A stretch of DNA of 64,000 nt from Paraburkholderia sp. BL23I1N1 (GTDB taxonomy: Bacteria > Pseudomonadota > Gammaproteobacteria > Burkholderiales > Burkholderiaceae), in assembly GCF_003610295.1 (NCBI RefSeq), contig NZ_RAPV01000002.1, positions 496,001 to 560,000 of the forward strand, given 5' to 3'. A program made the translations under genes and the position numbers. A model generated the notes under the pieces. The model made no database searches, was not told where the DNA came from, and saw only the letters and a program-made list of their open reading frames with translations. The stretch's first letter is position 1, and every line of letters begins with the position of its first letter. Of the stretch, positions 1 to 64,000 are shown one piece after another.

Positions 1-254
1 GTGTCGAGCGGCTTGCCCGGGCCGACCATGTTGTCCCACCAGCCGACGTCTTTCGGATTGTCCGCGTACACGCCCGCCACGTGGTGCGAGGCGTTGAGCG
101 CGTGGCACACCAGCACGGCATTGCTGCGCGCGGCGTTGAGCGTGCCGTAGGTCTCGACCATCAGGTCGTAACCGGCCAGCGAGCTGCCGTTCTGCATGAG
201 CAGCGGCTCGGTGAAATGCATCTTTTGGGGAGCGACGATACCGATCGATTCCAT
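1..254 (-). CDS. metX: Homoserine O-acyltransferase MetX (N-terminal 84 residues, cut by window edge)
   Basis: The protein starts [14 protein letters not shown] and reads on through VETYGTLN, a [13 protein letters not shown] stretch and [11 protein letters not shown] before the window ends. This is the N-terminus of the alpha/beta-hydrolase homoserine O-acyltransferases, which activate homoserine for direct sulfhydrylation to homocysteine. The catalytic Ser, Asp and His lie beyond the edge. The ATG at 254 is fixed by an in-frame TGA directly upstream. It is preceded by a GGCGGA-like ribosome site and by a SAM-II-like leader (336-420), so repression by SAM is likely. In this genus the gene is usually followed by metW, which would lie outside the window. 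Confidence 0.93.
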
Positions 255-335
255 TCATTCCGCCATTTAACAAATACAGGGCGGCTAGATTGGCGTCGGC
301 GAGGCACGGAGGAGAAACGGTGTGCGCGGCTGACG

Positions 336-420
336 ACCTCTTTAGCCGCATTTATAGTGAACCGCGGGAAACGTTCCCGGCAGTTCGCGCGCCCGCAATC
401 GAGTCAGCAAATCGGCGCGT
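336..420 (-). ncRNA. Candidate SAM-II/SAM-V class riboswitch in the metX leader
   Basis: On the minus strand, CGCGC (419-415) pairs with GCGCG (390-386). The enclosed loop contains GATTTGCTGAC and ends in TTGCGG (398-393). After a 30-base insert that folds as its own hairpin (CGGGAA/TTCCCG) comes ATAAATGCGGCTAAAGAGG (355-337). The order P1, U-rich loop, TTGC, P1', then ATAAATG-N2-GCTAAA-N-AGG matches what I remember of SAM-II pseudoknots, where TTGC pairs with GC(U)AA. The inserted hairpin makes it a long-loop variant. It ends 82 bases before the metX start, in a 307-bp gene-free stretch. I recognised it by eye and scored no covariance model. Confidence 0.68.
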
Positions 421-561
421 GGTAGTACGTGTCAAGGTGTTCAGGGTGCTCACGACGGCGGTCTCAGATGATTCGGCGAGCCGCAGTCAGGCGCAAAGTA
501 TAGCGGAAAATTTCATGCGGCAGCGTCGTGGGCGCCGCTGCCAGCTCGCGTGCCGCGCGGA

Positions 562-1266
562 CTACTGAAGAATCAGGAGCAGTTGTGCATCGGCGTGTTC
601 GGCGGGCGGCCGCGCAAAGCCACTGCGCACATATCGATGCCAGCGCCCGATGATGTAGCTCAGCAGCAAGCTCGCGCGGATCGCGGGATCGTAGCCGGCG
701 GGCAGCGGGACAGCCTGTGTATTGGCGCTCGGGCTTGCGTTTTCACCTGCGTTCGCGCTTGCATTTGCCTCCATCTGAGCCACGCGCAAACATTGCTTCA
801 ACGACGCCTCGATCCGTTCCAGCATCTGATTGACGCGCTCGGTCAGCCGCTCATGCTCGCCGACCAGCGCCTCGCAGGTCAGCACGCGCGTCATGCCGGG
901 ATTCTTCGCGGGGAAGTTGAGCAGCATCAGCGCGATCGCACGGGCTTGCAGCACGCCGTTGCTTTCCTTGTCGGCGATCTGGTTGATCAGGCCGAAGATG
1001 GTCTGCTCGATGAACTCGATGAGCCCTTCGAACATTTGCGCCTTGCTGGCGAAATGGCGGTACAACGCGGCTTCCGAGACGCCGAGCCGGGCGGCGAGTG
1101 CCGCCGTGGTGATTTTTTCGCTCTTCGGCGCCTCCAGCATCGCGGCAAGCGTCTGCAGGATATGCACGCGGCGCTCGCCCGGCTTCAGGCGCGCTGCGCG
1201 CGGGGTGGCCGGTGAGGTGGGTTCGTCTTCGGTTACGGCTTCGTCAGGCTTGTCGATCGGCTGCAT
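562..1266 (-). CDS. slmA: Nucleoid occlusion factor SlmA (TetR family)
   Basis: This 234-aa TetR-family protein has a helix-turn-helix (about residues 46-68) with TTAALAARLGVSEAALYRHF, the SlmA-type recognition helix. Next come FEGLIEFIEQTIFGLINQI and a ligand-domain remainder. SlmA binds chromosomal sites and blocks FtsZ assembly over the nucleoid. Its place between metX and the HAD/argB genes is the usual Burkholderia order. E. coli SlmA is 198 aa. The extra length here is a charged N-terminal extension of about 30 aa and a low-complexity Ala/Asn/Ser stretch near residues 167-184. The stop of the upstream HAD gene lies inside slmA (23-bp overlap), which points to translational coupling. Confidence 0.88.
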   Translation of the reverse strand: MQPIDKPDEAVTEDEPTSPATPRAARLKPGERRVHILQTLAAMLEAPKSEKITTAALAARLGVSEAALYRHFASKAQMFEGLIEFIEQTIFGLINQIADKESNGVLQARAIALMLLNFPAKNPGMTRVLTCEALVGEHERLTERVNQMLERIEASLKQCLRVAQMEANASANAGENASPSANTQAVPLPAGYDPAIRASLLLSYIIGRWHRYVRSGFARPPAEHADAQLLLILQ

Positions 1267-2035
1267 GGCTGCGTCCCGTCTGCTGTCCCTTCAATCGAAC
1301 CGAGCGGGTGCCCAGTCGTAGCGATTTTAACGAACGAATGCATCGATCGACATAGTGCGGCCTGCCGGTGCCGGGCAAACGCGTGGGCACGCCGTCCGCG
1401 TGCGGTTTGCGCGGCAGATGGCCGGTGATCCACACGGTGCGGATGCCGAGACGCCGGTAGTTCTTGAGATGCGAGCGCGTGTCTTCCACGAGGATCACGT
1501 CTTTGAGCGAGACGTGCGCGTCGCGCATCGTCTTGCGCAGCATCGAATGGTCGGGTTTGGCGCGCCAGTGGCGGCGATCGCGCATATGTTCGATCGCAAT
1601 CACCTGTTCGAACAGACGCTCGATACGCAGCTCTCCGAGCACCGCGCGCGCATAGGTCTCGGGCGCATTGGTCAGCACGATCTTGCGGCCGGGCAGCGAC
1701 GCGACGAGCCGCGCGACGCCGCGTTCGTGACGGATCATCGAACCGAGATCGGGGAACGTGTGGACGACTTTCAGAAAATCGTTCGGGTCGAGCGGATGAT
1801 GCCGCGCCAGACCAAGCAGCGCCGCGCCGTAGCGTTGCGTGTAGCCGGCGCGCAGCCGGTTGGCTTCGTCGATATCGACTTGCAACGTGTCGATGATGTA
1901 CTGCGTCATGCCCTGATTGATCGCCGGAAAAATCGCGTGCGAGGCGTGATGCAGCGTGTTGTCGAGATCGAACAGCCAGACCGGACTGCCGCCTGCGATG
2001 TGCGGACGACGGCGTCGGAAAGTGGGAGTGCGCAT
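1244..2035 (-). CDS. HAD-family hydrolase, pyrimidine 5'-nucleotidase type
   Basis: The 263-aa protein carries HAD motif I as VWLFDLDNTLHH, with nucleophile and acid/base Asp at residues 23 and 25. Motif II is in VLTNAPETYA, the motif III Lys in KPDHSMLRKTM, and motif IV in ILVEDTRSHLKN. This order and the short helical cap fit the Sdt1/pyrimidine 5'-nucleotidase branch, which dephosphorylates nucleoside monophosphates. The ATG at 2035 puts motif I at the usual distance. An upstream in-frame start would add 51 unlikely Arg-rich residues. It ends inside the slmA coding region and is probably co-transcribed with it from the argB side. The substrate cannot be read from the sequence. Confidence 0.82.
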   Translation of the reverse strand: MRTPTFRRRRPHIAGGSPVWLFDLDNTLHHASHAIFPAINQGMTQYIIDTLQVDIDEANRLRAGYTQRYGAALLGLARHHPLDPNDFLKVVHTFPDLGSMIRHERGVARLVASLPGRKIVLTNAPETYARAVLGELRIERLFEQVIAIEHMRDRRHWRAKPDHSMLRKTMRDAHVSLKDVILVEDTRSHLKNYRRLGIRTVWITGHLPRKPHADGVPTRLPGTGRPHYVDRCIRSLKSLRLGTRSVRLKGQQTGRSHAADRQA

Positions 2036-2243
2036 GATGGAGGCGCCGTTCAGACGCAGGCAGTCGCTTCGCGCAGCGAACGCCGACGACGGTTCGCGAT
2101 GCGGAAAACGATAGAAGAGGATAGCGTGTTTTTGCGCCGGAGGGCGGCGCGCTGTGCACCACCGGACGCGGCGGCAGCGCAACTGCACGGCCCACGTGAC
2201 ACGCCTGACTGGCGTACCGTGTGGGCCGGGTGTGAGGCAGGAA

Positions 2244-3290
<1,047 letters not shown>

Positions 3291-3413
3291 TCAAGCCTAC
3301 CGCCGTTCAGAACTGCCGGTGAATTGGCCGAACGGGCGATGGCCGACTGACGGCGCCATGCCAGTCGTGGCATCATTTCCTGATCCAGGCTGAAGCGAGA
3401 TCGCCAGTCCGTC

Positions 3414-3638
3414 ATGAAATCGTCAGCTTCCCGCTCCACAAGCAGCGCGCTTTGTCCGCACTGTGGTCAGGCGTTCGATTGCGCCATGCATGGCGTGCCG
3501 TTCGACTGCTGGTGCCGTGAGATGCCAGCCCTGCCGGTAGATCGGCTCGGTCCGTCCGGCCGTTGCCTGTGTCCTGAATGTCTCGCGGCGGAGATCGCGC
3601 AAGCCGTACAGCCGGCGCCGGGAGCCGGTTCACCTTGA
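3414..3638 (+). CDS. Small cysteine-rich CWC-family protein
   Basis: The 74-aa protein has eight cysteines: CPHC at 14-17, C23, CWC at 32-34, and CLCPEC at 51-56. The central CWC and flanking CxxC pairs match the Cys-rich CWC family found as tiny stand-alone proteins in beta-proteobacteria. Clustered CxxC pairs suggest that it binds zinc or another metal. Its function is unknown. The start is the ATG at 3414. It lies alone between argB and the TPR/glycosyltransferase-like gene, both on the opposite strand. The cysteine spacing makes this a real gene despite its size. Confidence 0.78.
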   Translation: MKSSASRSTSSALCPHCGQAFDCAMHGVPFDCWCREMPALPVDRLGPSGRCLCPECLAAEIAQAVQPAPGAGSP

Positions 3639-3671
3639 ATGTGACGCTGCGCGGGTGGCCGCGTTGCCGAC

Positions 3672-5309
3672 CTATTCCGCGTGGTGCCGGGCCGCAAGCA
3701 CACTCAGATCATGTGCAACAGCCTTTAGTGCCGGATCCCATTGACCGAACTGTGGCTGCCGGTAGAGCGCGGCGCTCGGATACCATGGGCTGTCGAGCCG
3801 GTCGAGCAACCAGACCCAATGCGGATTGACGTCTAGGAGCACCCAGGTGCGCTGGCCGAGCGCGCCGCTCAGATGCGCCACGGAAGTGCAAACCGTGATG
3901 ACGAGATCGAGCGCGCTGACAAACGCCGCCGTGTCGTCGAAGTTGGCGAATTCGGCGGTGTAGTCCGACATCGGCAGACCCGCCGCCTGGGCGGCCGCGA
4001 CGTCCGCCTCGGCGCCCGGTTGCAGCGAGTAGAACGCCACGTTCTGCATGCCGTGGAAATGTTCCGCGTAGCGCTCCCAACCCACCCGCCGGAATGGATT
4101 GCGCTGATGGCCCAGGCTGCCGGTCCATGCCAGTCCGACTTTGAGCCTCGCCTCCCCGCTAAGCTTCGTTCGCCACGATTGGCTGGCTACGGCGTCCGCG
4201 TGCAAATACGGAATCTTGGCGGGGATGGTCCCCCCGCGCGTGTCGAAAATCAACGGCAGGCTGAGCAACGGAATTTCATAGTCAAACGGCGCCAAAGAGT
4301 CGACGCCGCCGCCTGCCGAATAGTCGTCCACGTGATCACCGAGGCTGCGAGCGGGCAGCGCGCCCATTTGCGGAAATGAATTCCAGATGAGACGGCCGCG
4401 CTCCTGACGAACACGCTCGGCGAGCGGAGCGATGTAGCGGCTGAACTGCAAGACATCGCCCATGCCCTGTTCGCCCCATACCAGCAGCGTTTTACCGGCG
4501 AGCGATTCGCCTTGCCAGGTCGGCGCGGGCATGGCGGGGCGGTTGCCGCCCAATTCCAACGAGCCGTCCCAGCGCGCTTCGTGGTTTTGCCAGCCGGGCG
4601 CGTAATCGCCGCGCATGAGTTGCAGCATGCCGAGATTGGAGCGCATGGCCGCGTCGTGGGGCGCTAATGCACAGGCCGTTTTTTCGGCGTGCTCCGCTTC
4701 GTCCCAGCGTTGCGCTTCACGCAGTGCCAGCGCATAGTTGTTACGCGCCAGCGGGCCATGCGGCGCGCATTGCACGGCTCTTGCGCCGGCTTCGAGCGCG
4801 CGCGGCAGATTCAAATTGACGCGGCTTGCCTGAGTGAGATTGGTCCATGCATCGCCGTGACCGGGATCGTCATGAACCGCACTTTCCAGCAGGGCGAGTT
4901 GCTCGTTGAGGTCGCAGCCAATGAGTGCGAGGGCGCCGGCGAGATTGTTGCGCAACCGCGGCAATGCCGGATCGATGGCGAGCGCGCGACGATAGGGTGC
5001 GATTGCCTCGCCATGCCGGTTTGCCATTTGCAGCGCGTAGCCGAAACGGAAGTGGGCAAGCGCGCGATGGGAATCGAGTTGGGCAATAATGGCGGCGAGT
5101 TCGATCGCGTCATCGTGACGATGTTGCCCGAGCAACGTAGCAATCAACGATTCGATCGACTCATCGTCGAGTGGATGAAGTTGTGCGGCCGTATCGAGCC
5201 ACCGGGTTTCTGCTTCCGTTGCGCCGTTTTGTCGGGCTGCGGCGGCCTGTCGCAGGAAAGTCAGGAAAGCTGACGAGGTGGGCGTCTCGCGATCGGAGAC
5301 AGGTAGCAT
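3672..5309 (-). CDS. TPR protein with C-terminal glycosyltransferase-9-like domain
   Basis: From the ATG at 5309 this encodes 545 aa. The N-terminal half is a run of tetratricopeptide repeats (ALAHFRFGYALQMANRHGEA, AIAPYRRALAIDPALPRLRNNLA and similar). The C-terminal half contains KTLLVWGEQGMGDVLQFSRY, VGLAWTGSLGHQRNPFRRV and a final DLVITVCTSVAHLSGALGQ segment. That is the two-lobed GT-B layout of the heptosyltransferase (GT9) group, with the late nucleotide-sugar pocket. Such TPR-GT fusions glycosylate proteins or surface polymers, but acceptor and donor are unknown. A TTG 51 bp upstream (5360) would also be in frame, without a ribosome site. No signal peptide or membrane segment is visible. 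Confidence 0.74.
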   Translation of the reverse strand: MLPVSDRETPTSSAFLTFLRQAAAARQNGATEAETRWLDTAAQLHPLDDESIESLIATLLGQHRHDDAIELAAIIAQLDSHRALAHFRFGYALQMANRHGEAIAPYRRALAIDPALPRLRNNLAGALALIGCDLNEQLALLESAVHDDPGHGDAWTNLTQASRVNLNLPRALEAGARAVQCAPHGPLARNNYALALREAQRWDEAEHAEKTACALAPHDAAMRSNLGMLQLMRGDYAPGWQNHEARWDGSLELGGNRPAMPAPTWQGESLAGKTLLVWGEQGMGDVLQFSRYIAPLAERVRQERGRLIWNSFPQMGALPARSLGDHVDDYSAGGGVDSLAPFDYEIPLLSLPLIFDTRGGTIPAKIPYLHADAVASQSWRTKLSGEARLKVGLAWTGSLGHQRNPFRRVGWERYAEHFHGMQNVAFYSLQPGAEADVAAAQAAGLPMSDYTAEFANFDDTAAFVSALDLVITVCTSVAHLSGALGQRTWVLLDVNPHWVWLLDRLDSPWYPSAALYRQPQFGQWDPALKAVAHDLSVLAARHHAE

Positions 5310-5438
5310 GGACGGGTTGGGGTGGCGCAAGAACCGATGATGAGCGATCGGCACAGGCAACGCTATCGCAAAAACCTCATGTTAACGACACGGGACCGCG
5401 ACGTAAGTCAGACTAGTCCGAACCGTTAAACTAAAGTC

Positions 5439-6749
5439 ATGCATCGTATAACCAACACCGGCCGGGTCAACCTCGGTCATCTGTTCTGGCTACGCAGCCT
5501 CGCGATCATCGGCCAGCTGGCGACGATTGCGGTCGTGCAGCACTTCTTCGGTGTGCATTTGCCGTTGCCGGCCATGCTGCTCGTAATCGCCCTCGAGGTG
5601 ATCTTCAACGGACTCACGTGGTGGCGTGTCTCGCAGCAGCGGCCCGAGTCCAATCTCGAACTGTTCGGCCAGATCTGGGTCGATCTCGGCGCGTTGTCGG
5701 CGCTGCTATTCCTCTCCGGTGGCACCACCAACCCTTTCGTGTCGCTGTACCTGCCATCGCTCGCGATTGCCGCAGCCGTGCTGCCATGGCAACTGATGGC
5801 GTGGCTCGCCGCGTTCGCCGTGGCCTGCTACGCCGTGCTCGGCTTCGATTCCGTACCGCTCAATCTCGACAATCCGGCGAACCTGTTCGACTACTATCGC
5901 GCCGGCATGTGGGTGAACTTCATGGTCAGCGTCGGCCTGATTGCGTGGTTCGTCGCGCGTATGTCGCGCGCGCTGCGACTACGTGACGCAGCGCTCGGAG
6001 ACGCGCAGCAGCGCTTGCTTCACGATGAACGCGCGGTTGCGCTCGGCGTGCAGGCTGCCACGGTTGCGCACGAAATCGGTACGCCGTTGTCTACAATTGC
6101 AATGTTGTCCGAAGAATTACGCGACGCCGCGCGAACCGATAAAGGGCTTGCGCCGTACAGCGCCGATCTGGAATTGCTAGAACAGCAAATGACGTTGTGT
6201 ACTTCCGCGCTTGCGCGGCTGCGTAGCCGCGCATCGACCGCGACCAACCGGCAAACGGTCAGCGAATGGCTCGAGTCGTTCGCCGAGCAATGGCGCTTGC
6301 GTCATCCGCATGTGAAGTTCGAGCGCATCGGCGTACCGCCTGTGGATGTCAGCCTTGACGATACAGTCGCCGTCAGCCAGATTCTGACGATTTTGCTGGA
6401 CAACGCCGCGCGTGCGAGCCGGGACCACGTCACGCTGTCGTGCACGCTCTCAGGTCGTGGCGATCAGATCGTATTCGAGGTATGTGATTCGGGCCCAGGC
6501 ATTCCTGCCGCGTTGCGCGGGTCGCTCGGCACGATGCCGGTCGACAGCACACAAGGCGGACACGGCGTGGGCCTGTATCTGGCATTTTCAGCGGCGGCAC
6601 GTCTGAAAGGATCGATCGAGCTGGGCGACGTCAGCGAGATCAAGCCGCGTGGCACGCGCGCAGTGTTGAGACTGCCGCTTGCCACGCGCAAATTATCAGG
6701 TGCGGGCCGTCACGGCACTGCGCCATCCAACACGGAGAAACAGGCATGA
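5439..6749 (+). CDS. regB: Redox-sensing histidine kinase RegB/PrrB type
   Basis: The 436-aa membrane kinase has about six N-terminal helices (residues 15-175). GGTTNPF at 94-100 is the quinone-binding signature of RegB. The H-box is VAHEIGTPLSTI with phospho-His 211. Cys254 in QMTLCTSALARL sits where RegB has its redox-active cysteine. The N-box (ILLDNAARAS, Asn322), G1 (DSGPGI, from Asp350) and G2 (GGHGVGL, 373-379) are all present. RegB phosphorylates RegA under reducing or low-oxygen conditions and globally controls respiration and carbon metabolism. The gene overlaps regA by the 4-base ATGA at 6746-6749. Confidence 0.92.
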   Translation: MHRITNTGRVNLGHLFWLRSLAIIGQLATIAVVQHFFGVHLPLPAMLLVIALEVIFNGLTWWRVSQQRPESNLELFGQIWVDLGALSALLFLSGGTTNPFVSLYLPSLAIAAAVLPWQLMAWLAAFAVACYAVLGFDSVPLNLDNPANLFDYYRAGMWVNFMVSVGLIAWFVARMSRALRLRDAALGDAQQRLLHDERAVALGVQAATVAHEIGTPLSTIAMLSEELRDAARTDKGLAPYSADLELLEQQMTLCTSALARLRSRASTATNRQTVSEWLESFAEQWRLRHPHVKFERIGVPPVDVSLDDTVAVSQILTILLDNAARASRDHVTLSCTLSGRGDQIVFEVCDSGPGIPAALRGSLGTMPVDSTQGGHGVGLYLAFSAAARLKGSIELGDVSEIKPRGTRAVLRLPLATRKLSGAGRHGTAPSNTEKQA

Positions 6750-7288
6750 GCGAAATGAATTTTCTGGTGATCGACGACGATGAGGTGTTCTCCGGCATCC
6801 TCGCTCGCGGTTTGACGCGGCGTGGTTATACGGTGGCCGAAGCGCACAACGCGGATGAGGCGATCAAGTTGGCGAACCAGCAAAAGTTCAGCCAGATCAC
6901 GGTCGACCTGCATCTCGGCAACGACTCCGGCCTGACGCTCGTCGCCCCCTTGCGTGATTTGCAGCCTGACGCGCGCATGCTGGTGTTGACCGGCTATGCC
7001 AGCATCGCCACGGCAGTCCAGGCGGTGAAAGACGGCGCGGACAACTACCTGGCGAAGCCCGCCAATGTCGAGACGATTTTGTCGGCGCTGCAAAGCGAGG
7101 CGAGCGCATTGCAAGCTGAGGAGGCGATCGAGCATCCCACGCCGTTGTCGGTTGCGCGTCTGGAGTGGGAGCATATTCAACGCGTGCTCGCGGAGCATGG
7201 CGGCAATATTTCGGCCACGGCGCGTGCGTTGAACATGCATCGTCGAACGCTGCAGCGGAAGTTGGCGAAGCGGCCGGTTAAGCAGTAG
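6746..7288 (+). CDS. regA: Redox response regulator RegA/PrrA type
   Basis: The 180-aa regulator has a receiver domain with acidic pocket IDDDE (residues 9-13), phospho-acceptor Asp54 in TVDLHLG, LTGYAS, and Lys in YLAKPA. A short linker leads to a C-terminal Fis-type helix-turn-helix (GGNISATARALNMHRRTLQ, about 152-171). This compact receiver-plus-Fis layout without an AAA domain defines the RegA/PrrA/ActR family. RegB is its cognate kinase: the genes overlap by ATGA, so translation is coupled. Transcription ends at the strong hairpin at 7341-7376. Confidence 0.93.
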   Translation: MSEMNFLVIDDDEVFSGILARGLTRRGYTVAEAHNADEAIKLANQQKFSQITVDLHLGNDSGLTLVAPLRDLQPDARMLVLTGYASIATAVQAVKDGADNYLAKPANVETILSALQSEASALQAEEAIEHPTPLSVARLEWEHIQRVLAEHGGNISATARALNMHRRTLQRKLAKRPVKQ

Positions 7289-7340
7289 TCAGGCAGTAGG
7301 TGCTTGCTGGGACCTGCTTGCGCTTGCGGGCTATCAAGCA

Positions 7341-7376
7341 AAACGGGCCGTCTTTCACAAGACGGCCCGTTTTTTT
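7341..7376. terminator. Rho-independent terminator between regA and hslU
   Basis: A perfect 14-bp stem (AAACGGGCCGTCTT, 7341-7354, pairing with 7359-7372) closes a TCAC loop and is followed by a T tract on the plus strand. It lies between the convergent regA and hslU genes. The run of A bases on the left side gives a shorter T tract on the minus strand, so it can serve both. Confidence 0.92.
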
Positions 7377-7463
7377 ATGCGTCACACAGGATCGGGTGTG
7401 TGCGAGGCGCGCGGCTTTAGCGCGGCGTTAGCATCGACACCAGCACCGACGCCGACACAAGCA

Positions 7464-8810
7464 TCACAACACGTAGCGCGACAGATCCTCGTCTTCCGCC
7501 ACTTCGTTCAGCGCGCGATCGACATACGCCGCGTCGATCTGCACCGTCTTGCCCGAGTGATTGCCGGCTGCGAACGAAACATCTTCGAGCAGTTTTTCGA
7601 TCACCGTATACAGACGGCGTGCACCAATGTTTTCAGTCTTCTCGTTGACCGAATACGCGATTTCGGCCATACGCCGAATGCCGTCGTCGGCGAATTCCAG
7701 GTGCACGTCTTCCGTAGCCAGCAGCGCCTGATATTGCTTGACGAGGCTCGCGTCGGTCGACACCAGAATCGATTCGAAATCGCCCACCGACAGCGAATCC
7801 AGTTCGACCCGGATCGGGAAGCGGCCTTGCAGTTCCGGAATCAGATCGCTCGGCTTGGCCAGATGAAACGCGCCGCTCGCGATGAACAGGATGTGGTCGG
7901 TCTTCACCATGCCGTACTTGGTGTTGATCGTGGTGCCTTCGACGAGCGGCAGCAGATCGCGCTGCACGCCCTGGCGCGACACTTCACCGCCGCCTGCCTC
8001 ACTACGCGACGCGATCTTGTCGATTTCGTCGAGGAACACGATACCGTTCTGCTCGACGTTCTGCACCGCCTTGGTTTTCACCTCTTCGTCGTTGAGCATC
8101 TTGCCGGCTTCTTCGTCGGTGATGACCTTGAGCGCTTCCTTCACCTTCAGCTTGCGGCGTGTTTTCTTGCCGCCGCCGATGTTCGCGAACATCGAACGGA
8201 TCTGCTCGGTCATGTCTTCCATGCCCGGCGGCCCCATGATGTCCATGCCGACTTGCGGCTGTTCGACGTCGAGTTCAATTTCCTTGTCGTCGAGCAGACC
8301 TTCACGCAGACGCTTGCGGAAAGTCTGACGCGTGGTGCTGCCTTCGTCGGCCGTATCCGTCGCGCTCGAGCTCGCACCGAAACCTACCGGCCGCGCGCTC
8401 GGCAGGAGGATGTCGAGGATGCGGTCTTCGGCCTGATCTTCCGCCTTGGTCCGCACCTTGCGCATTTCTGTTTCACGCGTCTGCTTGATTGAGATCTCCA
8501 TCAGATCGCGCACGATGCTATCGACGTCGCGGCCCACGTAGCCGACTTCGGTGAATTTGGTGGCTTCGATCTTGATGAACGGTGCGTCGGCCAGTTTCGC
8601 CAGACGCCGCGCGATTTCGGTTTTGCCGACGCCGGTCGGTCCGATCATCAAGATGTTCTTCGGCGTGATTTCCTGACGCAGCGGGTCTTCAACCTGCTGA
8701 CGGCGCCACCGGTTGCGCAACGCCACGGCAACGGCTTTCTTCGCGCGGCCTTGGCCGATGATGTGCTTGTCGAGTTCCGAGACGATCTCGGCAGGGGTCA
8801 TTGTGCTCAT
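7464..8810 (-). CDS. hslU: HslU, ATPase subunit of the HslVU protease
   Basis: The 448-aa Clp/Hsp100-type AAA+ unfoldase has Walker A GPTGVGKT (57-64) and Walker [10 protein letters not shown] (257-265). Pore loop GYVGRDVDS is at 90-98, a charged I-domain lies between them, and sensor/arginine-finger segments follow ([21 protein letters not shown]). The tail DEDLSRYVL resembles the C-terminal peptide that docks into HslV and opens it. It unfolds substrates and feeds them to HslV. It lies 9 bp downstream of hslV in one operon, under a heat-shock-like promoter. Confidence 0.97.
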
Positions 8811-8819
8811 CGTGGGTCC

Positions 8820-9356
8820 TTACTCGATCGTCTCGATGACGCGGTTATGGTTCGTATAGATGCACATGTCGCCGGCAATCTCCAGCGACTTCTCCACGAT
8901 CTCGCGCGGCGACATCTCGGTGTTGTCAGCGAGCGCCTTGGCGGCGGCTTGCGCATAGGCGCCGCCCGAACCGATCGCACAGATACCGCCTTCCGGATCG
9001 AGCACGTCGCCATTACCGGTAATGACGAGGGTCGTGGTGGCATCCGCGGCGATCAGCATGGCTTCGAGGCGGCGCAGCATGCGGTCGGTGCGCCAGTCTT
9101 TGGCGAGTTCGACGGCGGCGCGAGTCAGATTGCCCTGATGTTTTTCCAGCTTCGCTTCGAAGCGGTCGAGCAGCGAAAACGCGTCGGCCGTGCCGCCGGC
9201 GAAGCCGACCAGCACCTTGCCGTTATAGATGCGCCGGACTTTCTTCGCACCGCCTTTCATGACGATGTTGCCCAGCGTAACCTGGCCGTCGCCGCCAAGC
9301 GCGACCTTGTCGCCGCGGCGCACGGAAACGATCGTCGTGCCGTGAAATTGCTCCAT
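8820..9356 (-). CDS. hslV: HslV, peptidase subunit of the HslVU protease
   Basis: The 178-aa N-terminal-nucleophile peptidase begins MEQFHG followed by TTIVSVRRG. Processing before the first Thr would expose the catalytic N-terminal threonine. GDGQVTLG and the later [20 protein letters not shown] segment are typical of the family. It forms a double hexamer capped by HslU. The ATG at 9356 gives the standard length. An upstream in-frame start would add 16 residues that block the nucleophile, so I rejected it. It is the first gene of the hslVU operon. Confidence 0.97.
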
Positions 9357-9485
9357 ATGCGTTCCTCTTTGCAAAACGGGTAGGACACGGTGGCGCAGCA
9401 CCACCGCAGGAATCCTGAAAGCGGACGGCGCGCAACGCTGAAACGATCAACCGGTTGGCGCGCGCTCGTGCAACGCATGTCCGAC

Positions 9486-9515
9486 TTATTTTAGGGCGTG
9501 CGCGGTCATATCAAG
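9486..9515 (-). promoter_or_regulatory. Sigma-32-like heat-shock promoter for hslVU
   Basis: On the minus strand, CTTGATA (9515-9509) is followed after 12 bases by CCCTAAAATAA (9496-9486). This is close to the heat-shock consensus CTTGAAA, 12-14 bases, CCCCATTA. It lies about 130 bp upstream of hslV, a classic heat-shock operon. The rest of the 320-bp dksA-hslV gap holds the dksA terminator and nothing else I can identify. Confidence 0.66.
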
Positions 9516-9591
9516 AGCCGGCAAATGGCATAAGACAAAAACACGGGATTCGGCGCGGAGGGCAATGCGAAGATTGTGCGGAGGGCCACAC

Positions 9592-9624
9592 AAAAGAAAA
9601 AAGGCGCACAGATCACCGTGCGCC
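9592..9624 (-). terminator. Rho-independent terminator downstream of dksA
   Basis: On the minus strand GGCGCAC (9624-9618) pairs with GTGCGCC (9609-9603) around an 8-base loop. A TTTTTTCTTTT tract follows (9602-9592). It lies 52 bp after the dksA stop and separates dksA from hslVU. Confidence 0.82.
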
Positions 9625-9676
9625 TCTCGACGAAGCAGCTTAAAAGGGCGCGGAGCCGAAGCCGCGCCGCAGGCGT

Positions 9677-10096
9677 TCAGTCGCCGAACAGCTTCTGGCG
9701 CAGTTCGCGGCGTTCCTGCGCTTCGAGCGACAGGGTGGCCGTGGGCCGTGCGAGCAGACGCGGAATGCCGATCGGCTCGCCGGTTTCTTCGCACCAGCCG
9801 TAATCGCCGGAATCGATGCGCGCGAGGGATTGCTGAACCTTCTTCAGCAGCTTGCGCTCGCGGTCGCGCGTGCGCAGTTCCAGCGCATGCTCTTCCTCGA
9901 TCGTTGCACGGTCGGCCGGGTCCGGCACGATTACTGTTTCGCGCAGGTTCTCGGTCGTCTGGCCGGCATTGCGGAGAATTTCCGCCTGCAGCTGTTCGAG
10001 CTTGTTCTTGAAGAAAGCGAGCTGATCCTCATTCATGTAATCCTTGTCGCTCATCTTCAGGATTTCGGCTTCAGTCAAGAGTCGTTTCGTCGTCAT
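9677..10096 (-). CDS. dksA: RNA polymerase-binding regulator DksA, zinc-ligand-poor form
   Basis: The 139-aa DksA family member binds in the RNA polymerase secondary channel and, with ppGpp, tunes rRNA and amino-acid promoters. The coiled-coil tip DPADRA (Asp59, Asp62, Ala64) is intact. The C-terminal zinc finger is not: where classical DksA has four cysteines, this protein has Cys102, Thr105, Ser123 and Ala126. The fold and the GIPRLLARPTA core remain, as in Pseudomonas DksA2, which works without zinc. The ATG at 10096 gives the family length and follows a short leader. The gene sits beside a COG0523 GTPase and ends in its own terminator. Confidence 0.93.
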   Translation of the reverse strand: MTTKRLLTEAEILKMSDKDYMNEDQLAFFKNKLEQLQAEILRNAGQTTENLRETVIVPDPADRATIEEEHALELRTRDRERKLLKKVQQSLARIDSGDYGWCEETGEPIGIPRLLARPTATLSLEAQERRELRQKLFGD

Positions 10097-10745
10097 CTGG
10101 CTTGCTTCTTCAATGTGAGGCAAAACTCTTACATAGTGCCCGCACTTTCGTATTGCCCGCAAAGACGCCACGAGGACGCTGAGCGCTGGGCGGGCACGGA
10201 CGATGGGCTGTCGGTGACGCCGAAGCGCCTTGCGCCCACGCGCCGGGCGTCGCTACGCCTATGCGGGGCCGAACTCCTCTGGAAACCGCTTCTCAATTGC
10301 TCCTGAGGCATTGCTTGCCGGCAGCGCGCCTGTCGGGCTGTGCCAGCCGGCATTGTCGGCGTTATTTCCGGACAAGATTTTCCGGCGCCGTTTCAGGCCC
10401 GGCGCACAATACGCGCTGACCGGGCAATTCGTTGTCATTCTCCAGTGGGCACGTATTGTAACTGAATCACAATCCAGCACCGCAACTGGTAAAAATCCCC
10501 CGGCGGCGCACTGATATCCCGAAAATATAACGCGCGCACGGTCAAAAAGCGATGGTCGTGCACGGTTTAATACAGCAGGGTTTTCACGTGCTTTTCACAC
10601 AACCGACATTTCAGCGGGCTTTTTGACCGCACCCCTGCGGATTCTGCAGACAATTGCCTCGGTGCCCGCGGGGCGCACGCTCGTCATCAGGGCGCTTCAG
10701 CATGCCGCGTGCCACGCCACCTGCACGGCGCGGCAGGCGTTATGC
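10097..10745. other. 649-bp gene-free stretch upstream of dksA
   Basis: No open frame here has coding character. The right part (about 10430-10570) is AT-richer than its surroundings and probably holds the dksA promoter. A TATATT at about 10526-10531 (minus strand) is a possible -10 element, but I see no well-spaced -35. I recognise no RNA structure. Confidence 0.5.
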
Positions 10746-11849
10746 TTACGCCAGACAGGCGTCCAGGCCGTCGGTGATCAGGTCCTGCGGCAGTTCGATG
10801 CCGATGAACACCATCTTGTTGGTCTTCTTCTCGATCGGCTGCCATTTTGCTGCCAGGTCGCTGCCCATCATCTGGTGCACGCCCTGGAATACCACCTTAC
10901 GGTCGACGCCCTTCATATACAGCACGCCCTTGTAGCGCAGCAGGCGCTCGCCGTAGATCTGCAGGATGCCGCCGAGGAAATCCTCGAGCTTGTTCGGATC
11001 GAAGGGACGGTCGCTGCGGTAGACGAACGATTTGATCTTGTCGTCATGGTGCGCGTGATGGTGATGCGCGTGGTCGTGGCCTTCGTGGTCGCACTTGCCG
11101 TGGTCGTGATCGCAGTTTTCGTGGTCGTGACCGTCGTGATCGGCATGGGTGTGGCCGTGCTCGTCATGCGCGTGAGCGTGGCTGTGCGCGTGTTCGTCTT
11201 CAGCAAGGAAGTCCGGGTCGATTTCGAGCTTCGAATTCAGGTTGAAGCCACGCAGGTCGAAGATTTCCTTAATGTCCGCTTCACCGAAATTGACGATCTT
11301 GATCGCCGCTCGCGGATTCATGTGCAACAGACGGTGACGCAGATCGTCCACGTGCTGTTCGTCGACCGTATCGGACTTGGTGATGAACAGGCGATCGGCG
11401 AAGCCGACCTGGCGCTGCACCACTTCATGCTCGTCGAGTTGATGATTGGCGTGCTTCGCGTCGACCAGCGTGATGATCGCGTCGAGCAGGAATTCGTTGG
11501 CGATCTGGTCGTCCATGAAGAACGTCTGCGCGACGGGGCCCGGATTGGCGAGACCGGTGGTTTCGATCACGACACGGTCGAAATCCAGTTCGCCGGACTG
11601 CTTCTTCGCCGCCAGATCGCCCAGCACGCGCGACAGATCGCCGCGAATCGTGCAGCAGATGCAGCCGTTGCTCATCTGGATGATCTGCTCGCTCGTATCC
11701 TGCACGAGGATTTCGTTATCGATGTTCTCTTCGCCGAACTCGTTCTCGATCACGGCGATCTTCATGCCGTGCTTTTCGTTCAGGATGCGCTTGAGCAGGG
11801 TGGTTTTGCCGCTGCCGAGAAAGCCGGTCAGGATGGTGACTGGGATCAT
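10746..11849 (-). CDS. CobW/COG0523 GTPase with His-rich metal-binding stretch
   Basis: This 367-aa G3E-family GTPase has P-loop GFLGSGKTT (9-17), the family's metal motif CICC (63-66), ETTGLANPGP, and a guanine motif in ITKSD. Residues 220-268 are packed with His, Asp and Cys (for example HAHSHAHAHDEHGHTH), a putative zinc store or delivery loop. The CobW C-terminal domain follows. COG0523 proteins of this shape act as metallochaperones, often under zinc limitation. The neighbouring DksA has lost its zinc ligands and a degenerate Zur-like palindrome lies upstream (12004-12019). Zinc rather than cobalt is therefore the likelier metal, though this is inference. Confidence 0.88.
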   Translation of the reverse strand: MIPVTILTGFLGSGKTTLLKRILNEKHGMKIAVIENEFGEENIDNEILVQDTSEQIIQMSNGCICCTIRGDLSRVLGDLAAKKQSGELDFDRVVIETTGLANPGPVAQTFFMDDQIANEFLLDAIITLVDAKHANHQLDEHEVVQRQVGFADRLFITKSDTVDEQHVDDLRHRLLHMNPRAAIKIVNFGEADIKEIFDLRGFNLNSKLEIDPDFLAEDEHAHSHAHAHDEHGHTHADHDGHDHENCDHDHGKCDHEGHDHAHHHHAHHDDKIKSFVYRSDRPFDPNKLEDFLGGILQIYGERLLRYKGVLYMKGVDRKVVFQGVHQMMGSDLAAKWQPIEKKTNKMVFIGIELPQDLITDGLDACLA

Positions 11850-12003
11850 GTTGGTCGCCTGTATGTACGTGAGTCTGTGCGTAATCTGAATATGCAGCGC
11901 GAATTTACAGCGCCAATGCACCGCGCGGGATCTGCAGCGAATGCGTCTGCGAATCCGGCTTGCCGGGCGCGGCAGCCTGACGGCGCGCGACCCGATCTAG
12001 CCG

Positions 12004-12019
12004 GATATTGAAACATATC
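12004..12019 (-). promoter_or_regulatory. Degenerate palindrome upstream of the CobW gene (possible Zur site)
   Basis: The minus strand reads GATATGTTTCAATATC, with GATAT/ATATC arms 155 bp before the CobW start. The left half looks like the GATATGTTAT half of proteobacterial Zur boxes. The right half is shortened, so the spacing is wrong for a canonical 23-bp site. It could be coincidental. Confidence 0.25.
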
Positions 12020-12093
12020 TGCCGAGCCGGCGCTGGCGGCGGAGGCGAACCCCTTTCGCGGCGCGCGGGAAATAACCCTGAAGCTATGGGCGA

Positions 12094-13296
12094 TCAGGCA
12101 ATTTGCAACAGCAGGCCCTTCAGGTATTCGCCTTCGGGGAATGCCGTGAGCAGCGGGTGATCGACCCCGGCGCCGAGGCGCTTGAGAATCCGCGCATCGA
12201 CGCGGGCATCGGCCGCCGCGCCGGACACGATCTTCTGAAACAGTTCGGAGTCGATCGCGCCGGAGCACGAGTAGGTGAACAGCAGGCCGCCCGGGCGCAA
12301 CAGCTTCATGCCGGTCAGGTTGATGTCCTTATAGGCGCGCGAGGCGCGGTCCACGTGCTCACGCGACGGCGCGAATTTCGGCGGATCGAGCACGACCAGG
12401 TCGAAGCGTTCGCCTTCGTCGTAGAGGCGGCGCAGGGTTTTGAACGCGTCGGCATCGAGCCAGGTGGCGCGCTCGGCGTCGAAACCGTTGGCAGCCACGT
12501 TCTGTTGGCCGATCGCAAGTGCGTCGCCCGACGAATCGATCGACACCACGCGCTTTGCTCCGCCTTTCAATGCCGCCAGCGAAAAACCGCCGGTGTAGCA
12601 GAAGCAGTTCAGCACCTCGCGATCTTTCGCCAGTTCCTGCACCAGCAGGCGGTTGTCGCGCTGGTCGACGTAAAAGCCGGTTTTGTGGCCGTTGCGCACG
12701 TCGACGTGATAGCGCACGCCGTTTTCGCTCGCGATCAGCGCTTCTGACGGCGCATCGCCTGCCAGCACGCCCGTGATCTGTTCGAGCCCTTCTTTCTGGC
12801 GGATCGACACGTCCGAGCGCTCGTAGACGTTCGGGCAGCCGGTCGCGTCGACCAGCGCGGCGACGATCGCCTCCTTCCACGCTTCGACGCCCGTCGCCAT
12901 GAACTGGCACACCAGCTGGCTCCGCTGGCCCTCGTCCTCGGCGACGTAGTGATCGACGATCAGGCCCGGCAGGCCGTCCGCCTCGCCGAAAATCAACCGG
13001 ACGGCGCCGGTGTTGTGCACCATCGTTTGACGATGGGCGAGCGCGCGCTGCACACGGCGCTTGAAGAACGCGTGATCGATCGGCTCGGCTTCGTCGAAGC
13101 TCCACACGCGCGCGCGAATCTGCGAATGCGGGCTGTAGGCTGCACGCGCGAGGAAACGGCCGTCGTGCGCGCGCACCAGCACGGTCACGCCGGGAGCGGG
13201 ATTGCCGTCGACGCGATCGATCGCGTTGGCATAGACCCACGGGTGGCGGCGCAGCAGCGATTTTTCTTTCGACGGTTTGAGCGTAACGATATTCAT
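12094..13296 (-). CDS. rlmI: 23S rRNA (cytosine) methyltransferase RlmI-like
   Basis: This 400-aa SAM-dependent methyltransferase has an N-terminal PUA-like domain (VTLKPSKEKSLLRRHPWVYANAI), then an insert domain and a Rossmann methylase core. NCFCYTGGFSLAALKGGAK (230-248) is motif I. LVVLDPPKFAPSR (300-312) is motif IV. TYSCSG with Cys344 is the probable catalytic nucleophile. The length matches RlmI (396 aa in E. coli), which makes m5C1962 in 23S rRNA. The ATG at 13296 is chosen because the PUA domain begins at once; the in-frame GTG 75 bp upstream is not needed. Confidence 0.88.
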   Translation of the reverse strand: MNIVTLKPSKEKSLLRRHPWVYANAIDRVDGNPAPGVTVLVRAHDGRFLARAAYSPHSQIRARVWSFDEAEPIDHAFFKRRVQRALAHRQTMVHNTGAVRLIFGEADGLPGLIVDHYVAEDEGQRSQLVCQFMATGVEAWKEAIVAALVDATGCPNVYERSDVSIRQKEGLEQITGVLAGDAPSEALIASENGVRYHVDVRNGHKTGFYVDQRDNRLLVQELAKDREVLNCFCYTGGFSLAALKGGAKRVVSIDSSGDALAIGQQNVAANGFDAERATWLDADAFKTLRRLYDEGERFDLVVLDPPKFAPSREHVDRASRAYKDINLTGMKLLRPGGLLFTYSCSGAIDSELFQKIVSGAAADARVDARILKRLGAGVDHPLLTAFPEGEYLKGLLLQIA

Positions 13297-13394
13297 CAGG
13301 GTGTCAGCAGGAGCAGTTGGCCGCGTGGACAAAGAGGCACACGGCAGGTGAAGCGAAGGCGGAGACCGCAAGCCGCAACAAGCAAGGAGCGGAG

Positions 13395-14318
13395 TCAGTC
13401 GCGTTTTTTGGCGCGCGGATGCGCCTGATCGTAGACGTGCGCGAGATGCTGGAAATCGAGCGCGGTGTAGACCTGCGTGGCGGTGATGCTGGCGTGCCCG
13501 AGCAGTTCCTGCACGGCCCGCAGATCGCCGCTCGACTGCAGCACGTGGGTGGCGAACGAATGCCGCAGCACGTGCGGATGCACGTTGGCGGGAATGCCGG
13601 CGACCAGCGCCGCGCGCTTCACACGGTCACGCACGACATTCGGCGACAGCCGATTGCCGCGCGCCGAAAGAAACAGCGGATGCGGGTCCTGCCTGACCAT
13701 CTGGTCGCGCACCGCGAGCCACGCGTTCAAGGCGTCAATCGCTTTGCGGCCGACCGGCACGATACGGCGCCGGTTGCCTTTGCCGAGCACTTCGACTTCG
13801 GCGGAGTCGAGCTTGAGCCAGCCCGCGGAGCGGTAGCCGTCGGCATCGGCAAAACGGGCGTCGAGGCCGACCAGTTCGGACAGGCGCAGGCCCGACGAGT
13901 AGAACAGCTCCAGCATCGCGTGGTCGCGCAAACCTTCGGGCGTCGCAGCGGGCGGGCTTTCCATCAGGCGCGTGGCGTCGTCGACGGAAAGCGCTTTGGG
14001 CAGGGCTTTGGCCTGCTTGGGCGCCCGCACGGTGGCGACCGGATTGGCCGGCAGATCGACGCGGCCCGCGAACCAGCGGTAAAACGCCCGCCAGCACGAC
14101 AGCCGATGACTGATCGAGCGCGCCGTCAGGCCGCCGGCGTGCGCCCGCGAAACCGCGCCGCGGATGTCGACAGCGGTGAGGCTTTCGAGCGGCCGGCCTT
14201 TGGCCAGCAGCTTGAGCTCCTCGAGTTCGTGGGTGTAGCCGCGCAGCGTATGCGCCGACAGTCGCCGCTCGTGCTCGAGATTCGACAGATAGGCGGCGAT
14301 CAGGTCGGCTTCGGTCAC
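13395..14318 (-). CDS. xerC: Tyrosine recombinase XerC
   Basis: The 307-aa tyrosine recombinase has an N-terminal SAM-like core-binding domain and the full catalytic set: Arg145 (SGLRLSEL), Lys180 (LGKGNRR), His249 and Arg252 (HPHVLRHSFATHVL), His275 (LLGHASI) and nucleophile Tyr284 (QVYTALDF). XerC with XerD resolves chromosome dimers at dif. The length and the dapF-DUF484-xerC order are those of the housekeeping gene, not of an integrase. It starts 25 bp after the DUF484 stop. Confidence 0.93.
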   Translation of the reverse strand: MTEADLIAAYLSNLEHERRLSAHTLRGYTHELEELKLLAKGRPLESLTAVDIRGAVSRAHAGGLTARSISHRLSCWRAFYRWFAGRVDLPANPVATVRAPKQAKALPKALSVDDATRLMESPPAATPEGLRDHAMLELFYSSGLRLSELVGLDARFADADGYRSAGWLKLDSAEVEVLGKGNRRRIVPVGRKAIDALNAWLAVRDQMVRQDPHPLFLSARGNRLSPNVVRDRVKRAALVAGIPANVHPHVLRHSFATHVLQSSGDLRAVQELLGHASITATQVYTALDFQHLAHVYDQAHPRAKKRD

Positions 14319-14343
14319 GATGGCCTTTAGCGGGATCGGTGGC

Positions 14344-15063
14344 TCAGCGCGGCAGCAGACGGCTCAGCGCCGCGCTCGCCAACGCGCCGATCTGCGTCAG
14401 GAAATCGGTGGCCATGCCGTCGTGGAAGCGGCGTGCGTCGGCCGAACCCATGACCAGCAGGCCGAAGGTGGGCGCTTCTTCATTGCCTTCCGGGTCGCGC
14501 AGCGCGAGCAGCGCAATCGATTCGGTGGCGTGCGCGGACTCGCTCGCACCGCCTGTGGCCCCATCCTCGCTCACAGCCGACACCGCCGGCGCCAGCCACT
14601 GCGCCGCTTCGAAGCCGGTGTTCGCGCCACAGTACGGGGTGGTGAGGCTATTCGCGAAGATTCGCACTTCCTCGCCGACGTGGCGCGCGAACTCGGCCTG
14701 CGAATACGGTTCGGAGACGTCCCATACGCGCAGCGCCGCTTGCGGCACGTCGAAAATTTCCCGCAAACCGGTGGCGATCGTGCGCGGCAGCGCGTACGGA
14801 TCGCGCTCGGCCATCACGCGGATGGTCCAGCGATTGAACTTCGAGGCTATGCTGTCGTTTTCGTGACCGTAGCGCAGCAGCTCGGCCAGACGCCGTTCGA
14901 GATGCTTGTTCTTGTCGCGCAGCATTTCCATCTGCCGTTCCTGCAGCGACACCGCGGCTTTGCCGTGCGGGTTCGCAAGCCGGATCGTCGCGAGCATTTC
15001 CGCGTGTTCGGCGAAGAAATCGGGGTTGGCGAGCAGATATTCGGCGACTTCGCGATCGTTCAT
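14344..15063 (-). CDS. DUF484 family protein (GAF-like)
   Basis: The 239-aa protein opens MNDREVAEYLLANPDFFAEH, the DUF484 hallmark, followed by a coiled-coil-like basic stretch (LQERQMEMLRDKNKHLERRL). A GAF-like domain ends in FGLLVMGSADARRFHDGMATDFLTQIG. DUF484 genes lie between dapF and xerC across proteobacteria. The biochemical role is unknown. The ATG at 15063 fits the conserved N-terminus. Translation is probably coupled to xerC downstream. Confidence 0.9.
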   Translation of the reverse strand: MNDREVAEYLLANPDFFAEHAEMLATIRLANPHGKAAVSLQERQMEMLRDKNKHLERRLAELLRYGHENDSIASKFNRWTIRVMAERDPYALPRTIATGLREIFDVPQAALRVWDVSEPYSQAEFARHVGEEVRIFANSLTTPYCGANTGFEAAQWLAPAVSAVSEDGATGGASESAHATESIALLALRDPEGNEEAPTFGLLVMGSADARRFHDGMATDFLTQIGALASAALSRLLPR

Positions 15064-15263
15064 GGTTTCGGCTAAAGGACTACGGGACGACGCCTTCGGG
15101 CGGCGCATCGGTCAGCCGGTGAAAGAGCCGCTTGGTCCGGCTTTTCATCGGCTGCTTAATTGGCTGCTTCATCGGCCTATTTGAGGCCATGTGTCGGGTA
15201 CTTCCTCGGCCGATCGCTCGGCCGCTAATTCGGGTACTGCGTTGTGTACTTCGCCAGCGCGAC

Positions 15264-16127
15264 TCAGTCGGCCAGTTCGATCTCGCCTTCGAAGACGGTT
15301 GCCGCAGGACCGGCCATGAGCAGCGGCGCGCCTTCTTGCGTGCTGTCACACGTGATGGTCAGCTCGCCGCCGTGCGTGTGCACCAGCACCGGCGCATCCA
15401 GCAGCCCGCGGCGAATGCCGGCTGCGACTGCCGCGCACGCGCCCGTGCCGCACGCCAGCGTTTCACCGGCGCCGCGTTCGTAGACCCGCAGCTTGATCTC
15501 GCTACGGCCGACGATCTGCATGAAGCCCGCGTTTACTCGCTGCGGGAAGCGTGCATGCCGCTCGATCACCGGGCCTTCGACGAGCACCGGAAAATCTTCG
15601 ACGTCGTCGACCACTTGCACCGCGTGCGGATTGCCCATGGACACCACCGAAATCCAGCGCGTCACACCGTTCACGTCGAGCGGCCAGAGCGTGTCAGCAC
15701 CCTCGCGGCGGCCTTCGATGCCCTTGGTGGCGAACGGTACGCGCTCCGGTTCGAACACGGGGGCGCCCATGTCGACCAGCACTTCGCCGTTGTCCTGCAT
15801 GGTCAGCAGGAGGGTGCCGTTCTGCACTTGCACGCGCACGCTGCGCCTGTCGGTCAGGCCGGTGTCGCGCACGAACTTCACGAAGCAGCGCGCGCCGTTG
15901 CCGCAGTGCTCGACCTCGCCGCCGTCGCAATTGAAGATGCGATATCTGAAATCGACGCCCTCCACGGTGGGCTTTTCGACCAGCAGCAACTGGTCGGCGC
16001 CGACGCCGAAATGCCGGTCCGCGAGCGCGCGCACCTGCGCCGGCGTCAGGTTGACCGGTTGGGTGTAGCCGTCGAGCACGACGAAGTCGTTACCCGCGCC
16101 GTGCATTTTGGTGAATTTCAGTTTCAT
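15264..16127 (-). CDS. dapF: Diaminopimelate epimerase DapF
   Basis: The 287-aa cofactor-free epimerase converts LL- to meso-diaminopimelate for lysine and peptidoglycan. The two catalytic cysteines are Cys75 in EHCGNGARC and Cys226 in [10 protein letters not shown], each in the conserved anion loop. [10 protein letters not shown] at the N-terminus is also diagnostic. The ATG at 16127 is preferred over the GTG one codon upstream. A 200-bp gap containing short TTGGCTGCTT-type direct repeats separates it from the DUF484 gene. Confidence 0.96.
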
Positions 16128-16243
16128 CACGCTATTGTAAGTGACGCGCCTGCAGGTGGGCCGAACGCGGCCTCATTTGCCACTTTATTTGCCACGTAGT
16201 TGCCACTCTATTTCCGCATTCTGGCGCTTTTTTCCAGGATCGC

Positions 16244-17128
16244 TCAGTAGACGCTGGGCTCGCCCGGCGGACGGGTCTTGAAGCGCTTGTGCACCCAGTA
16301 GTACTGCTCGGGGATCAACGGAATCTGCTCTTCGAGGAAGGCGTTCATGCGGCGCGCGTCGGCGTCGTCGTCGCCAGTGGGGTAGTTGTCCCACGGCTTG
16401 AAGACCTTCAGCCGGTAGCCTTTGTAGTTCGGCAGCACCTCGCCGATGAACGGCACGACCTGCGCGTTCCCGACCTTCGCAAGACGCGCCACGGCGGTCA
16501 GCGTGCAGGCCGGAACGCCGAAAAACGGCACAAAGGTGGAATTGCGCTCGCCATAGTCCATGTCGGCGCCGAGCATGACCGGCTTGTGGTCGCGCAACCA
16601 GCGCAGCACGATGCGCGCGCTGTCGGCGCGGCTTGCCATGTCCGCGCCGAAGCGGCCGCGCGCAGCTATCGCCACGTCGTCGAGCACCGTGTTGGACATC
16701 GGCTGGTAAAGCGCTCCGCACTGCCGGTGCAGCGCGTGATTGATGAACACCGAGCCCGCTTCGATGCCGACGAAATGTGCGCCGAGCAACAGGGTGGGCG
16801 GCATGTCAGGATCCAGCAGATCGATCTCGCTATCCACCTGCACGAGTTTCTCCAGCTTGCTGGCAGAGCCGAACCACTGCACGCTGCGCTCAACGTAGCT
16901 GCGGATCGCGTGGCGGAAATGCTTCTGCGCGATCTCTTCGCGGTGCTGGGCGCTCCACTCCGGGAAACACAAGCTCAGATTGATGTGGACGATGCGCTTG
17001 CGGTTGCTGGGGATCTGATAGAGCAGCCAGCCCAGCCCGTCGCCTAGTCGCGCAACGAAACCGTATGGCAACAATGCCAGAAATTTCAGCAGTCCAATGG
17101 CCAGATGGGCGCCAAGGCGACTCAGCAT
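16244..17128 (-). CDS. lpxL: Lipid A biosynthesis acyltransferase (LpxL/HtrB family)
   Basis: This 294-aa inner-membrane acyltransferase adds a secondary acyl chain to the lipid A precursor. The N-terminus has a hydrophobic anchor ([20 protein letters not shown]). The catalytic HX4E is H118-E123 in [11 protein letters not shown], and later segments ([29 protein letters not shown]) are family-typical. The ATG at 17128 starts directly before the anchor; an upstream GTG would add 27 Arg-rich residues. It diverges from metK, and the two promoters share about 115 bp. LpxL and LpxM cannot be separated by eye. Confidence 0.87.
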
Positions 17129-17211
17129 GCCGCCCCTCCGTTTAGGGCGTCGAGCGACGCTTTGCTCAAGAAATCTGAGGACGGGTCGAAATACAGCACG
17201 GGTGATCACTC

Positions 17212-17239
17212 TGTGACAATCAAAAGAAGTCGCTATAAT
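17212..17239 (+). promoter_or_regulatory. Sigma-70 promoter of metK
   Basis: A perfect -10 hexamer TATAAT (17234-17239) lies 16 bases after TGTGAC (17212-17217), or 15 after GTGACA. Transcription would begin near 17245, exactly where the first leader stem starts. The leader would then be about 160 nt long. Confidence 0.75.
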
Positions 17240-17243
17240 AAGG

Positions 17244-17334
17244 GCTTCGCCGAGTTAATAGACAACTTGCGGGGCGAAGCTGGCGGGTGCGATCCATTGG
17301 AAAGCCCCAGCCATCAAGGTAATCCGCTAAAGCG
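17244..17334 (+). ncRNA. Candidate SAM-II/SAM-V-like riboswitch in the metK leader
   Basis: GCTTCGCC (17244-17251) pairs with GGCGAAGC (17273-17280). The loop reads GAGTTAATAGACAAC followed by TTGCGG (17267-17272), next to the closing strand. A second hairpin follows (TGGCGGG/CCC-A-GCCA, 17281-17313). Then comes CCGCTAAA (17324-17331), which can pair with TTGCGG through GCGG/CCGC plus UU/AA around a bulged U, forming an H-type pseudoknot. The layout, the loop TTAA and TTGC, and the 3' GCTAAA are the SAM-II/SAM-V features I remember. P1 is longer and the inner loop larger than in short SAM-II RNAs. No model was scored. Confidence 0.55.
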
Positions 17335-17404
17335 TCGCCGCTTCAAGGCTCCCGAAGCTGGCTACGTGAAACTCAACCGTAACCACTCAACAGGAGTCTG
17401 CAAC

Positions 17405-18592
17405 GTGGCAAACGATTATCTCTTCACTTCCGAATCCGTGTCCGAAGGCCATCCCGACAAAGTCGCGGATCAGATCTCGGACGCCATCCTCGACGCCATC
17501 CTGGATCAAGACAAGTACTCGCGTGTTGCAGCAGAAACGCTGTGCAACACCGGGCTCGTCGTGCTGGCCGGTGAAATCACCACCACCGCGAACGTCGATT
17601 ACATCCAGGTCGCGCGCAATACGATCAAGCGCATCGGCTACGACAACACCGATTACGGTATCGACTACCGCGGCTGCGCGGTGTTGGTGGCGTACGACAA
17701 GCAATCGCCGGACATCGCCCAGGGCGTGGACCGTGCGCACGACAACAACCTCGATCAAGGCGCTGGGGACCAGGGCCTGATGTTCGGTTACGCGTGCGAA
17801 GAAACGCCGGAACTGATGCCGCTGCCGATCCACCTGTCGCACCGTCTGGTGGAGCGCCAGGCGAATCTGCGTCGCGACGGCCGTTTGCCGTGGCTGCGTC
17901 CGGATGCGAAGTCGCAGGTCACCGTGCGTTATGTCGACGGCAAGCCGCATGCGATCGACACCGTGGTGCTGTCCACGCAACATTCGCCGGACATCGATCT
18001 CGCGGTGCTGCGCGAAGCCGTGATCGAAGAAGTCATCAAGCCGACGCTGCCGGCTGAGCTGATCAAGGGCGACATCAAGTTCCTGGTGAACCCGACCGGC
18101 CGGTTCGTGATCGGCGGCCCGCAAGGCGATTGCGGTCTGACAGGCCGCAAGATCATCGTCGATACGTACGGCGGCGCGGCGCCGCACGGCGGCGGCGCAT
18201 TCTCGGGCAAGGATCCGTCGAAGGTCGACCGTTCGGCAGCGTATGCCGGCCGTTATGTCGCGAAGAACATCGTGGCTGCCGGTTTGGCGTCGCGCTGCCT
18301 GATTCAGGTGTCGTACGCGATCGGCGTTGCCCAACCGACTTCGGTGATGGTCAACACGTTCGGCACGGGCCGCGTATCGGATGCAGTCATCACGAAGCTG
18401 GTGCTGGAGCATTTCGACCTGCGTCCGAAGGGCATCATCCAGATGCTCGACCTGCTGCGCCCGATCTACGAGAAGAGCGCGGCCTACGGTCACTTCGGCC
18501 GCGAAGAGCCGGAATTCACGTGGGAAGCCACGGACAAGGCGCTGGTGCTGGCCGAAGCCGCTGGCACGGAACCGGTCGCCGCGCTCGCTTAA
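17405..18592 (+). CDS. metK: S-adenosylmethionine synthetase MetK
   Basis: The 395-aa enzyme makes SAM from methionine and ATP. Motifs: [14 protein letters not shown] (ATP and Mg), [12 protein letters not shown] (methionine/ATP loop), [14 protein letters not shown], and the phosphate-binding [16 protein letters not shown]. The start is GTG at 17405, eight bases after AGGAG (17392-17396), and gives the family length beginning [11 protein letters not shown]. Longer in-frame extensions run through the structured leader and are rejected. It has its own promoter, a SAM-II-like leader and a terminator, so it is monocistronic. Confidence 0.97.
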
Positions 18593-18614
18593 TCAGCGCA
18601 CAGTCCGCTTCAGC

Positions 18615-18655
18615 AAAAAACCCCGCCGGCGGCGCGAGCCGAGCGGGGTTTTTTT
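18615..18655. terminator. Bidirectional terminator after metK
   Basis: CCCCGCCGGC (18621-18630) pairs with GCCG-A-GCGGGG (18638-18648) and is flanked by A6 on the left and T7 on the right. It can therefore terminate metK and, on the minus strand, the small gene whose stop codon abuts it (18654). Confidence 0.88.
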
Positions 18656-19046
18656 ATGACCTTCGAAGACGCTGGATCAGCGGCTCGCAAACGCGAACGC
18701 AAACCAGCCGGTGCTGCCGTTCGTCGACATACGGCGCGGCCGGCGGCTCGTGCTTTGCGGCGCTGCGACCGGTATATTGCGCGGTGCGGAGAGGCGCAGC
18801 GGCGTCGGTTTGCGCAGCAGCGTGCGCAGCGAAAAAACGGCGCGAACTGCCTTGCAGGCGCAGCGCGGAGAAGAAAGTGTGGAACCACGTGCGAATGCCA
18901 TCCACCGCTTTGGCTTCGCGCCATTGTTCGCCTAATGCGCGAGTGCGCGTGGCATGGTGACGCAGCGCGCGCACGACATGGCGGCGCGCCGGACGCGCCG
19001 CTTTCAAGGCGGCGCGGGTAAGACGGGTGCTCAGGAGAGTATGCAT
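18654..19046 (-). CDS. Hypothetical basic protein, convergent with metK
   Basis: The 130-aa frame from ATG 19046 begins MHTLLSTRLTRAALKAARPA and is very rich in Arg, Ala and His. A central WFHTFFSALRLQ segment could be an amphipathic helix. I recognise no domain. Its stop codon touches the T tract of the bidirectional terminator shared with metK, the arrangement expected for a real convergent gene. No clear ribosome site precedes the ATG, and long Arg/Ala frames arise easily in GC-rich DNA. Confidence 0.4.
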   Translation of the reverse strand: MHTLLSTRLTRAALKAARPARRHVVRALRHHATRTRALGEQWREAKAVDGIRTWFHTFFSALRLQGSSRRFFAAHAAAQTDAAAPLRTAQYTGRSAAKHEPPAAPYVDERQHRLVCVRVCEPLIQRLRRS

Positions 19047-19512
19047 GGCTTCACAAGTAGGCAACGTGTCGCGCGACGGGGGTGTCCGCCATAAAGAGCA
19101 CCAAATGTGCCAATGACGGTGTCGCGATGGACGGCGCGAAAGCCCGGAATTCGGTGGAAAAGGGCACGGAGGACGGCGTAGGGGCCGGTCACAGCGGCGC
19201 GTGCGCGCCACAGAAGTGCGGGGAGTAGCGATCAACATGTGTGCAGGCTACACGCGATTCATGACGTCAGAAAGTCCGTTTTTACCCTGCGAATGCGGGT
19301 TTTTACGGATAAGTACGATGCGCACATTTGCGGGGTCGCGCCCTTTGCGGTCGATTTTCGTGCGTGCTTGCCCTGACAGCGTGCCATGCAAACCGCCATT
19401 TCGCGTGAAAGTAGTGCGTAAGACCCCGGCTTCCCGACAGGCGAAACTGCGCACAGTCCGATCGCGCCCGTTTTACAATCGAGCATCGGTCAGTCGAAAG
19501 TAACGGAACACC
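19047..19512. other. 466-bp gene-free stretch upstream of the PhyH gene
   Basis: No convincing coding frame. A small hairpin, CCC(T)GC-GAAT-GCGGG (19285-19299) followed by T5, resembles a weak terminator or attenuator on the plus strand. The remainder presumably contains the promoter of the downstream oxygenase gene; I see no strong -35/-10 pair. Confidence 0.45.
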
Positions 19513-20274
19513 ATGTCACTTCACTCGAAGAAAGAACAGATTCAAACGTTGCGGGAGCAAGGATTTGTCGTTGTGCCGGGATTGGTGTCGCCCGAGCGTT
19601 GCGCCGAGCTGAAGCAGATTGCGGAGCGGCAGTTGCAGGAAGCGGCGGCGCCGATCGAGTTCGAAGCGGATTTGCGCTATCCGGGCGCGCCGGAATCCAA
19701 GCATGCGCCGGGCGGCCATACGGTTCGCCGCTTGCTGGATGCGTACGGGCGCCATCCGCATTTTGCCCATTGGGCGACCGCGCCGGAAATTCGCGGCTGG
19801 ATGGAGTTGTACTTCGGCGAGGAGCCGCGCTTATCGCGGGCGCATCACAATTGCATGATGACCAAGCACCCTGCTTATGGCAGCTTGACTGGCTGGCATC
19901 GTGACGTGAGGTATTGGTCGTTCGAGCGTGATGACCTGGTCTCGGTGTGGCTCGCGGTCGGGTCGGAGACGGTCGATAACGGAGCATTGTGGCTGGTGCC
20001 GAAGTCGCATAGCGCGGCCTTCACTTCCGACCGGTTCGACGAGGCCAAGTTTTTCCGCTCCGATCTTGAAGAGAATCAGGCGTTGATTCGCACTGCGGTT
20101 TCGCCCGAGCTCAACGCCGGGGACGTGGTGTTCTTTCATTGCAACACGTTGCATTCCGCTGGCAAGAACATCAGCGATCAGGTGAAATTTTCTTTGGTGT
20201 TTACCTATCACGGGGCGAGCAATGTGCCCCTGCCGGGATCCCGCTCGGCGGCCAAGCCTGAAATTGCCTTTTAG
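19513..20274 (+). CDS. Phytanoyl-CoA dioxygenase (PhyH) family protein
   Basis: The 253-aa double-stranded beta-helix protein has an iron-binding HxD at His129/Asp131 (TGWHRDVRYW) and a distal His in FHCNTLHSAGKN (His214). SxKFS follows as the likely 2-oxoglutarate-binding region. These are the marks of Fe(II)/2-oxoglutarate-dependent PhyH-like oxygenases, which hydroxylate small molecules. The substrate is unknown and bacterial members vary widely. The AUG follows a modest ribosome site. The stop is followed at once by a T7 run and the mini-palindrome at 20282-20326. Confidence 0.85.
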   Translation: MSLHSKKEQIQTLREQGFVVVPGLVSPERCAELKQIAERQLQEAAAPIEFEADLRYPGAPESKHAPGGHTVRRLLDAYGRHPHFAHWATAPEIRGWMELYFGEEPRLSRAHHNCMMTKHPAYGSLTGWHRDVRYWSFERDDLVSVWLAVGSETVDNGALWLVPKSHSAAFTSDRFDEAKFFRSDLEENQALIRTAVSPELNAGDVVFFHCNTLHSAGKNISDQVKFSLVFTYHGASNVPLPGSRSAAKPEIAF

Positions 20275-20275
20275 G

Positions 20276-20326
20276 TTTTTTTGCCCGTGCGGCGCACATC
20301 TTCTTTAGTCTCGCGCCGCGCAGGCA
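20276..20326. repeat. Mini-palindrome with the outer motif of the large repeat elements
   Basis: T7 (20276-20282) is followed by GCCCGTGCGGCGC. Its imperfect inverted copy GCGCCGCGCAGGCA lies at 20313-20326, with a 17-base spacer. The same TTTTTTTGCC-YGYGCGGCGC wording borders the large palindromic element at 34559-35311 on both sides. The T run is 5' of the stem, so this is not a normal terminator. It lies between convergent genes. Confidence 0.6.
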
Positions 20327-20335
20327 CACAACGCT

Positions 20336-20542
20336 TTATCGCTTGCGCCCGGAAAGGGCTACGCCGGTCAGGCCGGCAATCGTGGCGATAACGCCGCCCA
20401 CGATCAGCATGATTGCCTTATTGGTCGGAGACCCGGTAAACACGCGAGACACCTCGCTGCTGACCGAGTTGAACGCCTGCCCGCCGAAATACAACAACAC
20501 GATACCGCCGACAATCAGCGCGATTGAAATCGCCTTCGTCAT
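20336..20542 (-). CDS. DUF3185 family small membrane protein
   Basis: The 68-aa protein has two predicted membrane helices (AISIALIVGGIVLLYFGGQAF and AIMLIVGGVIATIAGLTGVAL) joined by a short polar loop (NSVSSEVSRVFTGSPT) and a basic tail. This matches DUF3185. The ATG at 20542 follows a GGGGCAGG ribosome site. The function is unknown. It stands alone, convergent with the PhyH gene. Confidence 0.85.
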   Translation of the reverse strand: MTKAISIALIVGGIVLLYFGGQAFNSVSSEVSRVFTGSPTNKAIMLIVGGVIATIAGLTGVALSGRKR

Positions 20543-20763
20543 GAACCTGCCCCTTTCTAAGCCTTGATCGGCCAAAGTGTAGGGGAGCCGTCAGCAATCG
20601 TCTATCCCGCATAGTGGGCCTCTGCAGGCAGCACGGCGATTGGCTACCATAACGGTCTGGTCTCACCCACGCCTGAACATAAAACCTGCGCGCCTCCCGC
20701 AGTACGTGATGATTTCCCCCCGCCCGTGATCGCCGGGCGCCTTCAACATCAAGGACACTAGCA

Positions 20764-21807
<1,044 letters not shown>

Positions 21808-21837
21808 TCGCACGGCGTTTCAGGTTGTAGAAACAAG

Positions 21838-21866
21838 GAAAGCCGCCCGTGAGGCGGCTTTCTTTA
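21838..21866 (+). terminator. Terminator after the aldo/keto reductase gene
   Basis: GAAAGCCGCC (21838-21847) pairs with GGCGGCTTTC (21853-21862) around CGTGA, followed by a short T tract. It begins 30 bp after the stop codon. Confidence 0.85.
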
Positions 21867-21971
21867 CCGATGCAAATCAAGTGCACACGCTTCCCGCACA
21901 GCGGCCGAAGCGACTGCGTTCAGTCGACCGAACCATCGGCGAAGCGTCCAGGCTGTCTTCGCCAGGCCCCG

Positions 21972-22157
21972 CTAAACTAGCGCAGGCAAGCCTTCGACCA
22001 GCACGACCGCGAACACTACGCCGATCAAGGCGCCGAGCACGCGCAATGCGTTGTGACGCAACTCCGTCTTGCAGGGCAGCGCGCCGACAAACAAAGCGCC
22101 GGCCAACGCCATCGGAATAACCAGGATGAAATCGCCGATCGTGAAGTAGGTCGTCAT
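21972..22157 (-). CDS. Small two-helix membrane protein, unknown function
   Basis: The 61-aa protein begins MTTYFTIGDFILVIPMALAGALF and has a second hydrophobic segment (LGALIGVVFAVVLVEGLPAL), with a polar LPCKTELRHNA turn between them. The ATG at 22157 is preceded by an excellent ribosome site (AAGGAG, 7 bases away), which supports it as a real gene. I do not recognise the family. The terminator of the aldo/keto reductase gene lies on its far side. Confidence 0.68.
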   Translation of the reverse strand: MTTYFTIGDFILVIPMALAGALFVGALPCKTELRHNALRVLGALIGVVFAVVLVEGLPALV

Positions 22158-22400
22158 ACCCGTCTCCTTATCTAGTACCTGCGAGGGCAGTGGCTCTATT
22201 TCTGGAGTCATGCACTGCCAACGCTCGATTCGAGTATAGGCGACGGTTAGAACAGCATAACAACGCTTTGCGGCGCTGCAGCGCATCTTCGCAACCTGCA
22301 GAACCCAGTGCTGCAAGGGCCGCCGTGATTGTCGCGTCGCAGCAAAAACACCGTAAATAGTGAAGTATTTGCTTACGCGGCCCTTACTTTTTGAGCTGGT

Positions 22401-23702
22401 TCAATGCCCAGCGGATTGTTCGCGCTGACGCAAGCGCGTGGCCGCAACGATGCCAATGACGAGCAGCGCGCCCACCAACCCGGCAACACCGTTCCAGCCA
22501 TACCCGGCCCATACATGGCCGCCATAAGAGCCCACCACGCTCGAGCCGATGTAATACGCGAGCAGATATAGCGCGGCCGCCTGCCCCTTGGCTTCTTTGG
22601 CGAGGCGTCCGACCCAGCCGCTCGCCACCGAGTGTCCGGCGAAGAAACCGAACGTCACGCATGCAATCCCGATTGCAATGGTCGTGATCGGATGGAACAT
22701 CGTGAGGGCGAGTCCGAGCGCCATCAGCAGGAGGCTGCCGGTCAGGACGCGCGCCCGACCGAAGGTGTCTGCCATGCGCCCCGACCACGGAGAGGCGACC
22801 ACACCCGTCAGATAGACGACGAAAATCGCGCCGATCTCCGTTTGACTCAACAGGTAGGGCGGCGCGAGCAGCCGGTAACCGATGTAGTTGTAGAGCGTGA
22901 CGAAGCTGCCCATCAGCACGAAGCCGAGCAGAAACAGCAGAGGCAAGCCGGGCCGCGTGAATTGCTTCAACAGCGCAGCGCGGTGATGGCCAAAGCCGAG
23001 CCCGCGACGCGGCACGAAATGGCGCGACGGCGGCAGCAGCGCGCGAAACGCGAGCATCGAGAGAATGCCGAGCACGCCGATCGTGCCGATAGCCACGCGC
23101 CACGAAAACAGATCCGCGACGACGCCGGTAATCACGCGCCCCGCCATCCCGCCGATCGCCGTGCCGCCGACGTATAGCCCTATCGCGAGACCCAGTCCGT
23201 CGGGGTGCACTTCTTCGGCGAGGTACGCCATCGCAACCGCGGGCACGCCACCGAGCGCGAGGCCTTCGAGTGTGCGCAACACGAGCAATTGATGCCAATG
23301 CGGCGCGATCGAGACACCGATCGTCAATAGCGCCGACAGCGTGAGCGACGCGGTCATCAGCTTGTGACGGCTCCAGCCTTCCGACACCAAGCCGGCCACG
23401 AAGATGGCGAGCGCAAGCGCGGCTGTCGTCAGCGAGAGCGACAAGCTGCTCTGTGCCGGCGTCACGCCGAACGCCGTGGAGAAAGCGGGCAGCAGAGGTT
23501 GGACGCAATACAGCAGCGAGAAGGTGGCGTAGCCGGCGAACAGCAGCGCGATGCTGGCGCGCCAATAGGCACGTGTGCCGCGTTCGAGATAGGGGATGTT
23601 GGGCACGTCAGGCGCGGCAACGGAGGTGGGAGAAGCAGACGAAGCAGAAGAAGCAGGAACGGCCGAAGTAGCAGTCCGGTGGGATTCCGGCGATGCGGTC
23701 AC
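22401..23702 (-). CDS. MFS transporter (12-helix drug/metabolite exporter type)
   Basis: The 433-aa protein has a 35-residue Ala/Ser/Pro-rich cytoplasmic head and about 12 membrane helices. The family loop is seen as EGWSRHKLMTASL after helix 2 and as GRMADTFGRARVL in the second half. The layout fits the YnfM/AraJ-like exporters. The GTG start at 23702 has a strong ribosome site (AAGGAG, 9 bases upstream). It lies downstream of the RND efflux operon with a 96-bp gap and may be read through from it. The substrate is unknown. Confidence 0.85.
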   Translation of the reverse strand: MTASPESHRTATSAVPASSASSASPTSVAAPDVPNIPYLERGTRAYWRASIALLFAGYATFSLLYCVQPLLPAFSTAFGVTPAQSSLSLSLTTAALALAIFVAGLVSEGWSRHKLMTASLTLSALLTIGVSIAPHWHQLLVLRTLEGLALGGVPAVAMAYLAEEVHPDGLGLAIGLYVGGTAIGGMAGRVITGVVADLFSWRVAIGTIGVLGILSMLAFRALLPPSRHFVPRRGLGFGHHRAALLKQFTRPGLPLLFLLGFVLMGSFVTLYNYIGYRLLAPPYLLSQTEIGAIFVVYLTGVVASPWSGRMADTFGRARVLTGSLLLMALGLALTMFHPITTIAIGIACVTFGFFAGHSVASGWVGRLAKEAKGQAAALYLLAYYIGSSVVGSYGGHVWAGYGWNGVAGLVGALLVIGIVAATRLRQREQSAGH

Positions 23703-23798
23703 GAAAAAATCTCCTTGGGGCGCGAAAAGTACTCAAAGGAGTTAAGGATACGCTGAAAAATCTGGGCGGGTGCGCGAGACGCGCAGCGAGGCCAACCG

Positions 23799-25301
23799 CT
23801 AACCGTGCGCCACCGCGTCGCTCGCGGGCGCAGCGGGATGCACGATCTGTTCGTCGGTCGGCAAGGCTGATACGTCCCAACCGCCCCCCAATGCCTTGAT
23901 CAACGCGACGCTCGCCGCCATACGACGGCGCGCGATCGACACTGCACTGCGTTCGTTGGCGAGCGCGGTGGTCTGCGCAACCACGACGTCGAGATACGTG
24001 ATCGCACCGTTCTTATAGCGGTTCGACACGACCGCCAGCGAGCGCTGGGCGGCGGCCACCGCGTCGTCCTGCGCGGCGGCTTCCTGTTCGAGCACGCGCA
24101 ATGCGGCGAGGTTGTCTTCCACCTGGCCGAACGCGGTCAGCACCGTTTGGCGGTATTGCGCGACGCTTTCGTCGTAGTGCGCGCGGGCTTGCTCTTTTAG
24201 CGACGCCCGTCCGCCGAAGTCGAGCAACGTGCCCGCCAGTGTCGGCCCGAGCGACCACAGACGGCTCGGCGCCAGCAGCCATTGGCTGTAGTTGGTCGCT
24301 TCGAGCCCGCCCGTCACTGACAAGATCAGGTTCGGAAAGAATGCCGCCTGCGCCACGCCGATCTGCGCGTTCATATCGGCGACGTGCCGCTCTGCCGACG
24401 CGATGTCGGGTCGTCGCTCGAGCAAGGCCGAAGGCACACCGGCCGCCGCGACCACCGGCACGGCGGTGAGCGGCGCAACCGGCAGGGAAAATGTTGAGGG
24501 TGTTTGGCCGGTCAGGATCGCGATCGCGTGTTCGAGCTGCGCGCGCTGCACGCCGAGGTCGAGCGCCTGCGCCTGAGTGGTTTTCAACTGTGTCTCCGCC
24601 TGTGCAACATCGGCGTCGGTGGCGATGCCGCCGGCGTAGCGGTGTTGGGTGAGATCGAGCGCTTCCTTGTAGGCCTTGATGGTGTCGTCGAGAAGTTGGC
24701 GTTCCTGATCGTAGCCGCGGAGTTCGAAGTAGTCGGTCGCCAGTTCGGCCTGCATCGAGAGGAGCGCGCCCTGCGTGTCAGCAGCGCTCGCCTGTGCCTC
24801 GGCTTTCGCGCCTTCCACGCTGCGCGACACGCGGCCCCACAAGTCGGGTTCCCACGAAGCGTCGGCTTGCACGAGGTAATCGTTCAGCGCGAGACCCGCG
24901 GTCGATTTGTGCAGCACATTCTCCGATGTCCTCGCGCGTGAATAATCGCCGTTCGCCGTGACGAGAGGGAAGAAGTTCGAGCGATATTGCGCGACCGTCG
25001 CGCGAGCGGCGCGAAAGCGCGCCTCGGCGGCCTGCACGTTCTGGTTCGCGCTCGCGACCTGCTGCTCGAGCATGTCGAGCGACGGGTCCGCATAGACGCT
25101 CCACCATGCGCCGCGCGCGAGGGTGTCGGCGGGTTGCGCGGGCTTCCAGCCGGTGCCTTCGAGTTCCTTGTAGGTCGCAGCGGTGACAGCCGGTGGCCTG
25201 ACGTAGTCGGGGCCTACGGTGCAGGCCGTGAGCGTGCCGGCGAACGCCGCGGCAAGTAGTGCGACGCGAGCGGCACGAGCGGCGCAGACGGGCGTGTTCA
25301 C
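23799..25301 (-). CDS. Outer-membrane efflux lipoprotein (NodT/OprM family)
   Basis: The 500-aa protein has a signal peptide ending in lipobox LTAC (residues 24-27), so it is lipid-anchored. VGPDYVRPP and paired TolC-type repeats follow (LNDYLVQADASWEPDLWGRV, RPDIASAERHVADMNAQIG). It forms the outer-membrane channel of the tripartite RND pump encoded upstream. The start is GTG at 25301, overlapping the adaptor stop as GTGA; the two proteins are translationally coupled. Confidence 0.92.
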   Translation of the reverse strand: MNTPVCAARAARVALLAAAFAGTLTACTVGPDYVRPPAVTAATYKELEGTGWKPAQPADTLARGAWWSVYADPSLDMLEQQVASANQNVQAAEARFRAARATVAQYRSNFFPLVTANGDYSRARTSENVLHKSTAGLALNDYLVQADASWEPDLWGRVSRSVEGAKAEAQASAADTQGALLSMQAELATDYFELRGYDQERQLLDDTIKAYKEALDLTQHRYAGGIATDADVAQAETQLKTTQAQALDLGVQRAQLEHAIAILTGQTPSTFSLPVAPLTAVPVVAAAGVPSALLERRPDIASAERHVADMNAQIGVAQAAFFPNLILSVTGGLEATNYSQWLLAPSRLWSLGPTLAGTLLDFGGRASLKEQARAHYDESVAQYRQTVLTAFGQVEDNLAALRVLEQEAAAQDDAVAAAQRSLAVVSNRYKNGAITYLDVVVAQTTALANERSAVSIARRRMAASVALIKALGGGWDVSALPTDEQIVHPAAPASDAVAHG

Positions 25302-26527
25302 GATGCACCACCTGCACTAGCTTCCGCAGTCGCGCCCGCTTTGCCCGGCACGATTCGCACCGGCGCGCCGTCCACGATCGAATCCTGCGGATTCAGAATC
25401 ACCTGCTCGTCGCCGTGCAAACCGGATGCGATTGCCACGCGTGTGCCGAAGTCCGTGCCGAGCGAAACCGGCAGCAGTTTCACCTTGTGCTGTGGATCCA
25501 CGGTGGCGACTCTCACGCCATCCGGCCGGAACAGAAGCGCGTTGCCGGGCAGCGTGAACGGCGCTGCGCCCGCGCCCAAAGCGAAATGCACTTGCGCGTA
25601 GGCGCCCGGCAGCAGATCGCCGCTGCGATTGTCGACATCGACTTCGACAAGCATGGTCCGTTGTTGCGGATCGACGGCGCCCGAAGTGCGCGCCACGGCT
25701 CCCGGATAATGTTTAGACGGCGTTTCCGTCAATGTCAGAAACGCCGTTTGCTGTGCGCGGACCTGCTGCGCGTAGGCCTGCGGCACGTTCACGTACACGC
25801 GCAATCTGTCCGCCTGCACGACGTGGAACAGTTCCTTGGCCGGTCCGCCGGAACTGCCCGCATCGATCAGCGCACCCACATCGACATTGCGCGCCGTCAC
25901 CGTGCCGTCGAACGGCGCGTAGACCTTCTGGAACGATTGCGTTTTCTCGAGGCGCGCCACGTTGAAGCGCGCGGCGTCCAGCGTGCCTTTCTTCGCGAGC
26001 ATGTCGCCGACCTTCTCGTCGGTCTCCTGCTTCGAGACCGATTTGCTTCTTAGCATTTCAGTCCAGCGATCGGCTGTACTTTTCGCGAGCGCATAATTGG
26101 CGTCGGCATTCGCCAGGTCCGCGCGGGCGGCGCGCAGTTGATCGTCCACTTCGGGTGTGTCGATTTCCGCGAGCAACTGGCCATTCTTGACGTGCGCGCC
26201 GATGTCCGCATACCACTTCCTCAGATAGCCGTTGGTGCGGGCGTAAATCGGCGTGTCGAGAAATGCCTGCACGTTGCCGGGCAGCACGAGGTCGAGCCCC
26301 GCGGTCGACTTTTGCGGGCGCACGACTTCGACACTCGTCTGGCTGGCATGCTCGGCGTCGCGTTCGAGTGCAGCATGCGCGTCATGACGCGACCAGATGC
26401 CTTGTGCCGTGAGACCGACGATCACCACGGCCGCCACCACGATCACCCAGCGCGTGCGCTTGCTCTTCGCAGCATCGAGCGTGGCGTCGGATCCGTCTGG
26501 ACGTTTTCCTTCCATCAAGCTTCCCAT
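25298..26527 (-). CDS. RND efflux periplasmic adaptor subunit
   Basis: The 409-aa membrane-fusion protein has one N-terminal membrane anchor (RWVIVVAAVVIVGLTAQGIW), a lipoyl half-motif (VLPGNVQAFLDTPIYARTNG), an alpha-helical hairpin, and a second lipoyl/beta-barrel part (KVYAPFDGTVTARNVDVGAL). It bridges the RND permease and the outer-membrane channel. The start is ATG 26527, with ATG 26515 as an alternative. The gene follows the permease gene by 64 bp and overlaps the channel gene by 4 bases. No cysteine lipobox is visible. Confidence 0.92.
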   Translation of the reverse strand: MGSLMEGKRPDGSDATLDAAKSKRTRWVIVVAAVVIVGLTAQGIWSRHDAHAALERDAEHASQTSVEVVRPQKSTAGLDLVLPGNVQAFLDTPIYARTNGYLRKWYADIGAHVKNGQLLAEIDTPEVDDQLRAARADLANADANYALAKSTADRWTEMLRSKSVSKQETDEKVGDMLAKKGTLDAARFNVARLEKTQSFQKVYAPFDGTVTARNVDVGALIDAGSSGGPAKELFHVVQADRLRVYVNVPQAYAQQVRAQQTAFLTLTETPSKHYPGAVARTSGAVDPQQRTMLVEVDVDNRSGDLLPGAYAQVHFALGAGAAPFTLPGNALLFRPDGVRVATVDPQHKVKLLPVSLGTDFGTRVAIASGLHGDEQVILNPQDSIVDGAPVRIVPGKAGATAEASAGGAS

Positions 26528-26591
26528 ATCAGAATGCCTGGGCGGTCAAAGCCGCCTCTTATGCTTCGTGTGGCGTGTGTCGCGCTATAGG

Positions 26592-29500
26592 TCATGGCTT
26601 TTGCACCACGTGTTCGGCCGCACGCTGACGCCGCGCCGCGAGCCGCCGGTAGATCATCGAAAACACGACGGGCACGAAGATCAGCGTGGCCAGCGTGCCG
26701 ACCGTCAAACCGCCGATCACCGCGCGCCCGAGCGGCGCATTCTGCTCACCGCCTTCGCCCAGACCGACCGCCATCGGCACCATGCCGATCACCATCGCGA
26801 GCGCTGTCATCAGCACCGGACGGAAACGCGTGAAGCCTGCATCGATCGCCGCGCGCGTCGCGTCGCCGTGCTCGAGCAACTGTTCGCGTGCGAAGCTGAT
26901 CACGAGAATTGAATTCGCGGTGGCGATGCCGATACACATGATCGCGCCGGTCAGCGCCGGAATCGACAGCGTAGTGTGCGTGAGAAACAGCATCCACACG
27001 ATGCCCGCCAGCGCGCCCGGCAGCGCCGTGATGATGATGAAGGGATCGAGCCACGACTGGAAATTCACTACGATCAGCAGATACACCAGCAGGATCGCAA
27101 ATACCAAACCGGCGAACAGACCCGAGAACGATTCGTTCATCGTCTGCACCTGGCCGCGCACGATGAGGGTCGAGCTTTTGGGAAGATCGGCTTTGGCGTC
27201 CGCGATGATCTTGTTGATGTCGTCGGAGACGCCGCCGAGATCGCGGCCGTCGGCGGTGCCGAAAATGTCGATGGTGGTTTGCGCGTTGTAGTGCGTGAGC
27301 ACCGCGTTGCCGGCTTCGCGTTTCATCGTGGCGAGCGAGCCGAGGATATTGCTGCGGCCGTTGGCATTCAGCGGAATGTTCGCGAGCGATTGCAGCGAAT
27401 CGATCGTGTATTGCGGCGCTTCCGTGATCACGTTGTAGCTGACGCCGTTGTGCGGATTGAGCCAGAACGTCGGTGTGGTTTGCTGGCTGCCGGACAGCGT
27501 AATCAGCAGGTCGCTTGCAATGTCGCGTTGCGAGAAGCCCGCTTGCTGGGCGCGCGTGCGGTCCACGTCGATAAAGATGCGCGGCAAATCGGCGGGCTGC
27601 TGGACGCGTGCGTCGGCAAGACCCGGCACCGTGCGCAGTCGATTCAGCAATTGCGCGGCGAAGGCGCGATTGCCCGCTACGTCGCGCCCGACGATCTGAA
27701 TGTCGATCGGCGAGGGCAAGCCGAAGTTGAGTGTCTGACTGACGATATCCGCCGGCAAGAAAGCGAACTGCACGCCGGGGAATTCATCGGTGAGCGTTCG
27801 GCGCAGCGTACGCACGTAATTCGCGCTTGGATGATGATCGGGATTCAGCGTGATGAGGACGTCCGAATCCGAGGTGCCGATCGTGCCGGTGTTGCTGTAC
27901 GACAGATTGATACCCGAAACCGGCAAGCCGATATTGTCGATGAGCGAATGCAGCTCGCTCGCCGGTATCAACTGACGAATCCGCGTGTCGACGCGATCGG
28001 TCACCACCGCGGTCTCCTCGACCCGCATGCCAGTTTTGGCACGCAGATGCAGTGCGATCGTGCCCGCATCGACTTGCGGGAAAAAGTCGCGTCCGAGAAA
28101 CGGCATCAACAACATCGACGCGCCACAGCAGACGAGAAACAGCGTCACGAACAGTCCCGGCCGTGCCACCCGCGCTTCGAGAAACACGCGATAGCGCGCG
28201 CGAAAACGTGCGAAGCCGCGTTCGAAGGAATAGTGCACGCGCATGAACGGATTGCGTGTCTGCACGGGTGCGTGATGGAGGTCGGCCGGCGTGTGGTGAT
28301 AGCGGAGCAGATACTTCGCGAGCGTCGGCACGAGCGTACGCGAGAAGAAGTAGGACGCCAGCATCGCGAACACGACCGCTTCGGCGAGCGGAATGAACAG
28401 ATAGTGCGCGACGCCGGTCAGCAGAAACATCGGCACGAATACGATGCAGATGGAGAGCGTCGAGACCAGCGTCGGAATGGCGATCTGGTGTGCGCCGTCG
28501 AGAATCGCCTGCTCCAGGGTCTTGCCCTGTTCGAGCTGATGACTGATGTTTTCGATGGCGACGGTGGCGTCGTCGACCAGGATGCCGACCGCGAGTGCGA
28601 GCCCGCCCAACGTCATGATGTTGATGGTTTCGCCGAGCATCGACAGCGCGATGATCGAGGTGATCATCGACAGTGGAATCGACACGGCGATGATCAGCGT
28701 CGCGCGCCAGTTGCCGAGAAACAGCAGAATCATCAGGCCGGTCAGACACGCGGCGATCAGCGCCTCGCGCAGCACGCCCTGCACGGAGGCGCGCACGAAC
28801 AACGACTGATCGGCGACCGGATCGATATTCAGCGAAGCGGGCACGAGATTGCGCAGCGTGGGCATCATCGTCTTGATGCGGTCCACGATTTCGAGCGTGG
28901 ACGTGTTGCCGCTTTTGTTGATGGTCAGCAAGGCGGCGCGCTGGCCGTTCACGCGCACGATGTTGGTTTGCGGCTGGAAGCCGTCGCGCACATGAGCGAC
29001 GTCGCGGATATAGACAGTGCCGTTAGCAGTGGATTTGATCGGAATGTTATTGAGCCCGGCGAGCGAATCCGGACTGCCGTTCAGTTCCACCGAATATTCC
29101 GTCGAACCGATTTTCGCGGTGCCCGAGGGCAGGATCAGATTCTGCGCGGTGACGGCGTTGACCACGTCCATTGGCGACAGATTGCGCTCCTGCAGCCTGC
29201 GCGAATCGATATCGACCATGATTTGCCGCTGCTTGCCGCCGTAAGGCAATGGCGCGGAGGCGCCGGGCACGGTGGCGAGCTGCGTCTTCAGGAAGTTGTT
29301 GCCGAAGTCGTATAGCTCCTGCTCGGTGAGCGAAGCGGACGACAGCGCGAGGCGCAGGATCGGCACCGTCGAGGCGTTGTAGCGCAGGATGAACGGCGGG
29401 TTGATGCCCGGCGGCAGCGAGCGCAATTGCGCTTGTGACAGCGCGGTGACTTCGGCGAGCGCTTCATCGATATTCGCGTGCGGCTGAAAGAAAATCTTGA

Positions 29501-29774
29501 CCACCGCGATGCCATTCAGCGAGGTCGACTCGGTGTGTTCGATATCGTTGACCGCCACCGACAGCCCGCGCTCGTAGTTGAGCACGATGCGCTTTTCTAT
29601 TTCGTCGGCCGGCAAGCCGTTGTACGACCAGATTACCGACAGCACCGGAATGTCGATATTTGGGAAAATGTCGGTCGGCGTACGCAGGATTGTCAGCGGA
29701 CCGACGATCAGCAAAAGCAGGGCCAGCACGACGAATGTATAAGGGCGCCGCAGCGCCAGCCGAACGATCCACAT
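26592..29774 (-). CDS. RND efflux permease (AcrB-like superfamily)
   Basis: This 1060-aa proton-driven transporter starts MWIVRLALRRPYTFVVLALLL and has the RND twelve-helix, two-large-loop layout. TM4 carries GILVDDATVAIENI with the paired proton-relay aspartates, and LGRDFFPQVDAGTIALHLR opens the second periplasmic loop. It is the first gene of a permease-adaptor-channel operon with no linked regulator. Gene order and the FPNIDIPV stretch place it with multidrug or solvent-type exporters rather than CusA-type metal pumps. The substrate is unknown. Confidence 0.93.
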   Translation of the reverse strand: MWIVRLALRRPYTFVVLALLLLIVGPLTILRTPTDIFPNIDIPVLSVIWSYNGLPADEIEKRIVLNYERGLSVAVNDIEHTESTSLNGIAVVKIFFQPHANIDEALAEVTALSQAQLRSLPPGINPPFILRYNASTVPILRLALSSASLTEQELYDFGNNFLKTQLATVPGASAPLPYGGKQRQIMVDIDSRRLQERNLSPMDVVNAVTAQNLILPSGTAKIGSTEYSVELNGSPDSLAGLNNIPIKSTANGTVYIRDVAHVRDGFQPQTNIVRVNGQRAALLTINKSGNTSTLEIVDRIKTMMPTLRNLVPASLNIDPVADQSLFVRASVQGVLREALIAACLTGLMILLFLGNWRATLIIAVSIPLSMITSIIALSMLGETINIMTLGGLALAVGILVDDATVAIENISHQLEQGKTLEQAILDGAHQIAIPTLVSTLSICIVFVPMFLLTGVAHYLFIPLAEAVVFAMLASYFFSRTLVPTLAKYLLRYHHTPADLHHAPVQTRNPFMRVHYSFERGFARFRARYRVFLEARVARPGLFVTLFLVCCGASMLLMPFLGRDFFPQVDAGTIALHLRAKTGMRVEETAVVTDRVDTRIRQLIPASELHSLIDNIGLPVSGINLSYSNTGTIGTSDSDVLITLNPDHHPSANYVRTLRRTLTDEFPGVQFAFLPADIVSQTLNFGLPSPIDIQIVGRDVAGNRAFAAQLLNRLRTVPGLADARVQQPADLPRIFIDVDRTRAQQAGFSQRDIASDLLITLSGSQQTTPTFWLNPHNGVSYNVITEAPQYTIDSLQSLANIPLNANGRSNILGSLATMKREAGNAVLTHYNAQTTIDIFGTADGRDLGGVSDDINKIIADAKADLPKSSTLIVRGQVQTMNESFSGLFAGLVFAILLVYLLIVVNFQSWLDPFIIITALPGALAGIVWMLFLTHTTLSIPALTGAIMCIGIATANSILVISFAREQLLEHGDATRAAIDAGFTRFRPVLMTALAMVIGMVPMAVGLGEGGEQNAPLGRAVIGGLTVGTLATLIFVPVVFSMIYRRLAARRQRAAEHVVQKP

Positions 29775-30189
29775 GACTAGTTAGGTCGACGAAAGCCGGC
29801 GCTGCCGGCGCGGCACGAACAGCGGCCATGGCACATACCGCCGTGCTGGGCGGCGGATACGATGGGCGGATCAAGCAGATCGTTCTGGCGGTGCATGATT
29901 TTGATATATCACCCCGGCAGGGTTTATGATGGACTCGTTACGACGCTTTACGCCCAGATCATCGGCCCGGCAAGCTGTAATGGGAATAGGGCGAAACGAC
30001 GGGTGAACAGCCCCGAGTTCGCACTTTCCATGGCCCCGCACATCGGGAACAATGACTCGAACCTCTCACGCGTCTTACGCGCAGCAGATTGGGTGCGTAC
30101 GCAACGTTATTGGCGAAGCGGCGCTTTTATCATCACCTTGACCGGCGCGGAAACCATAAAGCCGGCTATAGGAGAAACGGGGAAACATC
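29775..30189. other. 415-bp divergent intergenic region
   Basis: This separates the RND operon (minus) from the 70-aa gene (plus). The part around 29895-29945 is AT-richer and includes TTTTGATATATC and TTTATGATGG, plausible promoter elements. No palindromic operator or coding frame with support was seen. Confidence 0.4.
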
Positions 30190-30402
30190 ATGCAAATCGG
30201 TTCCATTGTCCGATCGGTGCATATCGCCGTGCCGCAAGGCGCACGCGGGATTGTCATGCGCATTCTCGGCGACATGGCCATGGTGGCCTGGTATGCCGGC
30301 GAGCCCGGTACGTCAGAGCATCTGAACACTGAACCCTTTTTCCTTGAAGATCTGATCGATACGGGCGAGCAGGTACGCCCGGCGAGCGCGCAGGTACATT
30401 GA
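30190..30402 (+). CDS. Conserved-looking 70-aa hypothetical protein
   Basis: The frame MQIGSIVRSVHIAVPQGARG...FFLEDLIDTGEQVRPAS is acidic and balanced in composition, unlike chance frames in this GC-rich DNA. The alternating hydrophobic N-terminal half (IAVPQGARGIVMRIL, MAMVAWYAG) suggests a small beta-barrel such as a KOW/SH3-like fold (inference). AGGAG lies about 15 bases upstream of the ATG. It is followed 100 bp later by srkA on the same strand. Function unknown. Confidence 0.62.
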   Translation: MQIGSIVRSVHIAVPQGARGIVMRILGDMAMVAWYAGEPGTSEHLNTEPFFLEDLIDTGEQVRPASAQVH

Positions 30403-30501
30403 CGCTGGTTTGAGTCCGATTCATGTCGTTGCAGGTGGTAGGCAAGCGCAAGGTGAGCCGGCGCCCTCGTCTTTGACGGCGGCGCGGCGCACAATGCGGA
30501 C

Positions 30502-31530
30502 ATGAACGACGACAACCTCGACCTGCAGGACGGCGCCGATTGCGCTGTTCCTTTCGCCCGGCTCAAGCCGGAAATCGTGCTCGACGCGCTCGACAGCGTG
30601 CTCAGCAGCGTCGGTGTGTACACCGACGGCCGCATGCTGCCGCTCAACAGCTACGAGAACCGCGTGTACCAGGTGGGCGTGGAAGATGGTCCGCCGGTGG
30701 TCGCCAAGTTCTACCGTCCCGAGCGCTGGACCGACGCCGCCATTCTCGAAGAACACGCCTTTGTCGCCGATCTCGCCGCGCGCGAAATTCCGGCGGTGCC
30801 CGCGCGAGTTTTCGAAGGCCGCACGCTGCATACCTTCGACGGTTTCCGTTTCGCGATCTTCGAACGCCGCGGTGGCCGCGCGCCCGATCTGGACCGGCGC
30901 GATACGCTCGAATGGCTCGGGCGTTTTATCGGCCGCATCCATGCGGTTGGGCAAACGCAGAACTACACCGAACGTCCCACGCTCGACATCAATACGTTCG
31001 GCTACGAGCCGCGCGATTTCCTGCTGTCGCATCGTTTCGTGCCTGACGACGTGCGTGCCGCGTGGGAAACCGTGGTGAATCTCGCGCTTGAAGGCGTTGA
31101 ACGCGCGTTCGAGCGTGCCGGCGAGATTCGCATGCTGCGAATGCACGGCGATTGTCATCCGAGCAATGTATTGTGGACCGACGCGGGCCCGCATTTCGTC
31201 GACTTCGACGATAGCCGCATGGGTCCGGCAGTGCAGGATTTGTGGCTGTTGCTGCCGGGCGAGCGTGTCGAGGCTTCACGTGCGCTCGCCGATCTGCTCG
31301 CCGGTTATGAAGACTTCTGCGACTTCGAGCCGCGCGAACTGTATCTCGTCGAGGCATTGCGCACGCTGCGGCTGATTCACTACCAGGCGTGGCTCGCGCG
31401 CCGCTGGGACGACCCGGCATTTCCGGCGGCGTTCCCGTGGTTCAACACGCAGCGCTATTGGGAAGACCGCATCCTCGAGTTGCGCGAGCAGCTCGGCGCG
31501 ATGCACGAAGGGCCGCTCTGGCCGGTTTGA
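30502..31530 (+). CDS. srkA: Stress response kinase SrkA/YihE family
   Basis: The 342-aa protein belongs to the aminoglycoside-phosphotransferase-like kinase fold. Lys69 in PVVAKFYRP is the ATP lysine. HGDCHPSN (215-222) is the catalytic loop with Asp217, and VDFDD (233-237) holds the metal-binding aspartate. YENRVYQV and FPWFNTQRYWEDRI are SrkA-specific. SrkA is a Ser/Thr kinase that protects against envelope and oxidative stress-induced death. The length agrees with E. coli YihE (328 aa). It is convergent with, and 12 bp from, the broken transglutaminase-like gene. Confidence 0.9.
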   Translation: MNDDNLDLQDGADCAVPFARLKPEIVLDALDSVLSSVGVYTDGRMLPLNSYENRVYQVGVEDGPPVVAKFYRPERWTDAAILEEHAFVADLAAREIPAVPARVFEGRTLHTFDGFRFAIFERRGGRAPDLDRRDTLEWLGRFIGRIHAVGQTQNYTERPTLDINTFGYEPRDFLLSHRFVPDDVRAAWETVVNLALEGVERAFERAGEIRMLRMHGDCHPSNVLWTDAGPHFVDFDDSRMGPAVQDLWLLLPGERVEASRALADLLAGYEDFCDFEPRELYLVEALRTLRLIHYQAWLARRWDDPAFPAAFPWFNTQRYWEDRILELREQLGAMHEGPLWPV

Positions 31531-31542
31531 GCGTGTGCGTTT

Positions 31543-33445
31543 CTACGGCGCCTGCGACGCCACGCTCGACGATTCCACCAGCGTCGATTTGACAATCACC
31601 TCGGCGCGCACGTCGCGCCCGATCGCTTCGATCGCGGGACGCATCTGCACGAAGTCGTCGGGCGTGCAGACGTCGCTGTCGAAATGGGTGGCGCCGTCGC
31701 GCGTCATCGTCACCACGTTGCTGAGCGGGTCGAACGCGTACTGCGACTGAAAATCGACGAAGCGGTCCTGGGTTCGTTTCGCCTCCGGCATTTCGAGCAC
31801 GTGGAAATTCGCGGGCAATTCAATGCGCGCGCGTTCATGCAGCTTCAGGTTGTGGCAGATGAACGGCTGCGTGCGCTGCCGTTCGCCGAGCCAGTAGCGG
31901 GTGTCCGCTTCGAAGCCGCCGGCCAGACTCGTAAGTGCCGGAATCGATGCCGCCGCGCCCGGCACCACGAGACTTTCGAACGAGCCTTTCATCGTGATCG
32001 TCAACGGGCCGTCGGTCACGCCGAGGTCGCTGGTGGTCAGCGTGGCGGTGCCGCGCAGGTTGACGCTGCGCAGTTCCGCCTGGATCGAGTCCTCACGTTG
32101 CGCGGGCGTCTGCGTGCGCAACATCGTGCGCGCCTGTTCGGCTGTGGCGCCCGATGCCTCCAGTCGATACGTGAAGCTCGCCGAGCCGTCCGGTTCGACC
32201 TTGATCGACAGGTCGCTGCTGCGCGTCGTCAATTCGGTGGCCGGCGTTTGCGCGAGCACGCCCTGATTCACGAGTACGGTGGGCCGGTTCATATCGGACG
32301 ACGGCAGAAAACCGAATTCGACATTCGACGCCGTCGAGTCGGCGTATTGCTGCAAATCCGGCAGCCACGTGATGGCGTGATTGATGACGCCGTAGCCCGG
32401 CACGCTGGGCAGCGTATAGATCGAGCCGCTGCTGATCAAGGCCGGCTCATTGCGAATGCCGACTGCGTCGAGCAGCGCGCCATATAGCGCGACGTGATCC
32501 TTGCAGTCGCCGTAACGGTTTCGCGAGGATCGCGCTTGCGCTGTGCGGGACCACCGAGCCGCGCCCGACATAGATCGCCACATAGCGGACGTTGCGGCGT
32601 ACCCAGTCGTACAGCGTCCTGGCTTTATCGTGCGGGGTGTGGTCGCGCGCGGTGAGGTTTTGCGCGAGACGCGTGACGGCGGGCTCGCGCACGCTTGGGT
32701 CGGCGCTGGACGACCTGTAGCTCGCGGCGAAAGCGGCGTAGTCCCGAAAGGTCGAGACCATCAGCCGGTCGCCATACGATACGTACGCGATCGAGCCGTG
32801 CTCGAGCCGGCTGAAATGCGCCTTGTCGTAATGATATTCGTAGCGGGTGCGGCCGTCGCGCGTGACCGGTTGCAGCGTGGTGAAGCCGCGCGCATCGGCA
32901 TAAAGCGGTTTGTCCGCGGGCAGGTCGTAGATGAGGTGAAAGTTGTGGGTCGGCGCGAGATCGGGCGGCGTGAAGTCGCTGAACTCGCCGGGCACGATCG
33001 GCTGCTTTTGCGTCTTGCGATAGGTGAGGTGCACGCGCGCGCCGGGCTCGACCGCGGGGAACACGATCACCTTTTCCTGGATGTCCTGGAACATCGGCGC
33101 GTCGAACGAGCGGGCTTCCTGCACGTCGCGGATCTGATCGGGCTGCACGTCGTGACGCACGCCGTCGGCGGTGATGGTGTACGCCTCGAGGATCTGCACG
33201 TCCGCCATATTGCGGTTGAACCAGACGTATTGCTGCGCCACCCGCGCGACGCCTGCTTCGTTGTTCACGCGCAGCGTCATTGAATCGAGCTTCGAGAAGG
33301 AGCCGTCGGCGTTGACGGTGAAGGTTTGCGTTTCGCCTTCGTTGGTATAGGGATCGTCCAGTTTGGCGGCGATACTCGCGCTCGCGGCGTGGGTGCACGC
33401 AAGCCAGCCGAGAGAAGCAAGACAGACCCAGGAGGCGAGGCGCAT
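31543..33445 (-). pseudogene. DUF3857/transglutaminase-like protein broken by a one-base frameshift
   Basis: Translation from ATG 33445 gives a signal peptide (ASWVCLASLGWLACTHAASA), a DUF3857 beta-domain, and the start of a transglutaminase core (RRNVRYVAIYVGRGSVVPHS, SAILA). There the frame leaves into Arg-rich nonsense. The frame one base over resumes as NRYGDCKDHVALYGALLDAV, containing the catalytic Cys, and runs 300 more residues of a normal C-terminal domain to 31543. Dropping one A from AAA (32519-32521, TTT on plus) restores SAILANRYGDCKDH, the usual family wording. It is either a recent pseudogene or a sequencing error; both halves keep good coding character. Confidence 0.85.
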
Positions 33446-33776
33446 GGCAGTCAGGTATCCGGAACGGCAACGTTGACGGGATCGCCAGCTAGAGTCGGAT
33501 TGCGCCGCCTGGATGTCAAGCGGATACCGCGTGTTGCGATTGAGCAAATGTCCTAATTGTGTAATGATATCCATTCTCAATTGAAAGGCGCCGGCAGCTT
33601 TTCGTCGCATGTCTCCTCCTCTGTGACTGCCAGCCAGCCTCTCAGCCGGACGGCCTGCACCGCAAGCCGGGTTTGTCCGGCCCTTCCTTTCGAACTTTCC
33701 TTTGTTGCTGATGTGAGCGAGCGCTTTGTCGTTGCCTGTCGGCTGGGGTTTAACTTGCTGCGCCTGGAGCCTGGAT
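33446..33776. other. 331-bp divergent region with a Fur-box-like site
   Basis: The region separates the minus-strand DUF3857 gene from the plus-strand PepSY gene. Apart from the Fur-like site at 33560-33578 I see no other feature. The plus-strand leader after it would be about 190 nt and contains pyrimidine-rich stretches. Short frames here overlap the operator and are unlikely to be genes. Confidence 0.5.
33560..33578. promoter_or_regulatory. Fur-box-like operator
   Basis: TGTAATGATATCCATTCTC matches 14 of 19 positions of the Fur consensus GATAATGATAATCATTATC, including the central AATGATA and CATT blocks. It lies 200 bp upstream of a PepSY membrane protein, a class often under iron control, and could also overlap the promoter of the divergent DUF3857 gene. 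Confidence 0.55.
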
Positions 33777-34517
33777 GTGAACGCACCTGATTCGATCGAT
33801 ATGAAACCTGCTGCTGGTGGCGGCACGCACTACACCGCTCATACGCCGGAGCGCGGTCATCATCTGATGGACGATGCCGAGCAGGCGGCGCGGCGCCGGC
33901 GTTCGCGGCGGGCGAATTTCATCAAGTGGTTGCGCAAGGTGCACGGCTGGGTCGGTTTGTGGGGCGCGGTGTTGGGGCTGATGTTCGGCGCGACCGGTTT
34001 TCTGCTGAACCATCGGGGCGGGCCGTTGAAGGTGTCGTCTGGTGAGCCGCAGGTTGAAGAGATGCAGATACCTGTGCCTGAGAAAAAGCTGGGTTCGCCG
34101 ATGGAGATGGCGAAGTGGCTCAAGGGCGAGTTGAAGATTGACGGCAAGCCGGGGAGGGTGAAACGTGAACCGGCGCATCCGGTGGCGTGGGGCGATCGCA
34201 GCACGATGCAGCCGGAGTTCTGGCAGGTCGGGATTGTTGGGCCTGGTCAGAATGTGCAGGCTGAGTATTGGGTTGGGAATGGGTTTGTTGCGGTGAAACG
34301 CACGCAGAACTCGTTTCTCACGACGATGAATAATTTGCATCGCGGTGTGGGGTTGAGTGTTGGGTGGGTTTTGTTGATCGATACGATCGCGGGGGGGATG
34401 GTTTTGTTGTCGTTGACGGGGGTTTTGCTTTGGACTGAGTTGAATAAGCGGCGTGTAGTGGGGGTGGTTTTGGTTGGGGGGGCGGTTGTTGCTGCTGTGG
34501 TTTGTGGTTTGATGTGA
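33777..34517 (+). CDS. PepSY-associated transmembrane protein
   Basis: From GTG 33777 (ribosome site CTGGAG) the protein is 246 aa; ATG 33801 is an alternative. After a basic cytoplasmic head comes helix 1 (GLWGAVLGLMFGATGFLLNH), preceded by RKVHGWVG. A periplasmic PepSY-like part (WQVGIVGPGQNVQAEYWVG) follows, then LHRGVGLSVGWVLLIDTIAG and two more helices. Such proteins accompany siderophore or iron-reduction systems, which fits the Fur-like box. The last third of the gene is strikingly poor in C and A on the coding strand. Bases 34441-34500 contain 50 G+T of 60, part of the composition cone around the repeat element. Confidence 0.78.
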   Translation: MNAPDSIDMKPAAGGGTHYTAHTPERGHHLMDDAEQAARRRRSRRANFIKWLRKVHGWVGLWGAVLGLMFGATGFLLNHRGGPLKVSSGEPQVEEMQIPVPEKKLGSPMEMAKWLKGELKIDGKPGRVKREPAHPVAWGDRSTMQPEFWQVGIVGPGQNVQAEYWVGNGFVAVKRTQNSFLTTMNNLHRGVGLSVGWVLLIDTIAGGMVLLSLTGVLLWTELNKRRVVGVVLVGGAVVAAVVCGLM

Positions 34518-34558
34518 TTGGTTTTTTTTGCCTGTGCGGCGCTTGTTTGTTTGCCTGC

Positions 34559-35311
34559 GGCGTTGGCCATTCCTTGTTTTGTTAGTGGTCTATTAGCGTC
34601 GCCCCTGTGCGGGGCGGCACTCACTTCTCTTTGCCGGCCGCAAAGAGAAGCAAGAGAAAGCGGCTCAAACCGCTAATTCTTAAGCGGGTCCCTCGCGCAG
34701 CCACGGTAGTGGTGCATCTGGAATCTGTGTTCTCGCACATTCCGCGCGAGTGACAAGGCCGTCATACTTCCGGCGGCGCTGCGCGCGCCGACGCGTATTT
34801 CATAGAACCATCTGGTCGGTTTTGCGGCGAGCTTCATTCGACGCCGCGATTCGCCGTTGCATCACCAACGTTTTTCGAATGGGCGGCGCTTCATTCGAAG
34901 TGCGAATCCACACCCGCATGCTTTGCCAAGGTTTGTCGCCGCCCGGAGCGCCCGGTGGCACGTCCCAAAACAGATGTATTTTTTGGCGCCACGCCACGCC
35001 ACGCCACGCCGAGGCGAAGCCGATTGCCCCCACCAAGCGCAAACGAAGCCCATGGTTTCCCATGCAGCCCCATCCGCGACGCACGCAGTGCGGAGTGGGA
35101 GCTGATGAGCCCTTAGTCACTAACGGTGAGTGTGCGGGGGCACGGATTCCAGATGCACCACTACCGTGGCTGCGCGGGGGACCCGCTTGAGAATTAGCGG
35201 TTTGAGCCGCTTTCTCTTGCTTCTCTTTGCGGCCGGCAAAGAGAAGTGAGTGCCGCCCCGCACAGGGGCAACGCTAATAGACCACTAACAAAACAAGGAA
35301 AGGCCAACGCC
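34559..35311. repeat. Long palindromic intergenic element, copy 1
   Basis: Terminal inverted repeats of about 196 bp (34559-34754 and 35116-35311) are nearly identical to each other and to those of copy 2 (43241-44042). Each arm contains three serial hairpins. In the left arm these are GCCCC-TGTGC-GGGGC (34601-34615), a perfect 11-bp stem CTTCTCTTTGC/GCAAAGAGAAG (34624-34650) and AGCGG-CTCAAA-CCGCT (34659-34674). The 361-bp core has an ACGCC tandem run near 34986-35010. No transposase or recognised gene is inside. Outside, a TTTTTTTGCC-YGYGCGGCGC motif extends the symmetry on both sides. It lies between convergent PepSY and xdhC genes. Confidence 0.88.
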
Positions 35312-35355
35312 ATAAAAAACACAGACAACAAGCGCCGCGCAGGCAAAAAAAGCGA

Positions 35356-36378
35356 CTAGACACTACAAGCAGTGCCCCCAGAAGCCGCAACTTCCCGCGC
35401 AGCCTTAGCCCCCTCAACCTGCAATAAAGTCGGCAACGAAACCCCATTCTTAGCCGCAGTCACCTCAGCAAGAATAGAAACAGCAATTTCAGGCGGCGTC
35501 CGGCTGCCAATATAAATCCCGACCGGCCCATGCAGCCGGGCCAACTCCGCATCATTCAGATCGAACTCCTTCAACCGCTCGCGCCGCGCCTGATTATTCC
35601 TTCTCGACCCCAAAGCACCCACATAAAACGCCGGCGTCTTCAACGCCTCCATCAAAGCAAGATCATCCAGCTTAGGATCATGCGTCAGCGCAATCACCGC
35701 GCACCGTTCATCAAGTTTCATCTCGATCACCGTATCGTCCGGCATCGTCCGCACAATCTTCGTGCCGGGAATGCTCCACTCCTCGGTGTATTCCTCGCGC
35801 GGATCGCAAACAGTCACCTGATAATCGAGCCCGACCGCGATATGGCACAGATAGCGCGACAACTGCCCCGCACCGATCACCAGCATCCGGTAACGCGGGC
35901 CGTGAATCGTCGACAGACGCTCGCCGTCGAAATGCACGCCGTCCGTGGCCTGCGCCACATTGAGCCGCACCGCGCCCGTCACCATGTCGACTTCGCGCGC
36001 GATCAGACGGCCGTCCTCCACCGCATGGCACAGCTCGGCAATGCCGCTTTGTGGCGTCAAAGGCTCCAGCACCAGCTGGATCGTGCCGCCGCATGGCAGG
36101 CCGAAGCGATGCGCTTCTTCCGCCGTGATGCCGTACTTCACCGCCTCCGGACGCGTCTGTTCAATTCCCCTTTGCCGCACGCGGTCGATCAGGTCATCTT
36201 CGATGCAGCCGCCCGATACCGACCCCACCACGAGTCCGTCGTCACGCACCGCGAGCATCGCGCCCTCGGGACGCGGCGACGAGCCCCACGTCTTCACCAC
36301 CGTCACCAGTAGCGCGCGATGTCCCTCCGCCAGCCAACGTGCGCTGGACTTCAGAACTTCGAGATCCACGCTTTCCAT
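35356..36378 (-). CDS. XdhC/CoxI family molybdenum-cofactor maturation factor
   Basis: The 340-aa protein has an N-terminal XdhC_CoxI domain (LLVTVVKTWGSSPRPEGAML, GSVSGGCIEDDLI, FGLPCGGTIQLVLEPL) and a C-terminal Rossmann domain (MLVIGAGQLSRYL, YVGALGSRRNNQARRERL). XdhC proteins bind and sulfurate molybdenum cofactor before its insertion into xanthine-dehydrogenase-family enzymes. It is the last gene of the cox-like operon and overlaps coxG by 28 bp. Its 3' third has unusual codon use: on the plus strand A+C reaches 42 of 60 bases at 35341-35400, part of the cone next to repeat copy 1. Confidence 0.9.
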   Translation of the reverse strand: MESVDLEVLKSSARWLAEGHRALLVTVVKTWGSSPRPEGAMLAVRDDGLVVGSVSGGCIEDDLIDRVRQRGIEQTRPEAVKYGITAEEAHRFGLPCGGTIQLVLEPLTPQSGIAELCHAVEDGRLIAREVDMVTGAVRLNVAQATDGVHFDGERLSTIHGPRYRMLVIGAGQLSRYLCHIAVGLDYQVTVCDPREEYTEEWSIPGTKIVRTMPDDTVIEMKLDERCAVIALTHDPKLDDLALMEALKTPAFYVGALGSRRNNQARRERLKEFDLNDAELARLHGPVGIYIGSRTPPEIAVSILAEVTAAKNGVSLPTLLQVEGAKAAREVAASGGTACSV

Positions 36379-36950
36379 GATTTCTTCCTTTTTGTGCCGT
36401 CACCGCCGGACTCCGTGTCCGCAGCCTCATTCGATTCCGTATTGTGCGCCGCCTCGTCAGTGGCTGCAGTGACCCCCCCGTCATCCGGGGCCGCTGTGCC
36501 GTTAGTGCCGCCGCCGACCTGCGCGCCGAAGCGCTTGAAAAATTCGCCCGCGATTTTACGCGCCGCGCCGTCGACCAGCCGCGAACCGATCTGCGCGAGC
36601 TTGCCGCCGACCTGTGCCGTCGCCGTGTACGTGAGCCTGGTCGCGGCGTCGCCCTCGGGTTCGAGCGTGACGCGCGTATTGCCCTTGCCGAAGCCCGCCG
36701 CGCCACCCTGGCCTTCGAAAACGATCGTGTAAGCGTTCGGCGCCTCGATGTCGGTCAACTCCATACGCCCTTTGAAGCGTGCCTTCACGGGGCCGACGGA
36801 CGCGCTCAACACCACCGCGTACGCGTTTTCGCCATCGGGGTCGATGCTCTCGCAGCCGGGAATGCACGCGCGCAGGATCTCGGTATCGTTCAGCGCATCC
36901 CAGGCGCGCTGCTGGGAAACCGGCAGCGTATGGGTTTCACTCAATTCCAT
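36351..36950 (-). CDS. coxG: CoxG-like SRPBCC protein
   Basis: The 199-aa protein starts MELSETHTLPVSQQRAWDAL and reaches LRACIPGCESID, the CoxG signature. A START/SRPBCC beta-sheet follows (YAVVLSASVGPVKARFKGRM, TRLTYTATAQVGGKLAQIGSR). A Gly/Ala/Thr-rich linker and a basic end, KRKKSWKAWISKF, could bind the membrane. CoxG is thought to recruit CO-dehydrogenase-type enzymes to the membrane. It overlaps coxE by 10 bp and xdhC by 28 bp, so it is an internal operon gene. Confidence 0.87.
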   Translation of the reverse strand: MELSETHTLPVSQQRAWDALNDTEILRACIPGCESIDPDGENAYAVVLSASVGPVKARFKGRMELTDIEAPNAYTIVFEGQGGAAGFGKGNTRVTLEPEGDAATRLTYTATAQVGGKLAQIGSRLVDGAARKIAGEFFKRFGAQVGGGTNGTAAPDDGGVTAATDEAAHNTESNEAADTESGGDGTKRKKSWKAWISKF

Positions 36951-38272
36951 GGCGTTGCTCCTGCAGTTGTCGAGGCGGGTACATCGCGACGAGGCGCGCG
37001 CGTGAGCTGCGCGAGATCGCGGCCGAACGCCGCCAGACTGTCCAGATTATGAACGGGACGATGCGCGTCGACATACGGCAGGATCGCCTGCACACCACGC
37101 GCCTTCGGTGAAAAACCGCTGAAACGCAGCAGCGGATTGAGCCACACGATACGGTGTGCGAAGCGGTGCAGGCGCGCCATTTCGGTGTCGAGCACGTCGA
37201 TCGCTTCGTGATCGAGGCCGTCGGTGACGAGCAGCACGGTGGCTCTGCCAGTCAGCACGCGGCGTGCCCAGCGTCGGTTGAATTCGGCGAGCGCCGCGCC
37301 AATCCGCGTGCCGCCCGACCAGTCGACGACCTGATCGGTGAGCGTCGCGATCGCCACGTCGGGATCGCGCTCGCGCAGCGCGCGCGTCGCGTTGGTCAGG
37401 CGCGTGCCGAACAGGAATACCTGCAGGCGTTCACGCGATTGCAGCAGCGCATGGCAGAAGTACAGCACCGCGCGCGAATAGCTGCTCATCGAGCCGGAGA
37501 TATCGAGCAGCAATACCAGCGGCGGTTTGCGTTCCACCACCGCGCGATATTTCCACACCGTCCAGTCGCCACCCGCGCGCACCGCGTGCCTGGCGCTCGC
37601 GCGCAAGTCCGCATGCGTGCCGTGCGAAGCGGCCTTCAGGCGGCGCGTCGGTTCGGTGGCAAGCGGCAGACGCTGGCCGCGGATCAGATGACGCAAGGTG
37701 CGCCATTCGTCAGCGGAAAGCGTATCGAAATCGCGATGACGCAAGCGCTCTTCTGCACTGAAGGTGACGTGCGCGTGCAGGTCGTGCTGGTCGGTTTCCT
37801 GCGGCGCTTTGTGGTGCGGCGAGGGCGGCGCGCGCACGGCAAGCGCATCGGCGAGACGGTTGTTGCGTTTGGGCGGCAGCAGGCCGTCGCGGACTTTTGG
37901 CAGCAACAGCGCGCGCAGCTTGCCTTCCCAATCCGGGTCGCGCCAGAACAGATCGAAGGCGGCGTTGAAAAGGTCGCGTTCGTCCGGCGCGCGGACCAAT
38001 AGCGTGGCGAGCGCGGCGCGGACATCGTCGCGCCGGCCGAGGTCGATCCAGTGCAAGGCGGCGAGTGCATAGACGGATTGTGCCGGCGACATCGGCAAGC
38101 CCGCGCCGCGCAGCACGCGCACAAAGTGCACGACGTTGCGGGCCAAAGTGGGCGTATCGATCGGTGCGGCCGAACTGTCGATCGAGGCATTCGCCGGACG
38201 CGCGCCGACCTCGCCTGCGGGCACTCCGCTGCCTGCCGACGCCTCGTGGTTTCCGTCCGTTGGCTGTGCCAT
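36941..38272 (-). CDS. coxE: CoxE-like von Willebrand A domain protein
   Basis: From ATG 38272 the protein has 443 aa (an ATG at 38299 would add nine). Its C-terminal half is a VWA domain with MIDAS motif DISGSMS (from Asp257), LFGTRLTNATRAL, VDWSGGTRIGAAL and VLLVTDGLDHE. The N-terminal half is helical with an LLPPKRNNRL segment. CoxE works with the AAA ATPase CoxD in assembling the active site of molybdenum hydroxylases. It follows coxD by 5 bp. Confidence 0.87.
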   Translation of the reverse strand: MAQPTDGNHEASAGSGVPAGEVGARPANASIDSSAAPIDTPTLARNVVHFVRVLRGAGLPMSPAQSVYALAALHWIDLGRRDDVRAALATLLVRAPDERDLFNAAFDLFWRDPDWEGKLRALLLPKVRDGLLPPKRNNRLADALAVRAPPSPHHKAPQETDQHDLHAHVTFSAEERLRHRDFDTLSADEWRTLRHLIRGQRLPLATEPTRRLKAASHGTHADLRASARHAVRAGGDWTVWKYRAVVERKPPLVLLLDISGSMSSYSRAVLYFCHALLQSRERLQVFLFGTRLTNATRALRERDPDVAIATLTDQVVDWSGGTRIGAALAEFNRRWARRVLTGRATVLLVTDGLDHEAIDVLDTEMARLHRFAHRIVWLNPLLRFSGFSPKARGVQAILPYVDAHRPVHNLDSLAAFGRDLAQLTRAPRRDVPASTTAGATPWN

Positions 38273-38277
38273 CGCCG

Positions 38278-39165
38278 CTACCCCGGCACCGCGAGACATT
38301 GCGCGATCTGCGCGGCATCGACGCGCGCCAGATCGTCCTGATACTTGAGCAGCACTCCCAAGGTGTTCTGCACCGATTGCGGGTCGAGTTCAGTCACCGA
38401 TAGTGCCTCTAGCGCGCGGCACCAGTCGATCGTTTCGGCGATGCCGGGCGCCTTGAACAGATCCATGCCGCGTAGCCGATGCACGAAATCGACGGCACGC
38501 CGTTGCAATTCCGCCGACGTTTGCGGCGCGCGCGCGGCGACGATCTCGAGTTCACGGTCGCGCTCGGGATAGCCGATCCACTGATACAGGCAACGGCGCT
38601 TCAAGGCGTCGTGGACTTCGCGCGTCCGGTTCGACGTCATCACGACGAGCGGCGGCTGTGCCGCGCGCACCGTGCCGTACTCGGGAATCGATACCTGGAA
38701 GTCCGAAAGCAGTTCCAGCAGGAAGGCTTCGAACGGTTCGTCGGCGCGGTCGATCTCGTCGATCAACAGCACGCGCCGCGCGCCCGGGTGATGTTCGTCG
38801 GGCATCAGCGCTTGCAGCAGCGGACGCTTCAGCAGGAATTCGCTGCGATAGAGTGTGTCGTTGCCGGGCCGCTCGCCGGCGGCTTCGGCCAGACGCAGCG
38901 CCATGATCTGGCGCGGGTAGTCCCATTCGTAGAGCGCGCTGGCGGTGTCGAGTCCTTCGTAGCATTGCAGCCGCAGCATCGAGGTGCCGAGCATCCCCGC
39001 AGCGGCTTTGGCGAGTTCGGTCTTGCCGACCCCGGGCTCGCCTTCGACGAACAACGGCCGCTCCATGCGCAGGGCGAGATACAACGCGGTCGCGAGTTCG
39101 CGGCTGGCGAAGTAGTTCTGGGCTACGAGTTGCGCGAGGGTGTCGTCGATTGAAGCAGGCTGCAT
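38278..39165 (-). CDS. coxD: CoxD-like MoxR family AAA+ ATPase
   Basis: The 295-aa AAA+ protein has Walker A EGEPGVGKTE (41-50), Walker B VLLIDEIDRADEPFE, and sensor VVMTSNRTREVHDALKRR. It also carries LYEWDYPRQIM, a MoxR-family marker. In Oligotropha, CoxD unfolds or remodels the apoenzyme so that the Mo/Cu centre can be completed. The ATG at 39165 is chosen from length and the MQPASIDDTLAQLV start. It lies 80 bp after coxM. Confidence 0.9.
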   Translation of the reverse strand: MQPASIDDTLAQLVAQNYFASRELATALYLALRMERPLFVEGEPGVGKTELAKAAAGMLGTSMLRLQCYEGLDTASALYEWDYPRQIMALRLAEAAGERPGNDTLYRSEFLLKRPLLQALMPDEHHPGARRVLLIDEIDRADEPFEAFLLELLSDFQVSIPEYGTVRAAQPPLVVMTSNRTREVHDALKRRCLYQWIGYPERDRELEIVAARAPQTSAELQRRAVDFVHRLRGMDLFKAPGIAETIDWCRALEALSVTELDPQSVQNTLGVLLKYQDDLARVDAAQIAQCLAVPG

Positions 39166-39245
39166 GGTGTTCCTGAATCTGGACGGTGAAGCGGCTAACG
39201 CACCATGCCGAGGCACGTCACGTCAGCCGCCAACCGCAAGGATCG

Positions 39246-40043
39246 CTAACCGTTCGCCCTGGTCACCGCTCGCGCGGCCAGCGCCGGAATCAGATGCGCG
39301 CGATATTCAGCGCTCGCGTGCATGTCGGTGTTCAGGTCGGCGTCGGGCACGGTTACCGCTCGCGCAGCCTCGGGCGTGAAATTCGCCGATAGCGCGCTTT
39401 CCAGGTCGGCCACGCGAAATACCGAGGCCGCCGCGCCTGTCACCGCGACACGCACGCCGCTCGCGAACTTCGCAACGAACACGCCGACCAGCGCAAAGTG
39501 CGAAGCCGGATTCTCGAATTTCACGTACGCCGCCCGTTCGGGCACCGGAAACTCGACGGCCACGATCAGCTCGTCGGGCGCCAACGCGGTCTCATACATG
39601 CCGACGAAGAAATCGCTCGACGAAATCCGTCGCCGATCGGTGACGATGGTCGCGTCGAGCGCCATCGCCGCAGCCGGATAGCAGGCGGCCGGATCGTTGT
39701 TCGCGAGCGAGCCGCCAATGGTGCCAAGCGCGCGCACTTGCCTATCGCCAATGTGCCCGGCGAGGTCCGCGAGCGCCGGCAGCACGCGCCGAAGCTCGGC
39801 GTGATCGGCGACGTCCGCGTGACAGACGGCGGCGCCGACGGTCACCTTGCCGGCATCGACGGTGACCGACTTGAGCGCCGGAATCCGCGTCACGTCGATC
39901 AGTTGCGAGGGCTGCGCGAGACGCAGGCGCATGGTGGGCAGCAGGCTTTGTCCACCGGCGAGGAATTTCGCTTCGCTGTCGGCGGCAAGGGCGGCGACGG
40001 CCGCTTTCGGATCCGTCGCGCGTTGATACTCGAATGAATACAT
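39246..40043 (-). CDS. coxM: CoxM-like FAD-binding subunit of a molybdenum hydroxylase
   Basis: The 265-aa flavoprotein starts MYSFEYQRATDPKAAVAAL and has both FAD pyrophosphate motifs, AGGQSLLP (30-37) and TIGGSLANNDPAA. It would pass electrons from the 2Fe-2S subunit to quinone or another acceptor. The C-terminal CO-dehydrogenase flavoprotein domain (FALVGVFVAKFASGVRVAVTGA) is present but short. It lies 22 bp after the large subunit gene in the order S-L-M, typical of form II operons. Confidence 0.9.
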   Translation of the reverse strand: MYSFEYQRATDPKAAVAALAADSEAKFLAGGQSLLPTMRLRLAQPSQLIDVTRIPALKSVTVDAGKVTVGAAVCHADVADHAELRRVLPALADLAGHIGDRQVRALGTIGGSLANNDPAACYPAAAMALDATIVTDRRRISSSDFFVGMYETALAPDELIVAVEFPVPERAAYVKFENPASHFALVGVFVAKFASGVRVAVTGAAASVFRVADLESALSANFTPEAARAVTVPDADLNTDMHASAEYRAHLIPALAARAVTRANG

Positions 40044-40065
40044 GTCGAATGCTCCGCTCAGGATC

Positions 40066-42447
<2,382 letters not shown>

Positions 42448-42457
42448 CGTCGTCTCC

Positions 42458-42976
42458 TCAGGCGGTGGCGGGCGCGGTGGCTGCGGCGTTGGCGCTGGCC
42501 GTGCCGGCGGACTTCATGCCTTCGGCGCCTTCGAGCACTGCTTTGACGATGTTGTGATATCCCGTACAGCGGCAGAGATTGCCGTCGAGTTGGGCGCGCA
42601 CGTCGTCGCCGGTGAGATTGGGCTGACGCTCGACGAGCGAGATCGCGCTCATCACCATGCCGGGCGTACAGAATCCGCATTGCAGGCCGTGGCAGTGTTT
42701 GAAGGCGGCTTGCATCGGGTGCAGGGCGCCGTCTTTGGCGAGTCCTTCGATGGTGGTGATGTCCGCGCCTTCGGCCTGGGCTGCGAGGATGTTGCAGGAT
42801 TTGATGGCGCGGCCGGTCAGGTGGACGGTGCATGCGCCGCACTGGGCGGTGTCGCAGCCGACGTGGGTTCCTGTCAGGCGAAGTTGATCGCGAAGGAACT
42901 GGGCAAGCAGGGTGTTCGGGTCGATTGAGGCGCTGATGGGCGCGCCGTTCACCGTCAGACTGATGCTGATCGCCAT
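42458..42976 (-). CDS. coxS: CoxS-like 2Fe-2S subunit of a molybdenum hydroxylase
   Basis: The 172-aa small subunit binds two [2Fe-2S] clusters. The plant-type cluster uses Cys41, 46, 49 and 61 ([17 protein letters not shown]). The alpha-helical cluster uses Cys100, 103, 135 and 137 ([14 protein letters not shown]). A 30-aa Ala-rich tail follows the domain. It is the first gene of the S-L-M-D-E-G-XdhC operon, so the promoter must lie in 42977-43240 or inside repeat copy 2. On the plus (template) strand the gene is G+T-enriched, about 60-63% in two hand-counted blocks. Confidence 0.93.
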
Positions 42977-43240
42977 GAAGTTGTCTCCTTATGGGGTGAA
43001 ACCGGACCTTTGTTTTTCCTGCCTTCAACTGCCTGTTCGCGGGGTCCGATGAGGGGGCTGCGGGTTGGCCGTTTTTGCGGTTTGTTTTTTTATGGGTCTG
43101 CCGAAAAGTAAAGCACAAAATGCTTGGGGGCGCTATTCGGGTTGGGGGCCTGCGGCGCTTTGTTTTGGTTGTTTGCCGGTGGCGGTGGCTTTTTCTTGAT
43201 TTGGTTGTACGCGCGGCGGTTTTTGGCTGGGTTTTTATGG

Positions 43241-44042
43241 TGTTGGCCTTTCCTTGTTTTGTTATTGGTCTATCAGCGTTGCCCCTGTGCGGGGGCACCT
43301 ACTTCTCTTTGCCGGCCGCAAAGAGAAGTAAGCAAGAGAAAGCGGCTCAAACCGCTAATTCTCAAGCGGGTCCCCCGCGCAGCCACGGTAGTGGTGCATC
43401 TGGAATCCGTGCCCCCGCACATTCAGCGTGAGTGACTAAGGGCTCATTCGCTTCCACTCCGCACTGCGTGCGTCGCGGATGGGTGTGCATGGGAAACCAG
43501 GGGCTTCGTTTGCGCGTGGTGGGGGCCATCGGCTTCGCCTCGGCGCGGTCGGGTCTGCAAGGCGAACGTGGGACTTCGGTCGAGGTCCATGGCGCCACCG
43601 GCTTTGCCTCAGCGAGGTGCCAGAAAATACATCCGTTTAGGGACGTGCCACCCTGCGCTCCGAGCGGCGACAACTCGTGGCAGCGCCTGCTGGTGTGAAT
43701 TCGCACTTCGAATGAAGCGCTGGCGCAGCGGAGAAGGGGATACACCGGCGAGCCACGGCGTCAGGCGAAGCTCGCGCAAAACCGACCAGATGGTTCGGGG
43801 AAATACGCATCGGCGCGCGCAGCGCCGCCGGAAGTATGACGGCCTTGTCACTCGCGCGGAATGTGCGAGAACACAGATTCCAGATGCACCACTACCGTGG
43901 CTGCGCGAGGGACCCGCTTAAGAATTAGCGGTTTGAGCCGCTTTCTCTTGCTTCTCTTTGCGGCCGGCAAAGAGAATTGAGTGCCGCCCCGCACAGGGGC
44001 GACGCTAATAGACCACTAAGAAAACAAGGAAAGGCCAACGCC
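43241..44042. repeat. Long palindromic intergenic element, copy 2 (inverted relative to copy 1)
   Basis: The terminal inverted repeats are about 43241-43436 and 43847-44042, with the same three-hairpin arms as copy 1. The core matches the reverse complement of copy 1: the segment near 43790-43846 corresponds to 34755-34815 read backwards. The middle differs by indels and holds two diverged GGCTTYGCCTC units (near 43532 and 43601) where copy 1 has an ACGCC run. No transposase is present. Flanks are G+T-rich on the left (49 of 60 bases at 43141-43200) and A+C-rich on the right (46 of 60 at 44161-44220). Confidence 0.88.
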
Positions 44043-44092
44043 GCAGGCAAACAAACAAACAAGCGGCGCTGCCAAAAAACAACCCTAAACCT

Positions 44093-45484
44093 TCATTTCG
44101 CCAACTTGGAATGCCGCCGCGAATAGCCAAAATAAATAACCATCCCAATAAGCAACCAAACCACAAACGCCACCCAGGTAACAACCTGAAGATTAACCAT
44201 CAAAAACAGACAAGAAGCAACCGCCAACACCGGCACAACCGGCACCCCAGGGCACCGGAACGCCCTCGGCAATTCAGGATGCGTCTTCCGCAAAACCAGC
44301 ACCGCAATCGACACCATCGAAAACGCGGCCAACGTACCGATATTGATCAGTTCAGCCAGCACATTCAACGGCACCAGCGCACCAATCAGCCCGAAGAAAA
44401 TCCCCACGAGCCACGTCGTAAAGAACGGCGTAGCAAACTTTGGATGCACACGAGAAAGCCGGGCAGGCAACAACCCATCCCGCGACATCGCGAAAATCAC
44501 GCGCGTCTGGCCATAGGCCATCACCAGAATCACCGTCAACATGCCCAGCACAGCGCCGAGGTCGATAAAACCCGCAACCCACTTCTCACCCACCACCTGC
44601 AACGCATACGACACCGGATGCGAAATGTTCGCGAACTGCGCCGACGGCACGATACCGGTAACCACAGCGGCTACAGCGACATACAGCACCGCGCACACAC
44701 CCAGCGACGCAATGATCCCAATCGGCAAATCGCGCTTAGGATTCTTCACTTCTTCCGCGGCGGAAGACACCGAATCGAAACCGATGAACGCGAAGAACAT
44801 CACGGCCGCCGCGCCGAACACGCCGTTCCAGCCATTCGGCATGAATGGATGCCAGTTCGCCGGCGTCACGTGGAAAACACCCACGCCAATCACCAGCAAC
44901 ACCACGACCACCTTGATCGCCACCATGATGTTGTTGATCCGCGCGGATTCACGCACACCAAGCGACAACAGCGCCGTGATCGCCATCATCACGAGGAAAG
45001 CAGGCAGGTTGAACCATGTGTCGTGCCCCGGCAAGGCGCCCGGCGCCGCCGTCAGCATAACCGGCAGGCTCACGCCAAAGCCCGACAGCAACGACTGCAG
45101 ATAGCCCGACCAGCCGACCGACACCGCCGACGTTGCCAGCCCATATTCGAGCATCAAGTCCCAGCCGATAATCCATGCGGCCAGTTCGCCAAGCGTCGCG
45201 TACGAATACGTGTAGATGGAGCCCGCGACAGGAATCGTCGACGCGAACTCGGCATAGGCAAGTGCGGCGAATCCGCAGGCAATCGCCGCGATCAGGAACG
45301 ACACCATCAGCGCCGGGCCGGCCTGAACGGCGCCCGTGCCGGTCAGCACGAAAATGCCGGTGCCGATAATGGCGCCAACACCAAGGAAAGTCAGGTCGAG
45401 CGCGCCGAGCGCTTTCTTCAGGCCGGCGTTCTGAGCGCTCGCGGCGATCATGTGCTCGACGCTCTTCTTGCGGAACAGGGACAT
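44093..45484 (-). CDS. APC-superfamily amino-acid permease (cationic amino-acid type)
   Basis: The 463-aa protein has about 12 membrane helices and the APC substrate motif GAIIGTGIFVLTG in helix 1. FAFIGFDSVSSAAEEVKNPKRDLP in helix 6 and the following loop is the CAT/YfnA subgroup signature. It imports an amino acid, probably by proton symport, with unknown specificity. The 3' end adjoins repeat copy 2, and codon choice there is skewed on the coding strand toward G and T, decaying over several hundred bases. The start is ATG 45484 in MSLFRKKSVEHMIA. Confidence 0.88.
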   Translation of the reverse strand: MSLFRKKSVEHMIAASAQNAGLKKALGALDLTFLGVGAIIGTGIFVLTGTGAVQAGPALMVSFLIAAIACGFAALAYAEFASTIPVAGSIYTYSYATLGELAAWIIGWDLMLEYGLATSAVSVGWSGYLQSLLSGFGVSLPVMLTAAPGALPGHDTWFNLPAFLVMMAITALLSLGVRESARINNIMVAIKVVVVLLVIGVGVFHVTPANWHPFMPNGWNGVFGAAAVMFFAFIGFDSVSSAAEEVKNPKRDLPIGIIASLGVCAVLYVAVAAVVTGIVPSAQFANISHPVSYALQVVGEKWVAGFIDLGAVLGMLTVILVMAYGQTRVIFAMSRDGLLPARLSRVHPKFATPFFTTWLVGIFFGLIGALVPLNVLAELINIGTLAAFSMVSIAVLVLRKTHPELPRAFRCPGVPVVPVLAVASCLFLMVNLQVVTWVAFVVWLLIGMVIYFGYSRRHSKLAK

Positions 45485-45772
45485 TGGCGGTGGGTCTCCA
45501 GTAGTGCACGCATCTTGCGCGCCGAATGTCAGGAAAAACCGCCGATTTTAGCGGATGCGCGCTTCTGCACCGTTTTGGGACAGTGTTTTTTCCGGCCGCG
45601 TGACAGGAGGAAAATACTTCGGCAAGGGCGTTGGGTGCGCTATTGGTCTGAAGATACCGCGCCGCGGAAAGGCTTTCGCCCGTCGCGCGTCCAATCGGGT
45701 GGGAATCGCGCTCTTGTCAGCTGATCCGTGGCCATCGCGCGCGTGCCATGCAGCGATCGCGGAGGGTGAACG

Positions 45773-46429
45773 TCAGCCGGCCATCGCCGGATTCAGATCG
45801 ACGAGACGGTTGCTCATCACATAGAAGGTCAGCTCGGCGTTGTTGCGCAGCTTCATTTTCTCGAGCAACCGGGTGCGGTACACGCTGACGGTCTTCACCG
45901 AGAGCGAGAGCGTCGTGGCGATATCCGTCAGCCGCTTGCCGGACGCGAGCATGCATAGCGTCTGGTATTCGCGGTCCGAGAGCTTTTCGTGCGGCAATTG
46001 TTCGCCATCGAAGGAGACGTAGTCCGCCAGCGCCTCGGCCATCGCCGGGCTGACGTATTTGCGGCCCGCCGCGACCTGCTGGATCGCGCCGATCATCTGC
46101 GCGGCATCGACGGTCTTTGACAGGTAGCCGGCGGCGCCGGCCTTCAGCGCACGCACGGCGTACTGGTCCTCGCGGTACATCGAGAACATCAGCACGGCCA
46201 CACGCGGCGCCTTGCGTTTCAGACGCTTGAGCACTTCGACGCCGTTCATGTCGGGCAGCGAAATGTCGAGCAGCACCACGTCGTAACTATGTTGGGCGAC
46301 GGCTTCGAGCGCTTCGGTGCCGCTTTGGGCCTCGGTGACTTCGCGCGCCACGCCACGATCGAGCAGCAACTGGCGGACGCCCTGGCGAACCACGGCGTGG
46401 TCGTCGGCGAGCAGGATGCGCAGGCTCAT
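45773..46429 (-). CDS. NarL/LuxR-family response regulator
   Basis: The 218-aa protein has a receiver domain with LLADDHAVVRQGV, phospho-acceptor Asp55 (VVLLDISLP), Ser/Thr in LMFSMYRE and Lys in YLSKTV. A LuxR helix-turn-helix follows (LSDREYQTLCMLASGKRLTDIATTLSLSVKTVSVYRTRLLEKM, about 150-192). It lies 10 bp after the partner kinase gene. The in-frame GTG 81 bp upstream lies inside that gene and is not needed. Target genes cannot be read from the sequence. Confidence 0.9.
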   Translation of the reverse strand: MSLRILLADDHAVVRQGVRQLLLDRGVAREVTEAQSGTEALEAVAQHSYDVVLLDISLPDMNGVEVLKRLKRKAPRVAVLMFSMYREDQYAVRALKAGAAGYLSKTVDAAQMIGAIQQVAAGRKYVSPAMAEALADYVSFDGEQLPHEKLSDREYQTLCMLASGKRLTDIATTLSLSVKTVSVYRTRLLEKMKLRNNAELTFYVMSNRLVDLNPAMAG

Positions 46430-46439
46430 GATGGCGTAC

Positions 46440-47276
46440 TCACGATTGCAGCGCGCGGCGCTCGGCGCCCGGTGTGCTCGCCAGCATGGCGTCCCACGCA
46501 AAGCGGGCACGCACGAGCGTGCCGCGTGATGCTTCCGCGCCGTCGCCGCGGCGTGAGGCGATGCGCCGGGCGCTGACGCGCAGGGTGCCGTCGAAGGCGG
46601 CGCAGCGCGCCTGCATGCCGCTCAGGCCGAAATGGCCGCTACGGCTGCGGGCGTTGCGCGTCAGGCCGATGCCGTCGTCGCTGACGAGCAGCGTCAGGTG
46701 ACGGCGGCCGGCTTCGATCCGTACGTCGGCGGATTCGGCGCGCGCGTGCTTGGCAATATTGTTCAGCGCTTCCTGGGCGACCCGGAACACCGCCAGCGCG
46801 GCGTCGGGGGGCAGGCGCGTGAGCCGCACGTCGGCAGCGCAGACGAAACTCGTGCGCAGGTTCGTGCGTGCGGCGAAATCGCGGGTCCATTGCGCCAGCG
46901 CCCCGACGATGCCCGCCTCGAGCGACGGCGCATGCAATTCCGCGACGGCCTGGCGGCTGGCGGCGCACACGGCGTCGAGCGAACGGTTCGCGACGGCGAG
47001 CGCGGCGGCGCACTGCGGCGGCGCATCGGCAGGCAGCCAGGTCTCGATGCCGGCAAGCGCGAAGCGCGTCGCGGTCAGCTCGGCGCCCACGCCGTCGTGC
47101 AGCTCGCGCGCTACATGGCGGCAGGCAGCTTCCTGTGCCTGCACCAGTTCTGCCGACAGTTCGCGCACGCGGGCGCGCAGCAGCGCAAGTTCGCGCTCAG
47201 CAGCGGATTGCGGCGCGGCGTGTGCAAGTGAAGGCGGAACGGGAACGCTAAACGGGACGACAGTCGACGTATCCAT
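46440..47276 (-). CDS. Soluble sensor histidine kinase (HisKA_3 type)
   Basis: The 278-aa kinase has a coiled-coil (ERELALLRARVRELSAELVQAQEA) leading to phospho-His60 in RELHDGVGAELTATRF. A HATPase domain follows with FRVAQEALNNIAKHARA (N-box), LVSDDGIGL (G1) and GHFGLSGMQAR (G2). There is no membrane helix, PAS or GAF domain, so it either senses through the coiled-coil region or relies on another protein. It pairs with the NarL-type regulator directly downstream. Confidence 0.88.
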   Translation of the reverse strand: MDTSTVVPFSVPVPPSLAHAAPQSAAERELALLRARVRELSAELVQAQEAACRHVARELHDGVGAELTATRFALAGIETWLPADAPPQCAAALAVANRSLDAVCAASRQAVAELHAPSLEAGIVGALAQWTRDFAARTNLRTSFVCAADVRLTRLPPDAALAVFRVAQEALNNIAKHARAESADVRIEAGRRHLTLLVSDDGIGLTRNARSRSGHFGLSGMQARCAAFDGTLRVSARRIASRRGDGAEASRGTLVRARFAWDAMLASTPGAERRALQS

Positions 47277-47708
47277 GACTTTCCCTCTCAGGAAGCAGTG
47301 TGGACGGCGAAGCGGATGCGCATCGGCGGCGCGAAGACAAAAGAACGCATGCGAGTCTCTGGCCTCCAGTGATGTCCTCGACGCGCTGTGCGCGACGGAC
47401 AAATACTACGGTGCGGCGTAACGAAATTTACATTCTGTAACATGCAAGGTGTGCCAAGGCAGGTAGTTATACCGGCCGATCGTGCGCCGCGATGATATCT
47501 TAAAAAAATAAAAAATGCAGGCGCACCAAGGGTTAGCGCGCACATCTCACGCAAAGGTTGATGTTTTGTCACGTGGGGCTTGTAGGAATAATACCGACGC
47601 CAAATGTAAAAACGATGGCATCGATTTGTAACTGCGCAACAAAAAAGGAGCCCGAAGGCTCCTTTTTTTGTGATGACGCGGCGTGAGCCGCTCAATGTAG
47701 ATGTCCGC
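47277..47708. other. 432-bp gap upstream of the kinase gene
   Basis: It holds the fpr-side terminator (47643-47669) and a perfect short inverted repeat TTACA-TTC-TGTAA (47428-47440) about 155 bp before the kinase start. An AT-rich tract (47490-47515) is the likely promoter area. No coding frame has support. Confidence 0.5.
47643..47669. terminator. Terminator downstream of fpr
   Basis: AAAAGGAGCC (47643-47652) pairs with GGCTCCTTTT (47657-47666) around CGAA. T7 follows on the plus strand and A6 precedes the stem, so it can end transcription in either direction. It lies 40 bp beyond the fpr stop. Confidence 0.85.
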
Positions 47709-48479
47709 TTAACCCACGAAGGCCTTTTCGACCACGTAGTGACCCGGCGCGTTATTGCTGCCTTCCTGGAAGCCCAGGTCATCAAGCAGCTTGCGCGTGT
47801 CGCGCAGCATGTGCGGGCTGCCGCACAGCATCACGCGGTCGTTTTCGAGCGAAAAGCCCGGCACGCCGAGGTCGGCGAAGAGCTTTTCGGTTTCGATCAG
47901 TTCGGTGATGCGGCCGCGGTTCTCGAACGCTTCGCGCGTGACCGTCGGGTAGTACAGCAGCTTTTCCTGCACCAGCTCGCCCAGATGCTCGTGCGCCGGC
48001 AGGTGATCCGTGATGTATTCCTTGTACGCCAGTTCGTCGACGAAACGGCAGGTGTGCGTGAGGACCACACGCTCATAGCGGTCGTAAATGTCCGGATCTT
48101 TAATGATCGACATGAACGGCGCGAGACCCGTGCCGGTGGACAGCAGCCACAGCGTCTTGCCCGGCAGCAGGTTGTCGGCCATCAGCGTGCCGACCGGCTT
48201 CTTGCCGATCAGGACTTCGTCGCCAACCTTCAGATGCTGCAAGCGCGATGTGAGCGGGCCGTCCTGCACCTTGATGCTCAGGAATTCGAGGTGCTCTTCG
48301 TAGTTCGCACTCGCAAGGCTGTAGGCGCGGATCAGCGGCTTGCCTTCGACTTCGAGGCCCACCATCGTGAACTGGCCGTTTTCGAAACGGAACGACGGAT
48401 CGCGCGTGCAGGTGAAGCTGAAAAGCGTATCGGTCCAATGATGGACGCTCAGGACGGTTTGTGAATTCAGGTTGCTCAT
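47709..48479 (-). CDS. fpr: Ferredoxin/flavodoxin-NADP(+) reductase Fpr
   Basis: The 256-aa flavoenzyme has the FAD motif RAYSLASA with a preceding FENGQFTMVGL. The NADP-binding STGTGLAPFMSIIKDP and ERVVLTHTCR follow, then the C-terminal CGSPHMLRDTRKLLDDLGF and the tail HYVVEKAFVG. It moves electrons between NADPH and ferredoxin or flavodoxin and is part of the oxidative-stress and Fe-S repair response in related bacteria. The ATG at 48479 gives the standard length. It is monocistronic with its own terminator. Confidence 0.93.
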   Translation of the reverse strand: MSNLNSQTVLSVHHWTDTLFSFTCTRDPSFRFENGQFTMVGLEVEGKPLIRAYSLASANYEEHLEFLSIKVQDGPLTSRLQHLKVGDEVLIGKKPVGTLMADNLLPGKTLWLLSTGTGLAPFMSIIKDPDIYDRYERVVLTHTCRFVDELAYKEYITDHLPAHEHLGELVQEKLLYYPTVTREAFENRGRITELIETEKLFADLGVPGFSLENDRVMLCGSPHMLRDTRKLLDDLGFQEGSNNAPGHYVVEKAFVG

Positions 48480-49046
48480 GGCTTCTTGGATAGTGCGAAA
48501 ACAAAGGCGGCCAGTCGTTTTAGCCGGCCGGCACGGCAAGGGCGATGCTGCGCTAACCCGAGATCGGGAATCACGCGCAATCCGCTATTTTACCGCGCCC
48601 GCTGCCTGAGGGCTGCGGCGCGGCGGTTGAGCGTGGTGAAGCGGGTTACCGGACCTGGAAGCGTCGGCGCCGGCGGTTGTGACGATCGGCGCCGCGAAGT
48701 ACGTTGGCGCGGTTGCAGCCGCGCTTCAGCAAGGGTACGGCGATGGGCGAAAACCGCGCAGGGCGGCTGCCATCGGCTGTCCGGCATGCGCCGGATAGGC
48801 GCGCCGCGCGGGCAACATTTTCAGGATGATACCGAAACCCGCCGTGCGCCGCAGCATTGACCCTGCTGATAAAACTGGCAAAAGCGGAGAAAACGGGCTG
48901 GGAAGGTGAGGAATTGGCCTGAATCGATCGAGATGCGCCGCGAGGCGTGACCGTGTGGATTTAGTCGGTTACTTTGGTACACAAAGGCTGCCAGGCGGCC
49001 ATCGAGGCCGCCGGAAACTCAATCTGCATAAGCGTCGGTGCTTTGA
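48480..49046. other. 567-bp gene-free stretch between fpr and the sugar ABC operon
   Basis: No open frame here has convincing composition. The region contains the fpr promoter (minus strand) and the 3' end of the ABC operon. I see no T-tailed hairpin directly after the yjfF stop at 49047, and no repeat or palindrome of note. Confidence 0.5.
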
Positions 49047-50006
49047 TCACGCCGGAGCCGCCACGCGCCTTTTGCCGCGCTGCTTCAACACTCTCGCCTG
49101 CAGCACGATCACCAGCAGCAGGAACACCCCACGAATCACCGATTGCCAATACGCCGACAAGCTGATGAACCCGAGCCCGTTTTCGAAGTTCAGCAGGTTG
49201 AACACAAGCCCGAGCAACAGCACGCCGGCAATCGTCATCGCGATCGAGCCCTCGCCGCCGGTCAGCAAGGTGCCGCCGAGCACCACCGCCGAAATCGCGA
49301 ACAGCTCCCAGCCCACCCCTTCGTTCGGCTGACCGGCGCCGAATTGCGCGGCGAGGATCACGCCCGCCATGCCGGCGAGCAGCCCGCTTACCGCATAAGC
49401 CGTCACCAGCGTGCGGTCGACGTTCAGTCCCATCAGCCGCGCCGCTTCCTCACTGTCGCCGATCGCCAGCGAATGCCGCCCGAAGCGCGTGCTGCGCAGT
49501 GCGAGCCACCCGGCCACCGCCGCTACAACCGCGACGATGCCGGGAATCGGCAGTCCGAACAGATCGCCCTGACCGAAGTTGCCGAAATTCGAGTCGGCGG
49601 CAATCGACACCGCATCGTTCTTGCCGAGCAACAGCGCGACGCCATGCGCGCCGAGGCTGGTCGCAAGCGTCACGATGAAGGGCAGGATTTTCAGCCGCGT
49701 GATGATCAGGCCGTTGAGCACGCCGACGGCCATGCCCGCCGCGCAACCGGCCAGCACCGCGACCCAGCCGCCGTACACGCTGGTCAACGCGGCGACCACG
49801 CTTGCCAACGCAGCCACCGTGCCGACCGACAGGTCGATGCCGCCCGTGATGATCACGAAGGCCATGCCGATCGAGATCAGCGCGAACATCGAGTTGTAGC
49901 GCCAGAACGAGGTGATGTTGTAGGCCGAGCCGAAATGGTCGTAGCGCACGAGACCGAGCACGACCAGCGCGACGAGAGCAAGCAGGATAGGAAGGTTCTT
50001 TTTCAT
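49047..50006 (-). CDS. yjfF: Sugar ABC transporter permease, YjfF type
   Basis: The 319-aa membrane permease of the ribose/galactofuranose family has about 8-10 helices. The conserved AFVIITGGIDLSVGTVAAL segment and the coupling-loop region NGLIITRLKILPFIVTLAT are both present. GVGWELFAISAVVLGGTLLTGGEGS is typical. It is the last gene of the SBP-ATPase-permease-permease operon and pairs with the ytfT product to form a heterodimeric channel. The start is ATG 50006, 36 bp after the ytfT stop. Confidence 0.87.
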   Translation of the reverse strand: MKKNLPILLALVALVVLGLVRYDHFGSAYNITSFWRYNSMFALISIGMAFVIITGGIDLSVGTVAALASVVAALTSVYGGWVAVLAGCAAGMAVGVLNGLIITRLKILPFIVTLATSLGAHGVALLLGKNDAVSIAADSNFGNFGQGDLFGLPIPGIVAVVAAVAGWLALRSTRFGRHSLAIGDSEEAARLMGLNVDRTLVTAYAVSGLLAGMAGVILAAQFGAGQPNEGVGWELFAISAVVLGGTLLTGGEGSIAMTIAGVLLLGLVFNLLNFENGLGFISLSAYWQSVIRGVFLLLVIVLQARVLKQRGKRRVAAPA

Positions 50007-50042
50007 CGCATCGAATCCGGGAGTGTCCCTGAAGCGTTAGGG

Positions 50043-51071
50043 TTACCGCGAGCGCCGCTGCACATAAACCGCCGCGACGATGATGCCGGCCTTCACCACC
50101 AGCGCCGCCGCGTCGGGAATGCCGTGCGCGAGCAGCGTATAGCGCAGCAACTGGATGGTCAGCGCACCGATCAGCGTGCCGCCGATAGATGCTTTGCCGC
50201 CCGTCAGCGCCGTGCCGCCGACCGCCACCGCGGCGATCGCGTCGAGTTCCACGCCGAGCCCCACCACATTCGCATCCGAGGACGAATTCACCGAGATCGA
50301 GATCAGCCCCGCCAGCCCCGCGAGCGCGGCGCACACCGTGTAGGCGATCAGCTTCACGGTGGCCGTCGGCACGCCGCACAGATAGGCGGCCTTTTCGTTG
50401 CCGCCGGTGATCAGCAGATACTGGCCGAACAGGGTCTTGCGCACGATCCACGCGAACAGCACGACCAGCGCAAGCATCAGCAGCACCTGAAACGGCACGC
50501 CGGCGACCTTGCCCAGTGCGATCCACTGGAAGGCGGGCGTGTTGAACGCCTGCAAGCTGCCGTCGGTGACGACCTGGGCGATGCCGCGCCCAGCGATGAA
50601 CAGCACCAGCGTCGCGACAATCGGCTGGACGGAAAGCCTCGTCACCAGCAAGCCGTTGAATACGCCGCACGCGGCCGCCGCCAGCACCGGCAGCACGAAC
50701 GCGAGCGCAATGCCGCCCGGCCCCGGAATGTTCAGGAACAGCATCGGTGCGAGCGCGCCCGAGATCGCCATCGACGCGCCCACCGACAGATCGATGCCGC
50801 CCGTCGCCACCACCAGCGTCATGCCGATGCCGACGATCACGATCGTCACCACCTGCGTCATGTTGACGTTGAAGGTTTGCAGCGACCAGAAGTGCGGGGT
50901 GAAGATCAGGTTGAAGAGCACCATCGCGAGCAGCACGATCACTTCGCGTTGCATGGCGAGGCGCCGCCATGTCTTCACCGTCGATGCAGTCGCGACGTGC
51001 GGCGCGGCAGAGGCTTGCATCGGCGGTGCGGTTTCGTTGTGCAACGACTCGGTGTGCAACTTAAGCGCCAT
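50043..51071 (-). CDS. ytfT: Sugar ABC transporter permease, YtfT type
   Basis: The 342-aa permease carries a 45-residue polar head before helix 1 and the family motifs GMTLVVATGGIDLSVGASMAI and VGLGVELDAIAAVAVGGTALTGGKAS. The ATG at 51071 overlaps the end of the ATPase gene by 11 bp, so translation is coupled. It partners YjfF; the pair of unlike permeases is characteristic of the YtfQRT-YjfF galactofuranose system. The actual sugar is not proven by sequence. Confidence 0.86.
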   Translation of the reverse strand: MALKLHTESLHNETAPPMQASAAPHVATASTVKTWRRLAMQREVIVLLAMVLFNLIFTPHFWSLQTFNVNMTQVVTIVIVGIGMTLVVATGGIDLSVGASMAISGALAPMLFLNIPGPGGIALAFVLPVLAAAACGVFNGLLVTRLSVQPIVATLVLFIAGRGIAQVVTDGSLQAFNTPAFQWIALGKVAGVPFQVLLMLALVVLFAWIVRKTLFGQYLLITGGNEKAAYLCGVPTATVKLIAYTVCAALAGLAGLISISVNSSSDANVVGLGVELDAIAAVAVGGTALTGGKASIGGTLIGALTIQLLRYTLLAHGIPDAAALVVKAGIIVAAVYVQRRSR

Positions 51072-52686
51072 GACGGTCGCCCTCCAACGCGTCTTCGATA
51101 TGGGCGGCATGGGCGGCTTCGACCAGTTGCGACGGGCCTTCGCTGCCGTAGGCGATCGCGTCCATGATCGCGGCCTCGCTCATGTCGGCGCCGTTCAGTT
51201 CGGCGACGGTGCGGCCGTCGCGAATCACCACCGCGCGGTCGGCCACCGCGGTCAGTTCCTCGAGTTCGGAGGCGGACAGCAGCACGGCGAGGCCCGCATC
51301 GCGCAGTTCGCGCACGATCTTCGCCACGTCGGCTTTGGCGCCGACGTCGATGCCGCGCGTCGGTTCGTCGAGCAACATTAACGAAGGCTCCGCGGCGAGC
51401 CAGCGCGCGAGCAGCACCTTCTGCTGATTGCCGCCGGACAACTCGCGAATCGGCTGATCGGCCGAGCGCAGCTTGATGCCGAGCGATGCAATGAAACGGT
51501 CGACGATCGCCTGCTGTTTCTTCACGTCGACCACGCCGTTCTTCGCCAGCGTGCGCAAGCAGACGAGCGTGAGGTTGTCGCGCACAGAGAGTTCCGGGAC
51601 GATGCCTTCGGCTTTGCGGTCTTCGGTGAGGTAAGCGAGGCCGCGCGCGATCGCGTCCTGCGGCGACTTCAACGCCACCGCCTCGCCGCCAATCGACAAT
51701 GAACCGTGTTCGAGAGGATTGGCGCCGAACATCAGACGCATGGTTTCGGTCCGGCCCGAGCCGAGCAGGCCCGCCAGACCCACCGCTTCGCCTGCATGCA
51801 CTTCAAGCGATACGTCACTCACTTTCGGATGCGTGCCCAGATGCGTCGCGGCGATTGCCTGCTTGCCGCGCCGCGCGAGGTTTGCTTCGCGCGCGGCGGC
51901 GTCCTCCTGCACGACGGCGGCCAGCGTGCGGCCGAGCATCGTGGTGACGAGCTGCAGTTTGTCCATCTCCGCCATCGTGCTTTGCGCGACCGTCTGGCCG
52001 TCGCGCATGACGGTGACGCGATCGCACAGCGCGTACAGTTCGTCGAGCCGATGCGACACGAAGATCACCGCGCGGCCGTCGTCGCGCAGTTTGCGCACCA
52101 CGGTGAAAAGCAGTTCCACTTCGCGTTCATCGAGCGACGAAGTGGACTCGTCCATGATGACCATCTTCGCATCCGACGACACCGCGCGCGCCAGCGCCAC
52201 CATCTGCTGAATGGCGGTCGAATAGCGGCCGACCGGTTTCTTCACATCGATCTGCAAACCGAACGATTCGAGCAGGGCGGCGGCGCGTGTCTGCACCGCG
52301 CGCCAGTCGATCAGACCGAAGCGGCGGGGTTCGCGGCCGAGAGAAATGTTCTCCGCTACCGAGCGGAACGGCACCAGGTTGATCTCCTGATAGATCGTGC
52401 TGATGCCGGCTTCGCGCGCCTGTTTTGGCGTGCGGAAATCGACTTCACGGCCTTCGAAGCGCACGCTGCCCGAGCCGCGCCGATACGCGCCGGTCAGGAT
52501 CTTGATCATGGTCGATTTGCCGGCGCCGTTCTGGCCGATCAGCGCGTGCACTTCGCCGGCTGCCACGCTCAGATTGGCGCTGCGCAACGCGGGTACACCG
52601 CCGAAGCTGATGCCGATGTCCTGCATCTCCAGCAGCGGCGACCGGGTGAGGGGAGAGAGCGGTGTCTGCGTGCCGGATTCCGTCAC
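51061..52686 (-). CDS. ytfR: Sugar ABC transporter ATPase with two nucleotide-binding domains, YtfR type
   Basis: The 541-aa protein has two fused ABC domains. The first has Walker A GQNGAGKS, a degenerate signature region (GRYSTAIQQMVALARA) and Walker B MVIMDES. The second has the GLLGSGRTE loop typical of MglA/RbsA-type second domains, signature LSGGNQQKVLLARWL and LMLLDEPTRGID. It powers uptake through YtfT and YjfF. Its start is separated from ytfQ by 366 bp that contain a tandem repeat and a hairpin, so expression may be lower than that of the binding protein. Confidence 0.9.
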   Translation of the reverse strand: MTESGTQTPLSPLTRSPLLEMQDIGISFGGVPALRSANLSVAAGEVHALIGQNGAGKSTMIKILTGAYRRGSGSVRFEGREVDFRTPKQAREAGISTIYQEINLVPFRSVAENISLGREPRRFGLIDWRAVQTRAAALLESFGLQIDVKKPVGRYSTAIQQMVALARAVSSDAKMVIMDESTSSLDEREVELLFTVVRKLRDDGRAVIFVSHRLDELYALCDRVTVMRDGQTVAQSTMAEMDKLQLVTTMLGRTLAAVVQEDAAAREANLARRGKQAIAATHLGTHPKVSDVSLEVHAGEAVGLAGLLGSGRTETMRLMFGANPLEHGSLSIGGEAVALKSPQDAIARGLAYLTEDRKAEGIVPELSVRDNLTLVCLRTLAKNGVVDVKKQQAIVDRFIASLGIKLRSADQPIRELSGGNQQKVLLARWLAAEPSLMLLDEPTRGIDVGAKADVAKIVRELRDAGLAVLLSASELEELTAVADRAVVIRDGRTVAELNGADMSEAAIMDAIAYGSEGPSQLVEAAHAAHIEDALEGDRHGA

Positions 52687-53052
52687 GGGTGTCCTCCTGA
52701 TGCGAGTGCTGCTTCGTGTCCTGCGTGCGCTGCATGCATTGCTCGTGCGAGCCGCTGGGGCCGTTCGTTCGGGCGCTCTGCGGGCGGTATCTCCGAATCA
52801 TGTCGAACCATCGCGAACCATCGCGAACCATGTTACGCCGCATAAAAGCGAAGCGACGGCTCGTGTTGCCACGAACGCGTCGCTCCGAACCCTTCCCGTC
52901 ACCCGCCCCTCCGAGGAGATTGACTCGGGGCGGGGACGTCCTGCGGGCACGGCCTCCCGAAAAGGTTTTCTTCGGGCTACGGAGTGCGTGGACACTCCGT
53001 TAAAGCCCTGTCCTCAAGCTACACAACCGCACGTACCACAGCCTGCTGTCGA
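52687..53052. other. 366-bp ytfQ-ytfR intercistronic region
   Basis: It contains 2.8 copies of a 10-bp tandem repeat CGAACCATCG (52804-52831). It also contains a hairpin CCCGAA/TTCGGG (52956-52961 with 52971-52976). No coding frame is supported. A stem just after the binding-protein gene commonly protects its mRNA in ABC operons (family knowledge). Confidence 0.55.
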
Positions 53053-54072
53053 TCAATAGCCGTACTGCATGCTCTGCTGCACGTTGCTCTTGTCGTAGAA
53101 GCGGTCCGACACCTTGACCCACGTCGGGATCTTTTCGCCCTTCGCGTAACGCTGGGCAACGTCGCAGGCGAGCGGGCCGAAGAACGGGCTCGATTGCACG
53201 CTTGCGCCGAGTTCGCCGGCGGCGATTGCATCCATGCCGCCCTTGGTGCCGTCGATCGTGACGATCTGGATATCCTTGCCCGGCTGCTTGCCGGCCGCCT
53301 TGATCGCGGCGATCGCACCGAGCGCCATCTCGTCGTTATGCGCGTACACGGCGGTCACGTCCGGATGCGCCTGCAACAGCGTTTCCATCACCTGGCGGCC
53401 CTTGTCGCGCGCGAAGTCGCCGCTTTGCGAGGCGATGATCGTCATGCCCGGATTCTTCGCGATGATTTCGTCGAAACCCTTCTTGCGATCGTTCGCCGCG
53501 GACGCGCCGGTGGTGCCTTCGAGTTCGATGATCTTCGCCTTGCCGCCGGTCGCCTTGACCAGCCACTCAGCGGCGCGATGGCCCTGATCGATGAAGTCCG
53601 AGCCGATGAAGGTGATGTAGTCGCGACCCGCCTTGGCCACCGACTGATCGACGTCGCGGTCGACCAGGATTACCGGAATGCCGGCCTTTTTAGCTTGCAG
53701 CACGACCGGCGCAAGCGGTTTTTCTTCGCGCGGCGGGAACACCAGCAGATCGACGTGTTGCGCGATCATGCTTTGAATGTCCGAGACCTGTTTGGAATTG
53801 GAGCCGTTGGCGTCGGTCATTACGATCTGCCAGCCGCACTTCGCGGCGACTTCCTTGAAGCTCCGGGTTTCCGCGAGACGCCATGGATTGTTGCTTTCGG
53901 TCTGCGCGAAGCCGACCTTCAGCGGAGTCTTGTTGGGCAACTTCGGCAGCGCGTCGTCGGCGTGCGCCGTGGCGACGCCGAAACCGATGGCCAGAGCCAG
54001 CAGCGAACCTGCCAGCGGACGAATCTGCTGCATGCGCGCGTGCTTGCGCGACTGCGTGTTGAGCGACGCCAT
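53053..54072 (-). CDS. ytfQ: Periplasmic sugar-binding protein, YtfQ type
   Basis: The 339-aa protein has a signal peptide (QQIRPLAGSLLALAIGFGVATAHA, with a 13-residue basic head) and the type I periplasmic fold. KVGFAQTESNNPWRLAET, GIPVILVDRDVD, IIELEGTTGASAANDRKKGF and TAVYAHNDEMALGAI follow YtfQ closely. YtfQ binds galactofuranose. The ATG at 54072 has a strong ribosome site (GGAGG, 6 bases away). It is the first structural gene after the LacI regulator, which shares its strand. Confidence 0.9.
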   Translation of the reverse strand: MASLNTQSRKHARMQQIRPLAGSLLALAIGFGVATAHADDALPKLPNKTPLKVGFAQTESNNPWRLAETRSFKEVAAKCGWQIVMTDANGSNSKQVSDIQSMIAQHVDLLVFPPREEKPLAPVVLQAKKAGIPVILVDRDVDQSVAKAGRDYITFIGSDFIDQGHRAAEWLVKATGGKAKIIELEGTTGASAANDRKKGFDEIIAKNPGMTIIASQSGDFARDKGRQVMETLLQAHPDVTAVYAHNDEMALGAIAAIKAAGKQPGKDIQIVTIDGTKGGMDAIAAGELGASVQSSPFFGPLACDVAQRYAKGEKIPTWVKVSDRFYDKSNVQQSMQYGY

Positions 54073-54171
54073 TGTCTTCCTCCAGTACCTGGTGAGGTGT
54101 ATTTGCTTTTTAGTGTTTCTCCTGTCGGCCGGGCTGTTTCACTTTGACCGGACGTGCCGATTATTTCATCG

Positions 54172-54212
54172 AGAATTATTATCGGTCAATCACTAATAAT
54201 ATTAATTATTGG
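54172..54212. promoter_or_regulatory. AT-rich operator candidate O1 at the end of the lacI-type gene
   Basis: GAATTATTATCGGTCAAT is followed by CACTAATAATATTAATTATTGG, spanning the last codons of the regulator gene about 100-140 bp upstream of ytfQ. The CACTAATAATATT block recurs at 55337-55349 and, in part, at 55427-55439. The ATCGGTCAAT block recurs inverted at 55436-55445. This shared vocabulary suggests binding sites of the LacI-family protein. Confidence 0.5.
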
Positions 54213-55268
54213 CTTTTCTGCCTCGGTAATTACCCTGACCGAGCTGCGTTCGACGAGTGGTCCGTCGAGTTTCACGAGGCGATGGCGCACCGGTGCGCCG
54301 GCGGCGCGATTGTGTTCTTCCTGCAGCAAGGTTTCGACGGCCCAGCGTCCCAGTTCGTAGTTCGGCAGCACCACCGTCGACAGGGGCGGATGCGTGTGGC
54401 GGGCGATTTCCTGGTCGTCGTAGCCGAGCACGGAAACGTCTTCCGGCACGTGCAGGCCGAGTTGTTTCAGCGCTTCGATCGCGCCCAGCGCGGTCAGGTC
54501 GTTGGCGCAGAAAATGGCGGTCGGCGGATGCGCCTCGCGCATCAGCGAGAGCGTCATTTCGAAGCCGAGCCCCGAGCTCCAGTCGCCGTCGCGCACCAGT
54601 TCCGGCGCGTACGGCAGGTCGGCGGTGGCGAGCGCTGTGCGATAGCCCTTGAGGCGGTCTTTCGAGGCGTCTTGCCACGGCTCGCCGTTGATATAGCCGA
54701 TTCGTCGATGCCCCGACTGCAGCAGATAGTCGGTCGCCAGATGTCCGCCCGCGACCTCGGCGGGCACCACCGACGAAACCCCGCCTTCGCTCGTGTAGCA
54801 GTTCAGCAGGACGGTAGGCACCCGCGAGAGCGCCGCCGGCAGGGTGACCTTGCGGGTGTAGACGGTTGCGTAGATCACGCCGAATACGTGCGGGTTCGAC
54901 AGCGTCGCGTCGAGCACCTGCTTTTCGATGTCGGCGTTGCCGTGCGTCGAGTAGACGGCGAGCATCTTGCCGCTTGCATAGGCCGCATCGCGCGCGCCGT
55001 CGACGTTGACGACCGGGTGCGGACTGGTCGAGATCTCGTCGGCCAGATAGACGATCAGGTTGCGTTCATCGTTCGACACCGACACCGGTTCGCGCAGCGA
55101 GAGCCTGTAGCCGAGGTCGTGCGCCGCCTTCATCACCTTGTTGCGGGTGGCCTCGGAGAATTTCGCACCGGTCGCGTTGTTCAGAACCAGCGAGACAGTG
55201 GATTGCGACACGCCGGTGAGCTTGGCGATGTCGGTCATGGTCGGACGGCGTTGAGTCGATTTTTTCAT
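54186..55268 (-). CDS. LacI-family transcriptional regulator of the sugar ABC operon
   Basis: The 360-aa regulator has an N-terminal helix-turn-helix (TMTDIAKLTGVSQSTVSLVLNN) with hinge helix, then a periplasmic-binding-like sensor domain (VSSVVPAEVAGGHLATDYLL, GHRRIGYINGEP, AIFCANDLTALGAIEAL, VPEDVSVLGYDDQEIARH). It probably represses ytfQRT-yjfF and the divergent aldose epimerase gene until its sugar binds. The ATG at 55268 starts just before the basic head KKSTQRRP. Repeated CACTAATAATATT-like sites lie at both ends of the gene. Confidence 0.88.
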   Translation of the reverse strand: MKKSTQRRPTMTDIAKLTGVSQSTVSLVLNNATGAKFSEATRNKVMKAAHDLGYRLSLREPVSVSNDERNLIVYLADEISTSPHPVVNVDGARDAAYASGKMLAVYSTHGNADIEKQVLDATLSNPHVFGVIYATVYTRKVTLPAALSRVPTVLLNCYTSEGGVSSVVPAEVAGGHLATDYLLQSGHRRIGYINGEPWQDASKDRLKGYRTALATADLPYAPELVRDGDWSSGLGFEMTLSLMREAHPPTAIFCANDLTALGAIEALKQLGLHVPEDVSVLGYDDQEIARHTHPPLSTVVLPNYELGRWAVETLLQEEHNRAAGAPVRHRLVKLDGPLVERSSVRVITEAEKPIINIISD

Positions 55269-55578
55269 TGTGCGGGCCGCGCTGCAGCGGTGCGAAAGCA
55301 GGAGCATGCCGGTGGCATGGGTGGTGCTGACGGTACCACTAATAATATGCGCGCGGCAACGCGCGCTAACCCGCCATTTGGGAGATCTAGTCAGGCATCA
55401 GCTGACTTGTTTTGATGAAAATTATTACTAATAATATTGACCGATATGCTTTGGCGTGCGATTCTCGATCGCGCGGACCTTGACGGGTTCGCCGGCCGCG
55501 CGCGGTGCGCGGCATGTCTTGGGAGACATCGATGGGCGTTAATACCGCCATCCGCCTGACACTGCGCCTTTGCTGACC
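55269..55578. other. 310-bp divergent region between the LacI gene and galM with two operator candidates
   Basis: Operator candidates: ACCACTAATAATAT (55336-55349) and ATTATTACTAATAATATTGACCGATAT (55421-55447). They share the ACTAATAAT core with the site at 54172-54212. Such AT-rich islands are conspicuous in this GC-rich window. Promoters for both directions should lie here. Confidence 0.5.
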
Positions 55579-56559
55579 ATGCGCGACGTGTCCTCGAATC
55601 CAACCCGGCCGGTCCTAACCGGACTCACATGGCTCGACGACCCCGCGATCGCGCTGGCGCTAGTCACGCTGACAGCGGGCGCCATGCGAGTGGTGGTCGC
55701 GCCGGAAATTGGCGGCGCGCTGGTGGCTTACTACGAGTCGACGCCCGAAGGTCCGCTGCACTGGCTGCGACCGGCCACGCGAGCAGCGTTCGATGAACGC
55801 GATCCGCTGCGCATGGCGAGCTTCCCGCTTTTTCCCTACTGCAACCGGATTCGCGACGCGCGCTTCCAGTTCGACGGCACCCTGGTCGATCTGAGCGGCA
55901 ATGACCTGCGTTTTGCGCACGCGCTGCATGGCAATGCGTGGCGGCATCCCTGGCAGGTGGGGACGCGCACGGAGAGCTCAGTGGCGTTGCACTTCGAACA
56001 CGAACCTGATTCGCAGCAGCCTGGCGACTGGCCGTTCCGTTATCGCGCGCAGCAGCGCATTGCATTGATCGGCGGCGCGCTGCGCATCACCTTGTCTGCG
56101 CAGAATCTGGGCGACCGGCCGATGCCCTTTGGCATGGGGCATCACCCGTACTATCCACGCACCGCGCAAACCCGTGTCTACGCCGATGTGCAAGGCATGT
56201 GGCACGCCGACGCGGACGTGCTGCCCACGCATTTTGGCCCGCACCCTGCGGTCGAGGCGCTGCGCCTCGGCATGTCGCCGGACGCGTTCGCGCTCGACAA
56301 CAACTTCGCCAACTGGTCGCGTGAGGCGACGATTGCGTGGCCCGACGAACACCGTCAATTGACGATGACCGCCGACGCGCCCTTCGATCATCTGGTGGTA
56401 TTCGCGCCCGCCAACGATTCGCAACTGTGCGTGGAACCGGTGACCAACACCACCGATTGCTTCAACGTGGACGGCATGCGGGAGCAGGTGGGCGGCTGCG
56501 TGTTGCAGCCCGGCGAGGAGATTGCGGCGACGCTAACCTGGACGCCGCGCAGGGGCTAG
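55579..56559 (+). CDS. galM: Aldose 1-epimerase (GalM family)
   Basis: The 326-aa mutarotase fold has VVVAPEIGGALVAYYE (N-terminal strand), FPLFPYCNRIRDARF, HALHGNAWRHPW with the catalytic His, and FGMGHHPYYP with the second His. C-terminal VVFAPANDSQLCVEPVTNTTDCFN holds the catalytic acid, Glu of the CVEPVT motif. It interconverts alpha and beta anomers of an aldose. It is divergent from the LacI-controlled ABC operon, which suggests that it handles the imported sugar. The ATG at 55579 is preferred to a TTG 9 bp upstream. Confidence 0.87.
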   Translation: MRDVSSNPTRPVLTGLTWLDDPAIALALVTLTAGAMRVVVAPEIGGALVAYYESTPEGPLHWLRPATRAAFDERDPLRMASFPLFPYCNRIRDARFQFDGTLVDLSGNDLRFAHALHGNAWRHPWQVGTRTESSVALHFEHEPDSQQPGDWPFRYRAQQRIALIGGALRITLSAQNLGDRPMPFGMGHHPYYPRTAQTRVYADVQGMWHADADVLPTHFGPHPAVEALRLGMSPDAFALDNNFANWSREATIAWPDEHRQLTMTADAPFDHLVVFAPANDSQLCVEPVTNTTDCFNVDGMREQVGGCVLQPGEEIAATLTWTPRRG

Positions 56560-56560
56560 T

Positions 56561-57358
56561 TCACTCCACCCGCAACCGCGCCATATACGGCAAATGATCG
56601 GACAGCCACGCGGTTTCCTGCGTCGGCTGGATCCATTCGACCGGCGCCATCCCGCGCACGAACATCTTGTCGAGCGCGAGCGCGGGGGAGAAGGCCGGGA
56701 AGGTGCGGCCGGATTCGCCGAGCAGCGTGGCCACTTCCTGCAGGCCGTGTTCGGCGAAGAGCGGCACGGAGTCGTTACGCCAGTCGTTGAAATCGCCGGC
56801 CAGCACCAGCGGGCCCTCCGGTGCTTCCTTCGCGATCCAGTGCGCGATCCAGCTCATCTGCCGCAAGCGCGCCGAGCGCGTGAGCGCAAGATGCGCGCAC
56901 AGCAGCGTCACGGAATGACCGCCGAAGGTCGCTCGCGCCACCAGCAGTCCGCGCTTTTCGAAACGATGCGCGGAGATATCCCAGCGTCCGCCGAGATCGA
57001 GCGGATGCGGCGACAGAATCGCATTGCCGTGCCGCCACGACGGCTTGAAGACGTTCGGCCCAAGCGCGATTTCGAGTTCGGCCGCGCGTGCGATCTCGGT
57101 GGCCTGACAATGCCAGACGTCGCTCAACGGATCGGCGATCGGCGAGCCGAAACTACTGGCGAGGATCGGCGAGGGCATGCGCCGCGCCATCGCTTCCTGT
57201 AAAAAATACGCGTCCGCATGGGTCGACTGAACCCAGCGCTGCATCGCCTGCCAGGCCTGAAAGCCGAGCGGCGTGCGGCCCTTATGCAGATTCCAGCTCA
57301 CCGCGATGAAATCCTTGGGCGCGACGCTCTCGCGGATCAATTCTTCTGGGTTTCGCAT
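56561..57358 (-). CDS. Endonuclease/exonuclease/phosphatase (EEP) family protein
   Basis: The 265-aa DNase I-like metallohydrolase has VSWNLHKGRTPLGF (catalytic Asn), YFLQEAM with metal-binding Glu, LCAHLALTRSARLRQM, VLAGDFNDW, and a final WLSDHLPYMARL with the catalytic Asp-His. These are all the EEP motifs. Family members cleave nucleic acids, phosphoinositides or sphingomyelin; the substrate here is unknown. No signal peptide is visible. It ends 1 bp from the convergent galM stop. Confidence 0.85.
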   Translation of the reverse strand: MRNPEELIRESVAPKDFIAVSWNLHKGRTPLGFQAWQAMQRWVQSTHADAYFLQEAMARRMPSPILASSFGSPIADPLSDVWHCQATEIARAAELEIALGPNVFKPSWRHGNAILSPHPLDLGGRWDISAHRFEKRGLLVARATFGGHSVTLLCAHLALTRSARLRQMSWIAHWIAKEAPEGPLVLAGDFNDWRNDSVPLFAEHGLQEVATLLGESGRTFPAFSPALALDKMFVRGMAPVEWIQPTQETAWLSDHLPYMARLRVE

Positions 57359-57462
57359 GCCGCGTTGTCCACGTGTTCTGTTGGGGCTTCGGTTAGTCGC
57401 TTGAGTTTGCCTAAGTTTGCTTAAGCCGGCGTTAATTCGCGCGGGTTTGCCGCCGGGTTGCC

Positions 57463-57978
57463 TTAGCTCGGGCTGCTCGCAAGACTCGCACGCACGCGAT
57501 AGACCAGGTTCGGATTCTTGTCGACGATCGTCCAGCTCGTCCACTGGCCGGCCGGCACCGTAAGGCCCGGATGGCTCGCGCTTACCTGTCGCGGTTGCGG
57601 CGGCAGCTTGCAACCGGTATCGGTTTGCTGCGCGGTGTCTTCTTCGAACGTTTCCTGGGCTTCGATCGACAGCGTGACCTCTTTTGCATCCGCCTGCAGC
57701 GGCGAGACCGTCAGCGTGCGCGTCAGATCGATGCTGCCGCCCGGCTGGTCCTTACAGCCGACGTTATGCTGCACCACCTTGTGATGCGTGTCCGTGCGCG
57801 CCTGGCCGACGGTGGTCGTGGCGTCGAATGAATCGATCTGCTGGCCGTCGCGCATGACCTGCAATTGCCATTGCACGACCTGTTGCGGCGACCCTTGTGC
57901 GTTCGCAAACAGCGAGGTGCCGAACAGGGCGGCGGCTAGCGCGGTGGCTGACACGGCGGCGATACTGGTTTTCCACAT
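57463..57978 (-). CDS. Secreted hypothetical protein with one probable disulfide
   Basis: The 171-aa protein has a clear signal peptide (MWKTSIAAVSATALAAALFG, cleavage after FANA). A mature beta-rich domain contains VVQWQLQVMRDGQQIDSFDA, VGCKDQPGGS and TGCKLPPQPRQVSASHPG. The only two mature cysteines probably pair in the periplasm. I do not recognise the family; the tidy composition and an upstream AGAGTC ribosome site support it as a gene. It is monocistronic. Confidence 0.75.
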   Translation of the reverse strand: MWKTSIAAVSATALAAALFGTSLFANAQGSPQQVVQWQLQVMRDGQQIDSFDATTTVGQARTDTHHKVVQHNVGCKDQPGGSIDLTRTLTVSPLQADAKEVTLSIEAQETFEEDTAQQTDTGCKLPPQPRQVSASHPGLTVPAGQWTSWTIVDKNPNLVYRVRASLASSPS

Positions 57979-58271
57979 AAAAAGAGTCTCCGGTCTTTGC
58001 GTCCGGCAGAGTAGTCAGAGGGCCATCTTACGCCTGATGGGCTGAACGCTTTTCTGACACTTCAAACGGGACCGGGTTCTGCAATACACCATTTCAGGTG
58101 GGCGGGGAATCCTCATGGGCGCTTCCCCCGGGGCGTTGCCGGGAGCTGACCGTTGTTAGCAGCAGGGCCGCACGACTGCTGGCTTGCACACGAATATGTC
58201 GTCGTTACACTGGACTTGGAACGGCGCCGGCAAGGTACCGCAGCAGCAGGGCCAGTCAGACGGGGTAAGCC

Positions 58272-59249
58272 ATGACAACAGCAATGGTCAAACAGGAAAT
58301 CGCCGTGGCGTCGTTCAGCCGCGTGTACGACCTCGATCAGGTCGAGCACGCGCTGAACGATCTCGGTGAAGGCGCGAACGAGGCGCTGCGCGCCACTTAC
58401 GAAAAGATGCTGAAAACCGGCAATATGCGCTTCTGCGTCAAGCCGAACCGGATGCCGTCGATCGACGATCTGATCGACGCGCTGCCCAACTTTTCAGCGC
58501 CGCTCGACGACATCCGCAAGCAGGTCGCCTTGTGCCTGGAGACCGAAGACCGGCTCGAACTGATGCCGATCCTGCTGCTCGGCGATCCGGGCATCGGCAA
58601 GACGCACTTTGCCAAGCAGTTGGCGCGGCTGCTCGGCACCGCCTATCAATACGTGGCGATGAGTTCGCTGACGGCGGGGTGGATTCTGTCGGGCGCGTCG
58701 TCGCAGTGGAAGAACGCGAAGCCGGGCAAGGTGTTCGATGCGCTCGTGAACGGCAGCTACGCGAACCCCGTGATCGCCGTCGACGAAATCGACAAGGCCA
58801 CCGGCGATTCGCAATACGATCCGCTCGGCGCGCTGTACGCGCTGCTCGAACACGACACGGCGCAGACCTTCATCGACGAATTCGCCGAGATTCCGATCAA
58901 TGCCGGTCATGTGATCTGGATTGCAACGGCGAATGACGAACGGTCGATTCCTGAGCCGATCCTGAACCGGATGAACGTGTACGAGATTCCGCCGCCGGAT
59001 CATGACGGCGCACGCCGTATCGCTCAATCGATCTACGACGAGATTCGCTCGGCGCATAACTGGGGTCTGCGCTTTCCCGAAACGCTCGGCGACGCCGCGC
59101 TCGACGCGCTGAAGCTTGCCTCGCCCCGTGAAATGCGGCGCGCGATTCTTAATGGCTTCGGCGCCGCGCGCATCGACGGGCGCGATTGGATCGAGCCTGG
59201 CGATATCCGGCTGGACTACGGAAATCGACGGAAACCGATCGGGTTTTGA
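58272..59249 (+). CDS. Stand-alone AAA+ ATPase (Lon-like ATPase module)
   Basis: The 325-aa protein has a helical N-terminal part of about 95 aa and Walker A LGDPGIGKTHFAKQ (from 103). Walker B is VIAVDEIDKATG (Asp171, Glu172), sensor 1 is WIATANDERSIPEPIL, and sensor 2 is in SPREMRRAIL. The core resembles Lon or FtsH-like AAA domains, but no protease or partner domain is present and no neighbour supplies one. Two in-frame ATGs (58272 and 58284) are possible. After the stop comes GGTTTTTTGCCC, like the ends near other genes here. Function unknown. Confidence 0.82.
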   Translation: MTTAMVKQEIAVASFSRVYDLDQVEHALNDLGEGANEALRATYEKMLKTGNMRFCVKPNRMPSIDDLIDALPNFSAPLDDIRKQVALCLETEDRLELMPILLLGDPGIGKTHFAKQLARLLGTAYQYVAMSSLTAGWILSGASSQWKNAKPGKVFDALVNGSYANPVIAVDEIDKATGDSQYDPLGALYALLEHDTAQTFIDEFAEIPINAGHVIWIATANDERSIPEPILNRMNVYEIPPPDHDGARRIAQSIYDEIRSAHNWGLRFPETLGDAALDALKLASPREMRRAILNGFGAARIDGRDWIEPGDIRLDYGNRRKPIGF

Positions 59250-59482
59250 GGTTTTTTGCCCTTTTGGGGGCCAAAAAATCGCCTTTGAAGGATTTTTTGC
59301 GATCCCCAATCGGGCGTCTATACCGAAAACGCGATGAATGCTTCGGCAATTGTTTCTGATTACGAGGTGCTAGTGCAAGCCATCAAGCGGCGCCCGGCTC
59401 GCGCGAAGAATCGGGCGCAAGGAGCGTCGACGGCGTACACTAATCTTGTCCGGCCCAACCGTTTTAGACCTGCTCAAGACCG

Positions 59483-59512
59483 AATGCCCGCAGTCATCGC
59501 TGCGGGCATTTC
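59483..59512 (+). terminator. Hairpin terminator candidate upstream of the LhgO-like gene
   Basis: AATGCCCGCAG (59483-59493) pairs with CTGCGGGCATT (59500-59510) around TCATCG and is followed by TCTGTCTG, a weak T tract. It lies 234 bp after the AAA ATPase stop and may end that transcript. The flanking 59250-59666 gap holds nothing else I can support. Confidence 0.5.
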
Positions 59513-59666
59513 TGTCTGTGCGGCGTCGTACAATTTTGTAAAGCGGTTGCGTAAGGCCAGGTGCGTTCGACAGCGAGCGGTGTGCGGTTCTCGATAGCCG
59601 TACCCTGTCTTCATGGTTATCGGGTGAACGAGGCAGCGCGCGGCGAAGTCGGCCGCGTCAAGGGAC

Positions 59667-60773
59667 ATGGATCAAATCGAATGTGTAGTGATCGGCGCAG
59701 GCGTGATCGGTCTCGCGGTGGCGCGCGCTCTCGCGGCGCGCGGGCGCGAGGTGATCGTGCTGGAAGCGGCCGAAGCGATTGGCGTAGGCACCAGTTCGCG
59801 CAATAGCGAAGTGATTCACGCGGGGATCTACTATCCGCGCGGCTCGCTGAAAGCAGCGCTTTGTGTGCGCGGCCGCGAGATGCTCTACGACTACTGCGTC
59901 GAGCACAACGTGCCGCATTCGCGCTGCGGCAAACTGCTGGTGGCCACCTCGCGCAACCAGATTCCTCAGCTTGAAAGCATCATGGCGAAGGGCCGTGACA
60001 ACGGCGTGCTCGACCTGATGCGGATCAACGGCGACCAGGCACAAGCGCTCGAACCCGCGCTCGAATGTGTGGAGGCCGTGTTCTCGCCGCAGACCGGCAT
60101 TGTCGATAGTCACCAGTTGATGCTGGCGATTCAGGGCGACGCCGAGCGCGACGGCGCGGTGTGTGCGTTCCATGCACCAGTCGAGGCGATCGAGGCGAGC
60201 AACGGCCGCTTCATCATCAAGGTGGGCGGCGGCGCGCCGGCCACGATCAGCGCCGCCTGCGTGATCAATAGCGCCGGTTTGCAGGCGAACGCGCTGGCGC
60301 GCAAGATTCGCGGCCTCGACGCGCGCCATGTGCCGCCGCTCTACCTCGCGCGCGGCAATTACTTCAGCATCTCGGGGCGCGCGCCGTTCAGCAGGCTGAT
60401 CTATCCGATGCCGAACGAAGCTGGCCTCGGCGTGCATCTGACGATCGATCTCGGTGGCCAGACGCGCTTCGGTCCCGATGTCGAATGGGTCGACGCGATC
60501 AATTACGACGTCGATCCGCATCGCGCGGATTCCTTTTACTCGGCGATTCGCGCCTACTGGCCCGCGCTGCCCGACGATGCCTTGCAGCCCGCTTATGCGG
60601 GGATTCGTCCCAAGCTCTCCGGCCCGGGCGAGCCCGCCGCCGATTTCGTGATTCAAGGTCCGGCCGCGCATGGCGTGCGCGGGCTCGTCAATCTGTTCGG
60701 TATCGAGTCGCCGGGACTCACGGCCTCGCTGGCGATTGCGCAGCGCGTCTGCGAAGTGAGCGGGCGCGCCTAA
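59667..60773 (+). CDS. FAD-dependent oxidoreductase, L-2-hydroxyglutarate oxidase-like
   Basis: The 368-aa DAO-family flavoprotein has the Rossmann motif [20 protein letters not shown] (Gly10, 12, 15), [30 protein letters not shown], and C-terminal [12 protein letters not shown]. The last two are very close to LhgO/L2HGDH. LhgO oxidises L-2-hydroxyglutarate to 2-oxoglutarate and passes electrons to the quinone pool. The start is ATG 59667. It is followed by hairpin structures and the HiPIP gene on the same strand, about 200 bp away. Confidence 0.85.
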
Positions 60774-60827
60774 TCGTCGCACCCCGGGTTTTCACCCGGG
60801 CGCCTGCACTACGCGATCAACCGGCAT

Positions 60828-60852
60828 GCCGCGCTCGATATTCGAGCGCGGC
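60828..60852. repeat. Perfect 11-bp-stem hairpin between the LhgO-like gene and hipip
   Basis: GCCGCGCTCGA-TAT-TCGAGCGCGGC forms a perfect inverted repeat with a 3-base loop. A second stem CCCGGGT/ACCCGGG lies at 60784-60800. Neither has a T tail, so they are not standard terminators; a protein-binding palindrome or an mRNA 3' stabiliser is possible. Confidence 0.65.
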
Positions 60853-60972
60853 GTCGTACCAATTCGCTTATCTCTACCATTTGAGCGCTCACGCGCGACA
60901 GCTTCGTTGCTATCCTTGGGGACCGCTGTCATCAGAACGGCGATCAGTTCAATATAAATGGAGTGAGTCCCC

Positions 60973-61284
60973 ATGAAATCTTCCCGTCGTACGTTTTTGA
61001 TCACCAGCATTGGTGTGGCATCCACTTTCGCGCTGTCGCGCCAGGCTTTCGCCGACGCACCGAAGGTTGCCGAGACCGATCCGACCGCACAAGCGCTCGG
61101 CTACAAAGCCGACGCGACCAAAGTCGACAAGGCAAAGTTCGCAAAGTACGTTGCAGGCCAGGACTGCGGCAACTGCAGCTTCTATCAAGGCAAGCCGACC
61201 GACGCCTACGCAGGCTGCCCGATGTTCGCGGGCAAGCAGGTCGCGAGCACGGGTTGGTGCAGCGCATATAACAAGAAGGCCTGA
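60973..61284 (+). CDS. High-potential iron-sulfur protein (HiPIP)
   Basis: The 103-aa protein begins with a Tat signal (SRRTFLITSIGVASTFALS), cleaved after QAFA, which fits export of a folded Fe-S protein. The mature chain has the four HiPIP cysteines at 65, 68, 82 and 96 (DCGNCSFYQG, GCPMFAGK, GWCSAY) and binds one [4Fe-4S] cluster at high potential. It acts as a periplasmic electron carrier. It is monocistronic, with its own strong terminator at 61367-61400. Confidence 0.95.
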   Translation: MKSSRRTFLITSIGVASTFALSRQAFADAPKVAETDPTAQALGYKADATKVDKAKFAKYVAGQDCGNCSFYQGKPTDAYAGCPMFAGKQVASTGWCSAYNKKA

Positions 61285-61366
61285 TCAAGCTCCAGCTGCG
61301 CGCGCATTCAGTGGCGCGGCAAGTGCGCTGCAACATGACGGCGCCGGACTACGGTTCAATCATCGA

Positions 61367-61400
61367 GGCGTCTGCCGTCCTGCACGGCAGACGCCTTTTT
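61367..61400 (+). terminator. Terminator after the HiPIP gene
   Basis: GGCGTCTGCCGT (61367-61378) pairs perfectly with ACGGCAGACGCC (61384-61395) around CCTGC, followed by T5. It lies about 80 bp after the stop. Confidence 0.92.
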
Positions 61401-61549
61401 GCTGCTTGAAAACAGCTTGCGCGCTCTTTACACTCCATGCGATTGCGGTCAGCGCTGCCTTTTTCTTAGTCACTCTTCCAAGGCGCGCTAACGCGCATCT
61501 ACGCTGAGACGCCGTACCACGCGACACTTTTCGCAGGCTGGAGATTCGA

Positions 61550-62842
61550 ATGGCACCAGCGTCAAAGAGCCTCCACACACGCGCCGTCGCGGCGGCTGTG
61601 ATCGGCAATGCGCTCGAATGGTACGACCTCACCGTGTTCGGTTTCCTCACGGTGGTGATCGCACAATTGTTCTTTCCGGCAAACAGCGACTATTCGTCGT
61701 TGCTGCTGACCACCGCAACCTTCGGCGTTGCATTTGTCATGCGGCCGATCGGCGGCATCGTCCTCGGACTTTACGCGGATCGCGCGGGACGCAAAGCGGC
61801 GCTGTCGCTTGTCATCGCGCTGATGACGCTCGGCATTCTGCTGCTGGCGATTGCCCCACCGTATTCCGCGATCGGCATCGGTGCGCCGTTGATGATCGTG
61901 CTCGGGCGTTCGCTGCAGGGCTTTTCCGCCGGCGGTGAATTCGGCAGTTCCACGGCTTTGCTGATCGAAGCGGCGCCCTTCTCGAAGCGCGGCTTCTACG
62001 GCAGCTGGCAGATGGCGAGCCAGGCGGCGGCGCTTCTGCTCGGTGCGGTGGTTGGTGCGTTGATCACGCACGGCCTTGCCCCCGAAGCGCTGAAGTCCTG
62101 GGGATGGCGCGTACCGTTCATTCTTGGCTTGATCATCGGGCCGATCGGCTTTTATATCCGCCGGAATCTCTCCGATTCCGAGGCCTTTCTGCATGCGCAA
62201 AAAACGGCGCGGCGCGCGACGCTTGGCGAAGTGTTCAGGTGCCATAGTCGCGATGTGCTGTGCGGACTCGGCGCGGTGATCGCGCTCACCGTGACGATTT
62301 ACGTGCTGATCAGTTATCTGCCGACCTTTGCGGTCAAGCAGCTGAAGCTCCCCTGCGCGCAATCGTTTTACGCGGTGATCGTCGGCAATCTGCTGTTGAC
62401 CGTGCTCTCGCCGCTCACGGGCGCGTGGTCGGACAGGATCGGACGCAAGGGGCTTTCGCTGTGGTCGCTGATCCTGACGCTCGTGATTATCTACCCGCTG
62501 TTCGCGTGGCTCGCGGCGGAGCCGAGCGTGTCGAAACTGATTCTCGTGCAGGCGCTGCTGTCGATTACGCTGTCCGGATACTACGGGCCGTTCGGCGCGT
62601 TGATCGCCGAACTGTTTCCGGCGAACGTGCGCTCGATTGGCTTATCGCTCGCGTACAACGCCGCGGTGGTGCTGTTCGGCGGCTTCGGGCCTTTCGTCGT
62701 GACGTGGCTCATCGACATCACGGGTTCGTCACTCGCGCCGACTTACTACGTGATGGGTGGACTGGCGTTGTCGATCGTCGCAGTGGCGTGCATTCCCGGC
62801 AAGCGGCATGCGGATCTCGATGCGCAACGCAAACCGGCTTGA
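61550..62842 (+). CDS. MFS transporter, metabolite:H+ symporter (MHS) family
   Basis: The 430-aa, 12-helix transporter has the MHS N-terminal signature IGNALEWYDLTVFGFL and the MFS loop LYADRAGRKAALS. GRSLQGFSAGGEFGSSTALLIE lies in helix 4 and GAWSDRIGRKGLSLW between helices 8 and 9. MHS proteins take up organic acids, betaine or proline (ShiA, KgtP, ProP, CitA). Specificity is not readable. The start is ATG 61550. It is convergent with the amidase gene, 24 bp away. Confidence 0.88.
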   Translation: MAPASKSLHTRAVAAAVIGNALEWYDLTVFGFLTVVIAQLFFPANSDYSSLLLTTATFGVAFVMRPIGGIVLGLYADRAGRKAALSLVIALMTLGILLLAIAPPYSAIGIGAPLMIVLGRSLQGFSAGGEFGSSTALLIEAAPFSKRGFYGSWQMASQAAALLLGAVVGALITHGLAPEALKSWGWRVPFILGLIIGPIGFYIRRNLSDSEAFLHAQKTARRATLGEVFRCHSRDVLCGLGAVIALTVTIYVLISYLPTFAVKQLKLPCAQSFYAVIVGNLLLTVLSPLTGAWSDRIGRKGLSLWSLILTLVIIYPLFAWLAAEPSVSKLILVQALLSITLSGYYGPFGALIAELFPANVRSIGLSLAYNAAVVLFGGFGPFVVTWLIDITGSSLAPTYYVMGGLALSIVAVACIPGKRHADLDAQRKPA

Positions 62843-62866
62843 GTCGATACGCCGAAGCCTTTTCTT

Positions 62867-64000
62867 CTAGCTGCGCGCCTGCATCAACGGCGGCCGTTTG
62901 TCGAACCACGGCCGCGCCGCTTCGAGTTGCGCGGCGAGGCGCAATAGCGTTGCTTCACCGCCATTGCGCGTGGCGAACTGCACGCCGATAGGCAACCCGC
63001 GCGCGTTCCAGTAAAGCGGCACCGACATCGCCGGTTGTCCGCTCAGATTGAACAATTCCGTGCATCCCGCCCATGCGAACGCCTTGTTCGACGCCTCGGT
63101 CAGCAGCTTCTTCATCAGAGGTTCGAGCGGTATCGTCGTGACGGCGCGCATCTGCATGCGCTCCGCGGAGGTAGGATGCATTTCGCCGATCTTGATCGGC
63201 GCGCCCGCGAGCGTTGCACACAAGAGCACGTCGTAGCGGTTCAGCAAATCGGTGAGACGTTCAGTAATGCGGCGCTGTTCTTCCAGCGCGCTGGGGAGGC
63301 CGCGCTCGCCGAGTTTGCGGCCGACATGCGCCATGGCCCACGTGGAGATTTCGAACTCGTCGCGCAGCGGTTTGCGGCCGGAGATGCGATCGGCGTTCAG
63401 TACCATTTCTTCCGCCGTCACTGACCAGAGCATCAGGAACGCATGGCGGACTGCCTCGAAATCGATCCCGAGCGACACCGGTTCGATGTTGTGACCGAGC
63501 GAACTGGCGAGTTGCGCGGCGTCGTCGAGCGCGGCGCGTGCGTCGGCCGAGAGCGAGGGCGCCAGCATCGATTCGGTGACGTAGCCAATGTTCAGCAGCT
63601 TGCAGGGCTCGCGGCTTGCGCCGAGAAAAGTGCCGGGCGCGCCGAGCGGTCTGTCTGCGTTGCCCGCCAGCAGGTCGAGCAGCAACGCGCTGTCGCGCAC
63701 GCTGCGCGATACCGCGTGATCGATACCGAGCTCGCCGACCGCGGCGGTTGGCGTTGCGCGCGGCACGCGTCCGCGGGAAGGCTTGAGGCCGAACAGTCCA
63801 CAACATGAAGCGGGAATACGGATCGAGCCACCGCCGTCCGATGCATGCGCGAGCGGCACGATGCCCGCGGCGACCGCTGCGGCCGCACCGCCGCTCGAAC
63901 CGCCAGGCGTGTGGTCGAGACTCCACGGATTGCGGCACGCGCCGAACAGTTCGGGCTCCGTATAAGGCATCTGACCGAGTTCGGAGGTGCTGGTCTTGGC
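62867..64000 (-). CDS. Amidase signature family enzyme (N-terminus outside window)
   Basis: The frame is open to the right edge; 377 codons plus the stop are visible and the true start lies outside. The signature [14 protein letters not shown] with [26 protein letters not shown] supplies both catalytic serines; the catalytic Lys should lie upstream of the edge. [21 protein letters not shown] recalls the NylA (6-aminohexanoate cyclic dimer hydrolase) branch rather than GatA. It hydrolyses an amide, substrate unknown. The in-frame ATG at 63970 is internal, because conserved residues (TSTSELGQ) precede it. Confidence 0.88.

Follow-up and report, generated by a model that had tools for sequence, protein, structure and literature searches.

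Repeats such as REPs and MITEs are commonly regarded as passive or as binding sites. SbcCD cleaves chromosomal palindromes, and resection there would expose the strand that runs inward, the same one that is concerned here. IS200/IS605 elements use guide pairing. In replication strand asymmetry and in the mitochondrial D-loop gradient, single-strand exposure has been invoked to explain why a strand is enriched in G+T to a degree that changes with distance. The window analysed here (the whole stretch of 64,000 nucleotides from Paraburkholderia sp. BL23I1N1) holds two copies of a repeat element whose flanks form cones of strand-biased composition (Table 1). The cone around copy 2 is real and general: it is centred on the element, extends outward, is independent of genes and of the replication fork, and is tied to the presence of the element.

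Table 1. Features of element copies 1 and 2 and their surroundings (positions in the window)
Feature	Position	Strand	Basis
Element copy 1, with two cones of its own	34520..35338	.	
Left cone, plus strand G+T-rich across intergenic region and coxS	42440..43238	+	
coxS-like [2Fe-2S] subunit, transcribed away from element	42458..42976	-	PF01799, PF00111
Element copy 2, left arm (outer end leftward)	43239..43447	+	inverted-repeat pairs I1, I2, I3; profile match C2:539220-539531, 296 bits
Left arm, hairpin 1 (GCCCC..GGGGGC)	43281..43296	+	sequence; conserved across genera
Left arm, hairpin 2 (CTTCTCTTTGC..GCAAAGAGAAG)	43300..43330	+	inverted repeats; fold
Left arm, CGGC, complementary to GCCG in hairpin 2 loop	43343..43346	+	covariation
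Left arm, core motif	43385..43406	+	pattern match C2:539385-539406
Element copy 2, right arm (outer end rightward)	43836..44042	-	inverted-repeat pairing; profile match C2:539769-540061, 307.5 bits
Right arm, core motif	43877..43898	-	pattern match C2:539877-539898
Right arm, hairpin 2	43951..43981	+	repeat pairs D1, I3
Rfam Bp1_684 match, outward across right arm end of copy 2	43971..44069	+	47.1 bits, gathering 44
Right cone, plus strand A+C-rich across permease 3' part	44043..45000	+	
Amino acid permease, transcribed toward element	44093..45484	-	PF13520

Two hairpin arms in inverted orientation make up the element, which has a REPIN-like layout and is taken to be sedentary. In the genome there are 26 such pairs, besides 26 arms that stand singly; an arm is about 210-300 bp long, with hairpin 2 alone taking up ~31 bp. 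In copy 2 the arm stretches are 85-91% complementary and lie at least 388 nt apart in the three main pairs. The DNA fold of the left arm has z = -4.8, and the full 804 nt of the element, taken as single-stranded DNA, give a strong fold (z = -28 relative to 20 shuffles). Stem variants of hairpin 2 are altered on both sides together, as judged by eye in alignments, and its loop 4-mer covaries with a downstream 4-mer (GCCG/CGGC, GCTG/CAGC and GCGG/CCGC, overlapping loci being counted more than once). In copy 2, CTAC stands directly before hairpin 2 and GTAA directly after it; the corresponding pair in other copies is CTAC/GTAG, and GTAG occurs elsewhere in the arm. Overall identity is underestimated by the cross-genus arm alignment, in which three of the 22 references were wrongly offset. 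Two of the four arm ends in the window score above the Bp1_684 gathering threshold of 44 (51.3 and 47.1 bits); the others reach 42.9 and, at the left end of copy 2 (43204-43308, minus strand), 33.7 bits. Arms of one element (identity 0.795) resemble each other no more closely than those from different elements do (0.808), and an arm's own partner was its best match in 0/26 pairs; homogenisation between the two arms of an element was rejected on these values. A Pfam search of the frame at 42444-43298 gave no family, and no relatives of the element were found in a phage collection at E 1e-5.

The 500 bp adjoining copy 2 have a skew of +0.324 on the left and -0.388 on the right, against a background mean of 0.020 (sd 0.064, range -0.208 to 0.188) for 500-bp windows elsewhere in the 64 kb, at distances above 2.5 kb from either copy. 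Extreme 60-mers are found at 156 starts (G+T of at least 49) and 154 starts (at most 14), and all 16 of those listed, every 20th, are located at one of the two copies. The counts of the sequence-only reading were largely reproduced: G+T is 49/60 at both 43141-43200 and 43201-43260, and A+C is 44/60 at 44101-44160 but 47/60, not 46, at 44161-44220. Its gene directions, coxS away from copy 2 and the permease toward it, both on the minus strand, are also correct, and coxS is indeed mildly G+T-rich, with 31-39/60 in nine 60-bp windows. This weak total masks a strong signal at codon position 3, where the inbound GT-AC skew is 0.49; the first two positions have 0.03 and 0.08. The left cone continues into coxL, still skewed at position 3 of its first 200 codons (0.36 and 0.30), and position 3 of the permease 3' end declines outward from the element through 0.80, 0.72, 0.60, 0.52 and 0.34 to 0.10.

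In stretches fetched from the genome, the inbound strand (5'->3' toward the element) is G+T-rich at 81/82 arm ends, and the skew fades outward with an e-fold length of ~750 bp. A cone scan covered 60 stretches, 53 around elements or lone hairpins and seven controls, and placed all 54 strong cones at an element, no more than 300 bp from an arm in 52 cases and no more than 830 bp in two; below score 8 the scan also yields peaks off the arms, so that at a score of at least 7 57 of 68 peaks lie within 1500 bp of one. The cone is found mainly at synonymous and intergenic sites, and at codon position 3 in either gene direction (gene calls came from a home-made codon-usage finder, with 78% coding). 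Three of the ten arms without an outer end still adjoin a full cone. Two further Paraburkholderia replicons show the same cone, while loci outside the genus have weaker ones and a single locus, L153, has none beyond 100 bp.

The claim that polarity follows the element rather than the genes was borne out by stratification according to gene direction, fork direction and element presence, all of which agree. Cones average 0.241 beside genes pointing toward the element (29 flanks) and 0.224 beside genes pointing away (23), and gene strand was rejected as their cause. Origin and terminus sides are alike (0.179 vs 0.195, p=0.86) in the 16 of 26 pairs on the large replicon, with fork direction read from the background skew, and replication direction was rejected for these pairs. 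Stratified in this way, the copies have a skew that tracks neither neighbouring gene strand nor replication direction. Control junctions away from elements average at most 0.044, and a gene-end or junction effect was likewise rejected. Across species, the permease gene has a skew of 0.61 in the 30 species with the element and 0.10 in the 60 without (contrasts, t=7.1; 90 of 97 genomes were used), and at a second locus element and cone occur together in 7/30 species.

Such gene-independent cones suggest that the repeat causes the DNA around it to be opened or copied anew time and again. The single arms add a polarity to this: their outer sides have skews of 0.41 (0-60 bp), 0.29 (60-120 bp) and 0.21 (120-200 bp; n=26), compared to -0.029±0.022 (0-250 bp) and 0.029±0.019 (250-500 bp) on the inner sides of 22 arms without a partner. 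Single arms thus have essentially outward cones only, which favours a polar process. The inner sides are slightly positive at 500-1000 bp (0.055±0.016), and this was counted against a polar model.

Near arms, the frequency of C falls to 0.51-0.70 of its far value in every neighbour context. C is lost from the strand whose 3' side faces the element, in keeping with exposure of this strand. Variable sites in P. caribensis reach 0.122 at 0-100 bp, followed by 0.065 and 0.046 and then 0.037-0.040. Close to the element, G>T and T>G are elevated, both in permease parsimony (where alphabetical tie-breaking inflated the A counts) and in P. caribensis (where changes in the outgroup strain were counted as derived), and simple cytosine deamination is therefore insufficient. 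In the near part of the permease locus, species without the element have high T>G and C>G as well. Outgroup-polarised recent changes are sparse, with C>T against G>A at 5 vs 3 within 0-150 bp (p=0.06); farther out, at 150-1000 bp, the two show no asymmetry (30 vs 34, an underpowered comparison).

We infer a mutational origin of the cone by way of a cut, an exposure and a refilling, an explanation to which we assign nearly an even chance. A strand-specific cut in or beside each arm would lead to loss of the outgoing strand (5'->3' away from the element), in tracts of exponential length on the order of 0.75 kb, and by refilling outward. Meanwhile the strand arriving at the element would be single-stranded, and once exposed it would lose C, chiefly to T and in part to G, and would become richer in G and T; repetition over evolutionary time would build the cone. 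Against this explanation stand the lack of asymmetry among recent changes at 150-1000 bp, the apparent reduction of T>C at the permease, the raised G>T and T>G, the weaker cones outside the genus and the full cones beside three arms that lack the outer end. The suggestion of the sequence-only reading, outward single-strandedness or repair synthesis driven by the element, fits the sign, the decay, the single-arm polarity and the context-free pattern, but on the within-species spectrum the data are underpowered. More tentatively, each arm may be a fixed polar launch site that repeatedly sends a single-stranded gap or resynthesis tract of ~0.75 kb outward, a mutation generator common to Paraburkholderia and Caballeronia.

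Exposure of the same strand is also predicted by two-ended double-strand breaks, in which the arm hairpin or cruciform would be cut by an SbcCD-type nuclease and 5'->3' resection of both ends would leave 3'-ended strands running inward. This would give a symmetric cone at the 26 pairs and agrees with the strong fold of the element; however, resection both ways is expected, yet the 22 partnerless arms are almost without an inner cone while single arms still have an outward one, and the arms of one element show no special likeness to each other. We regard such breaks as unlikely. Polar cutting by a Y1 (HUH) protein that the genome itself encodes, a relation of the REP-associated tyrosine transposases, in an otherwise identical scheme, is distinctly unlikely. 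The genome has one Y1_Tnp (PF01797) match (C1:80252-80542, 28.5 bits, cut-off 23), matches occur in 134/150 family genomes, and the covariation of loop and downstream 4-mers might bear some resemblance to the guide pairing of IS200/IS605. Against NCBIfam REP_Tyr_transpos, a protein from a relative (L365) reaches 72 bits but falls short of the curated cut-off of 80. Y1 matches are also found in genera without a detected element (with up to five candidates scored per genome), arm-pattern searches with up to three mismatches are empty for hundreds of kb around C1:80 kb, and the 5' foot of hairpin 2 is CTAC, not GTAG.

Selection for a G+T-rich strand into the element, e.g. to aid RecA or RecBCD at a recombination site, is a further candidate. 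At the permease T>C is apparently reduced in both parsimony and ML, and G>C in the ML fit only (61-121 saturated sites per set), which is the pattern expected of fixation bias, and in 60.75 kb there are nine inbound Chi octamers vs one outward. Yet these counts may simply follow composition, C is depleted in all contexts, no 7-mer exceeds expectation by 3 sd, and the raised diversity near arms points to mutation, with relaxed intergenic constraint contributing; a polar motif or Chi selection was rejected for want of an enriched motif, and selection in general seems improbable. Transcription, whether outward from the arms or incoming and stalling at an arm, is quite improbable. Bp1_684 matches the arm ends in outward orientation, and the inner gene points at the single arm in 22/26 cases, but outward transcripts would expose the outward strand, which is the wrong one: the C-losing strand is inbound, and this argues against outward transcription as the cause. 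Moreover, cones also stand beside genes pointing away, and read-through from the opposite gene makes no difference (0.223 vs 0.247). Finally, the element might have inserted into already skewed DNA, or the skew might stem from replication. That nearly every arm end has a cone, with no clearly young copy without one seen among the 82, is compatible with a pre-existing skew, but element-free orthologues are mostly near zero at both the permease and the second locus, on which ground insertion into pre-skewed DNA was rejected, and the low control junctions and the equal origin and terminus sides make this highly improbable.

About 80 arm ends in one genome appear to record a long-acting, strand-polar process that starts at a repeat. 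If polar cutting and refilling are the cause, dozens of chromosomal sites would be under targeted, strand-directed mutation that rewrites the codon usage of neighbours and some of their amino acids, and it is the repeats of the genome itself that would set this mutation generator. An activity of bacterial repeats that was hidden becomes testable, and single-strand gaps away from the replication fork gain a natural system of study. Near such repeats, distortion can affect codon bias, gene phylogenies and selection tests, which call for caution.

Among known systems, the Rfam family Bp1_684 (RF02421), a Burkholderia sRNA candidate, has a model that matches the arm ends of the element. It belongs to a set of 15 candidates tested by RT-PCR, eight of which were detected (PMC3521395); it is described there as an sRNA, the word 'repeat' is absent from the main text, and the passages on it mention neither repeat nor cone. 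The best-ranked matches in the open-licence literature gave no account of such cones, at REPs or otherwise at kilobase scale, and no name for the element. Paired repetitive extragenic palindromes (REPIN/BIME, with RAYT/TnpA-REP) resemble the element in their many intergenic hairpin units, arranged as inverted pairs or singles, in the lack of a protein family in the one frame tested, and in the Y1 protein in the genome. However, the arms far exceed REP units of 20-40 bp, the GT[AG]G tetranucleotide is missing 5' of the hairpin 2 foot, and a copy beside the Y1 gene (REPtron layout) was not found with whole-genome patterns allowing up to three mismatches, more diverged copies being possible. Like palindromes cleaved by SbcCD, the arms are inverted repeats able to form hairpins, but they are hundreds of bases apart and imperfectly complementary rather than a near-perfect palindrome with little spacer, and single arms have cones too, essentially one-sided. 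With replication asymmetry and the D-loop gradient the element shares a G+T-rich strand graded with distance; in contrast to these, its cones are anchored to about 50 dispersed repeats, independent of the fork, and opposite in sign on two sides within 2 kb.

The plus strand was G+T-rich to the left of repeat copy 2 and A+C-rich to its right, as the sequence-only reading had described, and its 60-bp counts were correct on recomputation save one, which was off by one. GT-AC skew in the 500 bp flanking copy 2 was +0.324 and -0.388, against a mean of 0.020 (sd 0.064, extremes -0.208 and 0.188) in 500-bp windows away from copies 1 and 2. In coxS, GT-AC was 0.49 at codon position 3, about zero at positions 1 and 2 and small in total; a position-blind count understates the bias of this gene because it is concentrated at position 3. 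Across the 52 flanks of 26 inverted pairs in the genome, mean GT-AC on the inbound strand (read 5' to 3' toward the element) was 0.497 at 0-60 bp, 0.347 and 0.312 in the next two bins, 0.232 at 200-300 bp, then 0.199, 0.199, 0.146 (500-750 bp), 0.080 and 0.048 (1-1.5 kb), and about zero past 1.5-2 kb. This cone had a decay length of 749 ± 53 bp (intergenic and fourfold sites, 81 flanks), and skew exceeded 0.1 over 0-500 bp at 81 of 82 outer arm ends, the sole exception being a 17-bit match. At 221 control gene junctions, all over 4 kb from any element, the mean was at most 0.044. A matched-filter scan covered 60 stretches of 18.6 kb, some of them overlapping, of which 7 were controls and 53 had been picked for an element or a lone hairpin. 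It gave 54 peaks scoring at least 8: 52 lay no more than 300 bp from an arm, and the remaining two 656 and 823 bp from arms without outer end; other peaks emerge below score 8, and at a score of at least 7, 11 of 68 lay more than 1500 bp from arms.

That the polarity follows the element and not the genes was borne out by stratification. At fourfold sites within 500 bp, GT-AC was 0.52-0.68 in genes pointing toward the element (background 0.09) and, with the same sign, 0.36-0.42 in genes pointing away (background -0.09), while codon positions 1 and 2 shifted much less; pair flanks had 0.241 beside toward genes (29) vs 0.224 beside away genes (23). Read-through from the opposite gene was rejected as a cause, as it made no difference (0.223 vs 0.247). 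Replication direction, the other factor that the skew might have tracked, had no effect either, the origin side (0.179) and terminus side (0.195) being equal (p=0.86; 16 pairs on the large replicon, fork direction read from background skew). Of the 26 single arms, 16 sit between convergent genes and 22 have an inner-side gene directed at the arm; pairs lack this preference, with 29 flanks beside toward genes and 23 beside away genes.

All 97 genus genomes have a match to the amino acid permease that adjoins copy 2, and 90 of them were used for comparison. With the element scored as present when an arm or box match begins within 600 bp past the stop codon, position-3 GT-AC of the last 150 codons was 0.613 ± 0.092 in 30 species with it and 0.102 ± 0.175 in 60 without. 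Independent contrasts gave a slope of 0.24 ± 0.03 (t=7.1), the sign agreeing in 20 of 24 contrasts with change, and at codons 200-400 from the stop the slope was still 0.06 ± 0.02 (t=2.8). Values of about 0.3-0.7 in seven species without arm match (loci L091, L094, L095, L097, L106, L109 and L178) are likely relics of lost elements, L097 being the one in which an outer-end-like stretch was seen, by eye, after the permease stop codon. A second gene, found in 73 of 94 genomes, has the element in seven of 30 species examined; after re-orientation of the loci, these seven had 0.14-0.39 across four bins of the adjacent 750 bp, and species without it mostly -0.06 to 0.17, except L274 (0.19-0.25). 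A diverged subtype occurs in two named replicons, with 24 forward and 23 reverse matches in the first and 22 of each in the second, most of them in pairs about 595 bp apart. Both replicons have the same cone as the genome studied here, with 0.43, 0.41, 0.24, 0.17, 0.13 and 0.07 in the first and 0.54, 0.38, 0.24, 0.16, 0.10 and 0.05 in the second (15 loci per replicon, six bins up to 1 kb). Individual flanks there are variable, and the left flank of L262 has no cone within 500 bp past the first 50 bp. The cone is somewhat weaker at Caballeronia-type loci, including those of a Caballeronia record, weaker than these at twelve loci of genus g102, whose similar profiles perhaps represent one orthologous place, and absent past 100 bp at L153 from another genus. 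The inverted arm pairs at L141-L152 of g102 occupy apparently orthologous places, judging by their similar flank profiles, and their arms are about 0.6 to 4 kb apart depending on the species.

From outside to inside, an arm comprises a G+T-rich outer end, hairpin 1 (GCCCC..GGGGC), hairpin 2 (CTTTTCTTTG..CAAAGAAAAG and variants) and inner parts; the arm end is Bp1_684 in Rfam, an sRNA candidate. Both hairpins and the following part are kept across Paraburkholderia and Caballeronia, the outer end less so. In copy 2 the arms are 89% complementary over a 118-bp and 91% over a 56-bp stretch. The core motif occurs 78 times in the 9.1-Mb genome, where the window belongs to a 1.45-Mb replicon, and its reversed control 0 times; its copies form 26 inverted pairs, every one pointing inward, and 26 singles. 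In the fetched stretches the arm profile matched 92 times, and 82 of these matches include the outer end. A 109-nt query matched 56 of 150 family genomes, in 7 of 25 genera, and of 13 named plasmid records with the arm, 9 are from Paraburkholderia and 4 from Caballeronia. The hairpin 2 loop 4-mer is complementary to a downstream 4-mer and covaries with it (GCCG/CGGC, GCTG/CAGC, GCGG/CCGC); in the second commonest type, TTGC/GCGC (37 of 396 matches, counts overlapping between loci), complementarity is incomplete. As single-stranded DNA the arm folds better than 200 shuffles (z = -4.8). Covariation and fold would point either to a single-strand structure or to paired half-sites of a protein.

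Coordinates of element features (C1 and C2, contigs of the genome studied; L and W numbers, loci)
Feature	Position	Description
Element copy 2	about 43239-44042	two arms, inverted orientation
Cone-less arms without outer end	C1:1228405, 3119350, 4500699, 4646433, 5387296; C2:942840	cone resumes past a gap in 6/6
Transposase genes inside elements	C1:1047105-1048881 (L021), C1:1228659-1230016 (L024), C1:4500943-4502299 (L044)	IS110, DDE, IS4 type
Group II intron proteins between arm parts	C1:3119558-3122117 (L036), C2:937474-942840 (L066)	RVT_1 + GIIM, 435 aa
Tandem arm starts	NZ_CP012748 1313488-1314354 (W05)	three, 142 bp apart, on one element side, then one opposite copy
Run of arm starts	22B1P 985871-986092	resembles the tandem run of W05

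The balance of evidence is that each arm acts outward. On their outer side, the 26 single arms had 0.41, 0.29, 0.21, 0.22, 0.21 and 0.19 across the first 500 bp, and the inner side of 22 partnerless arms -0.029 ± 0.022 (0-250 bp), 0.029 ± 0.019 (250-500 bp) and 0.055 ± 0.016 (500-1000 bp). Single arms can be old, since that of the second gene is common to several species; this locus does not settle polarity because beyond about 300 bp its inner flank has positive skew, including in some of the element-less species. Among ten arms without outer end, the adjoining cone was absent in six, weak in one and full in three. Five of the six gaps hold inserted genes (L024, L036, L044, L046, L066), with transposases of DDE and IS4 or IS4/5 type and, at two, group II introns. 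The cone, absent next to the broken arm and found past the inserted genes, therefore seems to need long to build. At L021, the transposase lies between two other arm ends. The repeat seems to attract insertions, and group II introns (one protein in L036, two in L066) are placed as if they targeted hairpin 2, the profile match at both loci being interrupted near its loop (model positions 97-103).

The inbound strand has lost C and gained G and T, a change that marks single-strand exposure in replication and D-loops. Since the 3' side of this strand lies at the element, 5'->3' removal of the opposite strand from the arm would fit as the source of its exposure; transcription or strand displacement running outward would leave the opposite strand single. 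A nick is favoured over a two-ended break, since single arms are one-sided. The earlier suggestion of outward single-strandedness or repair synthesis is compatible with strand sign and with one-sidedness at single arms. A mutational origin of the cone is likely, not proven, given no motif, no sequence context and raised diversity. Among three P. caribensis strains, the fraction of variable sites over 30 aligned flanks was 0.122 at 0-100 bp and outward 0.065, 0.046, 0.037, 0.038 and 0.040 (2-4 kb), the near-arm diversity stemming partly from weaker intergenic constraint and difficult alignment. When every change was included, C>T and G>T exceeded their complements near the arm, polarity being uncertain, and forward and reverse counts were nearly equal, as at equilibrium. 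Among strictly polarised changes, 5 were C>T and 3 were G>A at 0-150 bp (p=0.06), with no C>T excess at 150-1000 bp (30 vs 34). In the permease, C>T, C>G, G>T and T>G were up and T>C down near the element relative to the far part, at 1.2-1.4 times its overall rate; in this fit C>G and T>G were high in the near part of element-less species too.

Literature searches limited to open-licence papers brought up no account of the cone. The genome has one match to a Y1 (HUH) protein akin to REP-associated transposases, which is only a candidate for an enzyme that would act at the arms, since it is also present where no element was found. At least nine genomes of genus g2 and the genome studied (C1:80252-80542) have Y1 matches near 80-85 kb of contig 1, possibly one conserved gene; at L365 the protein follows, by eye, a penicillin-binding-protein-like gene. 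Because hairpin 2 lacks the 5' GT[AG]G foot of REPINs and pattern searches allowing up to 3 mismatches found no copies flanking the Y1 gene, we do not class the element as a REPIN, although it too has inverted hairpin units and many intergenic copies.
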